Notes under the pieces: generated by a model
The model's database searches: none
Seen by the model: only the letters and a program-made list of their open reading frames with translations
Told to the model about the DNA's origin: nothing
Part shown: piece after piece, positions 1 through 64,000 of the stretch
How positions within the stretch are numbered: the stretch's first letter is position 1
Layout: the number at the start of each line of letters is the position of its first letter
DNA from: Pelagibacterium flavum
GTDB taxonomy: Bacteria; Pseudomonadota; Alphaproteobacteria; Rhizobiales; Devosiaceae
Direction of reading: 5' to 3'
NCBI RefSeq assembly: GCF_025854335.1
Contig: NZ_CP107716.1
Span: forward strand, 2,349,001 to 2,413,000
Length of the DNA: 64,000 nucleotides
Made by a program: the position numbers and the translations under genes

Positions 1-726
1 AACGAGCACTGCGACCAGCACCAGAATGATTGAAACCGTGCGTTTGTAGTCAACGCCAAGATTGATGGCGTTGTCGCGTCCGAGCGAGAGCACGTCGAAT
101 GTGTGATTGATGCGCCAGGCGATAACAGAAACAATGCCTATTATCACTGTTGAAATGAGCAGCAGATCGGAATTGACGGAATTAAAGCTGGCGAAGAACC
201 GGTCCTGAAGTATGGCAAATTCGTTGGGATCGATGATGCGCTGCATGAAGTTGGAGAACGAGCGAAAGAACGTCCCGATAATGATCCCGACCAGCACCAG
301 AAGGTGCAGACTGCGCTGGGCCCCGGTAAACAGCCAACGGAACAGAAGCAGCGCGAATGCGATCATCACCCCGGTTTCCATGAAGAACATGGTCATGGGA
401 TTGATCATCGCCGTTGCCAGCCCTCCCACCGAAAACACCAACGTTGTCTGGATCAGCACATACATCGCATCGAACCCCATGATCGAGGGGGTGAGGATGC
501 GGTTGTGCGTCACAGTCTGAAAAAGCACCGTCGATACCGCTATGGCGTAGCCCACGAGGATCATCTGCAGCACCTTGGTGCCCCGGAACGGGATGATGAA
601 ACTCCAGCTTCCCCGAGCGCCAAGGGTCATGAAAAGGACAATGCAGATGAGAGCCAGCGCACCCAATCCGGCCAGCACCTGCCAGGGCCGAATGCGGCGG
701 CGCGCCATCATGATGACATCAGCCAT
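1..726 (-). CDS. Siderophore ABC transporter permease, second subunit (partial, runs off the window start)
   Basis: Inner-membrane FecCD-family permease, the second half of a heterodimeric iron-siderophore channel (YclO/FatC/CeuC type). About 240 codons are visible; the 3' end lies outside the window. I chose the ATG at 726 because GAGG sits 7 nt upstream; it overlaps the stop of the upstream permease by 8 nt, which implies translational coupling. The N-terminal part carries family-typical stretches such as PFRGTKVLQM, ILVGYAIAVSTVLFQT and NRILTPSIMGFD, followed by several hydrophobic helices. The matching ATPase should lie just left of the window. The family assignment is from memory of YclO-like proteins; the substrate (catecholate or mixed siderophore) is inference. 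Confidence 0.88.
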   Translation of the reverse strand, partial: MADVIMMARRRIRPWQVLAGLGALALICIVLFMTLGARGSWSFIIPFRGTKVLQMILVGYAIAVSTVLFQTVTHNRILTPSIMGFDAMYVLIQTTLVFSVGGLATAMINPMTMFFMETGVMIAFALLLFRWLFTGAQRSLHLLVLVGIIIGTFFRSFSNFMQRIIDPNEFAILQDRFFASFNSVNSDLLLISTVIIGIVSVIAWRINHTFDVLSLGRDNAINLGVDYKRTVSIILVLVAVLV

Positions 727-1714
727 AACGGGCCTCGCGACGCAGCAGAATGTAGAGAAAGATGGCGCTGCCCACGATGCCCACGACCGTTCCAATCGGA
801 ATTTCGTATGGATAGCGGACGACGCGCCCCACGATGTCGCAGGCCAGAACGAAACCTGCGCCGAATACCGCAATCCAGGGAATTGATCGTCGCAGATTGT
901 CTCCCATTAGCATTGAGACGACATTGGGTACGATCAGGCCAAGGAACGGAACAGCGCCGACGGTCACGACGACGGTCGCGCTGACCAATGAGACTATGAT
1001 GAGCCCCAGTGTCATCACGCTGCGGTGGTTCAGGCCGAGATTTGTGGTGAACTCCTCTCCCATTCCCGCCACCGTAAACCGGTCCGCTGCCAGCCACGCG
1101 ACCAGCGTTAGCGCCGCGGCAATCCAGAGCAGTTCATATCGTCCGCTCAGCACCGTCGAGAAATCTCCTGACTGCCAGTTGCCCAACGATTGCAGCAGCT
1201 CGAACCGGTAGGCGAAAAACGTGGTGATCGAGGAGATGATGCCCCCCAGCATGATGCCGACAAGCGGAACCAGCAGCACCGAGCGCAAGGGGATTTCACG
1301 CAGGATGCGCAGAAAAAGCGCCGTTCCGGCCAGTGCAAAGACTGCCGCCACAAGCATTTTGCCGATCAGGGGGATGTCAGGGAAGAACAGCAGTACGACC
1401 AGCATGCCCAACCCGGCGGATTCCGTCGTCCCGGCCGTGGAGGGTTCCACGAACCGGTTACGCGCCAGCATCTGCATGATCATGCCGGCGATGGCCAGCC
1501 CCATCCCGGAAAGGATGAGCGCCAGGGTACGTGGAATACGGCTCACAAGCAGGATCATCAGGTCGCGGCCATCCTCGCTTCCCGAGACCAGGGTCGCGAG
1601 CGAAACGTTGGAAACGCCGATGAACAGACTGACAACGGCAAGGGCCAGCACGAAAGCTGCAGCAATAAGAAGGCGGGTCACCGGGGTTGTCATCTCCGAT
1701 ATGATGCGGCGCAC
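719..1714 (-). CDS. Siderophore ABC transporter permease, first subunit (FecCD family)
   Basis: 331-residue polytopic membrane protein of the FecCD family (YclN/FatD/CeuB type), which pairs with the downstream permease to move an iron-siderophore across the inner membrane. About nine hydrophobic helices are visible, with the conserved cytoplasmic coupling region around GAVPFLGLIVPNVV and a C-terminal PYEIPIGTVVGIVGS segment. The start drawn here is a GTG at 1714; an ATG seven codons later (1693) is the alternative and begins closer to the first helix. It lies 48 nt downstream of the binding-protein gene and overlaps the next permease, so the three form an operon. Confidence 0.9.
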   Translation of the reverse strand: MRRIISEMTTPVTRLLIAAAFVLALAVVSLFIGVSNVSLATLVSGSEDGRDLMILLVSRIPRTLALILSGMGLAIAGMIMQMLARNRFVEPSTAGTTESAGLGMLVVLLFFPDIPLIGKMLVAAVFALAGTALFLRILREIPLRSVLLVPLVGIMLGGIISSITTFFAYRFELLQSLGNWQSGDFSTVLSGRYELLWIAAALTLVAWLAADRFTVAGMGEEFTTNLGLNHRSVMTLGLIIVSLVSATVVVTVGAVPFLGLIVPNVVSMLMGDNLRRSIPWIAVFGAGFVLACDIVGRVVRYPYEIPIGTVVGIVGSAIFLYILLRREARYG

Positions 1715-1762
1715 ATCCCGAGAGATGGGGTGTGCGCCGATCGGTTCAGCGGATTATTGCTG

Positions 1763-2695
1763 TTATTGGACGTCGGCGCCGATGGCCGAGCCGACTTCGA
1801 CGATCATCTCGTTGAGCGTAAAAAGCCCGCCATTGACGATGTAGAAGTTCACCGGATTGACATAGACCACCTGGTCATTCTGCCAGGCCTTCATCTGGTG
1901 CACGAGATCGTTATCGAGCACCTGCTGGGCCGGCTGGGCGCCCTCGGCAGTGCCGACGGCGGCATCGCGGTCGAGGACAAAGAGCCAGTCAGGATCGGTT
2001 TCGAGCAGGAACTCGAACGAAACCGCTTCGCCGTGGGTAGCCTCTTCAACATCCTCGATCACCGGCACAATGCCCAGATCATCGTGGACCCAACCAAAGC
2101 GCGAACCCGGCCCAAAGGCCGAAATCCGGCCACCGCTGATGCTGATGAACAGGGCGTTGCCTGCGGTGGGCGCGATTTCCTGCACGGCTGCAATGTTGGC
2201 GTCGATCCCGGCGATCAGTTCAGCCACTTCGGCCTGCTTGCCGAAGATTTCCCCGAGCGTTTCGGAGCGCTGTTTGATGGTGGCCGGGAAATCGGTCCAG
2301 TCGACCGACAGATCGAGCGTGGGCGCAATCTCGGAAAGCTGCGGATAGACCGATGAGGAGCGGCCGGCCACGAAAATCACATCGGGCTGCTCGGCATTGA
2401 CCAGTTCATAATCGGGCTCAAAAAGCGAACCGATCTTGAGGGCGTCACGGTACTGGCTCAGATGCTCGGGGAAGCTGGCATCGGGCACACCGTCAACCTC
2501 AACACCGATGGCATTAAGTGTGTCGATGGTCCCGAGATCAAACGAGAAGATCTTTTCGGGTACGCTAGGCAGGACGGTTTCGCCCTGCGCGTGTTCGGCA
2601 GTGATTTCCTGCGCAGACGCTCCAGCGGTGAGGGCGAGCGAAGCTGCTAGGGCGAGTACCGCAGTCGCGGTCCGAAGATAGTTTGAAGAGTTCAC
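1763..2695 (-). CDS. Periplasmic siderophore-binding protein
   Basis: Solute-binding protein of the CeuE/FatB/YclQ class that delivers iron-siderophore to the permeases encoded downstream. I prefer the GTG at 2695, because it begins immediately before a classical signal peptide (NSSNYLRTATAVLALAASL, with likely cleavage after ASA|QE); the longer frame to 2788 adds a non-signal-like extension. Mature length of about 285 residues fits a two-lobed cluster A binding protein, with VPEKIFSFDLGTIDTL near the N terminus and NPVNFYIVNGG near the C terminus. First gene of the iron operon; an iron-operator-like site lies about 100 bp upstream. Confidence 0.85.
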   Translation of the reverse strand: MNSSNYLRTATAVLALAASLALTAGASAQEITAEHAQGETVLPSVPEKIFSFDLGTIDTLNAIGVEVDGVPDASFPEHLSQYRDALKIGSLFEPDYELVNAEQPDVIFVAGRSSSVYPQLSEIAPTLDLSVDWTDFPATIKQRSETLGEIFGKQAEVAELIAGIDANIAAVQEIAPTAGNALFISISGGRISAFGPGSRFGWVHDDLGIVPVIEDVEEATHGEAVSFEFLLETDPDWLFVLDRDAAVGTAEGAQPAQQVLDNDLVHQMKAWQNDQVVYVNPVNFYIVNGGLFTLNEMIVEVGSAIGADVQ

Positions 2696-2794
2696 GATCA
2701 CAATCCAATCATTGGCTAAAGGTCGGATGCGCGGCCAAAAGATGACCATCAACATCAGGTTATTAGCCAGCACGATAGCTTGCGTCAATATAGT

Positions 2795-2809
2795 TGATCG
2801 TTACAATCA
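2795..2809. promoter_or_regulatory. Candidate RirA-type iron-responsive operator (IRO box)
   Basis: TGATCGTTACAATCA fits the TGA-N9-TCA pattern described for RirA-bound IRO boxes in rhizobia. It lies between the merR stop and the siderophore-binding-protein gene, in the expected promoter region, and an AT-rich TATATT lies next to it on the minus strand. A single match to a loose consensus is weak on its own; the gene context is what makes it credible. Confidence 0.45.
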
Positions 2810-2826
2810 GGTTAAAACGCTGATGG

Positions 2827-3327
2827 CTAGGTGCGCGCCTTGTCCAGCAGGTCGCGGCATTGCTCGAGCGTCTCCAGGGCCGATGATAGTGTCTGGCGCT
2901 GCTCGGCGGAAAGTCCTGTTGATACGGGGGGATGCGACTCGCCATGTGTCTTGGGCGCCGCCAGCGTATGGTGCGCGCCGAGTTCGACAAACTCTACAGC
3001 GTCGACAGCTTCGGCTGCCTCGACATGCGGCTGGGGTGCTATTGGGCGGATGGATCCGGTTTCGCCAATGGCCACGACATGTTTGGCGCCCTGCTCCTTG
3101 AGGATGCGCTGCACGCCCTTGATAGTGAAACCCTGATCGTAGAGGAGGTGACGGATACCCTTGAGCAACTGAACGTCATCGGGGCGATAATATCGCCGCC
3201 CGCCGCCACGCTTGAGTGGCTTGATCTGCGTGAACCGCGTTTCCCAGAAACGCAGCACATGCTGTGGTAGATCGAGTTCGTCTGCCGCTTCGGATATCGT
3301 CCGGAAGGCGTCTGGCGATTTGTCCAA
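2827..3327 (-). CDS. MerR-family transcriptional regulator
   Basis: 166-residue regulator with an N-terminal MerR winged helix (about residues 8-60, [20 protein letters not shown], then [12 protein letters not shown]) and a low-complexity acidic/alanine-rich middle. It lacks the metal-binding cysteines of metal-sensing MerR proteins. The start is TTG at 3327. It lies directly downstream of ihfA in the order plsX-fabH-ihfA-merR, a conserved arrangement in Hyphomicrobiales, so it is a core rather than accessory regulator; its effector and targets cannot be read from the sequence. Confidence 0.85.
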
Positions 3328-3350
3328 CGCAAGTGCCCCGGTAAAAGTTG

Positions 3351-3662
3351 TTATTTTCCAGATCGAACCATAGATTTGTTGATCTTGGATTTCAATACGT
3401 TGGATGGTTTGAACACAAGAACCTGTCGCGGCAGGATAGGAACCTCCTCTCCAGTCTTGGGATTCCGGCCAATTCGCTCGTTTTTGGAGCGCACCTGAAA
3501 CGAGCCGAAAGACGACAATTTCACGTTGTCGCCCGACGCCAGAGCGTCGCTGACGATCTGAAGAACGCGTTCAACGAGTTCCGCCGATTCGGTGCGCGAC
3601 AAGCCGACGGACTGATAGACTGACTCGGCCAGATCGGCACGAGTCACGGTTTTTCCCGACAT
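3351..3662 (-). CDS. ihfA: Integration host factor subunit alpha
   Basis: 103-residue DNA-bending protein that dimerises with IHF beta. The sequence shows the HU/IHF fold: [16 protein letters not shown] at the N terminus, KLSSFGSF near residues 49-55, and the minor-groove arm with GRNPKTGEE (residues 65-73) containing the intercalating proline. I chose the ATG at 3662 over the longer frame because AGGGGAA lies just upstream and the protein then matches the usual IHF-alpha length of about 100. It is transcribed with fabH upstream and merR downstream. Confidence 0.95.
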
Positions 3663-3746
3663 GGTGTTCCCCTCAATCTCATTGAGACCCGCAACAGCCC
3701 CCAAGATTTCAACCACTTAACGCCCAAAACAGTTCGGGGTCAACGC

Positions 3747-4724
3747 CTACCACACAATGAGCGCGGCCCCCCAGGTGAACCCACCACCCATCGCCTCGAT
3801 CATCACGAGATCGTCCTTCTTGATTCGTCCGTCCTCGCTCGCCACCCAGAGCGCCAATGGAACCGACGCCGCCGAAGTATTGGCGTGCCGATCCACGGTA
3901 ACGATGGTCTTGGCCTCGGGAATACCCAGCTTCCGGCCCGCACCGTCTATGATGCGCTTGTTGGCCTGATGGGGAACGAACCAGTCGAGTTCTTCGGTCG
4001 TCTTGCCGGTCTTGGCCAGCACCTCTTCGACAACATCGGAGATCATGCCAACGGCGTGCTTGAACACCTCGCGACCTTCCATGCGCAGATGACCGATCGA
4101 TTGGGTGGTCGAGACGCCACCATCGACAAAGAGCTTGTCCCAATGGCTGCCATCGGTGCGCAGGCTCGAAACCAGCACGCCCTTCTCGGGCGCGTCGTCG
4201 GCGACCTCCTGGGCTTCCAGGATTATGGCCCCCGCCCCGTCACCAAACAGCACGCATGTGGTCCTGTCGTTCCAGTCGAGGATGCGCGAGGCGGTTTCGG
4301 CGCCGATGACCAGCGCCCGTTTGGCCATGCCGGTCTTGAGGTAGCTGTCAGCCGTTGCCACGCCGAACACGAAACCCGAGCACACAGCCTGCACGTCGAA
4401 GGCCGAACCTTTGGTGATGCCGAGTTTCTGCTGCAGGATGGCAGCCGTTGCCGGAAAGGTGCGGTCGGGGGTCGTGGTTCCCACGATGATGAGATCGATC
4501 TCGCTCGCATCCATCCCTGCACTTTCAAGCGCGCGTTGCGCAGCAACCAGCGCAAGATCAGAGGTGTACTCGCCTTCCGCGGCGATATGGCGCTGCCGGA
4601 TACCGGTACGCTGAACGATCCACTCGTCCGAGGTATCGACGATCTTGGCCAGGTCGTCATTGGTCATAACGCGTTCGGGCAGATAGCCACCAACGCCACG
4701 CACAACAGATTGGATTTTGGTCAC
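3747..4724 (-). CDS. fabH: 3-oxoacyl-ACP synthase III
   Basis: 325-residue initiating ketoacyl-ACP synthase that condenses acetyl-CoA with malonyl-ACP to start type II fatty acid synthesis in the cytoplasm. The catalytic triad is complete: Cys115 in AVCSGF, His252 in PHQAN, Asn282 in HANTSAAS. The glycine-rich C-terminal GGGFTWGA is present. The GTG start overlaps the plsX stop by 4 nt (GTGA), so the two are translationally coupled. Confidence 0.97.
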
Positions 4725-5788
4725 GCGGAAGGTGCCTCCAGATTGGACGGTTCCGCCGGCACAGCCAGCGCAGGGAAGCGTTTCATGCCTTCCCCGATCT
4801 TTGCGAGGAGATCATTGCGCGCCATTTCATAGGCGACACCGAGGGCGCTCTTGTAGCCGATCTCATCGGTGCCACCATGGCTCTTGATAACGACACCATT
4901 GAGGCCAAGAAAGACGCCACCGTTGACGGTGCGCGGATCGAGCTTGGAGCGGACGGCGTTCAAGGCCCCGCGAGCGAACACCGCTCCGATCTTGCTCATC
5001 AGCGAAGAGGTCATGGCGTTGCGCAGATAGGTTCCCACCTGCCGGGCCGTGCCCTCCGCCGTCTTGAGCGCTATGTTGCCGGTGAACCCCTCGGTGACCA
5101 CGACATCGACGGTGCCCTTGCCCAGATCGTCCCCTTCGACAAACCCCTTGTAGGTGAACCCGGCGCCCGAGGTTTCAGCAAGGATCTTGCCGGCGTCCTT
5201 GACCCATTCATTACCCTTGGCTTCCTCGACCCCGACATTGAGCAATCCGATGGTCGGGCTTTCGATATCAAACAGCGCACGGGCCAGAGCGGCGCCAAGG
5301 ATCGAAAAATCGACAAGCTGTTGGGCGTCCGCGCCAATGGTCGCTCCGACATCGAGCACAACGATATCGGACCGCAAGGTCGGCCAGATCGCCGAAATGG
5401 CAGGGCGGGAAATACCCTCCATGGTGCGCAGGCAAAAGGTCGCCATGGCCATCAGAGCGCCGGTGTTGCCGCCTGAGATCGCTACATCGGCCTCGCCGTC
5501 CTTAACCGACTGAATCGCCGCCCACATCGAGGAAGTGCCCCTGCCCTTGCGCAAGGCCTGGCTGGGCTTGTCATCCATGGTGATGACGTTTTCGCTGTGC
5601 CGGATCTGGGAGACGGATTTGAGTTCAGGAAATTCTTCGAGCAAGGGGGCCAGCACCTCCTGGCGCCCGTGAAAAATAAATCGCGCGTCCGGATGCTCGC
5701 GGAGCAGCAATTTCGCGCCGTGCATCGGGGCACGTGGCGCATTGTCTCCGCCCATTGCGTCGACGGAGATCGTTATGGTTTCAGTCAT
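4721..5788 (-). CDS. plsX: Phosphate acyltransferase PlsX
   Basis: 355-residue peripheral membrane enzyme that makes acyl-phosphate from acyl-ACP for the PlsX/PlsY route to lysophosphatidic acid. Family features: [11 protein letters not shown] at the N terminus, [11 protein letters not shown] near residue 105, DVGAT and [10 protein letters not shown] in the middle, and [12 protein letters not shown]. First gene of plsX-fabH-ihfA-merR. The ribosomal protein gene rpmF, which precedes plsX in many bacteria, is not here; yceD lies upstream, 68 nt away. Confidence 0.97.
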
Positions 5789-5856
5789 TGCCTGCCTTGA
5801 AACGTTCCCGAAAATCGGCGCTCACCATAGTCAATGGAGCCCGCCATGCAAGCCCG

Positions 5857-6396
5857 TCAATCCTTCTTGAGCGTCTTGAGCGCGGCGAAGGGCGAGAGTT
5901 CGGCCGGATCGTCGCCAATCTGATCCTCGGTCAGTTCCGCACCGGGTTTGCGCGGATAAAGATCTATGGCGAGGGCAAAGACCTCCAGCACCAGATCGGC
6001 CAGATCGATCTCGTCGCCCTCGAAATAGTCCGGCAGGTCATCGTCCTCGAGATTGACAAAGATTTCCGCTCCCGCAGTCGCTTCGCTCGCGGCATCATGA
6101 CCGGGCAGAAAGACGCGATCGATCGGCTCATTGATCGTTTGAGACACGGGATCGCCGGACACCACGCAGGGTTGAACAACCGTTCCGCTGACAGTCCCTT
6201 TGGCCTGAATGCCGCCGCGAAATCTTGTTGCCGTGACCTCGGCCGAAAAATCGGTGAGTTCGCTCACCTTGAGCCGTTCGGCCAACACGGCTCGCTGGTC
6301 CGCATCAGGCTTTATGATGGTTACCCGGCCCGATGCCGGGATCTTGTCGACCCGAATCTTGGCGTCAAGGTCGAATTCGTCAGGTCTTTGCGTCAT
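5857..6396 (-). CDS. DUF177 (YceD-family) protein
   Basis: 179-residue acidic protein of the YceD/DUF177 family, associated elsewhere with 23S rRNA accumulation. It has the conserved V.QPCVVSGDPV segment carrying the family cysteine and the C-terminal acidic block (EGDEIDLADLVLE, then a YPRKPG motif). I use the ATG at 6396, not the longer frame to 6468, because it overlaps the stop of the upstream gene by 4 nt (ATGA). The pair yceD with a cytochrome bc1 chaperone upstream and plsX downstream is a common alphaproteobacterial order. Confidence 0.9.
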   Translation of the reverse strand: MTQRPDEFDLDAKIRVDKIPASGRVTIIKPDADQRAVLAERLKVSELTDFSAEVTATRFRGGIQAKGTVSGTVVQPCVVSGDPVSQTINEPIDRVFLPGHDAASEATAGAEIFVNLEDDDLPDYFEGDEIDLADLVLEVFALAIDLYPRKPGAELTEDQIGDDPAELSPFAALKTLKKD

Positions 6397-6920
6397 TTGG
6401 GATCTCCAAACGTCACTTTGCCGGCCATGATCTGCTCGACAGGTTGGGCCCCGAGTGTCTCGTCGCACTTCAGGATATAGTCGGCAAACCGTTCGGCCTG
6501 CGGATGGGTTGCACCGGCATGAAAGTTTCGGGAGACGAAATCGATAAGCCGCGCCCTGTCCCCTGCATCCAGAATCGAGGAGAGATTTGAGAGCATGCCG
6601 TAAAAAAGACTGCCCATTTTTTCAATGCGCTTGCCGACCGAGAGGTCCCCGACCCCCATTTCACGCAGCGAGCGGTCCATATCGTGAAAAAAACAATCGA
6701 ATACGTTCTGGGAAAATTCCTTGCTCTGCTTTTCGCTCGACCGCAATCGCCGGAAAACAAGGGCCGCGTGGAGCGAAATCATGTCGAAACGCCCGGTCAT
6801 CGTGTCTGCGACACCCCAATCGGCGTAGAAAATCTCGCGCCGGGATTGCGCCACAATGGCACTGTAGACGGCGTAAACGGGCTCGGAGAGCTTGGTCTTG
6901 CGGAACAAGGACAGGATCAT
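6393..6920 (-). CDS. Ubiquinol-cytochrome c chaperone family protein
   Basis: 175-residue protein related to mitochondrial Cbp3/UQCC1, which assists cytochrome b/bc1 complex assembly. Diagnostic stretches are YADWGVADTMTGRFDMISLH and the following RLR..E...FSQNVFDCFFHDMDRSLREMGVGD. It overlaps the downstream yceD gene by 4 nt and is divergent from bamE, with about 150 bp of shared promoter region between them. No membrane segment or signal peptide is seen, so it is probably cytoplasmic. Confidence 0.9.
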   Translation of the reverse strand: MILSLFRKTKLSEPVYAVYSAIVAQSRREIFYADWGVADTMTGRFDMISLHAALVFRRLRSSEKQSKEFSQNVFDCFFHDMDRSLREMGVGDLSVGKRIEKMGSLFYGMLSNLSSILDAGDRARLIDFVSRNFHAGATHPQAERFADYILKCDETLGAQPVEQIMAGKVTFGDPK

Positions 6921-7073
6921 TCTTGGGGTCTCACAGCGAGAAAGGCCGGCCGATCGCTACCGGAATTCGATTGGCCGCTTGCCAGAGTCGGGCCTGGACG
7001 GCTAAACAACACCAAAATCCCTGGCGCATTTGTCGCGAGGCTATAGTCGAGAGAGCTGAGGAAAGTCAATTCC

Positions 7074-7520
7074 ATGACCCTGCGTCCCGCCCTTGTCCGC
7101 CTGTCCCCTATTGCCGCGGCAATCGCGCTTGGCCTGACCCTGTCGGCCTGCTCGGGAACGGGCCTGATTTCCCAACGCACCCAGGGCTACGTGCTGCCCG
7201 ACGATGCCATAACCCAGGTTCGACCCGGCTCGAGTCAGGATTTCGTCCGCATCGTTCTGGGATCACCCCAGACCACGAGCACCTTCGGTGGCGAAACGGC
7301 TTGGTACTATGTCGAAACGAAAGTGACCCAGACCGCGTTCGGCCTGACCAGCATTCAGGAACGCACAGTGCTTGCCGTCTATTTCGGCGCCGACAAGCGC
7401 GTTACAGACCGCGCGCTCTATTCGCTCGAGGACGGTCGGGCCTTTGCCATCGAGCAGCGCCGCACCGGATCTTTCGGCGAAGACCGCAACTTCGTGGAAT
7501 CGCTGCTCCAGTCCATCTAG
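7074..7520 (+). CDS. bamE: Outer-membrane assembly lipoprotein BamE/OmlA
   Basis: 148-residue lipoprotein of the Bam complex that helps insert beta-barrel proteins in the outer membrane. It has a signal peptide ending in a lipobox (LSAC, lipidated Cys26), then the SmpA/OmlA fold: GYVLPDDAITQVRPG, followed by VLGSPQTTSTFGGETAWYYVE. Length fits the family. It is divergent from the bc1 chaperone gene and convergent with an MFS gene, with a perfect 10-bp stem-loop after the stop. Confidence 0.93.
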   Translation: MTLRPALVRLSPIAAAIALGLTLSACSGTGLISQRTQGYVLPDDAITQVRPGSSQDFVRIVLGSPQTTSTFGGETAWYYVETKVTQTAFGLTSIQERTVLAVYFGADKRVTDRALYSLEDGRAFAIEQRRTGSFGEDRNFVESLLQSI

Positions 7521-7528
7521 CGTTTGAT

Positions 7529-7557
7529 CCGTCCCGATCTCACGAGTATCGGGACGG
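7529..7557. terminator. Stem-loop between convergent bamE and the MFS gene
   Basis: CCGTCCCGAT and ATCGGGACGG form a perfect 10-bp stem with a 9-nt loop, just after the bamE stop and before the MFS gene stop on the other strand. There is no T-run, so intrinsic termination is plausible but not certain. Confidence 0.55.
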
Positions 7558-7571
7558 AACCGCACCCGGCC

Positions 7572-8774
7572 CTATTCAACGATCACAGCCTGTTGCCTGC
7601 CGATGCGGCGTGTGCGCAGATCATCCCAGCCCAAAAGCAGGATGGTCGCCAAAGCGATCGGCAGCGCGATCAGATTGACCGCCTCCCAGCCGAAAAAGTT
7701 CAGAGCCAGCCCGGCGCCTATCGAGCCTATCGCGTTTGAGCCGAACACCAACTGCTCGTTGAGCGCTTGAACCTTTGCTCCTTCTTCGGGCCGGTAGCTC
7801 TTGGTCAGCATCACCGTTGAGCTTATAAAGCCGAAATTCCAGCCAACCCCAAGCAGCACCAGCCCAAGATCGAAATGGACCGTGGACATGCCCATCAGGG
7901 CGGTGCCGACACTGCCGATAATCAGCAGCATGCCGATCGCCGCAGTCAGATGCGTGCCGAGCCGCTTGACGATTTCGCCGGTGACAAAGCTCGGCGCGAA
8001 CATGGCTACTATGTGCCACTGAATGGCGTTGGCCGCCTCGGCCGGCGCGTGTCCGCAGATATGGACCATGGCGAGCGGCGCCGCGACCATCACGAACGTC
8101 ATGAGCGAAAAACTCGCCATGCCCGTCAACACCGGCACGAACACCGCCGGTGTGCGGATCATCGCCTTGAGTGGCCGCCCCTGCTCGGATACCGGGCGCT
8201 TCGGCTCGCCCTTGGGCAGGCGCGTGAAGCTGAGCAGCAGCATGGCCACCAGAGACAGACCTGCTAGCGCGATAAACGAGCCGGCATAGAGCGCGCCTGG
8301 TATGGCCTCGGAGGTCGTGGAAGCCAGCCGCGGGCCCAGAAAGCCCGCGAGCACGCCACCGAACAGCACCCATGACACTGCGCGCGCCTTGGCGCCTTCA
8401 GGCACGCTGTCGGCGGCGGCGAAGCGGTATTGCTGGCCGAAGGCTCCTGCCGCGCCGATCAGCATCATTGAGGCTGAAAAGACAAGGAAACTGTGGAGAT
8501 AGATGCCCAGAGCGGCCAGGAGGCCACCACACCCGGCAATTCCCGCGCCCAGCAGGAAGCCGCGCGTGCGGCCCAGCCGGTGTAGCGCGATGGCCGCAGG
8601 GCCGGCCATCAGGGCCACGCCGACGATCATCGCCGTGGTCGGCAGCGTCGCAAAGGCGGGATCGAACGCGAGGTAAGCGCCGGCCAACGCGCCGACCGCC
8701 ATCACCATGCCCTGCGAGGATCCCGCTATGGCCTGCGCACCGGAGAGAAGGAAGATATTGCGCATACTGGCCAT
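7572..8774 (-). CDS. MFS transporter
   Basis: 400-residue major facilitator with about twelve hydrophobic segments and a central hydrophilic loop (LPKGEPKRPVSEQGR) between the two halves. The substrate is not evident; the protein resembles the YbfB/Bcr-like single-gene exporters common in alphaproteobacteria. It lies 17 nt downstream of nusB on the same strand and may be read through from the rib operon, but no riboflavin link is visible. Confidence 0.85.
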   Translation of the reverse strand: MASMRNIFLLSGAQAIAGSSQGMVMAVGALAGAYLAFDPAFATLPTTAMIVGVALMAGPAAIALHRLGRTRGFLLGAGIAGCGGLLAALGIYLHSFLVFSASMMLIGAAGAFGQQYRFAAADSVPEGAKARAVSWVLFGGVLAGFLGPRLASTTSEAIPGALYAGSFIALAGLSLVAMLLLSFTRLPKGEPKRPVSEQGRPLKAMIRTPAVFVPVLTGMASFSLMTFVMVAAPLAMVHICGHAPAEAANAIQWHIVAMFAPSFVTGEIVKRLGTHLTAAIGMLLIIGSVGTALMGMSTVHFDLGLVLLGVGWNFGFISSTVMLTKSYRPEEGAKVQALNEQLVFGSNAIGSIGAGLALNFFGWEAVNLIALPIALATILLLGWDDLRTRRIGRQQAVIVE

Positions 8775-8791
8775 GGGGATGCCCTTACGAC

Positions 8792-9286
8792 TCAGGGATT
8801 GGATTGTTCTCCGCCAGCATAGCCTTCAGAATATTTTCGCGCCACGGCGTCGAGCACGCCGTTGACCATGCCGGGCACTTCGTCCTCATAGAATGCGTTG
8901 GCGACATCGACATATTCGCGGATCACCACCTTGAAGGGAATGTCCTTGCGCATGGTCAACTCGAACACGCCGGCCCGTAGCAGCGCCCGGAGGGTGGCAT
9001 CGATACGGGTCATGGGCCAGCCGCCCTGCAAGGCGCTGTTGATGACCGGATCAAGCTTGATCTGGTTGGTCACCACGCCGCGCACAATGTGGCGGAAATA
9101 ATCGGCGTCGGCGGGCAGATACTGTTCGCCCTCAACCTCCCGGCCGAGCCGGAAGCTCTCGAACTGGCTCAGGGTTTCCTCTAGCGTCTGTTCGCCCACA
9201 TCCATTTGATAAAGCGCCTGAACGGCGGCAAGACGGGCCGAACCGCGCTGATTTGCGGGCTTTGGGTCATTGGTGGGATCGGCCAT
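8792..9286 (-). CDS. nusB: Transcription antitermination factor NusB
   Basis: 164-residue all-helical RNA-binding protein that joins NusA/NusE/NusG in rRNA antitermination. ARLAAVQALYQMDV at the N terminus and LRAGVFELTMRKDIPFKVVIREYVDVANAF with VNGVLDAVA near the C terminus are typical. It follows ribH by 3 nt, the usual ribH-nusB pairing. Confidence 0.96.
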   Translation of the reverse strand: MADPTNDPKPANQRGSARLAAVQALYQMDVGEQTLEETLSQFESFRLGREVEGEQYLPADADYFRHIVRGVVTNQIKLDPVINSALQGGWPMTRIDATLRALLRAGVFELTMRKDIPFKVVIREYVDVANAFYEDEVPGMVNGVLDAVARKYSEGYAGGEQSNP

Positions 9287-9289
9287 CGT

Positions 9290-9772
9290 TCAATCCTCCA
9301 TCAGCAGCGCCTGCAGCGCCGCCATGGTCATGGCCGCGGCGGCCGCGCCGCCCCCCTTGTTCTGTTCGGACATTTTGGCGCGCGCCCAGGCCTGCGCCTC
9401 GTTTTCGACAGTCAGGATGCCATTGCCCAACGCCAGCCCGTCAGCGACGGCCAGATCCATCAAGGCGCGTGCGCTTTCACCCGAAACGATCTCGTAATGG
9501 GTGGTTTCTCCCCGAATGACGCAGCCGAGCGCGACATAGCCGTCATATTCGTCACCCTTGAGTTCGGACGCCATGGCAATTGCCGCGGGGATTTCCAGCG
9601 CGCCGGGAACGGTCAGCACCTCATAGGTGGCGCCGGCCTTGTCAAAGGCGGTCGTTGCGCCTTCGAGCAGTGCATCGGCGAGTTCGGTGTAAAAGCGGGC
9701 CTCGACGATGAGGTAATGCTGGCCTTCGGCCGAGCCGGGCGCAATCGCGAAAATGTCGCCAGAACTGGCCAT
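9290..9772 (-). CDS. ribH: 6,7-dimethyl-8-ribityllumazine synthase
   Basis: 160-residue lumazine synthase, the penultimate step of riboflavin synthesis, forming cage-like oligomers. Motifs: [21 protein letters not shown] (around residue 55), [12 protein letters not shown] with the catalytic His (about residue 92), and [12 protein letters not shown]. It lies between ribE and nusB. There is only a 60-nt gap to ribE, and I find no FMN riboswitch there. Confidence 0.97.
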
Positions 9773-9832
9773 TGTTTAATCCTGTCGGGTTCAAAATGCA
9801 TCGCGCCATGCGTCAGCCGGCGCCACGCCAAT

Positions 9833-10438
9833 CTAGTGAGATTTCTCCATGAGGCGCGCGGCATAGCGCGCCATCAGGTCAACTTCAAGATTTACCGCAT
9901 CGCCCTCGGCATAATCAGGCCAGTTTGTTGCGGAAAGGGTGTGGGGGATCAGATGGACCGAAAAACGGTTCCCGTCCACCCAATTGACGGTCAGCGACGT
10001 GCCGTTGAGCGCCACTCCGCCCTTTTTTGCGATGAAAGGGGCCAGATCGGCCGGCGCTTCAAAGGTGAAGGTGATCTGGTCGCCGATGTCCTTGCGCTCC
10101 ACAATTGTCGCCAGCCCATCGACATGACCGGAAACGATGTGTCCGCCAAGTTCGTCGCCGACTTTGAGTGAACGCTCGAGATTGATGCGACGTCCCTCGG
10201 ACCAGTCCCCTACGCGCGTCACATCAAGCGTTTCTCGGGCCGCGAACACGTCAAACCAGTTCTGCCCGCCTTCGCTGCCCCTGTCGGTCACCGTCAGGCA
10301 GATGCCCTCGCACATGATCGAGGCGCCCAGATCGATGGTTTGGGGCTCATAGCGCGTGCCGATGCGGAGCTTGCGCCCGTCATTGCGGTCTTCGACCGAT
10401 AACAGCGTGCCGATGTCGGTGATGATGCCGGTAAACAT
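9833..10438 (-). CDS. ribE: Riboflavin synthase alpha chain
   Basis: 201-residue enzyme that dismutates two lumazines to riboflavin. It has two tandem lumazine-binding repeats (about residues 1-97 and 98-195), starting with MFTGIITDIGTL and with the second repeat around SGHVDGLATI. I prefer the ATG at 10438 because the protein then begins with the invariant MFTGI; the longer frame adds 13 unrelated residues. It starts 5 nt after the ribD stop. Confidence 0.96.
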   Translation of the reverse strand: MFTGIITDIGTLLSVEDRNDGRKLRIGTRYEPQTIDLGASIMCEGICLTVTDRGSEGGQNWFDVFAARETLDVTRVGDWSEGRRINLERSLKVGDELGGHIVSGHVDGLATIVERKDIGDQITFTFEAPADLAPFIAKKGGVALNGTSLTVNWVDGNRFSVHLIPHTLSATNWPDYAEGDAVNLEVDLMARYAARLMEKSH

Positions 10439-10443
10439 GGGGT

Positions 10444-11538
10444 TCAGACCTTCTCGAATGTGGTGAGCATATCGCACCCCAGCGCACGGCTTTCAACCGC
10501 GCTGAACCCCAACTGTGCCAAACGCTCCGGCAACGAGGTGTTAACAGTGGCGGCAATGCCCCCCTCGCCGACCTCCACATCGCCTTCTAGCAGATGAAAC
10601 CGGTCGATCAGTCCCGCATCGAGCAGCGCATCGTTGAGCCCTGCCCCGCCCTCAACCAGGATCCTGCCGATGCCCCTTGCGGCCAAAGCCTCCAGCGTGG
10701 CCCCGAGGTCCGGTCGCCCGTCCCGCCCGGTAACACCAATGACATTGCCATGCTGAGAAAGTGATTCAAGTCGAGTGTTTTCTGTAATGATTACAGTTTG
10801 TTGACGCGCAGTGGTCGCAAACAGATTCAGGCTCCCCGCCAGGTCAGACCGCCCCGCGACGACCACCCGCAGCGGCACCCTGCTCTCCAAACCGGCCAGC
10901 CGCACATTGAGCCTTGGATCGTCCAGCCGGGCCGTGGTTGCGCCCACCATCACCGCGTCGGACAAAGCGCGTTGCATATGCGTCCAGCGCCGTGCGTCTT
11001 CCCCGGTGACCGCCACATTGCCGCGATCGGCGCGCCCGATCATGCCGTCGCGCGACACGGCCAGCTTGGCAGCAACGAATGGCCGTCCACGCCGAATTCG
11101 CGAGATGAAACCCTCATGCAGCCCTTCGATGCATCGCAAATTCTTCCCTACAACGACGTCAAGCCCGGCATCGCGCATTTTTGCGATGCTCTGCCCGGCA
11201 GTGCGCAGGTCGGGATCGGACGCGCCGCATACGATTCGGGCGACACCCGATGCCAGCACAGCATCAACGCAGGGCGGAGTTTTGCCCCAGTGATTGCAGG
11301 GTTCGAGCGTCACATAGAGCGTCGCCCCCCTCGCCTGCTGTCCGGCCATGGCCAGCGCCTGCGGTTCGGCGTGGGGACGACCGCTGATGGCGGTCACGCC
11401 ACGACCCAACACCGTGCCATCGGGAGAAACGACGATGGCCCCAACCGTGGGGTTTTCCGCCGTTGTTCCACGATATGGCATGGCAATGCGGGCCGCAGCC
11501 TCGAGCCAGCGCAGATCGGCTGGCGAGAGTTCACTCAC
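10444..11538 (-). CDS. ribD: Bifunctional riboflavin deaminase/reductase RibD
   Basis: 364-residue bifunctional enzyme. The N-terminal cytidine-deaminase-like domain has a zinc site from His56-Ala-Glu58, Cys81 and Cys90 (HAE and [11 protein letters not shown]); the C-terminal reductase domain follows from about residue 150 ([17 protein letters not shown], then [14 protein letters not shown]). The GTG start overlaps the nrdR stop by 4 nt. Together with ribE and ribH it supplies most of the pathway; ribA and ribB are not in the window. Confidence 0.96.
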
Positions 11539-12005
11539 CCCCGGTCCTCGGGATCATCGGCGCCCATTTCGGTCAGGAACGACTGGAAATCGTCGGCGCT
11601 GGAGAAGTTCTTATAGACCGAGGCAAAGCGCACGAACGCCACGTCATCAAGGCCCTTGAGCCCTTCCATGACGTATTCGCCGATCTGGTCGGACGTCACT
11701 TCCACGTCGCCCACGCTTTCGAGCTGGCGGACCACCCCCGAAATCATCCGCTCAGCGGTCTCAGGGTCAACCTGACGTTTGCGCAAGGCGGTGTTGACCG
11801 AACGGGCCAGCTTTTCACGGTCGAAGGGGACCTTGCGGCCCGATTTCTTGACCACGATGAGATCGCGCAACTGCACGCGCTCGAACGTGGTGAACCGACC
11901 GCCGCAGCCGTTACAGACGCGGCGGCGGCGGATAGCGTTGGAATCCTCGGTGGGCCGGGAATCCTTGACTTGCGTATCGTCGTTCCCGCAATAGGGGCAG
12001 CGCAT
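11535..12005 (-). CDS. nrdR: Transcriptional repressor NrdR
   Basis: 156-residue repressor of ribonucleotide reductase genes that senses ATP/dATP. An N-terminal zinc ribbon (MRCPYCG with a second CNGCG pair near residue 32) is followed by an ATP-cone (about residues 49-139, [18 protein letters not shown]). It sits between glyA and ribD with 4-nt spacing or overlap on each side, the standard glyA-nrdR-ribD order. Confidence 0.97.
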
Positions 12006-12009
12006 GGGC

Positions 12010-13308
<1,299 letters not shown>

Positions 13309-13404
13309 GGGCGGGCCCTCGACCTGTTGCGGAAAGATGCTGGTGGCAAGCAAGCGCGATCCGCATAGCACGGAGGCTCCTGCGATTCCAAGCGCAGATC
13401 GGCG

Positions 13405-13599
13405 CTAACGCCCCTCTAGCGCCTCTCTTTCGATCCGGCGGCGCAGCTTGGCCAGGGCGAGGTTCTTCATCTGCGCCTCGGTGGCCGTGATCGGCGCTAT
13501 TGCGACGACCTCGATGCCGGTCTCGACATCTATGGCCGCAACACGAATTTGGGGGCCGGCCTGACGGAACTCGAAAAGAACCTCGCGGCCTGCCCCCAT
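13405..13599 (-). CDS. Small conserved protein (DUF6898-like)
   Basis: 64-residue protein, MGAGREVLFEFRQAG then VAAIDVETGIEVVAIAP and a basic C-terminal helix (LALAKLRRRIERE). The ATG at 13599 has GGAG 9 nt upstream and avoids overlapping the L,D-transpeptidase; the longer frame to 13686 overlaps that gene's end by 62 nt. The pattern of a short beta-rich part plus a basic helix resembles the small alphaproteobacterial family I remember as DUF6898; the function is unknown. It is co-oriented between the transpeptidase and glyA. Confidence 0.65.
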   Translation of the reverse strand: MGAGREVLFEFRQAGPQIRVAAIDVETGIEVVAIAPITATEAQMKNLALAKLRRRIEREALEGR

Positions 13600-13624
13600 A
13601 TCAAAAATCTCCGCTCGAGCCGTA

Positions 13625-14890
13625 TCAGGCGCTGATTTCAGGGAAATCAACCTTGCCCTGGGCATCGTATTCGTAAACGTCGTCACGGAAGCTTACGACG
13701 CCGTTCCGGTTCGCCCAAGCGGTAAAGTAGGTCATGAAAATCGGTACGGGATTGGACACATCGGCGTCGATACGTTCGCCCGAGGCGAAGTTGGTATTGA
13801 CGTCGATGATGTCATAGCCGGAATCGCGCAATATCCAGGCGACGAACTCGGCCACGTTAGCAACGCGGACACAACCGGACGAATGGAACCGGGCGTTTTC
13901 CGAGAACAGGTCCTGTTGCGGCGTGTCGTGCAGATAGACAGCGTGCGGGTTGTGGAAATTGATCTTTACGTGGCCCATAGAGTTCTGGACACCGGGATCC
14001 TGACGGAACGTGTAATTTACCGCCTCCTCGGTCGACCAGTCGATAGCGCTCTGGGGCACTTCGTTGCCGCTGCCGTCGAAGATGCGGATCGAATATTCGT
14101 TGAGGTAGTTGGGGTTGTCGTTGACCAGCCTGATGATATCGCGGCGAATGATCGAAACCGGAACCGTCCAGTAAGGGTTGAAATTGATCTGGTGGATGCG
14201 GCTGCGCAAGATCGGGGTCTGGCGATCGATCTTGCCCACAACGGCCGTGTGCCGGCGCGCCACCTGCCCGCCTTCTGTCGCTTCGATGGCGGCGGCGGGG
14301 ATGTTGACGTTGACATACCGATCCTCGAGCTTGCCCTCCATGCGGCGAACGCGCTCGATGTTGAGCTTGATCTGGTTGAGGCGCGTGGAGGCCGGAACCT
14401 TCATTGCCCAATAGGTATATTCGTCGACCAAGCCGTTGATCTGCAGGCCGTGCCGTGCCTGAAAGCCGCGGACCGCGCCGTCAAGCTGCGCATCGAACTG
14501 GTCCGACAATGGCGTTTCGCGCGGCAAATCCCCCGTGTGGGCGAGATAGACGCGCAGATCGCGCACCGGAGCGCGGTCGGACCCAAGGCCAAGGCGGTAG
14601 ATGGTTTCGGGCACGTCGGGCCAGCCACCGATGGCGTTGAGGCGTTCGTAATATTCGGCGACGCGCTGGAGATTGTATTCGGTATCGACCGAAACGATCG
14701 GGTCGGTGCCGCCGATGGCGTTCATGGCGGTGCTGGAATTGAGCTCAAGCTCTTCCTGGGTCACCACCTTGCGGCCACCGCCGAAAAGCGATTGAGACAG
14801 GGCGGGCATCGGGAAAGCCGCCGTCGCCGCAAGGGCGGACAGACCCGTCACGACCGAACGCCGATTGAGTTTTCCTTTAAAATCGCGCAT
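13625..14890 (-). CDS. YkuD-type L,D-transpeptidase (LdtP-like)
   Basis: 421-residue periplasmic enzyme that makes 3-3 peptidoglycan cross-links or attaches proteins to the wall. The N terminus has a twin-arginine-like signal (NRRSVVTGLSALAATAAF). A peptidoglycan-binding-like segment (about residues 130-160, GAVRGFQARHGLQINGLVD) precedes the YkuD domain, with HDTPQQ and the catalytic SSGCVRV motif, Cys340. LdtR, its known activator in Liberibacter and rhizobia, is encoded about 250 bp upstream on the same strand, matching the characterised ldtR-ldtP arrangement. Confidence 0.92.
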   Translation of the reverse strand: MRDFKGKLNRRSVVTGLSALAATAAFPMPALSQSLFGGGRKVVTQEELELNSSTAMNAIGGTDPIVSVDTEYNLQRVAEYYERLNAIGGWPDVPETIYRLGLGSDRAPVRDLRVYLAHTGDLPRETPLSDQFDAQLDGAVRGFQARHGLQINGLVDEYTYWAMKVPASTRLNQIKLNIERVRRMEGKLEDRYVNVNIPAAAIEATEGGQVARRHTAVVGKIDRQTPILRSRIHQINFNPYWTVPVSIIRRDIIRLVNDNPNYLNEYSIRIFDGSGNEVPQSAIDWSTEEAVNYTFRQDPGVQNSMGHVKINFHNPHAVYLHDTPQQDLFSENARFHSSGCVRVANVAEFVAWILRDSGYDIIDVNTNFASGERIDADVSNPVPIFMTYFTAWANRNGVVSFRDDVYEYDAQGKVDFPEISA

Positions 14891-15075
14891 CGCGTAAGTT
14901 CACCTATCGAGAGAGCCTGGGAGCCGAGCGGTCCTTTTGCACGAAGGCGCTCAGGACCACAACGCCGCTCACCGGACTTTGACCACCCTATCTGGCCAAT
15001 GCATCCAATTAAAAATTCCGGGAGCGTCATATATCGACACCACGCCAGCTAGAAAGAGTTTGCGGCGCAAATGAG

Positions 15076-15101
15076 AAACGCCGGCCCTGGAGCCGGCGTT
15101 T
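15076..15101 (-). terminator. Terminator after ldtR
   Basis: AAACGCCGGC and GCCGGCGTTT pair over 10 bp with a 6-nt loop; on the minus strand the stem is followed by GTTTCTCATTT. It lies 40 nt past the ldtR stop and would separate ldtR from the transpeptidase gene, which therefore probably has its own promoter in 14891-15075. Confidence 0.7.
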
Positions 15102-15140
15102 GCGTTTCGAGTGTGGCGGCAATGCCACAAAAAGCGTTCT

Positions 15141-15641
15141 CTAGAGCTTGTAGAGGATCTGATCGACCCAGAAACGCTCGAGGCGCGAGAGGGCGGTGTT
15201 GAGGCCGGAAAAGTCCGATTCGCCCAGCCCACCGACCTTTTCGATCGAGTTGAGGTGGCGGTCGTAGAGCTCGTCGATCACCTCGGCGACCTCTTCGCCC
15301 TTGGGTGTGAGACGGATGCGCACCGAGCGGCGGTCGGTCTTTGAGCGCTCCTGGAAAATGTAGCCGGTATCGACCAATTTCTTGAGGTTATACGAGACGT
15401 TAGACCCCAGATAGTAGCCGCGGGTGCGAAGCTCGCCGGCTGTCAATTCGCTGTCGCCGATGTTGAACATCAAGAGAGCCTGGACCGGGTTGATGTCGTC
15501 CCATCCCATGCGGTCGAACTCGTCCTTGACCAGGTCCAAAAGCCGGCGGTGCAGGCGTTCGACGCGGGAGACGGCTTCGAGATAGAGCGGCTTCAGGCTC
15601 TTGGGTTCATCAGCCTTTGCAGCGGAAAGATTGTTAGCCAT
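15141..15641 (-). CDS. ldtR: MarR-family regulator LdtR
   Basis: 166-residue winged-helix regulator. The core includes LYLEAVSRVERLHRRLLDLV, INPVQALLMFNIGDSELTAG, the recognition region RGYYLGSNVSYNLKKLV and the wing SKTDRRSVRIRLTPKGEE; these match LdtR, a regulator of L,D-transpeptidase and osmotic-stress tolerance in Liberibacter and Sinorhizobium. The ATG at 15641, with a GTGAGG-type site upstream, gives the usual length. It lies between DUF6163 and the transpeptidase, all on the minus strand. Confidence 0.9.
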   Translation of the reverse strand: MANNLSAAKADEPKSLKPLYLEAVSRVERLHRRLLDLVKDEFDRMGWDDINPVQALLMFNIGDSELTAGELRTRGYYLGSNVSYNLKKLVDTGYIFQERSKTDRRSVRIRLTPKGEEVAEVIDELYDRHLNSIEKVGGLGESDFSGLNTALSRLERFWVDQILYKL

Positions 15642-15861
15642 TGGTTCTGCCTCACTGTATTTTTTTAGCGCGATTTTTCGCGTCTGTGAGGGCAATCTAG
15701 CGAGCTGCCGATAAGATCGGTTTAAGAGACACGCTTAATGGTATCTTACGGGGAAACTTGATGTTTTTAGGTTTTCAGTTCCTTACACCCGTATCGAAAA
15801 CTGTAACCTTTACGGCCCGTTACACCGCAAAGCCCCGGATGGCGTGACGCCCACTGGACCC

Positions 15862-15880
15862 CCGGTGGACTGTCCACCGG
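15862..15880 (-). terminator. Stem-loop after the DUF6163 gene
   Basis: CCGGTGGA-CTG-TCCACCGG, an 8-bp perfect stem with a 3-nt loop, starts 20 nt past the DUF6163 stop on the minus strand. There is no T-run, so it is a possible rather than demonstrated terminator. Confidence 0.45.
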
Positions 15881-15900
15881 AAGACGGGGAACGCCCACTG

Positions 15901-16290
15901 TTAATCGGCCAGTTGTCTTTGCGCCGAAAGCTGGGCGATGGCCAAAAGTCCAAAAGTTGCCAGCATGACCCCAAGTTTGAAGATAAAACTCCACAAACCC
16001 AAACTAACCCAATTGGTGCCCACCAGATAAAGGCCGATCTCGATGACCAGGGAGGCGGCGAGCATGATGGCGCCCCATGACGATCGGATCCACAGGCCGA
16101 CCGCCGCGAACAGGCGCATGAGGGCGAGGACTGAGAGCAGGACGAAGCCGGTTGTGCCGATGGCGGTGATGGGACTTGCCGAGCCGGCGCCCAGACCGAG
16201 CAGGCGCGCCGCGTCTCCGAGCCCGATGAACAGGCTGAGCAGACCAAGTATGCGGGCAACGAGCCCGAGCGGTTCGTTTCTGAAATCCAT
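15901..16290 (-). CDS. DUF6163 family membrane protein
   Basis: 129-residue protein with four predicted membrane helices (about residues 10-32, 42-62, 70-92, 98-122) and short polar ends. The stretches LGLLSLFIGLGDAARLLG and LWIRSSWGAIMLAASLVIEIGLYL match the DUF6163 family as I remember it, which in Hyphomicrobiales sits between ldtR and hemB exactly as here. Function unknown; an envelope-related role is inference from the ldtR neighbour. A GGGGGA site precedes the ATG. Confidence 0.8.
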   Translation of the reverse strand: MDFRNEPLGLVARILGLLSLFIGLGDAARLLGLGAGSASPITAIGTTGFVLLSVLALMRLFAAVGLWIRSSWGAIMLAASLVIEIGLYLVGTNWVSLGLWSFIFKLGVMLATFGLLAIAQLSAQRQLAD

Positions 16291-16441
16291 GGAACAATCC
16301 CCCGGTCGGCCAGAGCTAACGTGATTTGGGCGGATGGGACAAGGATTGATTGGCCGGCGCCTGCGTCGTCCGGCCCCTTTGCGTGGCGATTGCGGGCTGA
16401 TATTGAGCGGATCGACATTGTTTTTGGCGTGGCCTCGTTGT

Positions 16442-16475
16442 CTTCATCTGATTTGACCCGTCAAGTCAGATGAAG
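16442..16475. promoter_or_regulatory. Near-perfect 34-bp palindrome upstream of or overlapping hemB
   Basis: Two 16-nt arms (16442-16457 and 16460-16475) around a CC centre pair at 15 of 16 positions, the exception being T opposite G. The inner part reads TTGAC-CC-GTCAA. It lies in the divergent region between DUF6163 and hemB and covers the first in-frame hemB ATG (16470), which suggests that the real start is downstream. It could be an operator or an mRNA hairpin; the binding protein is unknown. Confidence 0.6.
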
Positions 16476-16502
16476 CGAGACACTATGCGGAGAAACGGAT
16501 CG

Positions 16503-17510
16503 ATGAGTTTTGAAAAGCACGACATGGAGTTTCTCGGTGGCCGGCGGCTGCGCAGGCCGCGCATGGCGGACTGGAGCCGCAGGATGGTGGCCGAGACCGT
16601 GCTGACTCCTGCCGATCTGATCTGGCCGATCTTCGTGATCGAGGGCCACAATGAACGCCAGCCGATCAAGACCATGCCGGGCGTGGAGCGCCTGAGCATC
16701 AATTTGGCGGTAGAGGCGGCCAAGGCGGCGCGTGCGGCGGGCATTCCCGCGTTGGCGCTGTTTCCCAACACCGACCCCTCCAAACGCAGCGAGGACGGCA
16801 TCGAGGCCACCAATCGCGACAATCTGGTGTGCCGCGCGCTCTCGGCCATCAAGGACGCGGTGCCCGATATCGGGCTGGTGGCCGATGTGGCGCTCGACCC
16901 CTATACCAGCCACGGTCATGACGGGGTGATGGCGGGCGAAGAAATCCTCAATGACGAAACGGTCTCGATCCTCGTCAAGCAAGCGCTGGTTCAGGCGCAA
17001 TCGGGGGCCGACGTGATTGCGCCGTCCGACATGATGGACGGGCGCATCGGGGCGATCCGGGGGGCGCTGGACGATGCGGGGTTTGAAAAGACCATTCTTC
17101 TTTCCTACGCCGCCAAATATGCCTCGGCCTTTTACGGCCCGTTCCGGGACGCGGTGGGGTCGGGAGCGCGGCTCAAGGGCACCAAGCTCTCCTATCAGAT
17201 GGACCCGGCCAATTCCGAAGACGCCATCCGCGAGGTGGAGCAGGATCTGGCCGAGGGCGCGGACTGGATCATGGTCAAGCCCGGCATGCCCTATCTCGAC
17301 ATCTGCCGCATGCTCAAAGACCGGTTCGACGTGCCGGTGTTTGCCTACCAGGTGTCGGGCGAATACGCGATGATCGCCCACGCGGCGCAAGCGGGCATTG
17401 TGGACCGCGAGGCGGCGATGGTTGAAAGCCTGATGGCTTTCAAGCGCGCGGGGTGCTCGGGCATCCTCACCTATTTCGCGTTGGATATGGCGCGGAAGAT
17501 CAACGGCTAG
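16503..17510 (+). CDS. hemB: Delta-aminolevulinic acid dehydratase (porphobilinogen synthase)
   Basis: 335-residue enzyme that condenses two 5-aminolevulinates to porphobilinogen in haem and corrin synthesis. Both active-site lysines are visible, Lys205 (SYAAKYAS) and Lys259 (IMVKPG). The metal-binding loop reads DVALDPYTSHGHDG, with Asp in place of the zinc cysteines, which is the Mg-dependent type. I chose the ATG at 16503, with GGAG 10 nt upstream; in-frame ATGs at 16485 and 16470 are alternatives, but the latter lies inside the palindrome. Confidence 0.95.
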   Translation: MSFEKHDMEFLGGRRLRRPRMADWSRRMVAETVLTPADLIWPIFVIEGHNERQPIKTMPGVERLSINLAVEAAKAARAAGIPALALFPNTDPSKRSEDGIEATNRDNLVCRALSAIKDAVPDIGLVADVALDPYTSHGHDGVMAGEEILNDETVSILVKQALVQAQSGADVIAPSDMMDGRIGAIRGALDDAGFEKTILLSYAAKYASAFYGPFRDAVGSGARLKGTKLSYQMDPANSEDAIREVEQDLAEGADWIMVKPGMPYLDICRMLKDRFDVPVFAYQVSGEYAMIAHAAQAGIVDREAAMVESLMAFKRAGCSGILTYFALDMARKING

Positions 17511-17784
17511 ACACCGGGTGGCGAAGGCCGTGGTTGTCCCCGGCCTATCGCCCCCGGATTATTGCCGAGGTCCATTGGGCAGTGAAAATGGAGCCGGTGT
17601 TACCCGACGCGCAGGGCCGCTATGGGGTGGTCAGCCGGTCGACCGCTTTCGTCCATTGTACTGCATAAGTGGACGTTTCGCGCGGCGGCAAGCTCCGGGG
17701 CTTTGCCCACTGGCCGTTTCCGGGCTCCAGGGCTCTTCAGCAAGCACCTTTCGCTTGTACGAGAGCTAAGGGGCGAGAGCAGGC

Positions 17785-18441
17785 TCAGGCCGCGTTCGAA
17801 GGACTTTGTTGTGCTGCGGTCGCACCGAGGCGCTTCGCCTGAGCGAGTCCTTCGCGGAGGTTCTCGGCCGCCAGTGGGCGCAGCGCCTCCATGGCAGGAG
17901 TCACGTCAGCCAAGGTGAGTTCGACCTCGACAGAAGTGAGGTCGAGTCCCCACTGGTCCTTCAGAATGCGCTGCAGGTAGGGTGTTGAGTGATCCCAACC
18001 ATGCCTGGGCGTTCCCGGACCGTATCCGCCACCACGTGCGGTCATGAGGTAACCAGGACGTCCCTCAAGTGGCCGCTTTGGACCGGGTACGAAGCGTGGC
18101 TCGGAAAGAACGAGGTCGATCCATGCCTTTGCATGGTGCGCAACTCCAAAATTGTAGAGCGGAATGGCGAAAAGGAACACGTCCGCGGAGATCAGCTCAT
18201 CGGCCAGTTCAGCGGCGAGCGCGCGCGCATTCTCCTGACCGGTTGTGAGTTGCTCGGGTGGTGTCCACATCGACGTTACGGCATCGCGCCACGCTGGCGC
18301 GGGCAGCGGGGTGGTACCCACCTCGCGATGGATTACGTCCGAGAAAGCGTCATCGGCGCCGGCAGCGAATGCGTCGGCTAGACTGCGGGTCACGGATTGG
18401 TCGGCGCGGATGGAGGCATCAAGACGGTAAAGTTTGGGCAT
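17785..18441 (-). CDS. FMN-dependent NADH-azoreductase (AzoR family)
   Basis: 218-residue flavodoxin-like quinone/azo reductase that protects against electrophilic quinones by two-electron reduction. Features: LDASIRADQSVTRSLADAF (phosphate-binding N terminus), ADVFLFAIPLYNFGVAHHAKAWIDLV, and the GGGYGPGTPRHGWDHSTPYLQ loop. It is divergent from an HxlR regulator with an inverted repeat between them, a layout like YodB/azoR1 in Bacillus. The C terminus (TAAQQSPSNAA) is unstructured. Confidence 0.88.
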   Translation of the reverse strand: MPKLYRLDASIRADQSVTRSLADAFAAGADDAFSDVIHREVGTTPLPAPAWRDAVTSMWTPPEQLTTGQENARALAAELADELISADVFLFAIPLYNFGVAHHAKAWIDLVLSEPRFVPGPKRPLEGRPGYLMTARGGGYGPGTPRHGWDHSTPYLQRILKDQWGLDLTSVEVELTLADVTPAMEALRPLAAENLREGLAQAKRLGATAAQQSPSNAA

Positions 18442-18469
18442 GGGCTGGCTTCCGGTTTGAGGTCATGGC

Positions 18470-18486
18470 AGTTACAATCAGTAACT
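18470..18486. promoter_or_regulatory. Candidate HxlR operator between azoreductase and hxlR
   Basis: AGTTAC-aatca-GTAACT is a perfect 6-5-6 inverted repeat in the divergent intergenic region, the size and place expected for a dimeric HxlR-type winged-helix repressor. One site could control both genes. Confidence 0.55.
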
Positions 18487-18553
18487 CACGAACCATATGT
18501 GCCTTGCTCAGAAGCTCTCAAGACGGCACTTTTTCGATACGGTGGTACCCAAA

Positions 18554-18928
18554 ATGAAACCAGACTCAGACCATGGCGACGTCACCTGCAAGTCGGTCCG
18601 CGACATATTTCCTGCCATCTCGTCCAAATGGGCCATGTCGATTGTGGAGCTTCTCGTCGAGCATCCCCGGCGCTTCTCCGACTTGAAACGCGCCCTCGGC
18701 GCGGTCACGCAGAAATCGCTCACAGCCGCATTGAGGGACCTTGAGCGAGACGGGTTGATTACGCGAATCGTCACTCCAACGATCCCACCTCGCGTTGACT
18801 ATGAGCTGACTGAGTTGGGGCGGTCTATGCTGAAGCCGGCCCTGGAAATGGCGCGTTGGGCGCTCGCGCACCGGCACGAAATCGGCCAGGCTCGCGAACG
18901 CTTCGCAACGAGGACCCAGCTCCTCTAG
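18554..18928 (+). CDS. HxlR-family transcriptional regulator
   Basis: 124-residue winged-helix regulator (from ATG 18554; an upstream ATG at 18497 would add 19 residues). It has the HxlR core: PAISSKWAMSIVELLVEHPRRFSDLKRAL, then QKSLTAALRDLERDGLITR and PPRVDYELTELGRSM. Its only cysteine is Cys12 (VTCKS), the N-terminal position used for thiol sensing of quinones/diamide in YodB and HypR. Divergent from the azoreductase, its probable target. Confidence 0.88.
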   Translation: MKPDSDHGDVTCKSVRDIFPAISSKWAMSIVELLVEHPRRFSDLKRALGAVTQKSLTAALRDLERDGLITRIVTPTIPPRVDYELTELGRSMLKPALEMARWALAHRHEIGQARERFATRTQLL

Positions 18929-19192
18929 ACAAGCGAGAGTGCCAGTTCGTCAGGGCGCTAGCAGGCGCAGACCAGGTGTGACCTGACATCGAATGATACT
19001 CGACGTGGCATCGATCAGGATCGCCTCCAAGCTGCAAGGTTGTTATCTACCTGATCGCTGCAACGTCCGCTTCAGGGGCGTGGCCGATCGCGTCCTGATG
19101 GCAAAGATTGTGTCGCTTCCAGTCCTTGCTCGCCGGCACCAAGCCGCAAATTTACATCACCCGGCCACTTCACCACCAACAGGCGCTTCCGC

Positions 19193-19597
19193 CTAGCCGG
19201 GCGGTGTCGAGAGGGTTTCGATGACGTGGCATTGGGCGATCCGGCCCTGGCGGCACTGGTCGAGCATGGTGGAGAGTTCGGCCTTTAGCGCGGTGAGGCG
19301 CGAAATGCGCAGTTCGATTTCGGCAAGGCGGCCCGAGGCGATGGCGTCGACCTGGGCGCAGGATTGGTCGGGGTTGTCCTGCAGGCCCAGCATGGCGCGG
19401 ATGGATTCGATTTCGAAGCCGAGTTGGCGGGCGTGGAGGATGAAGAACAGGCGGCGCACGCTTTCCTCGTCGTAAAGGCGACGATTGCCCCTCGTGCGCA
19501 CGGGCTGGGGCAACAGGCCGATCTGCTCGTAATAGCGGATGGTGGGAACCTTGACCCCGCTGCGCCGGGCCGCTTCGCCAATCGGAAAATTTTTCAT
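19193..19597 (-). CDS. MerR-family metal-responsive regulator (ZntR/CadR/PbrR-like)
   Basis: 134-residue MerR protein: helix-turn-helix with FPIGEAARRSGVKVPTIRYYEQIGLLP, a long dimer helix, and three cysteines placed like those of Zn/Cd/Pb sensors (Cys80, Cys115, Cys123). It is divergent from a cation transporter gene, whose promoter carries a MerR-type spacer dyad. The likely role is activating that exporter on divalent metal stress; the exact metal cannot be read from this. Confidence 0.88.
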   Translation of the reverse strand: MKNFPIGEAARRSGVKVPTIRYYEQIGLLPQPVRTRGNRRLYDEESVRRLFFILHARQLGFEIESIRAMLGLQDNPDQSCAQVDAIASGRLAEIELRISRLTALKAELSTMLDQCRQGRIAQCHVIETLSTPPG

Positions 19598-19604
19598 TTG
19601 CCGC

Positions 19605-19635
19605 TTGCTCCTCTAGTCGCTGGAGATTCTAGCAT
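19605..19635 (+). promoter_or_regulatory. MerR-type promoter for the cation transporter
   Basis: A TTGCTC -35 (19605-19610), a 19-bp spacer and a TAGCAT -10 (19630-19635). The spacer is overlapped by a dyad with arms CTCC and GGAG (19608-19625). The over-long spacer with a central dyad is the hallmark of promoters untwisted by MerR activators. Confidence 0.6.
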
Positions 19636-19666
19636 CGGGGCGATTTGAATTGAAGGGTATGTGCAA

Positions 19667-20311
19667 ATGAGCGGATCGTGCTGCAACCATAACGAGGCAG
19701 ATCAGGCGGCCAGAGCCCAGGCCGACACAGTCTATCGCCGTGTCCTGTGGGCGGTTCTGGCGATCAATGCCGTCATGTTCGTTGTCGAAATCGGCGCCGG
19801 CATCGCCTCGCGCTCGGCATCGCTGCAGGCCGACGCCGTGGATTTTCTCGGCGATGCGGCCAATTACGGCATCAGCCTTTTCGTCGTGGGATACGCCGTG
19901 CATATCCGCGCGCGGGCATCGCTGGCCAAGGCACTGACCATGGGCGCGTTCGGGATTTGGGTGCTGGGGGTTGCCGGGTGGAACATGGTGACCGGGGCAA
20001 CGCCCCATGCCTATACGATGGGCATTGTGGGGTTCAGCGCGCTTGTGGCCAATGCCGCGAGCTTTGGGCTGCTGTGGCGCTTTCGCGAGGGTGACAGCAA
20101 TATGCGCTCGGCGTGGATCTGCACGCGCAATGACGTGGTGAGCAATATCGCCGTGCTGCTGGCCGCGCTGGGCGTGTTCGGTACCGGCACGGGCTGGCCG
20201 GACGTTCTGGTGGCATCGATCATGGGTGTTCTGGCACTTCAGGGGGCGGCGGTCGTGACCCGGCAGGCGCTGGCTGAACTGCGGCAGTACAGGGTGCGGC
20301 CCGCCGAGTAG
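19667..20311 (+). CDS. Cation diffusion facilitator-like transporter
   Basis: 214-residue membrane protein with about six helices and the CDF signature region ASLQADAVDFLGDAANYGISLF. It is short for the family and lacks a C-terminal cytoplasmic metal-sensing domain; a Cys/His-rich N terminus (SGSCCNHNEAD) could bind metal. Start: ATG 19667 with AAGGG 9 nt upstream, preferred over the GTG at 19661. The divergent MerR gene and MerR-type promoter point to regulated efflux of Zn, Cd or Pb. Confidence 0.87.
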   Translation: MSGSCCNHNEADQAARAQADTVYRRVLWAVLAINAVMFVVEIGAGIASRSASLQADAVDFLGDAANYGISLFVVGYAVHIRARASLAKALTMGAFGIWVLGVAGWNMVTGATPHAYTMGIVGFSALVANAASFGLLWRFREGDSNMRSAWICTRNDVVSNIAVLLAALGVFGTGTGWPDVLVASIMGVLALQGAAVVTRQALAELRQYRVRPAE

Positions 20312-20368
20312 CGAGCGCTGAAAGCGCGGACGGTGATCGGGCCGGCGTCCGGCTGCGTATAGAACGGC

Positions 20369-21060
20369 ATGACCGAAGCCACGCAAGCCCTCATCATCGG
20401 TTCGACAGGCGGGATCGGGCGCGCACTGCTTGAACAGGTTCGCGCCTCGGGACGCTATGATCTGGTCACCGGTCTTTCGCGTTCGGGCAGCCCGGCAATC
20501 GAGATCACAAAGGAGGCCTCGATCGCATCGGCCATGGAGGTGGTGGCGGGCCAGGGCGCGCTGCGGCTGGTGGTCATTGCGACCGGCTTTCTGCATAGCA
20601 GCGGCATCGCGCCCGAAAAGGCGAACAGGCAAATGAGCGCGCAGGCGCTGGCGCAGGCGTTCGCCGTCAACACCATCGGCCCGGCGCTTGTGCTCAAGCA
20701 TGTCCTGCCGCTCCTGCCCCGTTCGGGGCGATCGGTGGTCATGGCGCTTTCGGCCAAGGTGGGCAGCATTTCGGACAACAGGCTGGGGGCTGGCACAGCT
20801 ATCGGGCGTCCAAGGCCGCGCTCAACCAGATCGTGCGCACCTGTGCCATCGAATTGGCGCGAACGCACAGGGAGGCCATTCTGGTCGGCATGCATCCGGG
20901 AACCGTCGATACGCAGCTTTCGCGGCCATTCGCCCGGTCGGGCCTCGATGTGCAACAGCCCGAAGGGGCCGCCGGCGCGATCCTTGCGGGCCTCGAGCGA
21001 TTGACGCCATCAGATTCCGGCGGGTTTTTCGACCGAAGCGGGCACCGATTGCCCTATTGA
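20369..21060 (+). pseudogene. SDR-family oxidoreductase, broken by a one-base frameshift
   Basis: The first part (from ATG 20369) gives a short-chain dehydrogenase N terminus with the nucleotide motif IGSTGGIGRALLE and MALSAKVGSISDN. The frame is lost at a run of five G (20785-20789); adding one G restores GGWHSYRASKAALNQ with the YxxxK catalytic pair and continues to a stop at 21060, for a full 230-residue CsgA/C-factor-like SDR. Both halves keep clean SDR sequence, so this is either a very recent mutation or a sequencing error in a homopolymer. Confidence 0.8.
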
Positions 21061-21136
21061 GCGGGAAATCTCGGTTATGGTCTTGTCATTGACGCCCAGT
21101 GTTCCAACATAATCCTCAACCTGAGGAGCATTGACT

Positions 21137-21664
21137 TTGGCAACCGATTTTCTGGGGCGCATGCTGCGCGACGACCTTCCCAATCCCAACACTTCGCCCG
21201 AACTGTTCGACGGGATTCTGACGCGGCGCGCCGTGGCCTTCCTGATCGACTGTGTGATCATGGGCGCGGCGATCGTTCTGGTTACGCTGGTTGCCGGTAT
21301 TCTGGGCATTTTCACGTTCGGGCTGACCTGGCTGTCGATCCCGCTGATCGTGCCGGTCACCTTCATTGCCTATTATGCGGTGACGCTGGGTTCGCCCGCG
21401 CGCGCCACGCTGGGCATGCGGGCCACCGACATCGTGCTGACCCCGACGCGGGAGACGACGCTGGACGGATGGATGGCGATGATCCATGTGGTCGTGTTCT
21501 GGATTTCGTGTTCGCTTCTGACCCCGTTCATCATCCTGATCGGGCTGTTCACGCCACGCCGCCAATTGCTGCACGACATGATCGTGGGCACGTTGATGGT
21601 TCGCCGCTCGCCGATGGTGCGGCACTGGCAGGCCTATGCACGATCGGGCGACGTTCCCGGCTAA
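21137..21664 (+). CDS. RDD family membrane protein
   Basis: 175-residue protein with an RDD domain: LTRRAVAFLIDCVIMGAAIV at helix 1, an aromatic YYAVTLGSPARATLGMRATDI loop, and RRQLLHDMIVGTLMVRR at the end. Three to four membrane helices. The TTG at 21137 has GAGGAG 8 nt upstream and is preferred to the TTG at 21131. It precedes bpt, a frequent rhizobial pairing; the role is unknown. Confidence 0.85.
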   Translation: MATDFLGRMLRDDLPNPNTSPELFDGILTRRAVAFLIDCVIMGAAIVLVTLVAGILGIFTFGLTWLSIPLIVPVTFIAYYAVTLGSPARATLGMRATDIVLTPTRETTLDGWMAMIHVVVFWISCSLLTPFIILIGLFTPRRQLLHDMIVGTLMVRRSPMVRHWQAYARSGDVPG

Positions 21665-21875
21665 GGTATGCGGCCATTCAGGCGATGACTGGCTGCAAAC
21701 GGCGCTTTCCGTGCCCGCTTTTGAGATTTGTCGCGTTGCACACCGGGTTCCGTGCGATTACTATCCGGGCGTGAGCTGTCCGGGTTTCGACAAGCGGGCC
21801 GGACGGCTTGAAAGTTTTCGGTTTGCCGCGTCTGATTGAGGTGGCAGACACCCTGCGGGCCAAGCGAGTACCCAC

Positions 21876-22634
21876 ATGGACCATACGCCGGAAAGTGCGC
21901 AGTTCTTTCTGACAGCCCCATCGCCCTGCCCCTATCTCGAGGGCAGACAGGAACGCAAACTTTTCACTCACCTGTCGGGCCGGCGGGCGGCGGCGCTGCA
22001 CCATCTGTTGTCCGACCACGGGTTCCGCCGTTCGCAGAACCTGATCTATCGTCCGGCGTGCCTCGATTGCGACGCCTGCCAATCGGTGCGCGTGCGGGCC
22101 ATCGATTTTCTCCCCGCGACCCGGCACCGGCGCAACCTCAAGCAGAACTCCGATATCGTGGCCGAAGTGGTGGCGCCGATCGTTTCAGCCGAGCAATACG
22201 GGCTGTTCAAGCGCTATCTCGACTCGCGCCACGATGGCGGCGGGATGACGCAGATGAGCTATCTCGACTATGAGTTCATGGTCGAGGACACCCCGGTTCA
22301 ATCGGTGCTGGTCGAATACCGGCTGGCGAAAGACGGGCCGGACGGGGTGGCGGGGCAACTCGTCGCCGCCGCGTTGACGGACCCCCTGCCCGACGGGCTG
22401 TCGATGGTTTACAGCTTTTTCGATCCCGCGCTGGCCCGGCGCGGGCTTGGCACCATGATGATCCTCGATCATATCGCGCGCGCCAAACTGGCGGGCGGCT
22501 ATCTCTACCTGGGATATTGGGTCAAGGATTCCCCGAAGATGGCCTACAAGGCCGCCTTCCAGCCCCTCGAAGTGCAGCGCGGCTCGCGCGGCTGGGTGGA
22601 CCTCGACCCCGAGACGGGCGCGGAAGCCGAATAG
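21876..22634 (+). CDS. bpt: Aspartate/glutamate leucyltransferase
   Basis: 252-residue aminoacyl-tRNA-protein transferase of the Bpt group, which adds leucine to N-terminal Asp or Glu and so marks proteins for the ClpS/ClpAP N-end pathway. The N-terminal region has CPYLEGRQERKLFTHL and the conserved cysteine cluster YRPACLDCDACQSVRV; the acyltransferase core has LVEYR, MVYSFFDP and LYLGYWV. Cytoplasmic. The next gene starts at the base after its stop codon. Confidence 0.93.
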   Translation: MDHTPESAQFFLTAPSPCPYLEGRQERKLFTHLSGRRAAALHHLLSDHGFRRSQNLIYRPACLDCDACQSVRVRAIDFLPATRHRRNLKQNSDIVAEVVAPIVSAEQYGLFKRYLDSRHDGGGMTQMSYLDYEFMVEDTPVQSVLVEYRLAKDGPDGVAGQLVAAALTDPLPDGLSMVYSFFDPALARRGLGTMMILDHIARAKLAGGYLYLGYWVKDSPKMAYKAAFQPLEVQRGSRGWVDLDPETGAEAE

Positions 22635-23657
22635 GTGCGCATCATAGGCAAGATACTGGCCGCACTGGTTGCCGCGGGCTATCTGTTTGCCTGCTGTCTT
22701 CTGGCCGGCATGGCGATCGTTGCGGTTCTTGGCTTCATCTACCCGGCCATGGACCTGTTCAACCACATCCAGCCAGTGCTGTTTTTCGGCCTTGGGGCGC
22801 TGGTGATCGCCAGCCCTATCTTCGTGCCGTTCCGTGCGCTGCGCGCGCTGGCGCTTTCTATTGCCGCGACGGGGTTTGTTGCCTCGAGCGTCATTTACGT
22901 TCCCGAACTGGTGGCGGGGCTTTTGCCGCGCGCCGCTGTTGCGCAGGCCGAGCAGACCTACAGGTTGATGACCTTCAATGTCTTCGGACGCAACGAGGAG
23001 CCGGAAGCGATCGTTGCCAACATCGATGCGGTCGATGCCGATATCGTGGCGCTGCAGGAATACAGCCCCGGACTGCGCAGCGTGGTTCACCCGCTTCTGG
23101 CAGAGCGCTATCCCCATTTCCAGTATTGCGCCGGGGGCGAGCGGGCCTTTGTGGGGCTTTATGCAAGGCTGCCCTTCGAGCCGCTCGATGCGGATGCATG
23201 CTCGGCATCGATCATGAGCACCGACCGGACGGCCCGGATCATCGTGCGCTTCCAGACCGAAACCGGGCCCGCGTTTTCGCTGGCCACGACCCATAATGAC
23301 TGGCCGGCGCCGGTGACACGGCAGGCCGAGCAGTTCGCAAAGCTCAGCGAAGCGCTTTCGACGGTCGAGCCGCCGCTGGTTCTGGTTGGTGATTTCAACT
23401 CGACGCCGTGGTCCTATGCGCTGCGGGGCTTCGTGAGCACGGCCGAGCTGACGCGCCACACCTTCAACCTGCCGACCTTCCCAACGCTCTGGTACTACCT
23501 GCGCGACTGGCGGGGCATGCTGCCCTTCCTGCCGCTCGACCATGTGATGACGCGCGGGGCGATCGCCATTCACGATCTGCGCACCGGCGAGCCGAGCGGC
23601 AGCGACCATCTGCCGATCATCGTGGATTTTTCCGTGGGGGATGAGGGGGCCTTATAG
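22635..23657 (+). CDS. Membrane-anchored endonuclease/exonuclease/phosphatase-family protein
   Basis: 340 residues: three N-terminal membrane helices (about 7-35, 43-62, 70-92), then an EEP domain starting LMTFNVFGRNEEPEAI. The metal/catalytic set is visible: LMTFNVF, ALQEYSP with the metal Glu, VLVGDFNSTPWS and SGSDHLPIIVD at the end. Substrate unknown; the catalytic domain probably faces the periplasm. GTG start directly after the bpt stop, so co-transcribed. Confidence 0.87.
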   Translation: MRIIGKILAALVAAGYLFACCLLAGMAIVAVLGFIYPAMDLFNHIQPVLFFGLGALVIASPIFVPFRALRALALSIAATGFVASSVIYVPELVAGLLPRAAVAQAEQTYRLMTFNVFGRNEEPEAIVANIDAVDADIVALQEYSPGLRSVVHPLLAERYPHFQYCAGGERAFVGLYARLPFEPLDADACSASIMSTDRTARIIVRFQTETGPAFSLATTHNDWPAPVTRQAEQFAKLSEALSTVEPPLVLVGDFNSTPWSYALRGFVSTAELTRHTFNLPTFPTLWYYLRDWRGMLPFLPLDHVMTRGAIAIHDLRTGEPSGSDHLPIIVDFSVGDEGAL

Positions 23658-23726
23658 AAGCAGTAAGGCCCCTTACCCGGCTGGCCGCGCTGCGTTCCCT
23701 TCTCCGGCTCCGACCCATTCACCACG

Positions 23727-23839
23727 GTCATCCCGGGCGAAGACCCGGGACCCAGTACGCTCAGAGCCCCGATGGCCACCGCCGAAGACAGAGCCGCACG
23801 TGCCGAGTGTACTGGATCCCGGCGCAAGGCCGGGATGAC
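23727..23839. repeat. REP-like palindromic element between convergent genes
   Basis: Begins GTCATCCCGGGCGAAGACCC and ends GGCCGGGATGAC. Two hairpins (CCCGGG..CCCGGG and CCCGGC..GCCGGG) flank a ~60-bp middle with GTACTGG/CCAGTAC ends. It lies between the stops of the EEP gene and parC. Confidence 0.85.
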
Positions 23840-23880
23840 AGTGTTGATTTGGTTATGCAGCGCCTGGGCCCCGGCGTCGC

Positions 23881-26136
23881 CTACCCGATAAACCTGTTGT
23901 TGCGCGGGAAGCCGGTCGGGGGCTGGCGGCCGGCCTGGGCGCGGTCGCCGATCCAGTCGAGCAGCTCTTCCATGGATTTCGAATAGTTCCGGCCCGAAGA
24001 ATCGGTCCAGGTCAGGCCCTCGGCGGAATTGAACAGCTTGGCGTCTGAAATGCCGCCATCCTTGTATTTTTGCAGCCGGACGCCCTTGCCGCGGCTCATT
24101 TCGGGGAGCTGGGCGGCGGGGAAGACCAACAGCTTGCGGTTCTGGCCGATGACGGCAACCGTATCACCCTCGGCGCGCACGCACAGCTTGGCTTCGCCCT
24201 TGCCGGAGACGTTGAGCACCTGCTTGCCCTTGCGGGTGTTGGCGATCAGATCGTCTTCGGCGACCACGAAACCATTGCCGATATCGGAGGCGATCAGGCG
24301 CTTGGCGCCGGGCTTATAGACAAAGAGATCGACGATATCCTGGCCTTCCTCGATATCGACCATGATGCGCACCGGCTCGCCATGGCCGCGCCCGCCGGGC
24401 AGCTTGTCGGCGCCCAGCGTATAGACCTTGCCGCCGGTGGTGAGCATCAAGAGCTTATCGGTGGTCTCGCAGGTGAGCGCGAGCTTGAGCCTGTCGTCGG
24501 TTTTGAAGGTCTGGGCCGAAACATCGTTGTTGTGGCCCTTGAGGGCCCGAATCCAGCCTTTTTGCGAGAGGATAACGGTGATCGGCTCGCGCTCGATCAT
24601 CGCGGTTTCGATATCGGCCAGATCGGTCTGGGGAGCGGCGGCGAACTGGGTGCGGCGCCGGCCGAGGGGGGTATCGGGGCCATAGGCTTTCTTGAGCTCA
24701 CCGATTTCAGTGGTGATGACGCCCCACTGCTTTTTCTCGGAAGCGAGAATGGTTTCGATGTGGGTCTTTTCCTCGCTGAGTTTGTCGAACTCGGAGCGGA
24801 TTTCGATTTCCTCGAGCTTGTGCAAGCTGCGCAGGCGCATGTTGAGGATGGCATCGGCCTGAACGTCGGAGAGGTCCCATTTGGCCATCATTATGGCCTT
24901 GGGCTCGTCCTCCTCGCGGATGATGCGGATGACTTCATCGAGGTTGAGATAGGCGACGAGATAGCCGCCGAGCACTTCGAGCCGGTGTTCGATCTGGCCG
25001 AGCCGGTAGCGCGAGCGGCGGACCAGCACGTCCTTGCGGTGATTGAGCCAGGCCTTGAGCACCTGTGCCAGATCCATGACGCGAGGGATCTGGCCCTTGT
25101 CGAGCACGTTCATGTTCAGCGAGAACCGGCTTTCGAGCTCGGTGAGCTTGAACATGGATTCCATGAGCAGCACGGCATCGACTGTCCGGGCGCGCGGTTC
25201 TAGGACGAGGCGGATGTCCTCGGCGCTTTCATCGCGCACGTCCTTGAGCAGCGGCAGGCGGCGGGCGAGCAGCAGTTCGGCGATCTTTTCGACGAGCCGC
25301 GATTTCTGCACGCCATAGGGAATTTCGGTGATGACGATATTGTAGGTGCCGCGCCCGCTGTCTTCGATCTCCCACTTGGCGCGCACGCGGAAACCGCCGC
25401 GGCCGGTGGTGTAGGCGATCTCGGTGGCCGCCGGATCATCGACCAAAACACCACCGGTGGGGAAATCGGGGCCGGGAACGAAGCGGATCAGGTCTTTTGC
25501 CGTCGCATCCGGATTTGAGAGAATATGCAGGCAGGCGTCGCAGAGCTCGGAGACGTTGTGGGGCGGAATGTTGGTCGCCATGCCCACGGCGATGCCACTC
25601 GAGCCGTTGGCGAGAAGATTGGGGAAGTTGGACGGCAGGACGACGGGTTCCTCGTCCTCGCCATCGTAATTGGGCCGGAACTCGACGGCGTCCTCGGTGA
25701 TCGCTTCGAGCAGGCGCTGCGCGACCTCGGTCATCCGGCTTTCGGTGTAGCGCATGGCCGCTGCACTATCGCCATCGATCGAGCCGAAATTGCCCTGCCC
25801 GTCGACCATCGGGTAGCGGACCGAAAAATCCTGCGCCATGCGCACCAGGGCGTCATAGACGGACTGGTCGCCATGGGGGTGGAACTTACCGATCACGTCA
25901 CCGACGATACGCGCCGATTTCTTGTAGCCCTGCGCCGGATCGAGCTTGAGCAGGCGCATGGCGTGCAGGATGCGGCGATGGACGGGTTTGAGCCCGTCCC
26001 GCGCATCGGGCAGCGCGCGCTGGGTGATGGTGGAGATCGCATAGGAGAGGTAGCGCTCCTCAAGGGCGCTCCTGAGATCGACTATACGTTCCCCGTCCTT
26101 TCTGTCGTCCTTGGGCGGATCGATAGTATCGGCCAT
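23881..26136 (-). CDS. parC: DNA topoisomerase IV subunit A
   Basis: 751-residue type IIA topoisomerase subunit that decatenates chromosomes with ParE. The winged-helix/tower domain includes [21 protein letters not shown] and the catalytic tyrosine Tyr130 (AAMRYTES). The C-terminal beta-propeller repeats ([32 protein letters not shown]) are those of ParC rather than GyrA; there is no GyrA box. The QRDR reads [13 protein letters not shown]. Confidence 0.96.
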
Positions 26137-26284
26137 TGGCCATCCTTTTCAGGGCAAGCGAATCAGAGGGGCAGTATAGCCAAGCGCGCTTGAAATTGCC
26201 GGATTGCTTGGGGGTTTTGTGGAAAACCTGCGAGCACCGGACCGAAATCCGCGCCGGGGTGACCGGCGCGGGGGCAGTGGTCGA

Positions 26285-26614
26285 TTACTGGGGGACCAGC
26301 GTGTAGCTGGCGAGTTCGCAGATATCGATTTCGAATTCTTCGAGTTCAGGACCTTCGGCGGTCTCGAAGCGGAAATCATAGAGGCACTGATCGGAACCGT
26401 CGCCAATGAACACTGTACCGTTGTAGCCGGATTCGAGAACACCGATCTCGGCAAGAAGGTCCTCTCCCCAGTTCTCGTCGTTGGAGGGCGAGGCGTAGAA
26501 ATAGGTCAGCGTGTAGCCGGATTCGTTGATGAGCGTGAACTCAACGTTCTGGGCGAGCGCCGGGGTGGAAACAAGGGCCGTGGCGGCCAGCATTGAAAGG
26601 ATAGTCTTTTTCAT
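26285..26614 (-). CDS. Small secreted protein of unknown function
   Basis: 109 residues starting at the ATG at 26614 (GAGGA upstream; the longer frame to 26752 runs into recO). Signal peptide of about 21 residues (MKKTILSMLAATALVSTPALA). The mature part is a compact beta-rich domain, VEFTLINESGYTLTYFYAS, NWGEDLLAEIGVLESG, CLYDFRFETAEG, with two cysteines (QCLYDF and DICELAS) that could form a disulphide. It resembles small periplasmic proteins widespread in alphaproteobacteria; no function is known to me. Confidence 0.7.
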   Translation of the reverse strand: MKKTILSMLAATALVSTPALAQNVEFTLINESGYTLTYFYASPSNDENWGEDLLAEIGVLESGYNGTVFIGDGSDQCLYDFRFETAEGPELEEFEIDICELASYTLVPQ

Positions 26615-26717
26615 GTCGTCCTCAAAAGCTGCGTGTTGCAGCCAGGCTTGAGGTAGCCCGCCTTTTGAATCGACGCTAGTGGGCATTTCATGATCCGCTA
26701 GAAACCCCGGGGCTTTT

Positions 26718-27434
26718 TCATCCCGCCGTGAGGTTCCTGACCAGCCATTCACGCGTTTCCGGCTGCCGTATCTGGCGGGCCGCCCAGACGTGGCGGTCGA
26801 GAAAATACCCGGTCAGCGCAAAGGCGGCGGCGATGTCTTTCGGGGTGGGATCACCGGCGCCGGTGAGAAAGGCCGGGAGCACGAAAAGGCGGTCGACATA
26901 GGGAGCGGCGGCTTCGGCGCTGACCGCCCTGCCCGTTTTTGGCGAAACATGGGTGAGGTTTTCGTGCACGCCGGTCACGGCGCAGGTCTCGATATCCAGC
27001 CCGAAGCCAAGCTCCTCGAGCAAATACATCTCAAACCGCGCCAGCTCGGCGGCGAGATCGAGCGGGTGCCGATCCTCATCGATCAGGGAAATGACACCGC
27101 GCAGCAACTCGTCATGCGGATCGCGCTCGGGAAGAAGGCGAAGATGATCGGCGAGCAGCTGGAGAAGATAGAGCTTTTGCCGGTCGGAGAGGATTTCGGC
27201 GGCCCGAAGGCGGGTCGCTTCGGCGGTGAAGGTGCCCAGATGGTCTTCGAGGCGGGCTCGCCAGGTCAGTTGGGCCGAGTTGCCGGCCTGCAGAAAGGCG
27301 GCGTGTTTCGGTGACCGCCCGCCGCGCACCAGCCCCAGGCAGCGCCCATGGCCGGGCACCATGGCCTCGAGGATCAGCGCGGATTCCCCGTGCCGCCTGA
27401 CGCCGATGATGAGACCTTCAGAGGACCATTCCAT
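26718..27434 (-). CDS. recO: DNA repair protein RecO
   Basis: 238-residue RecFOR-pathway protein that loads RecA and anneals single strands. N-terminal OB fold (MEWSSEGLIIGVRRHGESALILEA, GRCLGLVRGGRS), then a helical domain with DLAAELARFEMYLLEELGFGLD. I use the ATG at 27434; the frame to 27476 adds 14 residues. It is downstream of era on the same strand, but a three-copy palindromic array lies between them. Confidence 0.93.
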   Translation of the reverse strand: MEWSSEGLIIGVRRHGESALILEAMVPGHGRCLGLVRGGRSPKHAAFLQAGNSAQLTWRARLEDHLGTFTAEATRLRAAEILSDRQKLYLLQLLADHLRLLPERDPHDELLRGVISLIDEDRHPLDLAAELARFEMYLLEELGFGLDIETCAVTGVHENLTHVSPKTGRAVSAEAAAPYVDRLFVLPAFLTGAGDPTPKDIAAAFALTGYFLDRHVWAARQIRQPETREWLVRNLTAG

Positions 27435-27480
27435 GCGCATTTTCCATAGCGAAATCGACCCCTTGGCGTCCCTCACCCTC

Positions 27481-27850
27481 TGTCACCCCGGCCACCGAGC
27501 CGGGGTTCGGTACATTCAGCGCCCAATGCAGAGCCGCGAGCGCTGCCGGTTACTGGGTCCCGGGTCAAGCCCGGGATGACAGCGGTTGGTTGCGCAGCCA
27601 CACTGCATCTCCCTCTGTCACCCCGGCCACCGAGCCGGGTCCAGTACGCTCAGCGCCCAGCGTAAGCCACAAGCGCTGCCGATTACTGGGTCCCGGGTCA
27701 AGCCCGGGATGACAGCGGTTGGTTGGGCAGCCAAACTGCATCTCCCTCTGTCACCCCGGCCACCGAGCCGGGATTCGGTACATTCAGCGCCCAATGCAGA
27801 GCCGTGAGCGCTGCCGGTTACTGGATCCCGGGTCAAGCCCGGGATGACAG
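27481..27850. repeat. Tandem array of three REP-like elements
   Basis: Three copies of a ~134-bp unit begin at 27481, 27616 and 27749, each opening TGTCACCCCGGCCACCGAGC and ending CAAGCCCGGGATGACAGCGG. Within a unit, two hairpins of opposite sense flank a middle with TACATTCAGCGCCCAATGCA-type sequence; copies differ at only a few sites. The array fills most of the 27435-27943 gap between recO and era; I see nothing else in that gap. Confidence 0.9.
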
Positions 27851-27943
27851 CGGTTGGCTTGGCGGGCCATTGCGTCAAACCAGTGTCTTTGTCTGGTCGC
27901 GCGTCCGAACCGATAAGTGGTGTCCGCCTTGTCGGGGCGCGCT

Positions 27944-28855
27944 CTACTTGGTCCAGTCGAGCCCCATTTCGCGGTAGCGTTCGGGGTCGTCGGCCCAGTT
28001 GGCGCGGACTTTTACGAACAGGAACAGATGAACGTCGGTTTCAAACATCTCGATCAGTTCCTTGCGCGCTTCGGCACCGATGGTCTTGATGGTCTGCCCC
28101 TTGGCGCCCAGCACGATCATCTTGTGGGTGTCGCGGGTGACATAAATCACCTGCTCGATGCGGTAGGACCCGTCCTTCTGGATCTTGAAGCTCTCGGTCT
28201 CGACGGTGGCCTGATAGGGGATTTCGTCGTGGATGCGCAGGAACAGCTTTTCGCGCGTCACTTCGGCAGCGGTCAGCGCCATTGTCAGATCGGTCAGATG
28301 CTCTTCGGGGAAGTGCCATTCTTCGAGCGGAGCCTTTTCCCGGCACCATTCAACGAAATCGGCGACGCCGTGCCCGCGCAGAGCGGAGATCATGAAGGTG
28401 GTCTCGAAATTGACCTTCTCGTTGATCTTTTTCGACAGACCCAGCAACTCCTCGTGCTTGACCTTGTCGATCTTGTTGAGAACCAGAACCTTGGGCTGGC
28501 GGATATTGTCGAGCCCGTCGAGCAGCGCTTCGATCTCGGCGTTGAGCCCCTTCTGGGCATCGACGATCAGTGCGACCATGTCGGCGTCCCCTGCCCCCGT
28601 CCAGGCCGATTGCACCATGGCGCGATCGAGCCGGCGCTTGGGCGCGAAAATGCCCGGTGTGTCGATAAAGACGAGCTGGGATTCCTCGATGGTCAGAACA
28701 CCACGCACCTGAGCCCGCGTCGTCTGGGCCTTGTGGGTGACGATGGACACCTTGGTGCCCACAAGGGAATTGAGCAGCGTCGATTTGCCCGCATTGGGGG
28801 CGCCGACCAGGGCGACGAAGCCGCATTTGGTCGCCATATTGTTGGTTTCACTCAT
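27944..28855 (-). CDS. era: GTPase Era
   Basis: 303-residue GTPase for 16S rRNA maturation and 30S assembly. G1 GAPNAGKST, G3 DTPG, G4 NKID, and a C-terminal KH domain (FLRIHDEIPYQATVETESF, then VIYVTRDTHKMIVLGAKGQTIK). The ATG at 28855 overlaps the rnc stop by 4 nt; the frame to 28870 is less likely. Confidence 0.97.
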   Translation of the reverse strand: MSETNNMATKCGFVALVGAPNAGKSTLLNSLVGTKVSIVTHKAQTTRAQVRGVLTIEESQLVFIDTPGIFAPKRRLDRAMVQSAWTGAGDADMVALIVDAQKGLNAEIEALLDGLDNIRQPKVLVLNKIDKVKHEELLGLSKKINEKVNFETTFMISALRGHGVADFVEWCREKAPLEEWHFPEEHLTDLTMALTAAEVTREKLFLRIHDEIPYQATVETESFKIQKDGSYRIEQVIYVTRDTHKMIVLGAKGQTIKTIGAEARKELIEMFETDVHLFLFVKVRANWADDPERYREMGLDWTK

Positions 28856-29559
28856 TGGTCGGCCTTCCACACGCCTTCACGCAGCAGGAATTTTTCAGCC
28901 GCCTGATGCTCGGCCAGTTTTTTCGAGGTTCCGGTCGCCGTAATCGCTTCAAAGCCGCGCACGGAAACCGAGATTGTAAAGACCGGCGCGTGATCGGGAC
29001 CCGTGCGCGCCGTTTCGACATAGGCCGGAGGCTCCAGCCCTTTGGCCTGCGCCCATTCCTGCAGCGCGGTCTTGGAGTCGGCCCGCCGGGCCTGCGCCAC
29101 GTCCAGATTATCACCGAACATGCGGGCCACGAAGGTATAGGCGGGATCGATGCCGCCATCGGCATAAATCGCGCCGATGACCGCTTCGCAGACATCGCCC
29201 AGAATGGCGTCCTTGTCCGCGCCGCCGGTACGCGCCTCGCTCTCGCCGAGCCGCACGAATGAGCCCATACCGAGTTTGCGGGCCACCCGCGCGCAGGTTT
29301 CCTTGCGCACAAGCGAATTCAGCGTACGCGAAAGTTCGCCCTCATTGGCCTTGGGCAGACGCTTGCACAGCATGTCGGCCACCACGAGCCCCAATACCCT
29401 GTCGCCAAGGAATTCAAAGCGCTGGTAGGACTCGGCGGTGCGTTTTGAAGGGGATACGGCGCTTGAATGGGTCAGGGCGCGCAACAGCAGGCCGGGGTCG
29501 TTGAAAACATAGCCCAGCCTTGTCTCAAGCGCTTCTCGGTCGCGCGCCCTCAAGCTCAT
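28852..29559 (-). CDS. rnc: Ribonuclease III
   Basis: 235-residue double-strand RNA endonuclease for rRNA and mRNA processing. The catalytic signature is FEFLGDRVLGLVVADML, with the second acidic site DVCEAVIGAIYADGG; the C-terminal dsRNA-binding domain ends AITATGTSKKLAEHQAAEKFLL. Overlaps lepB and era by 4 nt each, giving the lepB-rnc-era operon. Confidence 0.97.
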   Translation of the reverse strand: MSLRARDREALETRLGYVFNDPGLLLRALTHSSAVSPSKRTAESYQRFEFLGDRVLGLVVADMLCKRLPKANEGELSRTLNSLVRKETCARVARKLGMGSFVRLGESEARTGGADKDAILGDVCEAVIGAIYADGGIDPAYTFVARMFGDNLDVAQARRADSKTALQEWAQAKGLEPPAYVETARTGPDHAPVFTISVSVRGFEAITATGTSKKLAEHQAAEKFLLREGVWKADQ

Positions 29560-30323
29560 TCGTAAACCGAAGTGAACATCCGGTCGAACCGGACATTGCC
29601 CGGCCAGCGCCAGATCTGCCAGGGCGGGATGTTATCGGTAATGGAAAAGAAGCGCCATTCGGCCTTGCCGACGAAATTTTCGAACGGCACATAGCCGACC
29701 GCCGAAAGCGAACGGGAATCGAGCGAGCGGTCGCGGTTGTCGCCCATCATGAAGTAATGGCCGGGAGGCACGGTATAAACGCCGGTGTTGTCGAACTGGG
29801 CGTTGTCGGAAATCTCCTGGGTGACATAGCTCACACCATTGGGCAGCGTTTCGCGGTATTCGGTAACCGGAATGTCGACGCCAGAACTGTCTCGGTCGAC
29901 GGTGGTGCCCACCTGCTCGCGCTCCACGGTCTCGCCATTGATGGTCAAACGCCCGTCGATCATCTGAATCTGGTCGCCCGGCAGGCCGATGACGCGCTTG
30001 ACGTAGTTTTCGCTCTGGGGCACGGGCCGGATCACGGCGATATCGCCCCGCTCGGGGGCGTTGCCCATGATGCGCCCGTTCCAGGGTACCTCGGAATAGG
30101 GCAGCGAATAGCGCGAATAGCCATAGCTGTATTTGGACGCCAGAATGTAATCGCCAATCATCAGATTGGACTGCATCGACGCAGTGGGGATGGAAAACGG
30201 CTCGAAGGCGAAGGTGCGGAACACCAGAGCAATCAGCAGCGCCTGAACGATGATGACGATGGTTTCGCGCAGTTCGCCCTTGCCGGTCTTCTTCTTGGCG
30301 GCGTCCGACATAGGGGTGCTCAT
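29556..30323 (-). CDS. lepB: Signal peptidase I
   Basis: 255-residue membrane-anchored leader peptidase. One N-terminal membrane helix (about residues 20-40), then catalytic Ser49 (IPTASMQS) and the general base Lys109 (YVKRVIGLPGD). The box E region is GHYFMMGDNRDRSLDSR. A second ATG four codons in (MSDAAKKK) is an alternative start. Confidence 0.96.
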   Translation of the reverse strand: MSTPMSDAAKKKTGKGELRETIVIIVQALLIALVFRTFAFEPFSIPTASMQSNLMIGDYILASKYSYGYSRYSLPYSEVPWNGRIMGNAPERGDIAVIRPVPQSENYVKRVIGLPGDQIQMIDGRLTINGETVEREQVGTTVDRDSSGVDIPVTEYRETLPNGVSYVTQEISDNAQFDNTGVYTVPPGHYFMMGDNRDRSLDSRSLSAVGYVPFENFVGKAEWRFFSITDNIPPWQIWRWPGNVRFDRMFTSVYE

Positions 30324-30346
30324 GGGTTGGAAATCTCGCAGGTTTG

Positions 30347-30766
30347 TTACGGGAGCGGCCGGGCCGGGTCAACAGGCAGGGCCTCGATGATGACGAAGGC
30401 CTGCGCCATGCCATTGTCGTCGGTGATCGAGACGTGGATATGGGGCTGATGCCCCTCGGGAACAAGCCTTGCCAGCATCGCGGCGGCGCCGCCGGTCAGT
30501 TTCATCGTGGGTTTGCCGCTGGGCAGATTGACCACGCCCATGTCGCGCCAATAAACGCCGCGGGAAAGGCCGGTGCCCAAAGCCTTGGCGCAGGCCTCCT
30601 TGGCGGCGAAGCGCTTGGCGTAGGACGCAGCGCGCAAGCGCCGCCTGTCGGACTTGTTGCGCTCGATCTCGGTAAAGCAACGCTGCGTGAACCGCTCGCC
30701 GAAGCGTTCGAGCGTGCGCTCGAGGTGGGCGATTTCGCAGATGTCGTTGCCCAGGCCGATAATCAT
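30347..30766 (-). CDS. acpS: Holo-[acyl-carrier-protein] synthase
   Basis: 139-residue phosphopantetheinyl transferase that activates ACP. Mg site in [11 protein letters not shown] and the second motif [16 protein letters not shown] are both present. The ATG at 30766 overlaps the pyrE stop by 4 nt; the frame extending to 30964 is a shadow inside pyrE. It precedes lepB in the same operon. Confidence 0.95.
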
Positions 30767-31347
30767 TGCAGCCCCCTGCTCCCCGGTTTTACAGCCGGCA
30801 TAGCGGCCAATTCGGGCGGCAGGTTGTCGGGCGAATAGGCGGGAACCTTGTATTGGGTCAACGATACCAGCGGCACGCCCACATCGGCCTCGCCGGCCGA
30901 GCGGTCCACGATGCAGGCGGCGGCGATCACGTCGGCGCCCAGGGCCTTTATCGCATCGATGCATTCGCGGATCGAGAGGCCGGTCGAAACGATGTCCTCG
31001 ACGATGATGATTTTTTCGCCCGGCTTGACCGAAAAGCTGCGGCGCAGTTCGAACACGCCATTGACGCGCTCGGTGAAGATGGCCGGCACGCCCAGATGGC
31101 GTGAGGTTTCATAGCCGGGAATGATGCCGCCGACGGCGGGGGAGACGATCTGGGAGACGTCGCCATAGCCTTCGGCCCTGATCTTTTCGGCCAGCGCCTT
31201 GCAGAGCTTTTCAGCCTTGTCGGCGAACATGAAAACGCGGTTTTTCTGCAGGAACACCGGCGAGCGCAGGCCCGAGGACAGGATGAAATGGCCTTCGAGC
31301 AGCGCATCGCAGGAGCGGAAAATATCGAGGACTTCTTCCTGGGTCAT
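30763..31347 (-). CDS. pyrE: Orotate phosphoribosyltransferase
   Basis: 194-residue pyrimidine enzyme that joins orotate to PRPP to give OMP. The PRPP-binding loop is [29 protein letters not shown] and [18 protein letters not shown] are typical of the longer, archaeal-like rhizobial PyrE. Overlaps rsh by 4 nt upstream and acpS downstream. Confidence 0.95.
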
Positions 31348-33635
31348 TTGGTTTGGCTCTCCGTTGTCTCTTGCGTTCCCGCTTCAAGCGCGCCTTCCAT
31401 GCCCGAAATGGCGTTGGCCTGAACCATGCTGGCGCGCTGGACCCGCGAGAGGCCCGGTGTGCGTTTGAGCGTTGCCAGCACGTCTGTCAACTGCGTGAGG
31501 TCGTGAACCTCGAGCTCGAAGATAAGCTCATGGGAATCGGCGGCAAGAGCGCGCATGGCCAGATTGGAGATATTGGCATCGCAGGCGGCGATGGCCCCTG
31601 TAATCTGGGCCAGCGAGCCGGGCCGGTTCTGGGAATACATCGAAACCACGACCTTGAACCGCGTCTCGGGTTTCCCGGCCATGTCCCAGCGCACGTCGAT
31701 CCAGCCCACATCCATATCGTGGAAGCCGGCCAGGGCCTCGGATTCCATGGGATAGACTTCCATGCGCCCCGACTGATGGAAGATGCCGATGATGCGGTCT
31801 CCGGGCACCACGCCTTCGCGCGAGATATCGACGGGCATGTTGAAATCGAACCCGACCATCGTGGCGAATTTCTTGATGGCGGTGTGCTGGCCGCCGGGCA
31901 TGCGGAACTTGAAATATTGCGCATTGCGCAGCGCGAACCAGCCTTCGGCGTCGTTGGCGACGGGCAATACAAGTCGGCCCTTGCGCCGCCGCTTGCCCTT
32001 TAGGGCCGTGGTTTCGCGCGCCAGATCCTCGGCGGTGATGCGCCCCTCGCCGATGGCGGCCAGCATGGAATTGCGGTCGGTGATCGAGAAGCGGTTGGCG
32101 AGGGCTGCGATCTCGTCCTCGCTGAGTTGAAGCGACTCGCGCTCGATCACCGCCATGAGCACCTGCTCGCCCAGTGAGATGGCGCGGGCGAAGGCCCCCT
32201 GGCGCACGGCACGGCGGACCGCGGACCGGGCCTTGCCGGTCATGGCGATGTTTTCCCAATTGGGCGGTGGGGTGTGGTCGGCATCGCGCAGGATTTCCAC
32301 TTCATCGCCCGAGTGAAGCTGGGTGATGAGCGGCATCACCGTGCCGTTGATCTTGCAGCCCACACAGGTATCGCCGACATCGGTGTGAACGGCATAGGCG
32401 AAATCGATGGGTGTGGCGCCGCGCGGCAGGGCAATCAGCCTCCCGCGCGGGGTAAAGCAGAACACCTGATCCTGGAACAGTTCGAGCTTTGTGTGCTCGA
32501 CGAACTCTTCGGGGTTATCGCCTTCGGTCAGCCGGGCAATTGTCGAGCGCAGCCAGTTATATGCCTGACTCTCCTCTTCGAGCCTGTGCATGTCGCCGGA
32601 AATGGCTTCCTTGTAGAGCTGGTGCGCGGCGATGCCGAATTCGGCGATGGCATGCATTTCCTGGGTGCGAATCTGCAGCTCCACACGCTGGCGACCGGGG
32701 CCGACGATGGTGGTGTGGATCGAGCGGTAATCGTTGGCCTTGGGGACCGAGATATAGTCCTTGAACCGGCCTGGCACGACCTTCCAGCTGGTGTGGATGA
32801 CGCCGAGGGTGCGGTAGCACTCATCGATGGTATCGACGATGACCCGGAAGCCGATCATGTCGGAAAGCTGCTCGAGCGCGATCGCCTTGCGTTCGATCTT
32901 GGAATAGATCGACCAGGCCGATTTGAGTCGCCAGGACACCTTTGCCTTGATCCCCTGCCCGGCCAGATGCTCTTCGAGTTCGCTGCGGATTTCCGCGACG
33001 ATCTCGCGGCTGGAAATCTCCATCTGTGCCAGACGGGAGGCGATGGCGCTGTAGTGCTCGGGATAGAGCGATTTGAACGCGAGATCCTCGAGCTCGTTGC
33101 GCATGTCCTGCATACCCATGCGGCCGGCCAGCGGCGCATAGATGTCCATGGTTTCCTGCGCGATGCGGCCGCGCTTGTGGACGGGCATGAATTCGAGGGT
33201 GCGCATGTTGTGCAGGCGATCGGCCAGCTTGACCAGCAGAACGCGCACGTCCTGGGAAATGGCCAGCAGCAGCTTGCGCAGGTTTTCGGCCTGAGCCTCC
33301 TCGCGGGAAACGAGGTTGAGGCGGTCGATCTTGGTCAGCCCGTCAACGATCTGGCCGATCTCGGTGCCGAACATCTCGTCGATCTCGGCGCGGGTGGCGT
33401 CGGTGTCCTCGATAGTGTCGTGGAGCAGCGCCACGGCGATCGTGGCATCGTCGAGCTTGAGATCGGTCAAGATGGCGGCGACTTCGAGCGGATGGGCGAA
33501 ATAGGGGTCGCCCGAGGCCCGCGTCTGGCTGCCATGCTTTTGCATGCCGTAAACGTAAGCCTTGTTGAGCAGGGCTTCGTCGGCATTGGGATTATAGGCG
33601 AGAACGCGTTCGACGAGTTCGTACTGACGCATCAT
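31344..33635 (-). CDS. rsh: RelA/SpoT homologue, bifunctional (p)ppGpp synthase/hydrolase
   Basis: 763 residues from the ATG at 33635. The domains run HD hydrolase ([10 protein letters not shown] intact, about residue 70), synthetase (about 240-370, with [16 protein letters not shown]), TGS ([27 protein letters not shown]), a helical/zinc-finger-like region, and ACT ([21 protein letters not shown]). Both activities look intact, as expected for the single Rsh of this order. It lies downstream of rpoZ across a strong hairpin. Confidence 0.96.
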
Positions 33636-33672
33636 GCGCCGGGGTACTCCAGGCAAATTCAAGTTCACAAAC

Positions 33673-33708
33673 TGCAAAGGCGCCGGGCCGGAGCCTGACG
33701 CCTTTGCA
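33673..33708 (-). terminator. Hairpin between rpoZ and rsh
   Basis: TGCAAAGGCG and CGCCTTTGCA pair perfectly (10 bp) around a 16-nt GC-rich loop. On the minus strand a short GTTTGTG follows. It could terminate rpoZ transcripts or attenuate read-through into rsh. Confidence 0.55.
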
Positions 33709-33735
33709 AATACTATAGGGAAAGGCTTGCGCCGA

Positions 33736-34104
33736 TCAATCGTCGCGACGCTCGGGAGGAGCCAGCGACTCGATGCCGCGGAGCAGCTCTTCCTCGGAAA
33801 TGGTGTCGAACACCGGACCTTCTTCGTCCGAAGAAGTTTCGATGCGCGGCGCGATATCGGATTCGGGCTCGTCGACTTCCACGTACTTCTGGAGCGAGTG
33901 GATCAGATCTTCCTGCAGATCGTCAGGCGAAATGGTGCCATCGCCGATCTCACGCAGGGCGACGACGGGGTTCTTGTCGTTGTCGCGATCCACGGTGATC
34001 TGGCCGCCAGAGGAGATCATGCGGGCGCGATGGGCGGCCGCAAGAACCAGCTCGAAGCGGTTCGGAATCTTTTCAATGCAATCTTCTACGGTGACGCGTG
34101 CCAC
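33736..34104 (-). CDS. rpoZ: DNA-directed RNA polymerase subunit omega
   Basis: 122-residue omega subunit: [31 protein letters not shown] is the conserved N-terminal part that clamps beta-prime, followed by NPVVALREI and a long acidic tail usual for alphaproteobacteria. The neighbour rsh is functionally linked, since omega forms part of a (p)ppGpp site in other proteobacteria. Confidence 0.96.
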
Positions 34105-34296
34105 AGCCGGTCTCCATTGCTTTAGGGGAGTTGCCCGTTCTCTTACACGAGGGCTATGGCGATGACAAGCGGGCGTTTGCCCTGCCGGGCGATGTTAATT
34201 TGCGCCCCGGGTGAACTTCTTTCGCCCCTGCGGCGTTGAGCCAGATACGTGCTTGCAAATTTTTCCGCCGTTTTTTGTTTTGGAGCTTTTGTCCAT

Positions 34297-34863
34297 ATGT
34301 TCGATTCCAGGGAAAAGGTCGTGCTGTTCATAGACGGCGCCAACCTTTACGCCACGTCCCGAGCGCTTGGCGTTGATATCGACTACAAGCGATTGCTGAG
34401 CGAGTTTCAGGACACCGCCTATCTGTTGCGCGCCTATTATTACACCGCGCTTGTGGAGGATCAGGAGTACTCCTCGATCCGCCCGCTGATCGACTGGCTC
34501 GACTACAATGGCTACACGGTGGTGACCAAGCCCGCCAAGGAATTTATCGACGCGCAGGGGCGGCGCAAGATCAAGGGCAATATGGATATCGAACTGGCCA
34601 TCGATGCGCTCGAGATGTCCACCCATTACGATCATCTGGTTCTGTTTTCGGGCGACGGCGATTTCACGGCCCTCGTCGCGGCCCTACAGCGGCGCGGCAA
34701 GAAAGTTACCGTCGCTTCGACGCTGACGACGCCAACCCCGATGATTTCGGACGACCTGCGGCGGCAGGCCGATTATTTCCTCGAGATCGCCACCCTGGCC
34801 AAGACCGTGGGACGCCCGCAGGTTGACCGCCAGCAGGCGGCCAGAGAGGATGTTTCGCCCTGA
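34297..34863 (+). CDS. NYN-domain (LabA-like) protein
   Basis: 188-residue PIN-like NYN protein, a presumed metal-dependent RNase. The acidic residues are visible: Asp13 in LFIDGANLYA, KGNMDIELAIDAL and LFSGDGDFTALV. The ATG at 34297 is used because the extension to 34249 is hydrophobic and atypical. Divergent from rpoZ and followed closely by UDG, a common rhizobial layout. Confidence 0.88.
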   Translation: MFDSREKVVLFIDGANLYATSRALGVDIDYKRLLSEFQDTAYLLRAYYYTALVEDQEYSSIRPLIDWLDYNGYTVVTKPAKEFIDAQGRRKIKGNMDIELAIDALEMSTHYDHLVLFSGDGDFTALVAALQRRGKKVTVASTLTTPTPMISDDLRRQADYFLEIATLAKTVGRPQVDRQQAAREDVSP

Positions 34864-34866
34864 TTC

Positions 34867-35529
34867 TTGAGCGAGACGACCTTGGCGCTTCAGACCAACC
34901 CACCATCCGATTGCCCGCTCTGTCCGCGGCTGGCCGAGTTCCGGCATATCAACCGGCAACAGTTTCCCGATTGGCACAATGCGCCGGTGGACAATTGGGG
35001 CGATGTTGCCCCGCGCCTGCTGATTGTGGGGCTGGCGCCGGGACTGCGCGGGGCGAACAGGACCGGGCGGCCGTTTACCGGCGATTACGCCGGGGACCTG
35101 CTTTATGCAACGCTCAAGAAATTCGGCCTGGCGACCGGAGAGTTCGAGGCCGATCCCAATGACAGTCTGCAGCTCGTCGACACGCTGATCGTCAATTCCG
35201 TGCGTTGCGTTCCGCCGCAGAACAAGCCAACGGGAGCGGAAATCGCCACCTGTCGCCAATTTCTTTCTGCGACAATCGCGGCCAACCCGCAGGCAAAAGC
35301 GTTCTTTGCGCTGGGCCGCATCGCCCATGAATCGCTGCTCAGTGCGTTGGGAGAACGCCGGGCCGCCTTCCCGTTCGGCCATGGACGCGAGCATCAGCTG
35401 AGCGACGGGCGGACGCTGATCGATAGCTTCCACTGCTCGCGCTACAACACCAATACGGGGAGGCTGACGACGGAAATGTTCGAGGACGCGATGGGCAAGG
35501 CGAAGGCGGCGATAACGGCAGAAGGCTGA
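34867..35529 (+). CDS. Family 5 uracil-DNA glycosylase (UDGb)
   Basis: 220-residue glycosylase removing uracil and other deaminated bases. CPLCPRLAEFR supplies cysteines of the Fe-S cluster, GLAPGLRGANRTGRPFTGDYAG is motif A of UDGb (no catalytic Asp/Asn of family 1, as usual), and SFHCSRYNTNTGRLT is the C-terminal motif. The TTG start at 34867 is uncertain; TTG 34882 is possible. It begins 3 nt after the NYN gene. Confidence 0.9.
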   Translation: MSETTLALQTNPPSDCPLCPRLAEFRHINRQQFPDWHNAPVDNWGDVAPRLLIVGLAPGLRGANRTGRPFTGDYAGDLLYATLKKFGLATGEFEADPNDSLQLVDTLIVNSVRCVPPQNKPTGAEIATCRQFLSATIAANPQAKAFFALGRIAHESLLSALGERRAAFPFGHGREHQLSDGRTLIDSFHCSRYNTNTGRLTTEMFEDAMGKAKAAITAEG

Positions 35530-35554
35530 GCGCCCACCTCCGGCGCCGGGGGGA

Positions 35555-35703
35555 ACTGGATCCCGGCTCGAGGCCGGGATGACGGTGGTGGGGAGGTTGG
35601 GCTCGGGAAAAGCAAGACTGACCAATTGGCAGAAGTCGACGCCATTTTTCTATAGCTCGCCCCTTCTCCTCCGGTCATCCCGGACTTGATCCGGGATCCA
35701 GTA
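35555..35703. repeat. REP-like element between convergent UDG and smpB
   Basis: Two inverted hairpin units, ACTGGATCCCGG..CCGGGATGAC (35555-35583) and GTCATCCCGG..CCGGGATCCAGT (35674-35703), face each other across about 90 bp of unrelated sequence. Confidence 0.8.
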
Positions 35704-35742
35704 CACTCAGCAATCGAGGAGGCCCGCCCCTCTCAAGCGGGA

Positions 35743-36222
35743 TCAGCCCTGCTTTAGAATCCGCTGCTTGTCGCGGGCCCAGTCGCGATCTTTCTGGACG
35801 TCGCGCTTGTCGTGGGACTTGCGGCCCTTGGCGAGCCCGATCAGCAGTTTGGCCATGCCGCGCTCGTTGAAATAGAGCTTCAAGGGCACGATGGTGTTGC
35901 CCTGCCGCTCGACGCCCTTGGCGAGTTTTTCGAGTTCGCGATGCGAGACCAGCAGCTTGCGGCGGCGCTTTTCGTCGTGGTTGAAGCGGTTGGCCTGCAC
36001 GTATTCGGGGATGTTGGCGTTGATGAGCCAAAGTTCCCCACCCTCGGGCGACACGTAGGATTCGGCGATCTGGGCCTTGCCGTTGCGCAGGGATTTCACT
36101 TCTGTCCCGCGCAGCACGATGCCGGCCTCGATGGTGTCGAGAACCTCATAGTCGAACCGGGCCCGGCGGTTTTCAGCCACCATGCCGGTTTCAAGCAGAC
36201 CTTTTTCTTTCTTTGGTGCCAT
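35743..36222 (-). CDS. smpB: SsrA-binding protein SmpB
   Basis: 159-residue partner of tmRNA in trans-translation. [32 protein letters not shown] and [21 protein letters not shown] form the OB fold; the basic C-terminal tail ([20 protein letters not shown]) reaches the decoding centre. Downstream of dapA by 10 nt. Confidence 0.97.
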
Positions 36223-36232
36223 TCTCTATCGA

Positions 36233-37111
36233 TCAGTTGATGAGCCCGGCGTGGACCAGAGCGGCGTCGATCGCGGCGCGCGTGGTCTCGGTCACCGGGA
36301 CGAGGGGCAGCCGGATTTCGTCGCCGAACAGACCCAGCTTTGAGGCGGCGTATTTGACGCCCTGGGGGTTGGGCTCGATAAACAGTGCCTTATGGAGTGG
36401 CGCAAGCCGATCCTGAATGGTGAGTGCCGTGCCGAAATCGCCGGCCTGACAGGCGGCCTGAAACGCCGAGCAGAGCCGGGGCGCGACATTGGAGGTGACT
36501 GAAATGCACCCCCTGCCCCCATGGGCATTGAACCCGAGCGCGGTGATATCCTCGCCCGAGAGCATGATGAAGTCCGAGCCGAGCGCAACGCGCGTCATGG
36601 TCGCCTTGCTCATATCCGCGGTCGCGTCCTTGACCCCAACGATATTGGGGCAGGCATCGCGCAGACGCTTCATGGTCTCGACGTTGATATCGACAACGGT
36701 GCGGCCGGGCACCGAATAGAGAATGACCGGCAGGCTGGTTGCCTTGGCGATGGCCGAAAAATGCTGAAACAGGCCCTCCTGATTGGGCTTGTTGTAATAG
36801 GGCACGATGGTGAGGATGCCATCGGCCCCGGCCTGTTCGGCAAATTCGGCCAGATGAATGGCCTCGCGCGTGGAATTGGAACCCGCACCGGCAATGACGG
36901 GAACACGCTTGTCGGCCACTTCAATGGCAATCTCGATGACGCGGCGATGTTCCTCGTGGCTGACCGTCGGGCTCTCGCCCGTGGTACCCACCGGAACCAG
37001 ACCGTTGGTGCCTTCCTCGATCTGCCATTTGACGAAGCGCGCCATGGCGTCTTCATCAACAGCACCCTTATGGAACGGCGTTACCAACGCCGTGATCGAC
37101 CCGGAAAACAT
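36233..37111 (-). CDS. dapA: 4-hydroxy-tetrahydrodipicolinate synthase
   Basis: 292-residue TIM-barrel aldolase of the lysine/meso-DAP pathway. Schiff-base lysine Lys161 (VGVKDATAD), Tyr132 (LYSVPGRT) and the TTGE motif (residues 43-46, GTTGESPTV) are present. Heads a dapA-smpB unit on the minus strand. Confidence 0.96.
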
Positions 37112-37334
37112 GTGAGACAGTCCTTGATTTTCGACAGATGGCGCGCCTGGCAGCCGCCCTTAACGAGATTATCGCGCTTGATCCCTAACGGGGTGTTTCT
37201 TGATGGCGCGGGATGACGGTTTTGTCACCCCCAAAACTGGCGCACCATAGTGGCACTTGCGTGGCGCGACAAGACGGGGCCAGGGCCTGATGTTACCGCG
37301 ATTGTCTGCGCCGCCGGGCGTGGTATGAAGCATC

Positions 37335-38273
37335 ATGTTCAAGCGCGCAACTCCCCTGCCTCAAACACCGCTTTTTTCCGATCTGCCGGTCCGGACGATC
37401 GTTTGCGGAGCGGCCCACACCAGGATCGCCGTTCACATTCACGGCGAGATCGCCGACGATGTGCCCCCGATCGTCTGCCTGCCGGGCTATGTGCGCAACA
37501 TGTCCGATTTTGCCGCGCTGCCGCGCGCCATCAACCGCCTGCCCGATACCGGTTTCGCCTTTATCCTGATCGACCTGCCCGGCCGGGGGCGCTCGTCCTA
37601 TCTGGGCAAGGGAGCCCGCTATTCCACGCTGGCCGATGCCGATTGCGTGCTCGATGTGATGGCGGCGCTCGATGTGCCGCGCGCCGTTGTGGCCGGCGAA
37701 GGCCATGGCGGTCAGGTGGCGATGGTCATGGCCGGCCGCCGGCCGCTCGCGGTTGCCGGGACGATCCTGATCGATTCTGGCCCGGTGACCGATCCGCGCG
37801 GCCTGGTACGCACGCGCAACAATTTTCGTCATCTGGCAGCGCTCAAATCGCCTGCGGCGGCCAGTGCCGCCCTGCGCAAGATCTTGAGCACCGACTATCC
37901 GGGCGAATCCGAAGTGCGGCTCGATGGGTTCGCGCAGCGCATTTATGCCCAGGATGAACGCGGGAAGCTGCGCGCGCTTTTCGACAGCCAATTGATCGAG
38001 CAGCTCGAACAGTTCGAGTTCGACGACGTTCTCGAACCGCAATGGCCATTGTTCGACACGCTCTCGCACGCGCCGCTGATGATCGTGCGCTCGCAACTGA
38101 CCGATCAGGTGCGGCGGGCCACATACGATGAAATGACGCATCGTCGGCGCGATGCGGCCACTCTGGTCATCTCCGACCAGGGATCACCGGCGCTGCTCGA
38201 CGATTCCGCGGAGCATGAGGCCATAGCGGCGTTCTTGCGCGATATCTGCCGGGCAGACGACGAGCAAAGCTGA
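37335..38273 (+). CDS. Alpha/beta-hydrolase-fold protein with a replaced nucleophile
   Basis: 312-residue alpha/beta hydrolase fold: PPIVCLPGYVRNMSDFA (oxyanion HG-like strand-loop), LIDLPGRGRSS, and the nucleophile elbow VVAGEGHGGQVAM. In G-x-Nu-x-G terms the elbow is Gly121-Glu122-Gly123-His124-Gly125, so the expected Ser/Cys/Asp is glycine. The protein may be catalytically dead or use another residue. Stand-alone between dapA (divergent) and a convergent HhH gene. Confidence 0.82.
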   Translation: MFKRATPLPQTPLFSDLPVRTIVCGAAHTRIAVHIHGEIADDVPPIVCLPGYVRNMSDFAALPRAINRLPDTGFAFILIDLPGRGRSSYLGKGARYSTLADADCVLDVMAALDVPRAVVAGEGHGGQVAMVMAGRRPLAVAGTILIDSGPVTDPRGLVRTRNNFRHLAALKSPAAASAALRKILSTDYPGESEVRLDGFAQRIYAQDERGKLRALFDSQLIEQLEQFEFDDVLEPQWPLFDTLSHAPLMIVRSQLTDQVRRATYDEMTHRRRDAATLVISDQGSPALLDDSAEHEAIAAFLRDICRADDEQS

Positions 38274-38285
38274 CGCGCAAGCCGC

Positions 38286-38711
38286 CTACGACTTATTGGC
38301 CCTGACCAGCGCCTTGGCCTGCGACACCCATTTTTCGCGTTCGATGCGTCCCCTGAAGGACAGGCGGGCGTTCATCATGGTGATGGATTTGGCGTTCCAG
38401 GCGGCAATCTGGCTGAAATGATAGACGCCGTTGTCGTGCAGAACCGATTCAAGTTTGGGGCCGATGCCCTTGATTTTCTTGAGATCATCGGCTTGCCCAC
38501 CAATGGGACCGTCGAGCAGGCCCAGGGCTGGATCGCAGAGGTCGCGGGTGGCCGAGGGCCTGGCCGCTTGCTGTTGATCGGGCTGCGGGGCCGACGCTGT
38601 CTGCCGGCGCGGGCCGAGCATGCGTTTAAGCATGAAGCCTACAAGGCAGCCGATGAAAAAGGCGGCGAGCAGCAGCAGGGCGCTGGGAATGATGTGGGGC
38701 GTGGGATCCAT
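38286..38711 (-). CDS. Membrane-anchored helix-hairpin-helix protein
   Basis: 141 residues: one N-terminal membrane helix (about 9-30, SALLLLAAFFIGCLVGFML), a Gln/Pro-rich linker, and a C-terminal HhH-like DUF4332-type domain (DDLKKIKGIGPKLESVLHDNGVYHFSQIAAW). Similar proteins are labelled flap endonuclease-1-like or appended to NADH dehydrogenase subunits in rhizobia; no catalytic residues are evident. It follows a 35-residue membrane protein gene by 11 nt. Confidence 0.8.
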   Translation of the reverse strand: MDPTPHIIPSALLLLAAFFIGCLVGFMLKRMLGPRRQTASAPQPDQQQAARPSATRDLCDPALGLLDGPIGGQADDLKKIKGIGPKLESVLHDNGVYHFSQIAAWNAKSITMMNARLSFRGRIEREKWVSQAKALVRANKS

Positions 38712-38722
38712 GGGTGTTGCCT

Positions 38723-38830
38723 TCAGCCGCGATCTTCGGGTGCGCCATACCAGCCGGTCGCGATGCCGATCAGCACGGCCAGCATCAGAAACGGCCAGTT
38801 GATAGCAATCAGATACGCAATGTCACTCAC
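38723..38830 (-). CDS. 35-residue single-span membrane protein
   Basis: GTG start at 38830 with GAGGGG 7 nt upstream; stop at 38723. The product opens SDIAYLIAINWPFLMLAVLI, continues GIATGWYGAPEDRG, and is one membrane helix with a short cytosolic tail. It ends 11 nt before the HhH membrane protein on the same strand, so the two are probably co-translated. Function unknown; the good ribosome site and gene-like composition argue that it is real. Confidence 0.65.
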   Translation of the reverse strand: MSDIAYLIAINWPFLMLAVLIGIATGWYGAPEDRG

Positions 38831-38890
38831 TGCCAAGCCCCTCTTCCCCAATCGGTGCGCGTCGATAGCTGGTGCGCACAACCCATTATG

Positions 38891-40063
38891 CTATTGCGCA
38901 ATATCCTCGAAGCTGAAGACGATGCGCCGGTTTTCCGCCTTGCCAGCCGCCGTATCGTTGGATGCGACGGGAAGGCTTGCCCCATAACCGACGGCGAAAA
39001 GGCGCTGCGGGTCGATCCCCTGCTCCACCAACCGATCAACCACGGCCTCGGCACGGCTGAGGGACAGGACGAGATTGGTTTCGGCGCGCCCATCGGCGTC
39101 GGTATGTCCTTCTACATAAACCGGAAGCGAAGGGCAAACGGCCAGTATGCCGGCGATTTCGGCGATCACGCCTTCCGAAGCCGCGGTCGGCGCCGTGCGG
39201 CCCGAAGCAAATGATATCGGGTTGTTCGCGGTGAGCGCTGTGACCTGCTCGCGGCACTGAGCTGCCTGGGCCGACAGGTCGGTGTTTGTGGTTGCGGTAT
39301 CGGCCGGGGCGACAGGCTGTTCTGCCGACGCATCGTTCTGGACGATTGGATTGTCGGCGGGTGCGGGCTCAGGGTCTTGCTGGAGCTGTGCCGCATCGTC
39401 GGACGGCTCGCTGGCCTCCGCAGTCAATTGGGGAGCCGTGTCCGTCTCATTTTCGAGCGGTTCCGGCTCAGGCGCACCGGCGTCGGCGTTTTCTGTTGTA
39501 TCTCCAGTCTCAGCGGTATGTTCCTCAAGCAGATCTTCAACCGACTCCACGATGTCCTGCGCAAGCGGATCGGCGGGTTGAGCGGCTTGCTCCTGGTTCG
39601 GGCCGGATGTTTCGACCGCGACGACCCATTCGGTTCCGGTGCCGACTGAAGAACCAAGCACGTCGGTCAGTGCCGCGATATCCTGATCGGGCGCCAGAGT
39701 ACCCGAAACGCTCCATTCCCCTTCATCATAGGCGATCGAACCGTCAACCAGCATTTCGCTCGCTGCGATGGCCTTCATGGCGTCGCGCAAAAAGCCAAGG
39801 GGCGCGCCTTCGGCAATCGTCATGCCATCGTGGTCGCTCCCTGCCCGCTCGGCCAGGATGGTGGCGATCGAAGCGTAGGGCACGTTTCCGGTCAGCGTGG
39901 GCTGGCCGGCAGCGATCTGGATAGCCCAGGCGAAGGGTTCTCCGGATTCAGCGCCGTTCTCCACCGTCTGATCGAGTGACTGATACTGGGCGAGGGCCGC
40001 TTGGGTTGGGGTCAGCAAGACGAAAGCTGGTACGGCAAATGAGAGAAGGCGGGGAAAAATCAT
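38891..40063 (-). CDS. OmpA-family outer-membrane protein
   Basis: 390 residues: signal peptide (cleavage near ALA|QYQ), a BON-like N-terminal region (about 35-150, with PTLTGNVPYASI and DEGEWSVSGTLAP), a very acidic Pro/Glu/Ala linker (about 155-265), and a C-terminal OmpA peptidoglycan-binding domain (ISFASGRTAPTAAS, VYVEGHTDADGRAETNLVLS, FAVGYGASLP, ENRRIVF). It probably links the envelope to peptidoglycan. Downstream partner genes are not apparent. Confidence 0.88.
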   Translation of the reverse strand: MIFPRLLSFAVPAFVLLTPTQAALAQYQSLDQTVENGAESGEPFAWAIQIAAGQPTLTGNVPYASIATILAERAGSDHDGMTIAEGAPLGFLRDAMKAIAASEMLVDGSIAYDEGEWSVSGTLAPDQDIAALTDVLGSSVGTGTEWVVAVETSGPNQEQAAQPADPLAQDIVESVEDLLEEHTAETGDTTENADAGAPEPEPLENETDTAPQLTAEASEPSDDAAQLQQDPEPAPADNPIVQNDASAEQPVAPADTATTNTDLSAQAAQCREQVTALTANNPISFASGRTAPTAASEGVIAEIAGILAVCPSLPVYVEGHTDADGRAETNLVLSLSRAEAVVDRLVEQGIDPQRLFAVGYGASLPVASNDTAAGKAENRRIVFSFEDIAQ

Positions 40064-40200
40064 TCAAAGCCAATAAGTTTGCGCCGCGAGGCGGCAATGT
40101 CGGTCGACTCGGTAATCGGGCCATGAGTGTAAAGCATTTCGGGCTGTAGCGAAGCCATTACACGCCCTGATTTCCTGGGCAAATGGGCCGAACGCAAAAA

Positions 40201-40228
40201 GAAAGGCCCGGCAAGTGCCGGGCCTTTC
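40201..40228 (-). terminator. Porin terminator
   Basis: GAAAGGCCCGGCA and TGCCGGGCCTTTC form a 13-bp perfect stem with a 2-nt loop; on the minus strand the hairpin runs into TTTCTTTTT. This is a textbook intrinsic terminator 28 nt past the porin stop. Confidence 0.92.
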
Positions 40229-40255
40229 CAAAAATCGCCTCGAGGCGAAGAGTTC

Positions 40256-41419
40256 TTAGAACTCTTTGGAAGCTTCGAAGGACAGACGGTAGTCGTCGAC
40301 CGTATTGGCGTATGCGTTAATGCTGGTTTCGAAACCGCCGCCAGGAGCGTAGGTCAGGCCAGCAGCGCCGTAGATGTAGTCAGCGCCACCGTTGTCGGTG
40401 TAGCCGAGTTCAGCGTTGGCAGCGATGGTTTCGGTGACGTCAGCGTCAACACCAGCATAAACGGTGAAGATGTCAACAGCAGCGACTTCCTGGTAGCCGG
40501 CGCCGATGTAAACGGCAACGGTATCAGTGGCGTCGAACGAACCTTCACCAGCAACACCCCAATCGCCGTTGTCTTCAAAGAAGGCATCGGTGTCGAGCGA
40601 GAACATGTCGAGGGTAGCCGAAGCGCCCAGCGAAGCAATCCAGTAGCCGGTATCGTCGAAGATCACGCCGCCGCGGACTTCGAACGAGTCGAATTCAGCG
40701 GTAACAGCAGCGTAGAAGTTGACCGGATCAGTGGCGCCGTAAAGGTCGCCAAGGAGAACGGCAGCTTCAGCCGAGAACATGCCGCCGTCATATTCAACGC
40801 CGAGCAGTGCAGTGCCGTCGCCTTCGAGGTCTTCGAGACCGGCGATAACGGTGAAGCCATCAGCGACCAGCGATTCGATGGTGATGACGTGGCCGCCCTG
40901 AGTAACAGGGTTGACCAGATCGTTTTCGTCGAAATCCCAATCGAAGTCGCCGAGTTCGTCATTACCATAAGCATGGTCAAGAACTTCGGTGTCGAGGATC
41001 TTGTCCTTCTTACCAGCCGAAAGAACGGTGGTGTCACCGAACTGAACGTAGGCTTCGCTGAAACCGATAGAATCAGCACCGACCATCGGAAGGCCGGTGT
41101 AGGTGCTGTCACCTTCAAGCCCGATATAGGCCACGGCAGCACCGGCGTCGGTCTGCGTGGTGGCTTCGAAGATCAGCTCCCATTCGGTAACAGATCCGAC
41201 TTCGTAAACGCCGCCGATTTCTTCGTGATAGTATTCGTAGGACACTTCACCCGAGATCGACAGGCAGGTGTCGTCGGATTCAATGGTCAGGCCCGAGATG
41301 CCGTAGGCATCGCAGACGCCGAGCGACACAAAAGTCGCCGGAATCGGATCAGCGGCCTGGGCACCCGTCGACAGGGCCAGAACAGCTGCAGAACCCAGAA
41401 GAAGGCTCTTAAGTTTCAT
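40256..41419 (-). CDS. Outer-membrane porin (Hyphomicrobiales porin family)
   Basis: 387-residue beta-barrel with a 22-residue signal peptide (cleavage GAQA|AD), a conserved N-terminal disulphide-like region (GVCDAYGISG...DDTCLSISGEVSYEY) and C-terminal phenylalanine (SFEASKEF). It is extremely acidic with few Lys/Arg. Strong ribosome site GGAGGTC upstream. Passive diffusion of small solutes; probably abundant, given the strong terminator and codon regularity. Confidence 0.9.
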   Translation of the reverse strand: MKLKSLLLGSAAVLALSTGAQAADPIPATFVSLGVCDAYGISGLTIESDDTCLSISGEVSYEYYHEEIGGVYEVGSVTEWELIFEATTQTDAGAAVAYIGLEGDSTYTGLPMVGADSIGFSEAYVQFGDTTVLSAGKKDKILDTEVLDHAYGNDELGDFDWDFDENDLVNPVTQGGHVITIESLVADGFTVIAGLEDLEGDGTALLGVEYDGGMFSAEAAVLLGDLYGATDPVNFYAAVTAEFDSFEVRGGVIFDDTGYWIASLGASATLDMFSLDTDAFFEDNGDWGVAGEGSFDATDTVAVYIGAGYQEVAAVDIFTVYAGVDADVTETIAANAELGYTDNGGADYIYGAAGLTYAPGGGFETSINAYANTVDDYRLSFEASKEF

Positions 41420-41812
41420 AATTGACCTCCAAAGTCAGTCATTCAGTTTGGCCGGGCTATCCGGCAGTTTGTCGAAACGCGACCACATTATTGTTGGTGT
41501 CGTGTGTTGCCGTCGCGTTGCGACCGACAAACGATCCCATGCATGGATTCGCAAGACCCACTCTAGCGATGCCGGTTGAGCGCGCAACAGCCGTTAGCCC
41601 TGTTCAACAGCCGTTCGGGCGGGTTGCAAAGGCATTGTTGCAAAATGTCCACACATACGGAAACCACTCGTTAATATTTGAGGCAATTAGCCTTTACGAC
41701 TCCTTTATGTATCGCCTGCGAAAGACTGTGACGCGCGCAGGTTTCGCAAAACAGCCACATTGGTGATGTGCTTGGGTTCGGACCGCCGCCTGGTCCTATA
41801 GAGGTTTTGTTA
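41420..41812. other. Porin upstream region, no gene seen
   Basis: About 390 bp between the porin start and the next plus-strand gene. It is more AT-rich than its surroundings, especially 41600-41710, and should hold the porin promoter and leader on the minus strand. I see no convincing open frame, repeat or operator in it. Confidence 0.5.
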
Positions 41813-42454
41813 TTGTCCCACTGGCCCCCGTTATCGTCACGCGCGTGCAGCGCGGCACTGGTTATCTCGATGCTGATGGCCGGCAGCCTGGTGGCCCAGG
41901 ACGACGCCGCCGATGTCGAGCAGATGATGACCGATGCCGAAGCGCTGGCGGTGGGAATCGATGTGACCACCCGATGCGCGCTCTTTGACACCGCGATCGA
42001 CTATCTTTCACCGCTCGAACAGGTTGCGGCCCAGATCCGGCTTCGCGAAATCGTCGCCGCGGCATCCGAGGAGATCGAGGACACACCCGATCGGGTTGCG
42101 CAGATGCGTGCCGGGGCGGCGGCGCGGGTCTGCGGCGATCCGGACCTGGCACCCTATATGAGTTTCAGCCGGCAGATCGCGCGCGACGTTATCGACATCG
42201 CCCTTGTCGCCTGGAAAACCATTGACGTGCCGGGCTGCAATTATTTCGCAGATGACGGTTTCATGCAGGCGGCCGAACGGGCCAGCGCCGCGGCGCAACA
42301 GGCGACTCTGGAGGGAGAGGCAAACCGCATCGCCTATATAGAGCAGCGCGGCGCGGCCTGGGCCGAGGTCTTTGCCGCCAATTGCACGAATCTTCGCTTT
42401 GAGCCGGTCGAGACATTGCCGGGACAGATCGCCCTGGCGCTGCCGACCGAATAG
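41813..42454 (+). CDS. Predicted exported protein of unknown function
   Basis: 213 residues from a TTG at 41813 (GAGG 8 nt upstream), which begins at a plausible signal peptide ending SLVAQ|DD. The mature part is helical and Ala/Glu/Asp-rich, with four spaced cysteines (TTRCALF, RVCGDP, PGCNYF, NCTNLRF) suitable for two disulphides. The longer frame starting at 41768 is possible. I do not recognise the family. A palindromic element follows the stop. Confidence 0.65.
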   Translation: MSHWPPLSSRACSAALVISMLMAGSLVAQDDAADVEQMMTDAEALAVGIDVTTRCALFDTAIDYLSPLEQVAAQIRLREIVAAASEEIEDTPDRVAQMRAGAAARVCGDPDLAPYMSFSRQIARDVIDIALVAWKTIDVPGCNYFADDGFMQAAERASAAAQQATLEGEANRIAYIEQRGAAWAEVFAANCTNLRFEPVETLPGQIALALPTE

Positions 42455-42459
42455 GTCCT

Positions 42460-42539
42460 GGAGCACTTCTGCCTTTCACTTGCTCGGCCCTGCGGGTCCG
42501 AGCCGGATAGGCAGCATCAACTTGTCCAGGAAATGCTCC
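42460..42539. repeat. Imperfect palindromic element after the exported-protein gene
   Basis: The ends read GGAGCA and TGCTCC, with nested TGCCT/AGGCA and CTCGG/CCGAG pairs inside. It could fold into one long cruciform and may act as a transcription terminator. Confidence 0.5.
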
Positions 42540-42589
42540 AATTCCCCCCTTTCAGCCTGCGCGATATTGCGCTAAACCCCTCTTCGAAT

Positions 42590-42662
<73 letters not shown>

Positions 42663-42665
<3 letters not shown>

Positions 42666-42911
42666 TTTCCTTCTCTCACGGCGCGTACCACTGCGGGCAT
42701 GACGGCGCTAGAACCGCGCCTATGCGCTACGTTGCGCCTGCGACGGCGCGGCGAAAACGTTCGCCGGGGTCCTCGGCTGTGCCTCGTCCATTTCCTTCTC
42801 TCACGGGCCATACCGCTCACGGCATGACGCGCTAAGACCGTGCTATGCCGTTCACTGGCCCTCCGAGGGGCGCGCGAAACGTCGCGCGGGGTCCTCGGCT
42901 GCGCCTCGTCC
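42663..42911. repeat. Two tandem copies of a ~125-bp repeat abutting the tRNA
   Basis: Copy 1 (42663-42787) and copy 2 (42788-42911) both open CCATTTCCTTCTCTCACGG and end GGGTCCTCGGCTG.GCCTCGTC, with matching blocks such as GGCATGACG.CGCTA and CG.CGAAAACGTTCGC-type sequence between. The copies are imperfect. The first begins on the CCA of the tRNA gene. No coding potential seen. Confidence 0.75.
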
Positions 42912-42932
42912 GACTGTCTGTCCTTATGGCGG

Positions 42933-43772
42933 TCAGCCGGGAAGCTGGGCTAACAGACGCTTTGCTGCGAGGAGATGCGGGCGGTCGATCATGCGGCCCT
43001 CGAGCCTGAGGGTTCCGGCCCCCGGGTTATCGGCAAAGGCGGCGATGACGGCCCTTGCGTGGGCGATTTCGGCTTCGGTGGGGGAGAAGGCGGCGTTGAT
43101 GACGGCGATCTGGGTGGGATGGATGGCCATCATGCCCGAAAAGCCGTCGCGGCGGGCGCGCGCCGCATATGCCCTGAGCCCTTCGGTATCGATGAAATCG
43201 GGATAGACCGTCTCGACGGCCGGGACGCCCGCCGCGTGGGCGCCGAACAAGGTGAGACTGCGCACCATTTCGTAGGGCGGCGTATAACTTCCACCGGGGC
43301 GGCGGGCCGTGGTGGCGCCGACGGCGGCGGGGAGGTCCTCGGCGCCCCAGGTCAACCCGCACAATCGGCTGGCGACGGCACCATAGGTGCCAAGCCCGAA
43401 CACCGCCCTGGGGGTTTCGGTGGCGATGGGCAGGATCGGGATGTGCGACAGACCGAGCATGGCGGCCAGTTCGGCGACGGAGCTTCCCGATTCCGATTTG
43501 GGCAGCACCAGAGCGTCGGGCTTGGCAGAAAGGATCGACTCGAGATCGGCGGCGAGATCGGGGGAGCCGAGCGGATTGACGCGGACCATCAATGTCACCT
43601 CGCGGCTGGCGCTCGAAAGGAACTGCGCCACATCCTTGCGCGCCCAGGGTTTTCGCTCGGGCAGCACCGAATCCTCAAGATCGAGGATCACGGCATCGGC
43701 GTCGCTTTTCAGCGCCTTTTCCATGCGGTCCGGGCGATCTCCGGGGACAAAGAGCAGTGAGCGCAGCCTCAT
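42933..43772 (-). CDS. HpcH/HpaI aldolase / CitE-like CoA-ester lyase
   Basis: 279-residue TIM-barrel lyase: [30 protein letters not shown] with the metal Asp/Glu, [21 protein letters not shown] and [12 protein letters not shown]. CitE-like stand-alone proteins cleave or form malyl/citramalyl-type CoA esters. Here it overlaps the MaoC gene by 4 nt at the end of the leucine-catabolism operon, so a C-C cleavage step on a CoA intermediate is the likely job; the substrate is inference. Confidence 0.88.
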
Positions 43773-44217
43773 TTTGGCCTCCGCCGGATCAGTGCGGTGC
43801 GCGTGCAGGTGCAGACGATTTCGTCGTGCTGGTTGATGGCGCGATGGGCGAAGGTGACGATGCCCGCTTCGGGGCGGCTGCCGGAAGCGCGCAGGTCGAT
43901 CACCTCGGATTCGATCCTCAGCGTGTCGCCAATGAATACGGGTTTGGGCATTCTGACCGCGTCATAGCCCAGATTGGCGATCAATGTTCCGAGGGTCGTT
44001 TCAGCGACCGATATGCCCACCATCAGCGAGAAGGTGAACGTGCCGTTGACGACGATCCGGCCGAACTCTGTGCCCTTTGCGTATTCGGCATCGAGGTGGA
44101 GCGGTTGGGGGTTGTGGGTCAATGTGGTGATGAGCAGATTGTCCGCCTCGCTCACCGTGCGGCGGATGGGATGGGCGATGGTATCGCCGATCGACCAATC
44201 GTCGAAATAGCGCCCGC

Positions 44218-44221
<4 letters not shown>
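43769..44221 (-). CDS. MaoC-family enoyl-CoA hydratase
   Basis: 150-residue hot-dog hydratase: [25 protein letters not shown], then [13 protein letters not shown] as hydratase motif, [17 protein letters not shown], and [15 protein letters not shown]. It probably hydrates an unsaturated branched acyl-CoA (methylglutaconyl- or mesaconyl-like). Overlaps the biotin-carboxylase gene upstream and the CitE-like gene downstream by 4 nt each. Confidence 0.87.
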
Positions 44222-46104
<1,883 letters not shown>

Positions 46105-47736
46105 CTACATCCTGAACAGCCCGAATTGCGGGCGCTCGGGGATCGGGGCGTTCAGCGTGACGCGGAAGGCGAGGCCCAGAATTTCGCGGGTTTGGGCTGG
46201 ATCGATGATGCCGTCATCCCAGAGCCGCGCCGTGGCGAAATAGGGATTGCCCTCGGCCTCGTAGCGGGCGCGAATGGGATTCTTGAAGGCTTCCTCGTCC
46301 TCTGCTCTCCAGTTTTCGCCTTTTGATTCAAACCCATCGCGCTTGACGGTGGCGAGGACCGATGCGGCCTGTTCGCCGCCCATCACCGAGATGCGGGCGT
46401 TGGGCCAGGTGAATAGGAACCGCGGGGAATAGGCGCGGCCCGCCATGCCGTAGTTTCCGGCGCCGAAACTGCCGCCGATGATGAGGGTGATTTTGGGCAC
46501 CGTAGCCGTGGCGACGGCGGTGACGAGCTTGGCGCCGTCCTTGGCGATTCCGCCCGCCTCATATTTGCCGCCGACCATGAAGCCGGAGATATTTTGCAGG
46601 AAAAGCAGGGGGATACGGCGCTGGCAGCACAACTCGATAAAGTGGGCGCCCTTGAGCGCGCTTTCGGAAAACAACACGCCATTGTTGGCGATGATGCCGA
46701 TTTTGGTGCCCCAGAGTTCGGCAAAGCCGGTGACCAGCGTCGTGCCGTAGTTCGCCTTGAACTCGTGAAAGCGCGATCCGTCCACGATGCGGGCGATGAT
46801 TTCGCGCACATCGTAAGGGGCTCTGACATCCAAGGGAATTATGCCGTAAAGGTCTGAAATATCGTAATTATTTTTTTCTATGCCCAATGTATCCCCGGTG
46901 GACTCGCGCCCCACGCCCAGTGGACTGTCCGCAAGGGTGGAGACGATGTCGCGGATAATGGTCAGCGCGTGCTCGTCATTTTCGGCGATGTGATCGACGA
47001 CGCCGGACTTCTTGCCGTGGGTTTCGGCGCCGCCCAGTTCCTCGGCCGAGATGATCTCGCCGGTGGCGGCTTTGACCAGCGGCGGGCCGGCGAGGAAGAT
47101 CGTGCCCTGATTGCGCACGATGACCGTTTCGTCGCTCATGGCGGGAACGTATGCCCCGCCAGCCGTGCACGAGCCCATGACGCAGGCGATCTGGGGTATC
47201 GATTGGGCCGACATCTGTGCCTGATTGAAAAAGATGCGCCCGAAATGGTCGCGGTCGGGGAACACTTCGGCCTGAAAGGGCAGATTGGCACCGCCGGAAT
47301 CGACCAGATAGATGCAGGGCAGACGGTTTTCGAGGGCGATTTCCTGGGCGCGGAGGTGCTTTTTGACTGTCAGGGGAAAGTATGCGCCGCCTTTGACGGT
47401 GGGATCGTTGCACACGATCATCACCAGACGGCCCGAGACCTGCCCGATGCCGCAGATGATGCCGGCGCCCGGTGCTTCGTCTCCATACATTCCGTTGGCG
47501 GCCAGTTGGCCGATTTCGAGAAAGGGGGAGCCGGGATCAAGGAGGCGCTCGACGCGGTCGCGGGGGAGAAGTTTGCCGCGCGCCACATGGCGCTGGCGGG
47601 AGGTTTCGGGGCCGCCGAGGGCGGTCCTGGCGACGGTATCGCGCAGCTCGGCGGCCAGCGCGCGATTGTGCGCGGCGTTGGTGCGAAAGGTCTCGGACGC
47701 CGGGTTGATGGCGGATTGGAGGGTGGGGGCGGTCAT
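46105..47736 (-). CDS. mccB: Methylcrotonyl-CoA carboxylase carboxyltransferase subunit
   Basis: 543-residue beta subunit that transfers CO2 from biotin to 3-methylcrotonyl-CoA. Crotonase-like halves with [43 protein letters not shown] and [23 protein letters not shown]; the N-terminal [26 protein letters not shown] is characteristic. The stop is directly adjacent to the mccA start. Confidence 0.94.
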
Positions 47737-47781
47737 GCCATGCGCCTCGCTAGGGCGGCGGTGAATGCGGAGATGCTGCTG

Positions 47782-47812
47782 CTGGATCCCGGGAATAAAT
47801 CCCGCGATGACA
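47782..47812. repeat. Single REP-like hairpin between mccB and ivd
   Basis: CTGGATCCCGGGAATAAATC followed by CCGCGATGACA: one half-unit of the REP-like family, in the ~105-bp gap between ivd and mccB. Confidence 0.65.
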
Positions 47813-47842
47813 GGGTGGGACTTTGGGTGCGCTGGTGGCCCA

Positions 47843-48994
47843 TCATATCCCGATCACCTCGCGCCCGATGAGGAAGCGGCGGATTTCGTTGGTACCGGCT
47901 CCGATATCGTAGAGTTTTGCATCGCGGACGAAGCGTTCGACCGGCCATTCCTTTGTATATCCGGCGCCGCCCAGCGCCTGGACGGCTTCGAGCGACACCT
48001 TTACAGCGTTTTCCGAGGCCAGGAGGATGGCGCCGGCGGCATCAAACCGCGTGGTCTGGCCCGCATCGCAGGCTTTGGCCACCGCATAGACATAGGCGCG
48101 GGACGAATTGAGCGCGACATACATATCGGCGATTTTTGCCTGCATGAGCTGGAATGAGCCGATGGGCGCGCCGAACTGCTTGCGATCGCGGATATAGGGC
48201 AGCACGGTATCGAGACACGCCTGCATGATGCCGAGCGGGCCGGCGGCGAGGACGACGCGTTCGTAGTCGAGGCCCGACATCAGGATTTTCACCCCCTGCC
48301 CTTCGGCGCCCAGGACATTTTCGGCCGGAACCTCGCAATCGGTGAAAACGAGTTCGGCGGTGTCCGAGCCACGCATGCCCATCTTGTCGAGTTTGGGGGA
48401 AACGGAAAAGCCTTTCATGGCTTTTTCGATGATGAAGGCGGTAATGCCCTTGGGACCGGCGGCGGGATCTGTCTTGGCGTAAACGATCAACACATCGGCT
48501 TTGGGCGCGTTGGTGATCCAGAATTTGGTGCCGTTGAGGACATAGCGATCCCCGCGCTTTTCGGCGCGCAGGGACATCGAGACGACATCGGACCCTGATC
48601 CGGCTTCGGACATGGCGAGGGCGCCCAGATGTTCGCCGGAGATCAGTTTGGGCAGGTATTTGCGCTTTTGGGCCTCGGTGCCCCAGCGGCGGGTCTGGTT
48701 GACCGCGAGGTTGGAGTGGGCGCCGTAGGACAGGCCCACCGAGGCCGAGGCGCGGGAGACTTCCTCGACGGCAACGCAGTGTTCGAGATAGCCAAGACCC
48801 AGGCCGCCAAATTCCTCTTCCACGGTGATGCCATGCAGTCCGAGTGCGCCCATCTCGGGCCAGAGGTCGATGGGAAACGTATTGGTTTGGTCGATCTCGG
48901 CGGCACGCGGCGCGATCTTGTCGCTGGCGAAACGGTGGGTGGTCTCGCGGATGGTATCGGCCATGTCGCCGAGGGCGAAATCGAGATGGGTCAT
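47843..48994 (-). CDS. ivd: Isovaleryl-CoA dehydrogenase
   Basis: 383-residue FAD acyl-CoA dehydrogenase that makes 3-methylcrotonyl-CoA and passes electrons to ETF. The catalytic base is Glu245 in [19 protein letters not shown], the position specific to isovaleryl-CoA dehydrogenases; also [21 protein letters not shown] and the C-terminal [16 protein letters not shown]. Upstream of mccB, downstream of the bkd genes; etfBA is 5 kb away. Confidence 0.95.
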
Positions 48995-49004
48995 TGTGGT
49001 CTCC

Positions 49005-50525
49005 TCAGCTCCATGAACGCTTCTCGATGAAGATCAGCGCCGGGTTTTCCAGCAGGCGCTTGAGGCGCTGGATGAATTTAGCGGCGTCGTAGCCATCGAC
49101 GATGCGGTGATCGAAGCTGGACGAGAGGTTCATCATGGTGCGCACGGTCACCTGATTGTTGATGAACACGGGGCGGCCCATGAGCTTGTTGGGGCCGATG
49201 ATCGCCACTTCGGGGTGGTTGATGATCGGGGTGGCGGCAACGCCACCCAGAGCGCCGAGGCTGGTCAGGGTGATGGTGGAGCCCGAAAGCTCGTCGCGGG
49301 ACGCCCTGCCCTCGCGCGCCGCGTTGGTGACCCGGCTCATCTCGCGGGCGCAATCCCAGATGTCGAGCGCCTCGACGTGGCGGACGACAGGGACCATGAG
49401 GCCTTCGGCGGTTTGCGTGGCAATGCCGATATGGATGGGCTCGAACTGGCGCAAGACGCCCGCTTCGGCGTCGTAATGGGCGTTGACGTGCGGAAACTCG
49501 GGCAGCAATTGCGCAAGCGCCCGCATGAAGAAGGGCAAAAGCGTGAGCTTGGGCTGGGCGCCCTGGCGCGAGGCGTTGATCTCCCGGCGCAGCCCTTCGA
49601 GAGCGGTCATGTCGCAATCCTCCACATAGGAGAAATGCGGGATGGAGCGGGCGGAGAGTTCCATGCGCTCGGCGATCTTTCGACGCAGGCCGATGATCTT
49701 TTTCTCGTGGACGCCCTGGCGCTCGCGGGCGGCGGGCTCGGGCGCCCTGGACTTGAGATGGGCATCGAGGTCGGCATCGGTGATGCGGCCTTCGGGGCCT
49801 GTACCGATGACGTAGTTGAGGTCGATATCGAGATCCTCGGCGCGGCGGCGGGTGGCCGGGGCGATGAGGATTTGGTGGTGGGGAGTGGGTTTGGACTCTG
49901 CGCTTGTGGCCCGCTCTGCCTGGACTCCGGGAACAGGCCCCGGAGTGACAGGTTGGGGGTTGGGAGACGCTGAAGACTGGGCCGCGGGCGCTTCTCCATC
50001 CCCTGTCATCCCGGCCTTGAGCCGGGCTCCATCAGGCTCGGAGGATGGAGTTCTCTCACCGGCGCCGGGGGTACTGAGTCCCGGGTCTTCGCCCGGGATG
50101 ACGGGGGTGGGTGGGACGGCGGAGGGGGATGGAGCCGCAGGCGCTTCTTCTTCCCCATCGCTTCCCCGGTCAAGGCCGGGGTCCATGGGTGCTTGCCGTT
50201 CGCTCGCCGGTTCGCTTCGGCTCGGGCGGGCACCGGCATTCGCCGGGGAAGCGGGGGGTGGGGCGGCCTCTGCCTCCGCCTCGCCTTCGATCTCAAGCTC
50301 GACCAGAACCGAGCCGACGGGCGCCTTGTCGCCTTCGGCGCCGAATAGTTTGAGCACCGTGCCGGCGACCGGCGAGGTCATGTCGATTGTCGCCTTGTCG
50401 GTCATCACGTCGACGAGCGTCTGGTCCTCCTCGACGTGGTCGCCGACCTTGACGTGCCAGGCGGTGATTTCGGCTTCGGCGACGCCTTCGCCGATATCGG
50501 GCAAGCGGAAGGAATAGGTCTTCAT
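49005..50525 (-). CDS. bkdB: Branched-chain 2-oxoacid dehydrogenase E2 (dihydrolipoyl acyltransferase), linker built from palindromic elements
   Basis: 506 residues from the ATG at 50525 (4-nt overlap with the E1 beta stop). Lipoyl domain about 1-78 with lipoyl Lys44 (MTDKATIDM); peripheral-subunit-binding domain about 218-258 ([32 protein letters not shown]); catalytic core from about 275, with [10 protein letters not shown] near the C terminus (HRxxDG). The linker 80-218 is unusually long; residues about 92-123, 142-174 and 192-202 are translations of three REP-like palindromes. No E3 gene is nearby. Confidence 0.94.
49920..49952. repeat. REP-like hairpin inside the E2 gene (third)
   Basis: CTGGACTCCGGGAACAGGCC, then CCGGAGTGACAGG. 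Read on the coding strand it gives [11 protein letters not shown] (about residues 192-202) of the E2 linker. The intergenic counterpart at 47782 has the same layout. Confidence 0.75.
50005..50102. repeat. Complete REP-like element inside the E2 gene (second)
   Basis: Opens GTCATCCCGGCCTTGAGCCG and closes with CCCGGGATGAC, like the intergenic elements at 23727 and 51596. It is read as [12 protein letters not shown]...RLKAGMTG, residues 142-174. Its length and position keep the reading frame open. Confidence 0.85.
50159..50252. repeat. REP-like element inside the E2 gene (first)
   Basis: Opens GCTTCCCCGGTCAAGGCCGG and ends CGCCGGGGAAGC, with a GTCCATGG/CC core. It is the same subtype as the unit at 57434 downstream of the PQQ dehydrogenase. 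Read as [11 protein letters not shown]...[11 protein letters not shown], residues 92-123 of E2. Confidence 0.8.
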
Positions 50526-51541
50526 GCCACCGCCTCCACACAGCGCTTGAGCGCTTTGGCGACGCGCACCGGACCGGGGAAATAATCCCATTCGAAGGCG
50601 TGCGGGTATGGGGTGTCCCAGCCGGCGACGCGCTCGATCGGGGCGCGCAGGTGATAAAAACACCGCTCCTGTATGAGCGCGGAAAGTTCACCGCCGAAGC
50701 CGCCGAACCGCGAGGCTTCGTGCACGATGACGCAGCGGCCGGTCTTTTTGACCGATTTGACGATGGCGTCGATATCAAGCGGCACGATGGAGCGTAAATC
50801 GATCAGTTCGGCGTCGATGCCGGATTCGGCAATCGCCGCGTTGCAGACGTGAACCATGGTGCCATAGGCGAGCACCGTCGCCTCCCTGCCCTCGCGCATG
50901 ACCGAAGCCGACCCGAGCGGCACGGTGTAGTGACCGGCGGGGACTTCGCCGAGCTTGTGTTCGGCCCAGGTGGTCAGCGGCTTGTCGTGGTGGCCGTCGA
51001 AGGGGCCGTTATAGAGCCGCTTGGGTTCGAGAAAGATCACCGGATCGTACTCCTCAATGGCGGCGAGCAGCAAGCCCTTGGCATCGTAGGGATTGGAGGG
51101 GATCACGGTTTTCAGCCCCGTCACATGCGCAAAGATCGCCTCGGGGCTTTGCGAATGGGTCTGGCCGCCGAAAATGCCGCCGCCATAGGGCGAGCGGACG
51201 GTGATGGGGCACCAGAATTCGCCATTGGAGCGATAGCGCAGGCGGGCCGCTTCGGACACGAGCTGGTCGTAGGCGGGCAGGATATAGTCGGCGAACTGGA
51301 TCTCGACGATGGGCCGCAACCCGTAGGCGCCCATGCCGATGGCCGTGGCGACGATGCCGCCTTCGGAAATGGGGGAGTCGAAACAGCGGCTTAGCCCGTG
51401 TTTTTTCTGCAGTCCTTCAGTGACGCGGAACACGCCGCCGAAATAGCCCACGTCCTCGCCGAACACCAGGGTGTCGGGGTCGCTGCCGAGCTTGATGTCT
51501 AGGGCGGAATTGAGCGCCTGGATCATGTTCATGGCCGGCAT
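50522..51541 (-). CDS. bkdA2: Branched-chain 2-oxoacid dehydrogenase E1 beta
   Basis: 339-residue transketolase-like beta subunit: MNMIQALNSALDIKLGSDP, VFGEDVGYFGGVFRVTEGLQ, SPISEGGIVATAIGMG, VRSPYGGGIFGGQTHSQSPE, DLRSIVPLDIDAIV. The ATG at 51541, preceded by GAGGGG, is used rather than 51589. Upstream E1 alpha is separated by a ~200-bp gap containing a REP-like element. Confidence 0.95.
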   Translation of the reverse strand: MPAMNMIQALNSALDIKLGSDPDTLVFGEDVGYFGGVFRVTEGLQKKHGLSRCFDSPISEGGIVATAIGMGAYGLRPIVEIQFADYILPAYDQLVSEAARLRYRSNGEFWCPITVRSPYGGGIFGGQTHSQSPEAIFAHVTGLKTVIPSNPYDAKGLLLAAIEEYDPVIFLEPKRLYNGPFDGHHDKPLTTWAEHKLGEVPAGHYTVPLGSASVMREGREATVLAYGTMVHVCNAAIAESGIDAELIDLRSIVPLDIDAIVKSVKKTGRCVIVHEASRFGGFGGELSALIQERCFYHLRAPIERVAGWDTPYPHAFEWDYFPGPVRVAKALKRCVEAVA

Positions 51542-51595
51542 GGGAGACCCCTCGTCGTTTGCGGCCGTCGCACGACGCCAGCTACACACACCGTC

Positions 51596-51710
51596 GTCAT
51601 CCCGGCCTTGAGCCGGGAGCCAGTACGCTCAGAGGATGCGGAACGCGCCGCGGAGGACAGATTTCCGACGCCGAGGGTACTGGGTCCCGGGTCTTCGACC
51701 GGGATGACGC
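51596..51710. repeat. REP-like element between E1 alpha and E1 beta
   Basis: GTCATCCCGGCCTTGAGCCG at the left and CCGGGATGAC at the right flank a middle with GTACGCTCAG and GGTACTGGGTCCC. It shares its left arm exactly with the copy inside the E2 gene. Confidence 0.85.
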
Positions 51711-51746
51711 TGGTTCTCGGTGATGCGGCCGAAGACAGGATTATTA

Positions 51747-53000
51747 TCATACCCCCGCCTCCCGGCGCTGTTCGCGGATGCGCCAGTCGGGGTGGGCGAA
51801 GACGTCCTCGAACATTTCGCGCGGATTGGGCTTGGACTGGCCCAGCGTACCGATGGCTTCGGCCTGCTTGACGGCGGATTTGATGTCGGCGGTCAGCTCG
51901 GCGATGAGCGCCTCGTGCTGTTCTTCGGACCATTCGCCGATGGCGATGAGGTGGGCTTTCAGCCGCTCCAGCGGGTCGCCCAAGGGCCATTTGGAGGCTT
52001 CGTCCTCGGGGCGGTAGCGGGTGGGATCGTCGGAGGTGGAGTGCCCGGCGGCGCGATAGGTGAAAAACTCGATCAGCGTGGGGCCATGATTGGTGCGGGC
52101 GCGGTCGGCGGCCCAAAGGGTCGCGGCATAGACGGCGAGGAAATCATTGCCGTCGACCCTAAGACCGGGAATGCCATAGGCGATGGCCTTGGCGGCAAAG
52201 GTGGTTTCCCCGGCTCCGGCAATGCCGGAGAACGAGGAAATGGCCCATTGGTTGTTCTCGACGCAGAGGATAACCGGAGCCTTATAGACGGCGGCGAAAG
52301 TCAGGGCTTCGTGGAAATCGCCCTCTGCCGTCGTGCCGTCGCCCACATGACCGATGGCGATCTTGTCGTCGGATTTGAAGGCCGAGGCCATGGCCCAGCC
52401 CACGGCATGGCCGAAGCGCGAGCCGACATTGCCCGAAAGGGAATAAAAGCCGTAGTCGCGGGCCGAATAGAGAATGGGAAGCTGGCGACCGCGTAAGGGA
52501 TCGCGCTCGTTGGAATAGATCTGGTTGCACAGATCGATCAGCGGATAGTTCCGCGCCATCAGCCAGGAGAGCATGCGATAAGTGGGGAAATTCATATCCC
52601 CAAGGTCAAGCGCCAGCGCCTGGGCCGCGCCAATGGCCTCTTCGCCCAGCGATTTCATGTAAAAGCTGGTCTTGCCCTGCCGGTGGGCGCGGAACATCCG
52701 CTCATCGAACAGGCGCGTCTTGAGCATGGCGGTGAGCCCGGCGCGCAGCGTATCGGGGTCCAGGCGCGGGTCCCAGGGGCCGACCGCCCTGCCCTTTTCG
52801 TCGAGCACGCGGATCAGCCCATAGGGCAGATCGCGCATGTCGCGCTCGGGCTCGGAAATGTCCGGGCAGCGCACAGCGCCGGCCTCGGGCACCTCGATGT
52901 GAGAAAAATCGACGGGCTGGCCGGGCCGCGCCGGCGGCTCGGGTACGTAGAACGATAGTGCCGGGCGGTTGGATTTATCGCGTCGTGCGACTGTGTCCAT
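51747..53000 (-). CDS. bkdA1: Branched-chain 2-oxoacid dehydrogenase E1 alpha
   Basis: 417-residue thiamine-diphosphate subunit that decarboxylates the ketoacids of Leu, Ile and Val. The ThDP motif is GHVGDGTTAEGDFHEALTFA ending with CVENN; the phosphorylation-loop-like RAAGHSTSDDPTRYR is typical of bkd rather than pyruvate E1. GGAGGAGAG precedes the ATG. First gene of the bkd operon, divergent from the Lrp-type regulator. Confidence 0.95.
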   Translation of the reverse strand: MDTVARRDKSNRPALSFYVPEPPARPGQPVDFSHIEVPEAGAVRCPDISEPERDMRDLPYGLIRVLDEKGRAVGPWDPRLDPDTLRAGLTAMLKTRLFDERMFRAHRQGKTSFYMKSLGEEAIGAAQALALDLGDMNFPTYRMLSWLMARNYPLIDLCNQIYSNERDPLRGRQLPILYSARDYGFYSLSGNVGSRFGHAVGWAMASAFKSDDKIAIGHVGDGTTAEGDFHEALTFAAVYKAPVILCVENNQWAISSFSGIAGAGETTFAAKAIAYGIPGLRVDGNDFLAVYAATLWAADRARTNHGPTLIEFFTYRAAGHSTSDDPTRYRPEDEASKWPLGDPLERLKAHLIAIGEWSEEQHEALIAELTADIKSAVKQAEAIGTLGQSKPNPREMFEDVFAHPDWRIREQRREAGV

Positions 53001-53030
53001 GCTGCTCTCCTCCCCGATTGCAACATTGGG

Positions 53031-53058
53031 CTTTGATCAATATTACTACCAATCAAAG
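53031..53058. promoter_or_regulatory. Inverted repeat in the bkdA1/bkdR divergent promoter
   Basis: CTTTGAT and ATCAAAG, 14 bp of AT-rich sequence apart, lie 31 bp upstream of bkdA1 in the region shared with the Lrp gene. Position and AT content fit an Lrp/BkdR site. Confidence 0.45.
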
Positions 53059-53144
53059 GGGAGAACTTGACTTCATTCTCCGACTATCCCGTAATGGTTG
53101 GATATTTCATCCTATCATTTCACGCATATTGAGGAGACGATCAC

Positions 53145-53615
53145 ATGGACGAGATGGATCGCAAGATTCTGGCAGTGGTCCAGAATGACTCGTCCCTGTC
53201 CGTCGCCGATATGGCGGAGAAAGTGGGCCTCTCGCACACACCCTTCTGGCGGCGTCTCAAGCGCCTAGAAAAGGACGGGGTCATCAAGGAGCGGGTTTCG
53301 ATCCTCGACCAGCACAAGCTGGGGCTCGATATCACGGTCTTTGCCCATATTAGACTCAAGCAGCACGATGAGGAAACGCTTGAAGCGTTCGAGCGGGAGG
53401 TCGCCGACTATCCGGAGGTCGTGGAATGTTATTCCATGAGCGGGGAGACCGACTATGTGGTGCGTGCGCTGGTCGCCTCGATTGAGGAATATGAGCGGCT
53501 TTTGAAGCGCAAGCTGTTGCATTTGCCCGGCGTTGTGGCCATCAACTCCCATTTCGCGCTCAAATGCATCAAGCTCACGACCAAGCTGCCGATCGCTGCG
53601 GAAACAGCGCGCTAA
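53145..53615 (+). CDS. bkdR: Lrp/AsnC-family regulator (BkdR-like)
   Basis: 156 residues: helix-turn-helix (MDEMDRKILAVVQNDSSLSV, then MAEKVGLSHTPFWRRLKRLE) and a RAM ligand domain (CYSMSGETDYVVRALVASIEEYE, HLPGVVAINSHFALKCIK). Divergent from bkdA1, as BkdR is in other proteobacteria, where it senses branched-chain amino acids and activates bkd. GGAG sits 9 nt before the ATG. Confidence 0.87.
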   Translation: MDEMDRKILAVVQNDSSLSVADMAEKVGLSHTPFWRRLKRLEKDGVIKERVSILDQHKLGLDITVFAHIRLKQHDEETLEAFEREVADYPEVVECYSMSGETDYVVRALVASIEEYERLLKRKLLHLPGVVAINSHFALKCIKLTTKLPIAAETAR

Positions 53616-53663
53616 ACGGGAAACGGCCTCACGTCCCGGATGACTGAATAAGAGGAGACGGCT

Positions 53664-54413
53664 TTGAAAATTCTAGTCCCGGTCAAGCGGGTGCTCGACG
53701 CCAACATCACCGTGCGGGTGAAATCGGACGGCACGGGCGTCGATCTCGCCAACCAGAAGATGAGCATGAACCCGTTCGACGAAATCGCCGTCGAAGAGGC
53801 GGTCAAGCTCAGGGAAGCGAGCATCGCCACCGAGATCGTCGCGGTTTCCATCGGGCCGGCGCAGGCGCAGGATACGCTGCGCACCGCCCTGGCCATGGGC
53901 GCCGACAGCGCCATTCTGGTCAAGACCGATGAAACGATCGAGCCGCTGGCGGTTGCGAAAATCCTCAAGGTGATCGCCGAACAGCAAGGCCCCGATCTGG
54001 TCATCATGGGCAAGCAGGCCATCGACGACGATTCCAACCAGACCGCGCAGATGCTTTCGGCCCTGCTCGGCTGGCCGCAGGCGACGTTTGCCTCCAAGGT
54101 TGAAATTGCCGATGGCAAGGCGACCGTGACACGTGAGGTCGATGGGGGACTTGAAACGCTCGAGATGAGCCTGCCGGCGGTTGTTTCGACCGATCTGCGG
54201 CTCAACACGCCCCGTTATGCCTCGCTGCCCAATGTGATGAAGGCCAAGAAAAAGCCGCTCGAGGAAATCGATGCCGCCAGCCTTGGCGTGGCGCTTGCGC
54301 CGACGCTGAGCGTGGTATCGACCGCCAAGCCGGCCGAGCGCAAGCCCGGCTCGATGGTGAGCTCGGTGACCGAACTCGTTGAAAAGCTCAAGACGGAGGC
54401 TCGGGTGCTATGA
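53664..54413 (+). CDS. etfB: Electron transfer flavoprotein subunit beta
   Basis: 249-residue ETF beta: [58 protein letters not shown] (AMP region). TTG start with GAGGAG upstream. With etfA it carries electrons from acyl-CoA dehydrogenases such as the nearby ivd to ETF-ubiquinone oxidoreductase, which is not in the window. Confidence 0.96.
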
Positions 54414-55339
54414 GCATTCTCATCCTCGCTGAACACGATAATTCCACCCTTGCGGTTGCCACGGCCAAGGCCGTTGCCGCGGCGCAGAAGATCGGTGGCG
54501 ATATCGATGTGCTGGTGGCCGGGTCCGGTTGCGGCCAGGTCGCCGAGGCTGCGGCAAAGCTCGACGGGGTCGCCAAGGTACTGGTGTCCGACGCTGACGC
54601 CTATGCGCACCAGCTTGCCGAACCGGTCTCGGAATTGCTGGTGCATCTGGCGGGCGGGTACAGCCATATCGTTGCCGCCGCGACCACTTCGGGCAAGAAT
54701 GTGATGCCGCGTGTGGCGGCGTTGCTCGATGTGATGCAGGTTTCCGATATTACCGCCGTGCTGTCGGACAAGCGTTTCGAGCGGCCCGTTTATGCGGGTG
54801 CGGCGATCCAGACTGTTGAGGCCACGGCAGACAAGGTGGTTGTCACCGTGCGCGCATCGGCGTTCGACGCCGTGGGCGACGGCGGTTCGGCCCCGCTCGA
54901 AGCGGTCGATTTTGCGCCCTCGGCTCCTAAGGTGAAATTTGTCTCGCGCGACACCCCGGTCAGCGCCGGGCCGGAACTTGCCAATGCGCGGATCGTGGTT
55001 TCGGGCGGACGGGCGCTGGGCTCGGCGGAAAAGTTCAACGAGATCATCAAGCCGCTGGCCGACAAGCTGGGCGCCGCCATGGGCGCTTCGCGCGCAGCAG
55101 TGGACGCGGGCTATGCGCCCAATGACTGGCAGGTGGGCCAGACCGGCAAGGTCGTGGCGCCCGATCTCTATATCGCAGTGGGAATTTCCGGGGCGATCCA
55201 GCATCTGGCGGGAATGAAGAATTCCAAGGTCATCGTGGCCATCGACAAGGACCCCGAAGCCCCTATTTTCGGGGTGGCCGATTACGGGCTGGTGGGTGAT
55301 CTGTTCGAATTGGTGCCCGAGTTGACCGACGCGCTGTAA
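54410..55339 (+). CDS. etfA: Electron transfer flavoprotein subunit alpha
   Basis: 309-residue ETF alpha; the FAD-binding C-terminal half has [65 protein letters not shown] and [19 protein letters not shown] overlaps the etfB stop by 4 nt. A stem-loop follows. Confidence 0.97.
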
Positions 55340-55359
55340 GCGCAGTCACACGCATCAAA

Positions 55360-55385
55360 AAGGGCGGCGCAAAAGTGCCGCCTTT
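55360..55385 (+). terminator. Terminator after etfA
   Basis: GGCGGC pairs with GCCGCC across an 8-nt loop (GCAAAAGT), extended by A-T pairs, and is followed by TTTATTGT; about 20 nt past the etfA stop. Confidence 0.7.
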
Positions 55386-55554
55386 ATTGTCAAGCCGTCC
55401 GGCCTGAACACAAACGCTAACCAATAGTTGACGAGGTTAACCATGCAGGCGTACCATTAAGCGGTACTGGCTAAGCTTTCTGAGCTGACGCTATTCGCCA
55501 GCCAAGTATTTCATGAAAGAGAGCCAGTACTCCAGGCTTTGGAGGAGGCCTCTC

Positions 55555-57309
55555 ATGACCAAAACCAGACAATTACTCAGCTTATTGGCAGTCGCCGCAT
55601 CGTCGGTTTCACTATTGGCCGTACAGGCCGGCGTTGCCCAGGACAGTCCGATCGACGATCTCACGCCGGTCACTGACGAAATGTTGAATAATCCGCCCGA
55701 CGGCGACTGGCTGATGTGGCGGCGCACATATAACGGCTGGGGCTACAGCCCGCTCGATGAAATCAACAAGGACAATGTTGGCGATCTGGAACTGGCCTGG
55801 GCCTGGGGCATGTCTCCGGGCGGACGGTCGCAGGAAACGCCCCTCGTTCATGACGGAATTCTGTATCTCCAGAACTCGAGCCATCTCATCCAGGCCCTCG
55901 ACGGGGCCACGGGCGAGTTGATCTGGGAGTATGAGTACGAACTCCCCGATGAGGTGAATCCCAACGGAGAGCGCAGCAAGGCGATTTACGATGACAAGCT
56001 GATCATCGCCACTCGCGATGCGCATCTGATTGCGCTGGATGCCAAGACCGGCCAGCTGATCTGGGACAAGACGGTTGCCAACTACGAGCACGGCTTTGCT
56101 TTCTCCAGCGGACCTATCGTTGCGAACGGCGTCGTTGTCCAAGGCATGACCGGGTGCAGCAACGCTCAACCCGGCGGCTGCTTCTTTACCGGGCACGACG
56201 TGGATACCGGTGAGGAATTGTGGCGTGTCCACACCATCGCCCGCGGCGATACGCCCGAGGGCAATAGCTGGAACGGTCTCCCCCTGGAAAGCCGCTATGG
56301 CGCATCGGCCTGGATCACCGGCTCTTACGACCCCGAGCAGAACCTGATCTTCGCCGGCGTCGGACAGCCCTATCCGTGGAACGTCGAGATCGCGGGGCTG
56401 ACTCCCCCGAGTTCGGATCCCAACGTCACCAATGAGGCACTCTACACCAACTCCACACTTGCCATCGATGTGACCACGGGCGAGCTCGAATGGTACCACC
56501 AGTATCTGGAGACCGACTCTCTGGACCTCGACTATGCCTATGAGCGCATATTGGTGGACCTGCCGTTCAACGGCGAGATGCGGCAACAGGTGGTGACGAC
56601 CGGAAAGATCGGCATTATCGAGTCGCTCGACCGGACGACGGGTGAATGGCTGTGGGCCCAGGAGACCGCACCGCAGAACGTGGTGCTTTCTATCGATCCG
56701 GACACCGGCGAAAAGGAGATCAACCCCGAGGTCATTCCGGTGATCGGTGAGACCACCTTCAACTGCCCGGCCGACCCGGGCAGCAAAGCCTGGCAGGCCA
56801 CGGCATACAGCCCACGGACCGAGACCCTGTATCTGCCAACGGTTGAGTTCTGCTCCAACACCACGGTCAATCCGCTCGATCCGGGTGAGATTTACACCGG
56901 TGGCGGGCTGCAGACCTTTGCTCGCGTGCCGCATCCTGATGGCGATGGCAATATCGGGCAAGTCCGTGCCATCAACCTCGTGGACCAATCGGAGGTTTGG
57001 CAGTATCGGCAATATGCACCAGTCACCAGCGCAACCCTGCCGACTGGTGGCGGGCTGGTGTTCGTTGGCAGCCTTGATCGCAAGTTCATGGCCTTCGACG
57101 ACGAAACTGGCGAAAAGCTCTGGGAAAGCGGGCCGTTGAGCAATTCGCTCGAATCCTTCCCGATTTCCTACGAGGCGGGCGGCAAGCAATATGTTGCCGT
57201 TGTCGCGAACTGGGCCTCGGGTCTGGGCCGCCTGGCATCGCTGACCCCGGACATCCGCCTGCCGTCGGACAATCCGGCAACACTGTATGTGTTTGCGCTT
57301 CCCGACTGA
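55555..57309 (+). CDS. Periplasmic PQQ-dependent dehydrogenase, methanol/ethanol-dehydrogenase family
   Basis: 584 residues from ATG 55555 (GGAGGAGG upstream); signal peptide cleaved near GVAQ|DS. Eight-bladed quinoprotein propeller with repeated W-docking motifs (LDGATGELIWEYEYE, LDAKTGQLIWDKTV, HDVDTGEELWRVHT, FDDETGEKLWES). The catalytic-Asp region reads SLDLDYA: Asp324 with Asp326 two residues on, the pattern of lanthanide-type (XoxF/PedH) enzymes. The usual metal ligands look changed: GxGNP is GVGQP (Gln271), the Glu loop is a GC...GC loop, and no vicinal Cys-Cys is seen. Substrate, probably an alcohol, is unknown. Confidence 0.88.
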   Translation: MTKTRQLLSLLAVAASSVSLLAVQAGVAQDSPIDDLTPVTDEMLNNPPDGDWLMWRRTYNGWGYSPLDEINKDNVGDLELAWAWGMSPGGRSQETPLVHDGILYLQNSSHLIQALDGATGELIWEYEYELPDEVNPNGERSKAIYDDKLIIATRDAHLIALDAKTGQLIWDKTVANYEHGFAFSSGPIVANGVVVQGMTGCSNAQPGGCFFTGHDVDTGEELWRVHTIARGDTPEGNSWNGLPLESRYGASAWITGSYDPEQNLIFAGVGQPYPWNVEIAGLTPPSSDPNVTNEALYTNSTLAIDVTTGELEWYHQYLETDSLDLDYAYERILVDLPFNGEMRQQVVTTGKIGIIESLDRTTGEWLWAQETAPQNVVLSIDPDTGEKEINPEVIPVIGETTFNCPADPGSKAWQATAYSPRTETLYLPTVEFCSNTTVNPLDPGEIYTGGGLQTFARVPHPDGDGNIGQVRAINLVDQSEVWQYRQYAPVTSATLPTGGGLVFVGSLDRKFMAFDDETGEKLWESGPLSNSLESFPISYEAGGKQYVAVVANWASGLGRLASLTPDIRLPSDNPATLYVFALPD

Positions 57310-57330
57310 TCGGAAGGCGCCATCCGAGAA

Positions 57331-57370
57331 GCGGGGCGGGCTCGGAATTTCCGGTCCGCCCCGCGTTTTT
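57331..57370 (+). terminator. Terminator after the PQQ dehydrogenase gene
   Basis: GCGGGGCGG and CCGCCCCGC pair over 9 bp, with a smaller CGGAA/TTCCG stem nested inside, followed by GTTTTT. Strong intrinsic terminator 22 nt past the stop. Confidence 0.9.
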
Positions 57371-57433
57371 CGGGGAGGGTCGATTTTTCGAGACCGCCTT
57401 TCACCCACTGCCACCACGGCCAAGTGGCAACGC

Positions 57434-57462
57434 CCATGGACCCCGGCTCTTGCCGGGGAAGC
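57434..57462. repeat. REP-like hairpin upstream of the XoxJ-like gene
   Basis: CCATGGACCCCGGCTCTTGC followed by CGGGGAAGC; one half-unit of the same subtype as the first element inside the E2 gene. Confidence 0.7.
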
Positions 57463-57500
57463 GCTGCAAGATACGCCGGCACCAATAGAGGAGACACCAA

Positions 57501-58358
57501 TTGTCCTTTGCCTTGCGCCCGGTCGTCACGCTTCTGGTTTCGGCGCTGGCCATTGCCATAACCGCACTGTCGCCGTGGCCCGCCTCGGCACAGGAGCCTG
57601 AATTCTACGACGTGCCCTTTGCTCCGGGGCAATGGAATATCGGCCGGCAGCTCAACGAGTCCCAATTTCGCTATTGCGTGGACGAGCGCGATCCCGACTG
57701 GGCGATTGGGGATGCCATCGCCGAGGCCATTGCCACGGGATTGCTGCTCGAACCACAACGATATGTGGTTCCCAGCGACATGGTGAGTGAGGACATCACG
57801 AAAATCTACCAGATCCTGCTCGAACATTGCGACGTGCAGATGGGCTTCAAGCTCATTCCCGAAGGGCTGCCCGAATGGGTGATCGCCACCCGCCCCTATT
57901 ACGAAGCCGGGTATGTTTTCATTACCACCGATCCAGCCATTCAGACGCTGGGCGACCTGCCTCCCTCCAGCCCCATCGGAGCGACGCTGGGCACGTCGGC
58001 CCATTTTCAGCTCTTTACCTTTGTCTCAACGATGGCGCCGGAAGACCGCTGGCCGGTGTTTCCAATGGGCACCAACCAGCTTTCCATCGACTCGCTGCTC
58101 AACGGCACGGTGGATGTTGCGCTGGTCTGGGCGCCCAGCCTGTGGGCCGCGCAACGCGACAATCCCGACCTTGCGGACATCCACGTCGTGGACCCAAGTC
58201 CCTTGCAGCCGTCCAGCCTAGGGGTGGGCGGGCTGTTGCTCGCTGAAAATACCTTTTTGCGCACGGCCATCGACGAGGCGATTGAAGCGCTTACGGCGGA
58301 TGGCACAATCGGCGCCATCCTCGAAGAGTACGATTTTGCGGCTACGCCTGCCCCGTGA
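57501..58358 (+). CDS. Quinoprotein-dehydrogenase-associated periplasmic binding protein (XoxJ/MoxJ-like)
   Basis: 285 residues with a signal peptide (cleavage SASA|QEP) and a type 2 periplasmic-binding fold: FRYCVDERDPDWAIGDAIAEAIA, YQILLEHCDVQMGFKLIPEG, PIGATLGTSAHF, SLLNGTVDVALVWAPSLW. This matches the binding proteins that accompany methanol-type PQQ dehydrogenases and are thought to help their activation. TTG start with GAGGAG upstream, just downstream of the dehydrogenase. Confidence 0.83.
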   Translation: MSFALRPVVTLLVSALAIAITALSPWPASAQEPEFYDVPFAPGQWNIGRQLNESQFRYCVDERDPDWAIGDAIAEAIATGLLLEPQRYVVPSDMVSEDITKIYQILLEHCDVQMGFKLIPEGLPEWVIATRPYYEAGYVFITTDPAIQTLGDLPPSSPIGATLGTSAHFQLFTFVSTMAPEDRWPVFPMGTNQLSIDSLLNGTVDVALVWAPSLWAAQRDNPDLADIHVVDPSPLQPSSLGVGGLLLAENTFLRTAIDEAIEALTADGTIGAILEEYDFAATPAP

Positions 58359-58370
58359 CCGCGTGGCCCT

Positions 58371-58817
58371 TTACTTCTGGACGATCAATTTGTTGAGCGA
58401 TTCCATGTCGGAGGGCAGCGGATCGCCGGCCGGAAAGCCGTTTTCCTGCAGGATATAGGCCATCAGATCGGCATAGACCTCGGGCGAATAGCGGCCCGGC
58501 GCATTGGGCGGCATCAGCAAGCTCATGAACCCGAACATTGCCGAGGCCGGTGCCCCGTTGGCGAATTTCTGCTCGAACGCCAGCCCGCGCAATGGCGGCC
58601 CGCCGATCAACCCGCCGCGCAGATCGTCTCCGTGGCAGTCGACGCAGTCTCTTTCAAACCTGTCCTCACCGCGATCGGCCTGCTCGGATGAATAGTGCAC
58701 CGGGCTCATGGTGCTGTCGTCCTGGGCGAAAACCGGTGCGGAAAGAGAAAAGGTGCCAGCGACCAACCCGGTGAGCATCACCAAGCGAGACGCGGGGCTA
58801 CCAATGATGGGACCCAT
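58371..58817 (-). CDS. c-type cytochrome
   Basis: 148-residue periplasmic monohaem cytochrome c: signal peptide (ending PVFA|QDD), haem motif CVDCH, and a likely distal Met in FMSLLMPPNAPGRYSPE. The ATG at 58817 follows GGGAGG. Convergent with the XoxJ-like gene by 12 nt. It is the probable electron acceptor for the PQQ dehydrogenase, as XoxG/ExaB are elsewhere, although the opposite strand means separate transcription. Confidence 0.87.
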   Translation of the reverse strand: MGPIIGSPASRLVMLTGLVAGTFSLSAPVFAQDDSTMSPVHYSSEQADRGEDRFERDCVDCHGDDLRGGLIGGPPLRGLAFEQKFANGAPASAMFGFMSLLMPPNAPGRYSPEVYADLMAYILQENGFPAGDPLPSDMESLNKLIVQK

Positions 58818-58964
58818 AATTTCCTCCCGTTGCGGACCAGCTCTCACAGAAGCCAATCAAGGGAAGGCATCTTGAGGTGAGGCGAGATGGTCCTTGAGCC
58901 AACAGCAAAGCCGACGCCAAAGGCAATTGCAAGCACAATATGGGTGGTCGGGGGGATCAGCCCG

Positions 58965-59000
58965 GCATTGCGGGCGGCGCCTTGGCACCGCCCGCAATGC
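58965..59000 (-). terminator. Stem-loop after the VWA gene
   Basis: GCATTGCGGGCGG and CCGCCCGCAATGC make a perfect 13-bp stem with a 10-nt loop, immediately after the VWA stop. No T-run. Confidence 0.65.
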
Positions 59001-59001
59001 T

Positions 59002-61278
59002 TCACTCGACGGTGATCGGGGAGCGGCCGAGCACCGATTGGTTGGCCACGTCGAGAAAGCGGATCTCGTATGTGCCGGGTTCGTCGGGCAGCTTGAACTT
59101 GGTGGCCTTTTCGGCACTGGCGGGCTGGGCTTCAAGCCATGCGAAATCGGCCTGATCGGTGCGCGCCAGCGACACCCGCGCGCCCTCGACATCCGCAGTC
59201 CAGGTCACAAGGATCGTCTCTCCCGGCGCTGCGGAAGCGGGCACATCGAGACCGGCGCCAAAATCGAGGGCGCTGCCCTCTTCAAGCACTTCAATCGGTG
59301 TTGAGGCCATGGTGATCCCGCCCTCATCGAGCACATAGCGAACCTCATAGAGCCCTGGATCGGCCGGTGCCGTGAGTTCCTGCTCGGTGTCGTCCCTGAC
59401 GCGTTGATAATCGCCATAGCTGCCTTCCTCGGCTCCGGCGGGAACGATCGTCACATAGTCGTTGGAGTTGATGGTGCCGGTGTAGCTCACCGCAAAGCGC
59501 GCATTGGCAATCACGATTTCGGGCGCCGAAACGCTCACATCGCCATCCACCACCTCGACCGGGGTCGAGGCCATGGTGCGTGCCCCTTCATCGAGCACGT
59601 AACGGACTTCATAGAGTCCAGGCTCAGCGGGGGCCGTCAGCTCCTGTTCGGACGCATCGCGCACACGCTGGTAATCGAGATAGCTGCCCTCATCGGCTCC
59701 GGCGGGAACGATGGTGACATAGTCATTGCCATTGACGGCGCCTGTGTAGTTGACGGTAAACCGCGAACCGACGGTCACGGTTTCGGGCGCCGAAACCGTC
59801 GTCTCGCCTTCAACAACTTCTATGGGCGCCGACGCGAGGGTCCGCCCGCCTTCGTCAAGCACGTAGCGCACTTCGTAAAGGCCAGGTTCGGCGGGGGCCG
59901 TCAGTTCCTGCTCGGACGCATCGCGCACACGCTGGTAGTCGGTGTAACTGCCCTCCTCGGCACCGACCGGAACAATGGTGACATAGTCGTTGCCATTGAC
60001 CGAACCGGTGTAGCCGACGGTGAAGCGAGCGCCCACTGTCACCGTCTTGGGCGCGGAAACCGTGGTTTGCGGTTCGACCACCTCAATGGGGGTCGATGCC
60101 ATTGTCCGCCCGCCCTCATCGAGGACGTAACGCACTTCATAGAGCCCCGGATCGGCTGGGGCCGTCAGGTCCTGTTCGGACGCATCGCGCACACGCTGGT
60201 AATCGGTGTAACTGCCTTCATCGGCGCCGACCGGAACGATGGTGACATAATCGGTGCCATCGACGGCACCGGTATAGCTCACGGTGAACCGGGCACCGGT
60301 GGTGACGGACTCCGGGGCTGTGACGGTGACTTCGGCATCGACAACCTCAACCGGGGTCGAGCCGGCTGTTTCTCCAGTTTCCTCAAAGACGTAGCGGACT
60401 TCGTAAAGTCCGGTTTCGGCCGGGGCCCTCAATTCCTGCTCGGAATCGTCGCGTACGCGCTGATAGTCGCCAAAGCTGCCCTCATCGGCGCCGACCGGAA
60501 CGATCGTCACATAATCGCTTGGCTCGAGCGTTGGCGCCCAGCTTACCGGGAAGCGCATGCCGACGGTTACGCTGGCCGGTGCCTTGATATCGACCTGGGA
60601 GACTTCGGGTTCAGGCTCGGGTTGGGGCTGGGGCTCGGGCTCGGGCGCCTCCTCGATCACCTGCTTGACCTCATCGAGCGCGTCGGCCAATTCGCTGGCG
60701 TTGGAGGCCGGCACGAAGACGCCGCCGGTGTTTTCGGCGATGCAGGAAAGCTGGGCATATTCCTCGGACGCCACGTCAAAGCCGATTACGTGGGTGGTGA
60801 ACGCGATGCCGCGCTCTTCGAGATGGCTGGCCAGCGCGCACGGATCGGCCTCGCAGTTTTCGATGCCGTCCGAGATCAGGACCACGGTTGCGGGGTTTTC
60901 GAGATAGACCAGTTCTTCGGCGGCATGTTCGACTGCAGCCGACAGCGGTGTGCGGCCCAGCGGGTTGATGGCGTTGACCGCATCAATGAATGTGGCGGGC
61001 GAAATGGGCTGGGGCGCAATGACCGTTTCGATATCGCCGCAATCGCCCTCACGGCGATGGCCATAGGCCACAAGACCCAGATTGGTCTCGGCAGACCACT
61101 GGTTCACGAGGTCGCCCAGCACCTCGCGGGCAATCTCGATCTTGGTGACCCCGTCAATCTGGCCCCACATGGAGCCTGAAGCGTCATAGACCACCATCAC
61201 GTCCTGTGCGGCTGCCTGAGTGGTGCCAAGGCCAGTGGCCAATATTGCCGCCATAGCCAATGTCTGGATGCGTTTCAT
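59002..61278 (-). CDS. Secreted VWA-domain protein with tandem 88-residue repeats
   Basis: 758 residues: signal peptide (AAAQ|D), a von Willebrand A domain (about 26-215) with intact MIDAS DASGSMW (Asp32, Ser34, Ser36), a Glu/Pro linker (PEPEPQPQPEPEPE), five tandem ~88-residue Ig-like repeats (about 230-670) each with SDYVTIVPVGADEGS-type and DYQRVRD and APADPGLYEVRYVLDEG blocks, and a diverged sixth unit at the end. Probably a periplasmic or surface metal-dependent adhesion/assembly protein; the partner is unknown. Confidence 0.85.
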   Translation of the reverse strand: MKRIQTLAMAAILATGLGTTQAAAQDVMVVYDASGSMWGQIDGVTKIEIAREVLGDLVNQWSAETNLGLVAYGHRREGDCGDIETVIAPQPISPATFIDAVNAINPLGRTPLSAAVEHAAEELVYLENPATVVLISDGIENCEADPCALASHLEERGIAFTTHVIGFDVASEEYAQLSCIAENTGGVFVPASNASELADALDEVKQVIEEAPEPEPQPQPEPEPEVSQVDIKAPASVTVGMRFPVSWAPTLEPSDYVTIVPVGADEGSFGDYQRVRDDSEQELRAPAETGLYEVRYVFEETGETAGSTPVEVVDAEVTVTAPESVTTGARFTVSYTGAVDGTDYVTIVPVGADEGSYTDYQRVRDASEQDLTAPADPGLYEVRYVLDEGGRTMASTPIEVVEPQTTVSAPKTVTVGARFTVGYTGSVNGNDYVTIVPVGAEEGSYTDYQRVRDASEQELTAPAEPGLYEVRYVLDEGGRTLASAPIEVVEGETTVSAPETVTVGSRFTVNYTGAVNGNDYVTIVPAGADEGSYLDYQRVRDASEQELTAPAEPGLYEVRYVLDEGARTMASTPVEVVDGDVSVSAPEIVIANARFAVSYTGTINSNDYVTIVPAGAEEGSYGDYQRVRDDTEQELTAPADPGLYEVRYVLDEGGITMASTPIEVLEEGSALDFGAGLDVPASAAPGETILVTWTADVEGARVSLARTDQADFAWLEAQPASAEKATKFKLPDEPGTYEIRFLDVANQSVLGRSPITVE
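59266..60595. repeat. Five direct repeats of 264 bp inside the VWA gene
   Basis: The period is 264 bp (for example AACCTCATAG at 59341 and GACTTCATAG at 59605, both in the same codon frame). Middle copies are nearly identical at the DNA level, suggesting recent duplication or gene conversion; copy number may vary between strains. Confidence 0.85.
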
Positions 61279-61425
61279 CGTCGTCCCCTACCCGTTTTGC
61301 GGCGCAGCGCCAGGAGGATCCAAATACAAAGACACGCCAGGCCGCGGGCGCAGTAAACGCAATTTTAGAACGTCTGGCAATCACCCCCAGCGGTGCTGAA
61401 GTCCTTGCAAAACGTCACAAATAAT

Positions 61426-62316
61426 TCATAGCGCCAGCGGCTGCGCTCCTAGCCTCGTCACGGCGCGCGCGCCGGCGGCGATGGCGGAAGCCAGGGCAGC
61501 TTCGGGGGTTTCTCCGCGCAGCTCGGCAGCCAGAAAGCCTGCCAGAAATGCGTCGCCGGCGCCGGTGGTATCGACCACTTCGACAGCTTCGGCGGGAACC
61601 GCGCGCGGCTCGGTGCCTCGCGCGGCGAAGATGGCGCCCTGATTGCCGCGTTTGAGGACCGCGCGGGGGAAAACCCCGAGCAGGGCCGCGATCTGGCGGT
61701 GGGGATCGGTCTGCCCAGTCAGAAGCTCGGCCTCGTCGGCGTTGGGGAAAATGATTTCGGCGTCCGCCGCCCAGCCGAGGAAATTGTCGTGGCCGACAGC
61801 GGCCAGAAAGCCCGTTGAAGCCGGATCGATGCTGACGGGGATGCTTCTTGCCTTGGCGCGGGCGGCCAGCGCCATGACTGCGGCGCGGGGCCTGGGCTCA
61901 AACAGGGCGTAGCCCGAGATGTGCAGCCGGTCCATGCCGTCGAGCAGCTCGAAAGGGAGATCGGTTTCACCCAGGTGGGCGTTGGCACCGCGATCGGTGA
62001 GAAAGCTGCGCTCTCCATCGGGATCGACAAGGCAGATCAGCGTGCCGGTGGGATTGGCCACATCGCCGCTCAGATGGGCGGTGACGCCCTGCCCTTCGAA
62101 ATGGCGACGAAGGCGAACCACATCGGGGGCGCCCACGCGGGCGGCGAAATGGGCGTCGACGCCCATGGCCGCCAGCCACACGGCCTGATTGGCGCCCGAA
62201 CCGCCGGGCATCTGGCGGATGGTGGCCGGTGTATCGGTGCCGCGCGCAACGGGCCCTTCGGGCACGACGAGAATATCGGTGATGACGTCGCCAACGACGA
62301 GGATGCGGCCAGTCAC
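61426..62316 (-). CDS. psuK: PfkB-family sugar kinase, probable pseudouridine kinase
   Basis: 296-residue ribokinase-fold enzyme: ILVVGDVITDILVVPEGP, MPGGSGANQAVWLAAMG, and the C-terminal anion-hole motif DTTGAGDAFLAGF with the catalytic Asp. Adjacent to psuG, 2 nt away, which suggests phosphorylation of pseudouridine to pseudouridine 5'-phosphate; sequence alone would also allow ribokinase. Confidence 0.82.
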   Translation of the reverse strand: MTGRILVVGDVITDILVVPEGPVARGTDTPATIRQMPGGSGANQAVWLAAMGVDAHFAARVGAPDVVRLRRHFEGQGVTAHLSGDVANPTGTLICLVDPDGERSFLTDRGANAHLGETDLPFELLDGMDRLHISGYALFEPRPRAAVMALAARAKARSIPVSIDPASTGFLAAVGHDNFLGWAADAEIIFPNADEAELLTGQTDPHRQIAALLGVFPRAVLKRGNQGAIFAARGTEPRAVPAEAVEVVDTTGAGDAFLAGFLAAELRGETPEAALASAIAAGARAVTRLGAQPLAL

Positions 62317-62318
62317 GG

Positions 62319-63236
62319 TCAGTGGTTCTTGACGAGGGCGGCCGCGATCCGGGCTGCCACGGCGGCGTTGTTCTTGACCAGTGCGATGTTTGCGACCAGC
62401 GACTTGCCGTCGGTCAGCTCAAAGATGCGGTTGAGCAGATAGGGGGTGAGATCCTTGCGGGTCACGCCTTGCCGCTCGGCATCGGCGATGGCGGCGGCGA
62501 TGCGGCCGTTGATTTCGTCGGCGTCGAGGGCGTCGGCCTCGGGGATCGGGTTGGCGACCAGAACGCCGCCGGTCATGTTCAGCGCGGCCTGTGTGGCGAT
62601 GAGGGCCGCGACCTCCTGGGGCGTGTCGAGGCGGTAATCGACCCCATATCCGCTTTCGCGCGCGAAGAAGGCCGGGAAGGCGTCGGTGCCATAACCGATG
62701 ACGGGAACACCATTGGATTCAAGCACTTCGAGGGTTTTCGGAATGTCGAGAATCGACTTGGCGCCGGCGCAAACCACGGCGACAGGGGTTTGGGACAGCT
62801 CGGTGAGATCGGCGGAAATATCGAAGGTGGATTCGGCCCCGCGATGCACGCCGCCGATGCCGCCGGTGGCAAAGACCCTGATGCCGGCCATGGCAGCGAT
62901 CTGCATGGTGGTGGCGACGGTGGTTCCGGCGGTGAGGCCCTTGACGAGGATGGCTGCGAGGTCGCGCCGGGAGGCCTTGGCGGCTTCAAGCCCGGTCCTG
63001 GCCAGGTCCTCGAGCGTTTCGCCGGCCACGCCCACATGGCATTTGCCGCCCATGACCGCGATGGTGGCGGGCACCGCGCCATTGTCGCGCACGACCTGCT
63101 CCACCGCCAGCGCGGTCTCGAGGTTCTGCGGATAGGGCATGCCGTGGGTGATGATCGTAGATTCGAGGGCCACGACTGGCTGGCCGTCAGCCAGGGCGTA
63201 TTTGATCTCGGGGGAGATCTCGAGGTAATCAGACAT
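62319..63236 (-). CDS. psuG: Pseudouridine-5'-phosphate glycosidase
   Basis: 305-residue C-glycosidase splitting pseudouridine phosphate into uracil and ribose 5-phosphate. Conserved blocks: VVALESTIITHGMPYPQNLE, TIAVMGGKCHVG, KASRRDLA, FATGGIGGVHRGAESTFDIS, CAGAKSILDIPKTLE, NPIPEADAL. The ATG at 63236 has AAGG upstream. psuG and psuK together form the RNA-nucleoside salvage pair. Confidence 0.95.
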   Translation of the reverse strand: MSDYLEISPEIKYALADGQPVVALESTIITHGMPYPQNLETALAVEQVVRDNGAVPATIAVMGGKCHVGVAGETLEDLARTGLEAAKASRRDLAAILVKGLTAGTTVATTMQIAAMAGIRVFATGGIGGVHRGAESTFDISADLTELSQTPVAVVCAGAKSILDIPKTLEVLESNGVPVIGYGTDAFPAFFARESGYGVDYRLDTPQEVAALIATQAALNMTGGVLVANPIPEADALDADEINGRIAAAIADAERQGVTRKDLTPYLLNRIFELTDGKSLVANIALVKNNAAVAARIAAALVKNH

Positions 63237-63328
63237 GAAAGGACCTTGTGCGTTTGGGCGATGCAAACCACAGCCGGGGCGACAGCGCAAGCAGCGATCT
63301 TTAGCCTTTCCTGCCTCTTTCTTCCGGC

Positions 63329-63428
63329 GTCATACCGGGCCGGGGATCCGGAATCCGGTAACCGGCAGCGCTGGTGCCGGTATCGCTGGCACGGAGCGTA
63401 CTGGACCCCGGCTCAAGGCCGGGGTGAC
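63329..63428. repeat. REP-like element between psuG and the ABC ATPase
   Basis: GTCATACCGGGCCGGGGATC at the left and CTCAAGGCCGGGGTGAC at the right, with a middle containing CCGGTAACCGGCAGCGCTGG palindromes and GTACTGGACCCCGG. Confidence 0.75.
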
Positions 63429-63460
63429 AAGGGAATAGAGTCGCAAGAAAGCGGTAGCCG

Positions 63461-64000
63461 CTATGCCGTGATGGCGCCCTTGATCCGGATCACATCATCG
63501 GCCAGCTCGGCATCGATCCGGTACACTTGGGCCAGCCTTTGGGCCGTCAGGACCTCCGCCAGTGTCCCCGAGGCCGCCAGCCTGCCGTGGTCGAGCAAGA
63601 ATGCCCGGTCGCAAAAGCGGGTGGCGAGGGTGAGATCGTGGAACGAGGCGAGAACCGTCCTGCCCCGGCGTTTGACCGCTTCGAGCAATACATATTGGTA
63701 GTGCAGGTCGAGATGGTTGTGGGGCTCGTCGAGAATGTAGATTTCCGGGTCGAGCGCCAGAATTTGCGCGAAAAACAGGCGCTGTTGTTCGCCGCCGGAG
63801 AGATGGGCGGCATCCTCTCCTGCCCGCCCGGCGAGACCGACGAGGGACAGGGCTTCGTTGCACCGGGCCGCAGCCTCCTGGCGGGGCAGCGCCAGCGGCA
63901 GCAGACCGAGCGCCACGACCTCGTAGAGCGTCAACCCGGCCAGCGACACGGACTCCTGGACCAGTGCCCCGACCCGCGCCGCATAGGCCTTGCGGGGCCA
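63461..64000 (-). CDS. Iron-chelate ABC transporter ATPase (partial, runs off the window end)
   Basis: About 180 C-terminal residues of a FecE/BtuD/HmuV-type ATPase; the Walker A part lies beyond 64000. Visible: Q-loop region (VGALVQES), signature LSGGEQQRLFFAQ, Walker B YILDEPHNHLDLHYQ and the His-switch FHDLTLATRF. An ATP-binding subunit for iron-siderophore, haem or cobalamin uptake. The window's left-end importer is a separate locus. Confidence 0.88.
   Translation of the reverse strand, partial: WPRKAYAARVGALVQESVSLAGLTLYEVVALGLLPLALPRQEAAARCNEALSLVGLAGRAGEDAAHLSGGEQQRLFFAQILALDPEIYILDEPHNHLDLHYQYVLLEAVKRRGRTVLASFHDLTLATRFCDRAFLLDHGRLAASGTLAEVLTAQRLAQVYRIDAELADDVIRIKGAITA

Follow-up and report, generated by a model that had tools for sequence, protein, structure and literature searches.

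How palindromic repeats that lie mostly between genes may come to be translated within a conserved enzyme is the question raised by one E2 acyltransferase gene in the window, i.e., the whole 64,000-nucleotide stretch of DNA analyzed here. Three palindromic segments, designated C, A, and B, lie in the interdomain linker of this gene. Judged from the sequence, it is very likely that in-frame insertion brought REPs into the flexible E2 linker, where they would have been tolerated as the frame was kept and would then have drifted.

Host gene and palindromic segments of its linker

The host gene belongs to the branched-chain 2-oxoacid dehydrogenase (BCKDH) complex (Table 1) and is by inference bkdB; homologous proteins of relatives carry the source name "2-oxoisovalerate dehydrogenase E2 component." The source genome, G000, is one contig of 3,930,456 bases and was assigned to Pelagibacterium, the genus of the closely similar named proteins and loci; a 99% identical locus was found in an assembly titled Rhizobiales bacterium UBA3584. 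The Pfam matches span residues 6-77 (lipoyl domain), 219-253 (E3-binding domain), and 273-499 (catalytic domain), from which it follows that all three segments, in the order C, A, B in the E2 orientation, are inside the linker (residues 79-218), with approximately 75 of its 140 residues encoded by them. The first-pass annotation had located the palindromes at 49920-50252, corresponding to residues 92-123, 142-174, and about 192-202, and had attributed to them about 75 of roughly 140 linker residues; the positions were correct and the share agrees with the Pfam domain limits. It had also described one palindrome type present three times. Three segments are indeed there, but the GTCATCCCGG/CCGGGATGAC type is found in the middle segment A only. 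AlphaFold2 was set aside as a measure of linker disorder, since the prediction from a 27-row alignment had a mean pLDDT of 41, with the folded core below 50, and was uninformative.

Table 1. Positions of the E2 gene, the palindromic elements of its linker, and the neighboring intergenic element (window coordinates)
Feature	Position	Strand	Residues	Description
E2 acyltransferase gene, branched-chain 2-oxoacid dehydrogenase complex (host gene)	49005..50525	-		506 aa; lipoyl, E3-binding, and catalytic Pfam domains
Element B	about 49920..49949	-	about 193-202	Single hairpin, GTCACTCCGGG monomer (GTCACTCCGGGGCCTGTTCCCGGAGTCCAG)
Element A	50005..50102	-	142-174	CGTC-type REP dimer GTCATCCCGG...CCGGGATGAC, 98 nt
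Element C	about 50159..50253	-	about 92-123	Palindromic dimer GCTTCCCCGG...CCGGGGAAGC
Intergenic A element	51596..51708	-		113 nt; between putative E1 alpha and E1 beta ORFs, 1.5 kb upstream of the copy in the linker

Repetition, class, and genomic position of the elements

With E no higher than 0.001 and 40 of 86 candidates scored, the linker DNA (49912-50262, 351 bp) matched its own genome at least 55 times, self included, whereas an equal-length control from the catalytic part of E2 matched itself alone (40 of 53 candidates scored). Among the matches listed, most lay on A and two, at other places in G000, lay on C. The GTCATCCCGG motif was present at 71 sites in G000, compared to 2 for the reversed pattern. 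The exact 10-mer of C was found 23 times in G000, as was its reversed control, and C is weakly repeated in this genome. In the relative G008, the count for C was 41 against 23 for the control, one other place matched 108 nt of C at 75%, and the E2 copy forms a 23-nt perfect inverted repeat, a length attained in 0 of 200 synonymous resamplings.

Palindromes could also be a by-product of Pro/Ala/Gly-rich linker codons in a genome of 62% GC, and some of the resampling agrees with this. In the window linker, the hairpin coverage was attained in 12/200 and the longest inverted repeat in 60/200 resamplings, and the coverage in G001 (37/200) and P. limicola (30/200) was unremarkable. Palindromicity alone is not decisive for the window linker, and the case rests on homology to dispersed repeats. 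The coverage was attained in 1/200 resamplings in G008 and 0/200 in P. luteolum, with its 64 nt of hairpin arms, and the P. lentulum linker gave 1/200 for coverage and 0/200 for the longest hairpin. The dispersed matches contradict a codon by-product, as do the perfect inverted repeat of G008, the hairpin arms of P. luteolum, and the REP-like tag and tail, and we regard this explanation as extremely improbable.

In G000, a stem starts directly after GTC at 45/71 exact A and 23/30 exact B sites, by a test that tolerates at most one mismatch and does not score the first A-T pair separately; the counts below refer to these hairpin sites, with the remaining 26 A and 7 B sites left out. The tag was CGTC or TGTC in 38/45 A and all 23 B hairpins, the best stem was 8 bp in 41/45 A and 9 bp in 16/23 B hairpins, and a CCA tail followed within 4 nt of the stem in 39/45 and 22/23, respectively. 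Loops of A were 4-5 nt in 29/45, 6 nt in 15/45, and 3 nt in one case; those of B were 5 nt in 16/23 and of other lengths in 7/23. The three linker hairpins also pass the strict stem test, A being tagged CGTC at one end and TGTC at the other and B carrying TGTC. Elements A and B fit the alphaproteobacterial CGTC REPs described in section 6 of PMC3733652, except that the loops of A are often 6 nt, one above the 4-5 nt given there. Element C has the terminus CGCTTCCCC with no CGTC/TGTC tag, and it is classed only as a REP-like palindrome. The Y1_Tnp domain of RAYT transposases (PF01797), which goes with RAYT-borne (GTAG) REPs, was detected in none of 13 Pelagibacterium genomes and in 5/14 of the control set, in agreement with PMC3733652, in which CGTC REPs are described as lacking a dedicated transposase.

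The gene context was analyzed for A and B in G000 and for A in P. luteolum. Elements were searched as exact 10- or 11-mers only and genes were called with our own codon log-odds script; in G000, every exact A site (71) and exact B site (30) was classified by script from its flanking sequence, and sites within called ORFs were inspected individually. Only 3 A and 2 B of the 68 strict hairpins in G000 (45 A and 23 B) were within called ORFs, three of these five being in the E2 linker. The other two were rejected as coding hosts: the A site L051 is in a 606-aa ORF without a Pfam match, taken as an antisense shadow ORF, and the B site L131 is in an 890-aa ORF, also without a Pfam match and taken as a shadow ORF. 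The 14 of 71 exact A 10-mers within called ORFs comprise two of the E2 element, L051, and eleven non-strict sites, among which at least the ORF of L045 has no Pfam match; for B, 6/30 sites are within called ORFs, the strict two being the E2 copy and L131. L034, one of the eleven and located in a DctP-family gene, was discarded as a coding copy of A, as it passes a looser stem score and fails the strict hairpin test.

In P. luteolum, 100 of the 117 A sites were read; 75 were strict hairpins, and 4 of these were within called ORFs, two of them in E2. Candidates rejected in this genome were L170 (a weak 77-aa ORF) and L177 (a 632-aa ORF), both without a Pfam match, and L146 (a TctA gene) and L197 (a Mem_trans gene), which passed the looser score and failed the strict test. 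When the elements inside genes were counted, as the first-pass annotation had proposed, all strict A and B hairpins in credible genes of G000 and P. luteolum were those of the E2 linker; at the sites examined, neither genome has another credible coding host. The OGDH-type E2 of G000 (L138) gave no exact CGTC-type match in its linker region, and none was found in loci L013, L014, L017, and L137; L023 has one such match, approximately 1.5 kb beyond its E2 match. Element lengths modulo 3 were not restricted to one class. Frame 0 was open in 30/42 readings in G000 and 34/64 in P. luteolum, a mild excess over the interior-shuffled values of 0.41 and 0.36.

The intergenic A element upstream of E2 (Table 1) might serve as a nearby donor in gene conversion, and the E2 copies of G061, G008, and G001 each have an A-type element at an equivalent distance. 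The window, which amounts to 1.6% of the genome, holds 11 of the 71 exact GTCATCCCGG sites. Three A-type elements with a spacing of about 134 nt are in tandem at 27482-27848, outside called genes, and a lone C-type unit is located at 57435-57462, immediately beyond the called gene 55615-57309.

Presence in relatives and constraint on the segments

Thirteen Pelagibacterium genomes were searched with the linker DNA; nine have this E2 gene, all nine copies were read whole, and the reading frame is open in 9/9. Element A is in the E2 linker of G000, G061, G008, G007 (P. luteolum), and G001, in whose genomes GTCATCCCGG occurs 71, 65, 53, 117, and 48 times, respectively. It is absent from the linkers of G010 (P. 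lacus), G005 (P. lentulum), G003 (P. limicola), and G006 (P. xiamenense), which gave no match to the linker DNA and have 19, 14, 16, and 12 GTCATCCCGG sites. Among the gene-bearing genomes, A is thus in the linker of 5/5 relatives with the A family and 0/4 without it, a split whose odds would be 1 in 126 for independent genomes. The nine are not independent; the comparison is confounded by phylogeny, since G000 and G061 are one species and the tree is compatible with a single origin of A. The same residues in relatives without the family would have counted against insertion according to the first-pass annotation, and all four such relatives lack the A residues. The genomes G002, G004, G009, and G011 have distant E2 matches only (35-38%), and for this reason G009 and G011, in which the A family is present, are uninformative on the correlation. 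The abundance of element families varies sharply among Pelagibacterium species, and G002 has 105 palindromes of a further family, D, and 59 GTCAYTCCGGG sites with just 19 GTCATCCCGG sites.

The alignment and motif table identify the linker as the free region of E2. A full A was present in P0003 and P0005 and, by eye, in P0004. In the linkers of P0007, P0015, and P0016, the two halves of a B dimer each have a matching peptide, and the flanks are similar by eye to those around A in G001 and P0012. The P0002 linker contains one C half and one D piece. In P0006, the flanks of P0003 are kept and A is gone except for a residual GMT, which points to deletion; a clean empty site was not seen among the linkers compared. 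The P. luteolum linker carries a 165-nt (55-codon) in-frame tandem duplication, 80.6% identical, in which two A halves and two D pieces are arranged, and a third A-like piece was noted by eye; the D pattern has 26 copies in this genome and 0 for the reversed control. A tree of the conserved parts of E2 calls for 2 changes in A and 2 in B and is compatible with one origin of each element; 13 of 30 inner branches are well supported, with labels assigned by us and 15 of 34 rows in neither group. The BCKDH E2 linker might be a genus-wide accretion site, in which A, B, C, and D would have been repeatedly captured, swapped at shared flanks, and duplicated in frame under selection on linker length or flexibility, with REPs supplying the material; we consider this rather unlikely.

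The linkers measure 85-169 residues in the five A-bearing genomes compared to 49-74 in the four A-less ones; long linkers without recognized elements were found in P0026 (104 residues) and P0008 (95 residues). Such lengths, the differing element sets in one linker across several lineages, and the in-frame duplication of P. luteolum would also be expected if the segments had been recruited by selection for a longer or more flexible linker extending the reach of the swinging arm, with REPs as ready material. However, element-free relatives manage with short linkers, and survivorship alone predicts the pattern, as the linker may be among the few places where insertion is harmless. The constraint on individual residues of A, which is weak, also argues against recruitment. 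Between G000 and G008, the lipoyl domain had a dN/dS of 0.05 and the catalytic part one of 0.07, compared to 0.81 for the linker; the 33 codons of A showed 2.0 synonymous and 12.0 nonsynonymous differences, numbers so small that the omega above 1 is not to be taken as positive selection, and C showed 6.0 and 9.0 (omega 0.46). Between G000 and G061, A had 0 synonymous and 2 nonsynonymous differences. Element A is under little amino acid constraint, with strongly constrained flanking domains, and C is under intermediate constraint and is not clearly neutral. We judge recruitment clearly unlikely; the linker pattern resembles tolerated, weakly constrained filler.

By analogy with REPs elsewhere, which are thought to be RNA elements (PMC3733652), the hairpins could act in the E2 message, slowing ribosomes between domains or setting mRNA stability, with the peptide incidental. 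The excess of nonsynonymous over synonymous differences in A would suit such a role, although the numbers are small. Against it, the hairpins are not preserved across relatives, the first half in G001 being altered in the stem, and four species are without A; we hold an RNA role to be very improbable.

In-frame insertion followed by tolerance and drift would have proceeded as follows. CGTC-type REPs, mostly intergenic, would have entered the E2 linker in frame during the history of Pelagibacterium, with more than one palindrome family contributing. The linker would tolerate them because no particular linker sequence is required. Copies keeping the frame would survive, be translated as Pro/Gly/Ser/Asp-rich segments, and subsequently drift or undergo in-frame duplication or deletion. 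We infer from sequence that insertion was the change, that tolerance prevailed over selection, and that translation continues across the segments.

The central proposal of the first-pass annotation, genomic palindromes in frame in the linker between the lipoyl and binding domains, is thus supported by repeat homology and the comparative pattern, which point to insertion, and codon-level conservation, which would have spoken against it, was not seen in A between G000 and G008. Its further proposal of ongoing exaptation has to be revised. "Ongoing" holds as far as the genus-wide turnover seen in the differing element sets and the P. luteolum duplication and no further, and "exaptation" is at odds with A residues that drift about as freely as neutral sequence, a near-neutral drift that suits tolerated filler better than a recruited function.

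Comparison with known coding palindromes

Rickettsia palindromic elements (RPEs) had been named in the first-pass annotation as the known precedent, which proved too narrow. Every alphaproteobacterial order has species in which CGTC REPs are reported (PMC3733652, Di Nocera et al. 2013); in several species, REPs are located within genes, with clusters encoding 43-82 residues, and the authors already propose tolerance in flexible linkers or loops. Elements A and B of the E2 linker share with them the CGTC/TGTC tag, an 8- or 9-bp stem, a short loop, and a CCA tail, the organization in dimers, the lack of a known dedicated transposase, and the location of some copies inside ORFs. The E2 case differs from the REPs as presented in PMC3733652 in that several families contribute to a single linker throughout a genus and that no other credible coding host emerged from the sites examined in two genomes. 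The string "dihydrolipo" has 0 occurrences in the main text of PMC3733652, whose in-gene cases are listed in its Additional file 3. No title describing the E2 linker case was found in the literature search, which left most subscription papers and all supplements outside.

Comparative support here exceeds that of a single-genome case, and the concentration in one linker is unusual. Close relatives provide a natural series (none, one, several, duplicated) in one conserved enzyme, in which passengers can be tested against useful protein material in free-living rather than obligate intracellular bacteria. Repeat-derived sequence in the E2 linkers of these bacteria should be kept out of homology and phylogeny work.

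RPEs, of which RPE-4 and RPE-6 are CGTC REPs (PMC3733652, section 6), are 105-146 bp long and are present in 19 reading frames (PMC2229807). As with RPEs, palindromic elements are in frame within a conserved protein, where they would have arrived by insertion; unlike RPEs, they occupy one gene in each of the two genomes examined. By analogy, the E2 elements would work like RPEs, and membership in that group is not claimed. Palindromic element-like inserts of Wolbachia, in addA, addB, and priA (PMC4224334), are likewise in-frame palindromes mostly leaving the gene open, although in other host genes, and the likeness is one of description. With coding REPs already known (PMC3733652, PMC2229807), the E2 linker is a well-documented further example.
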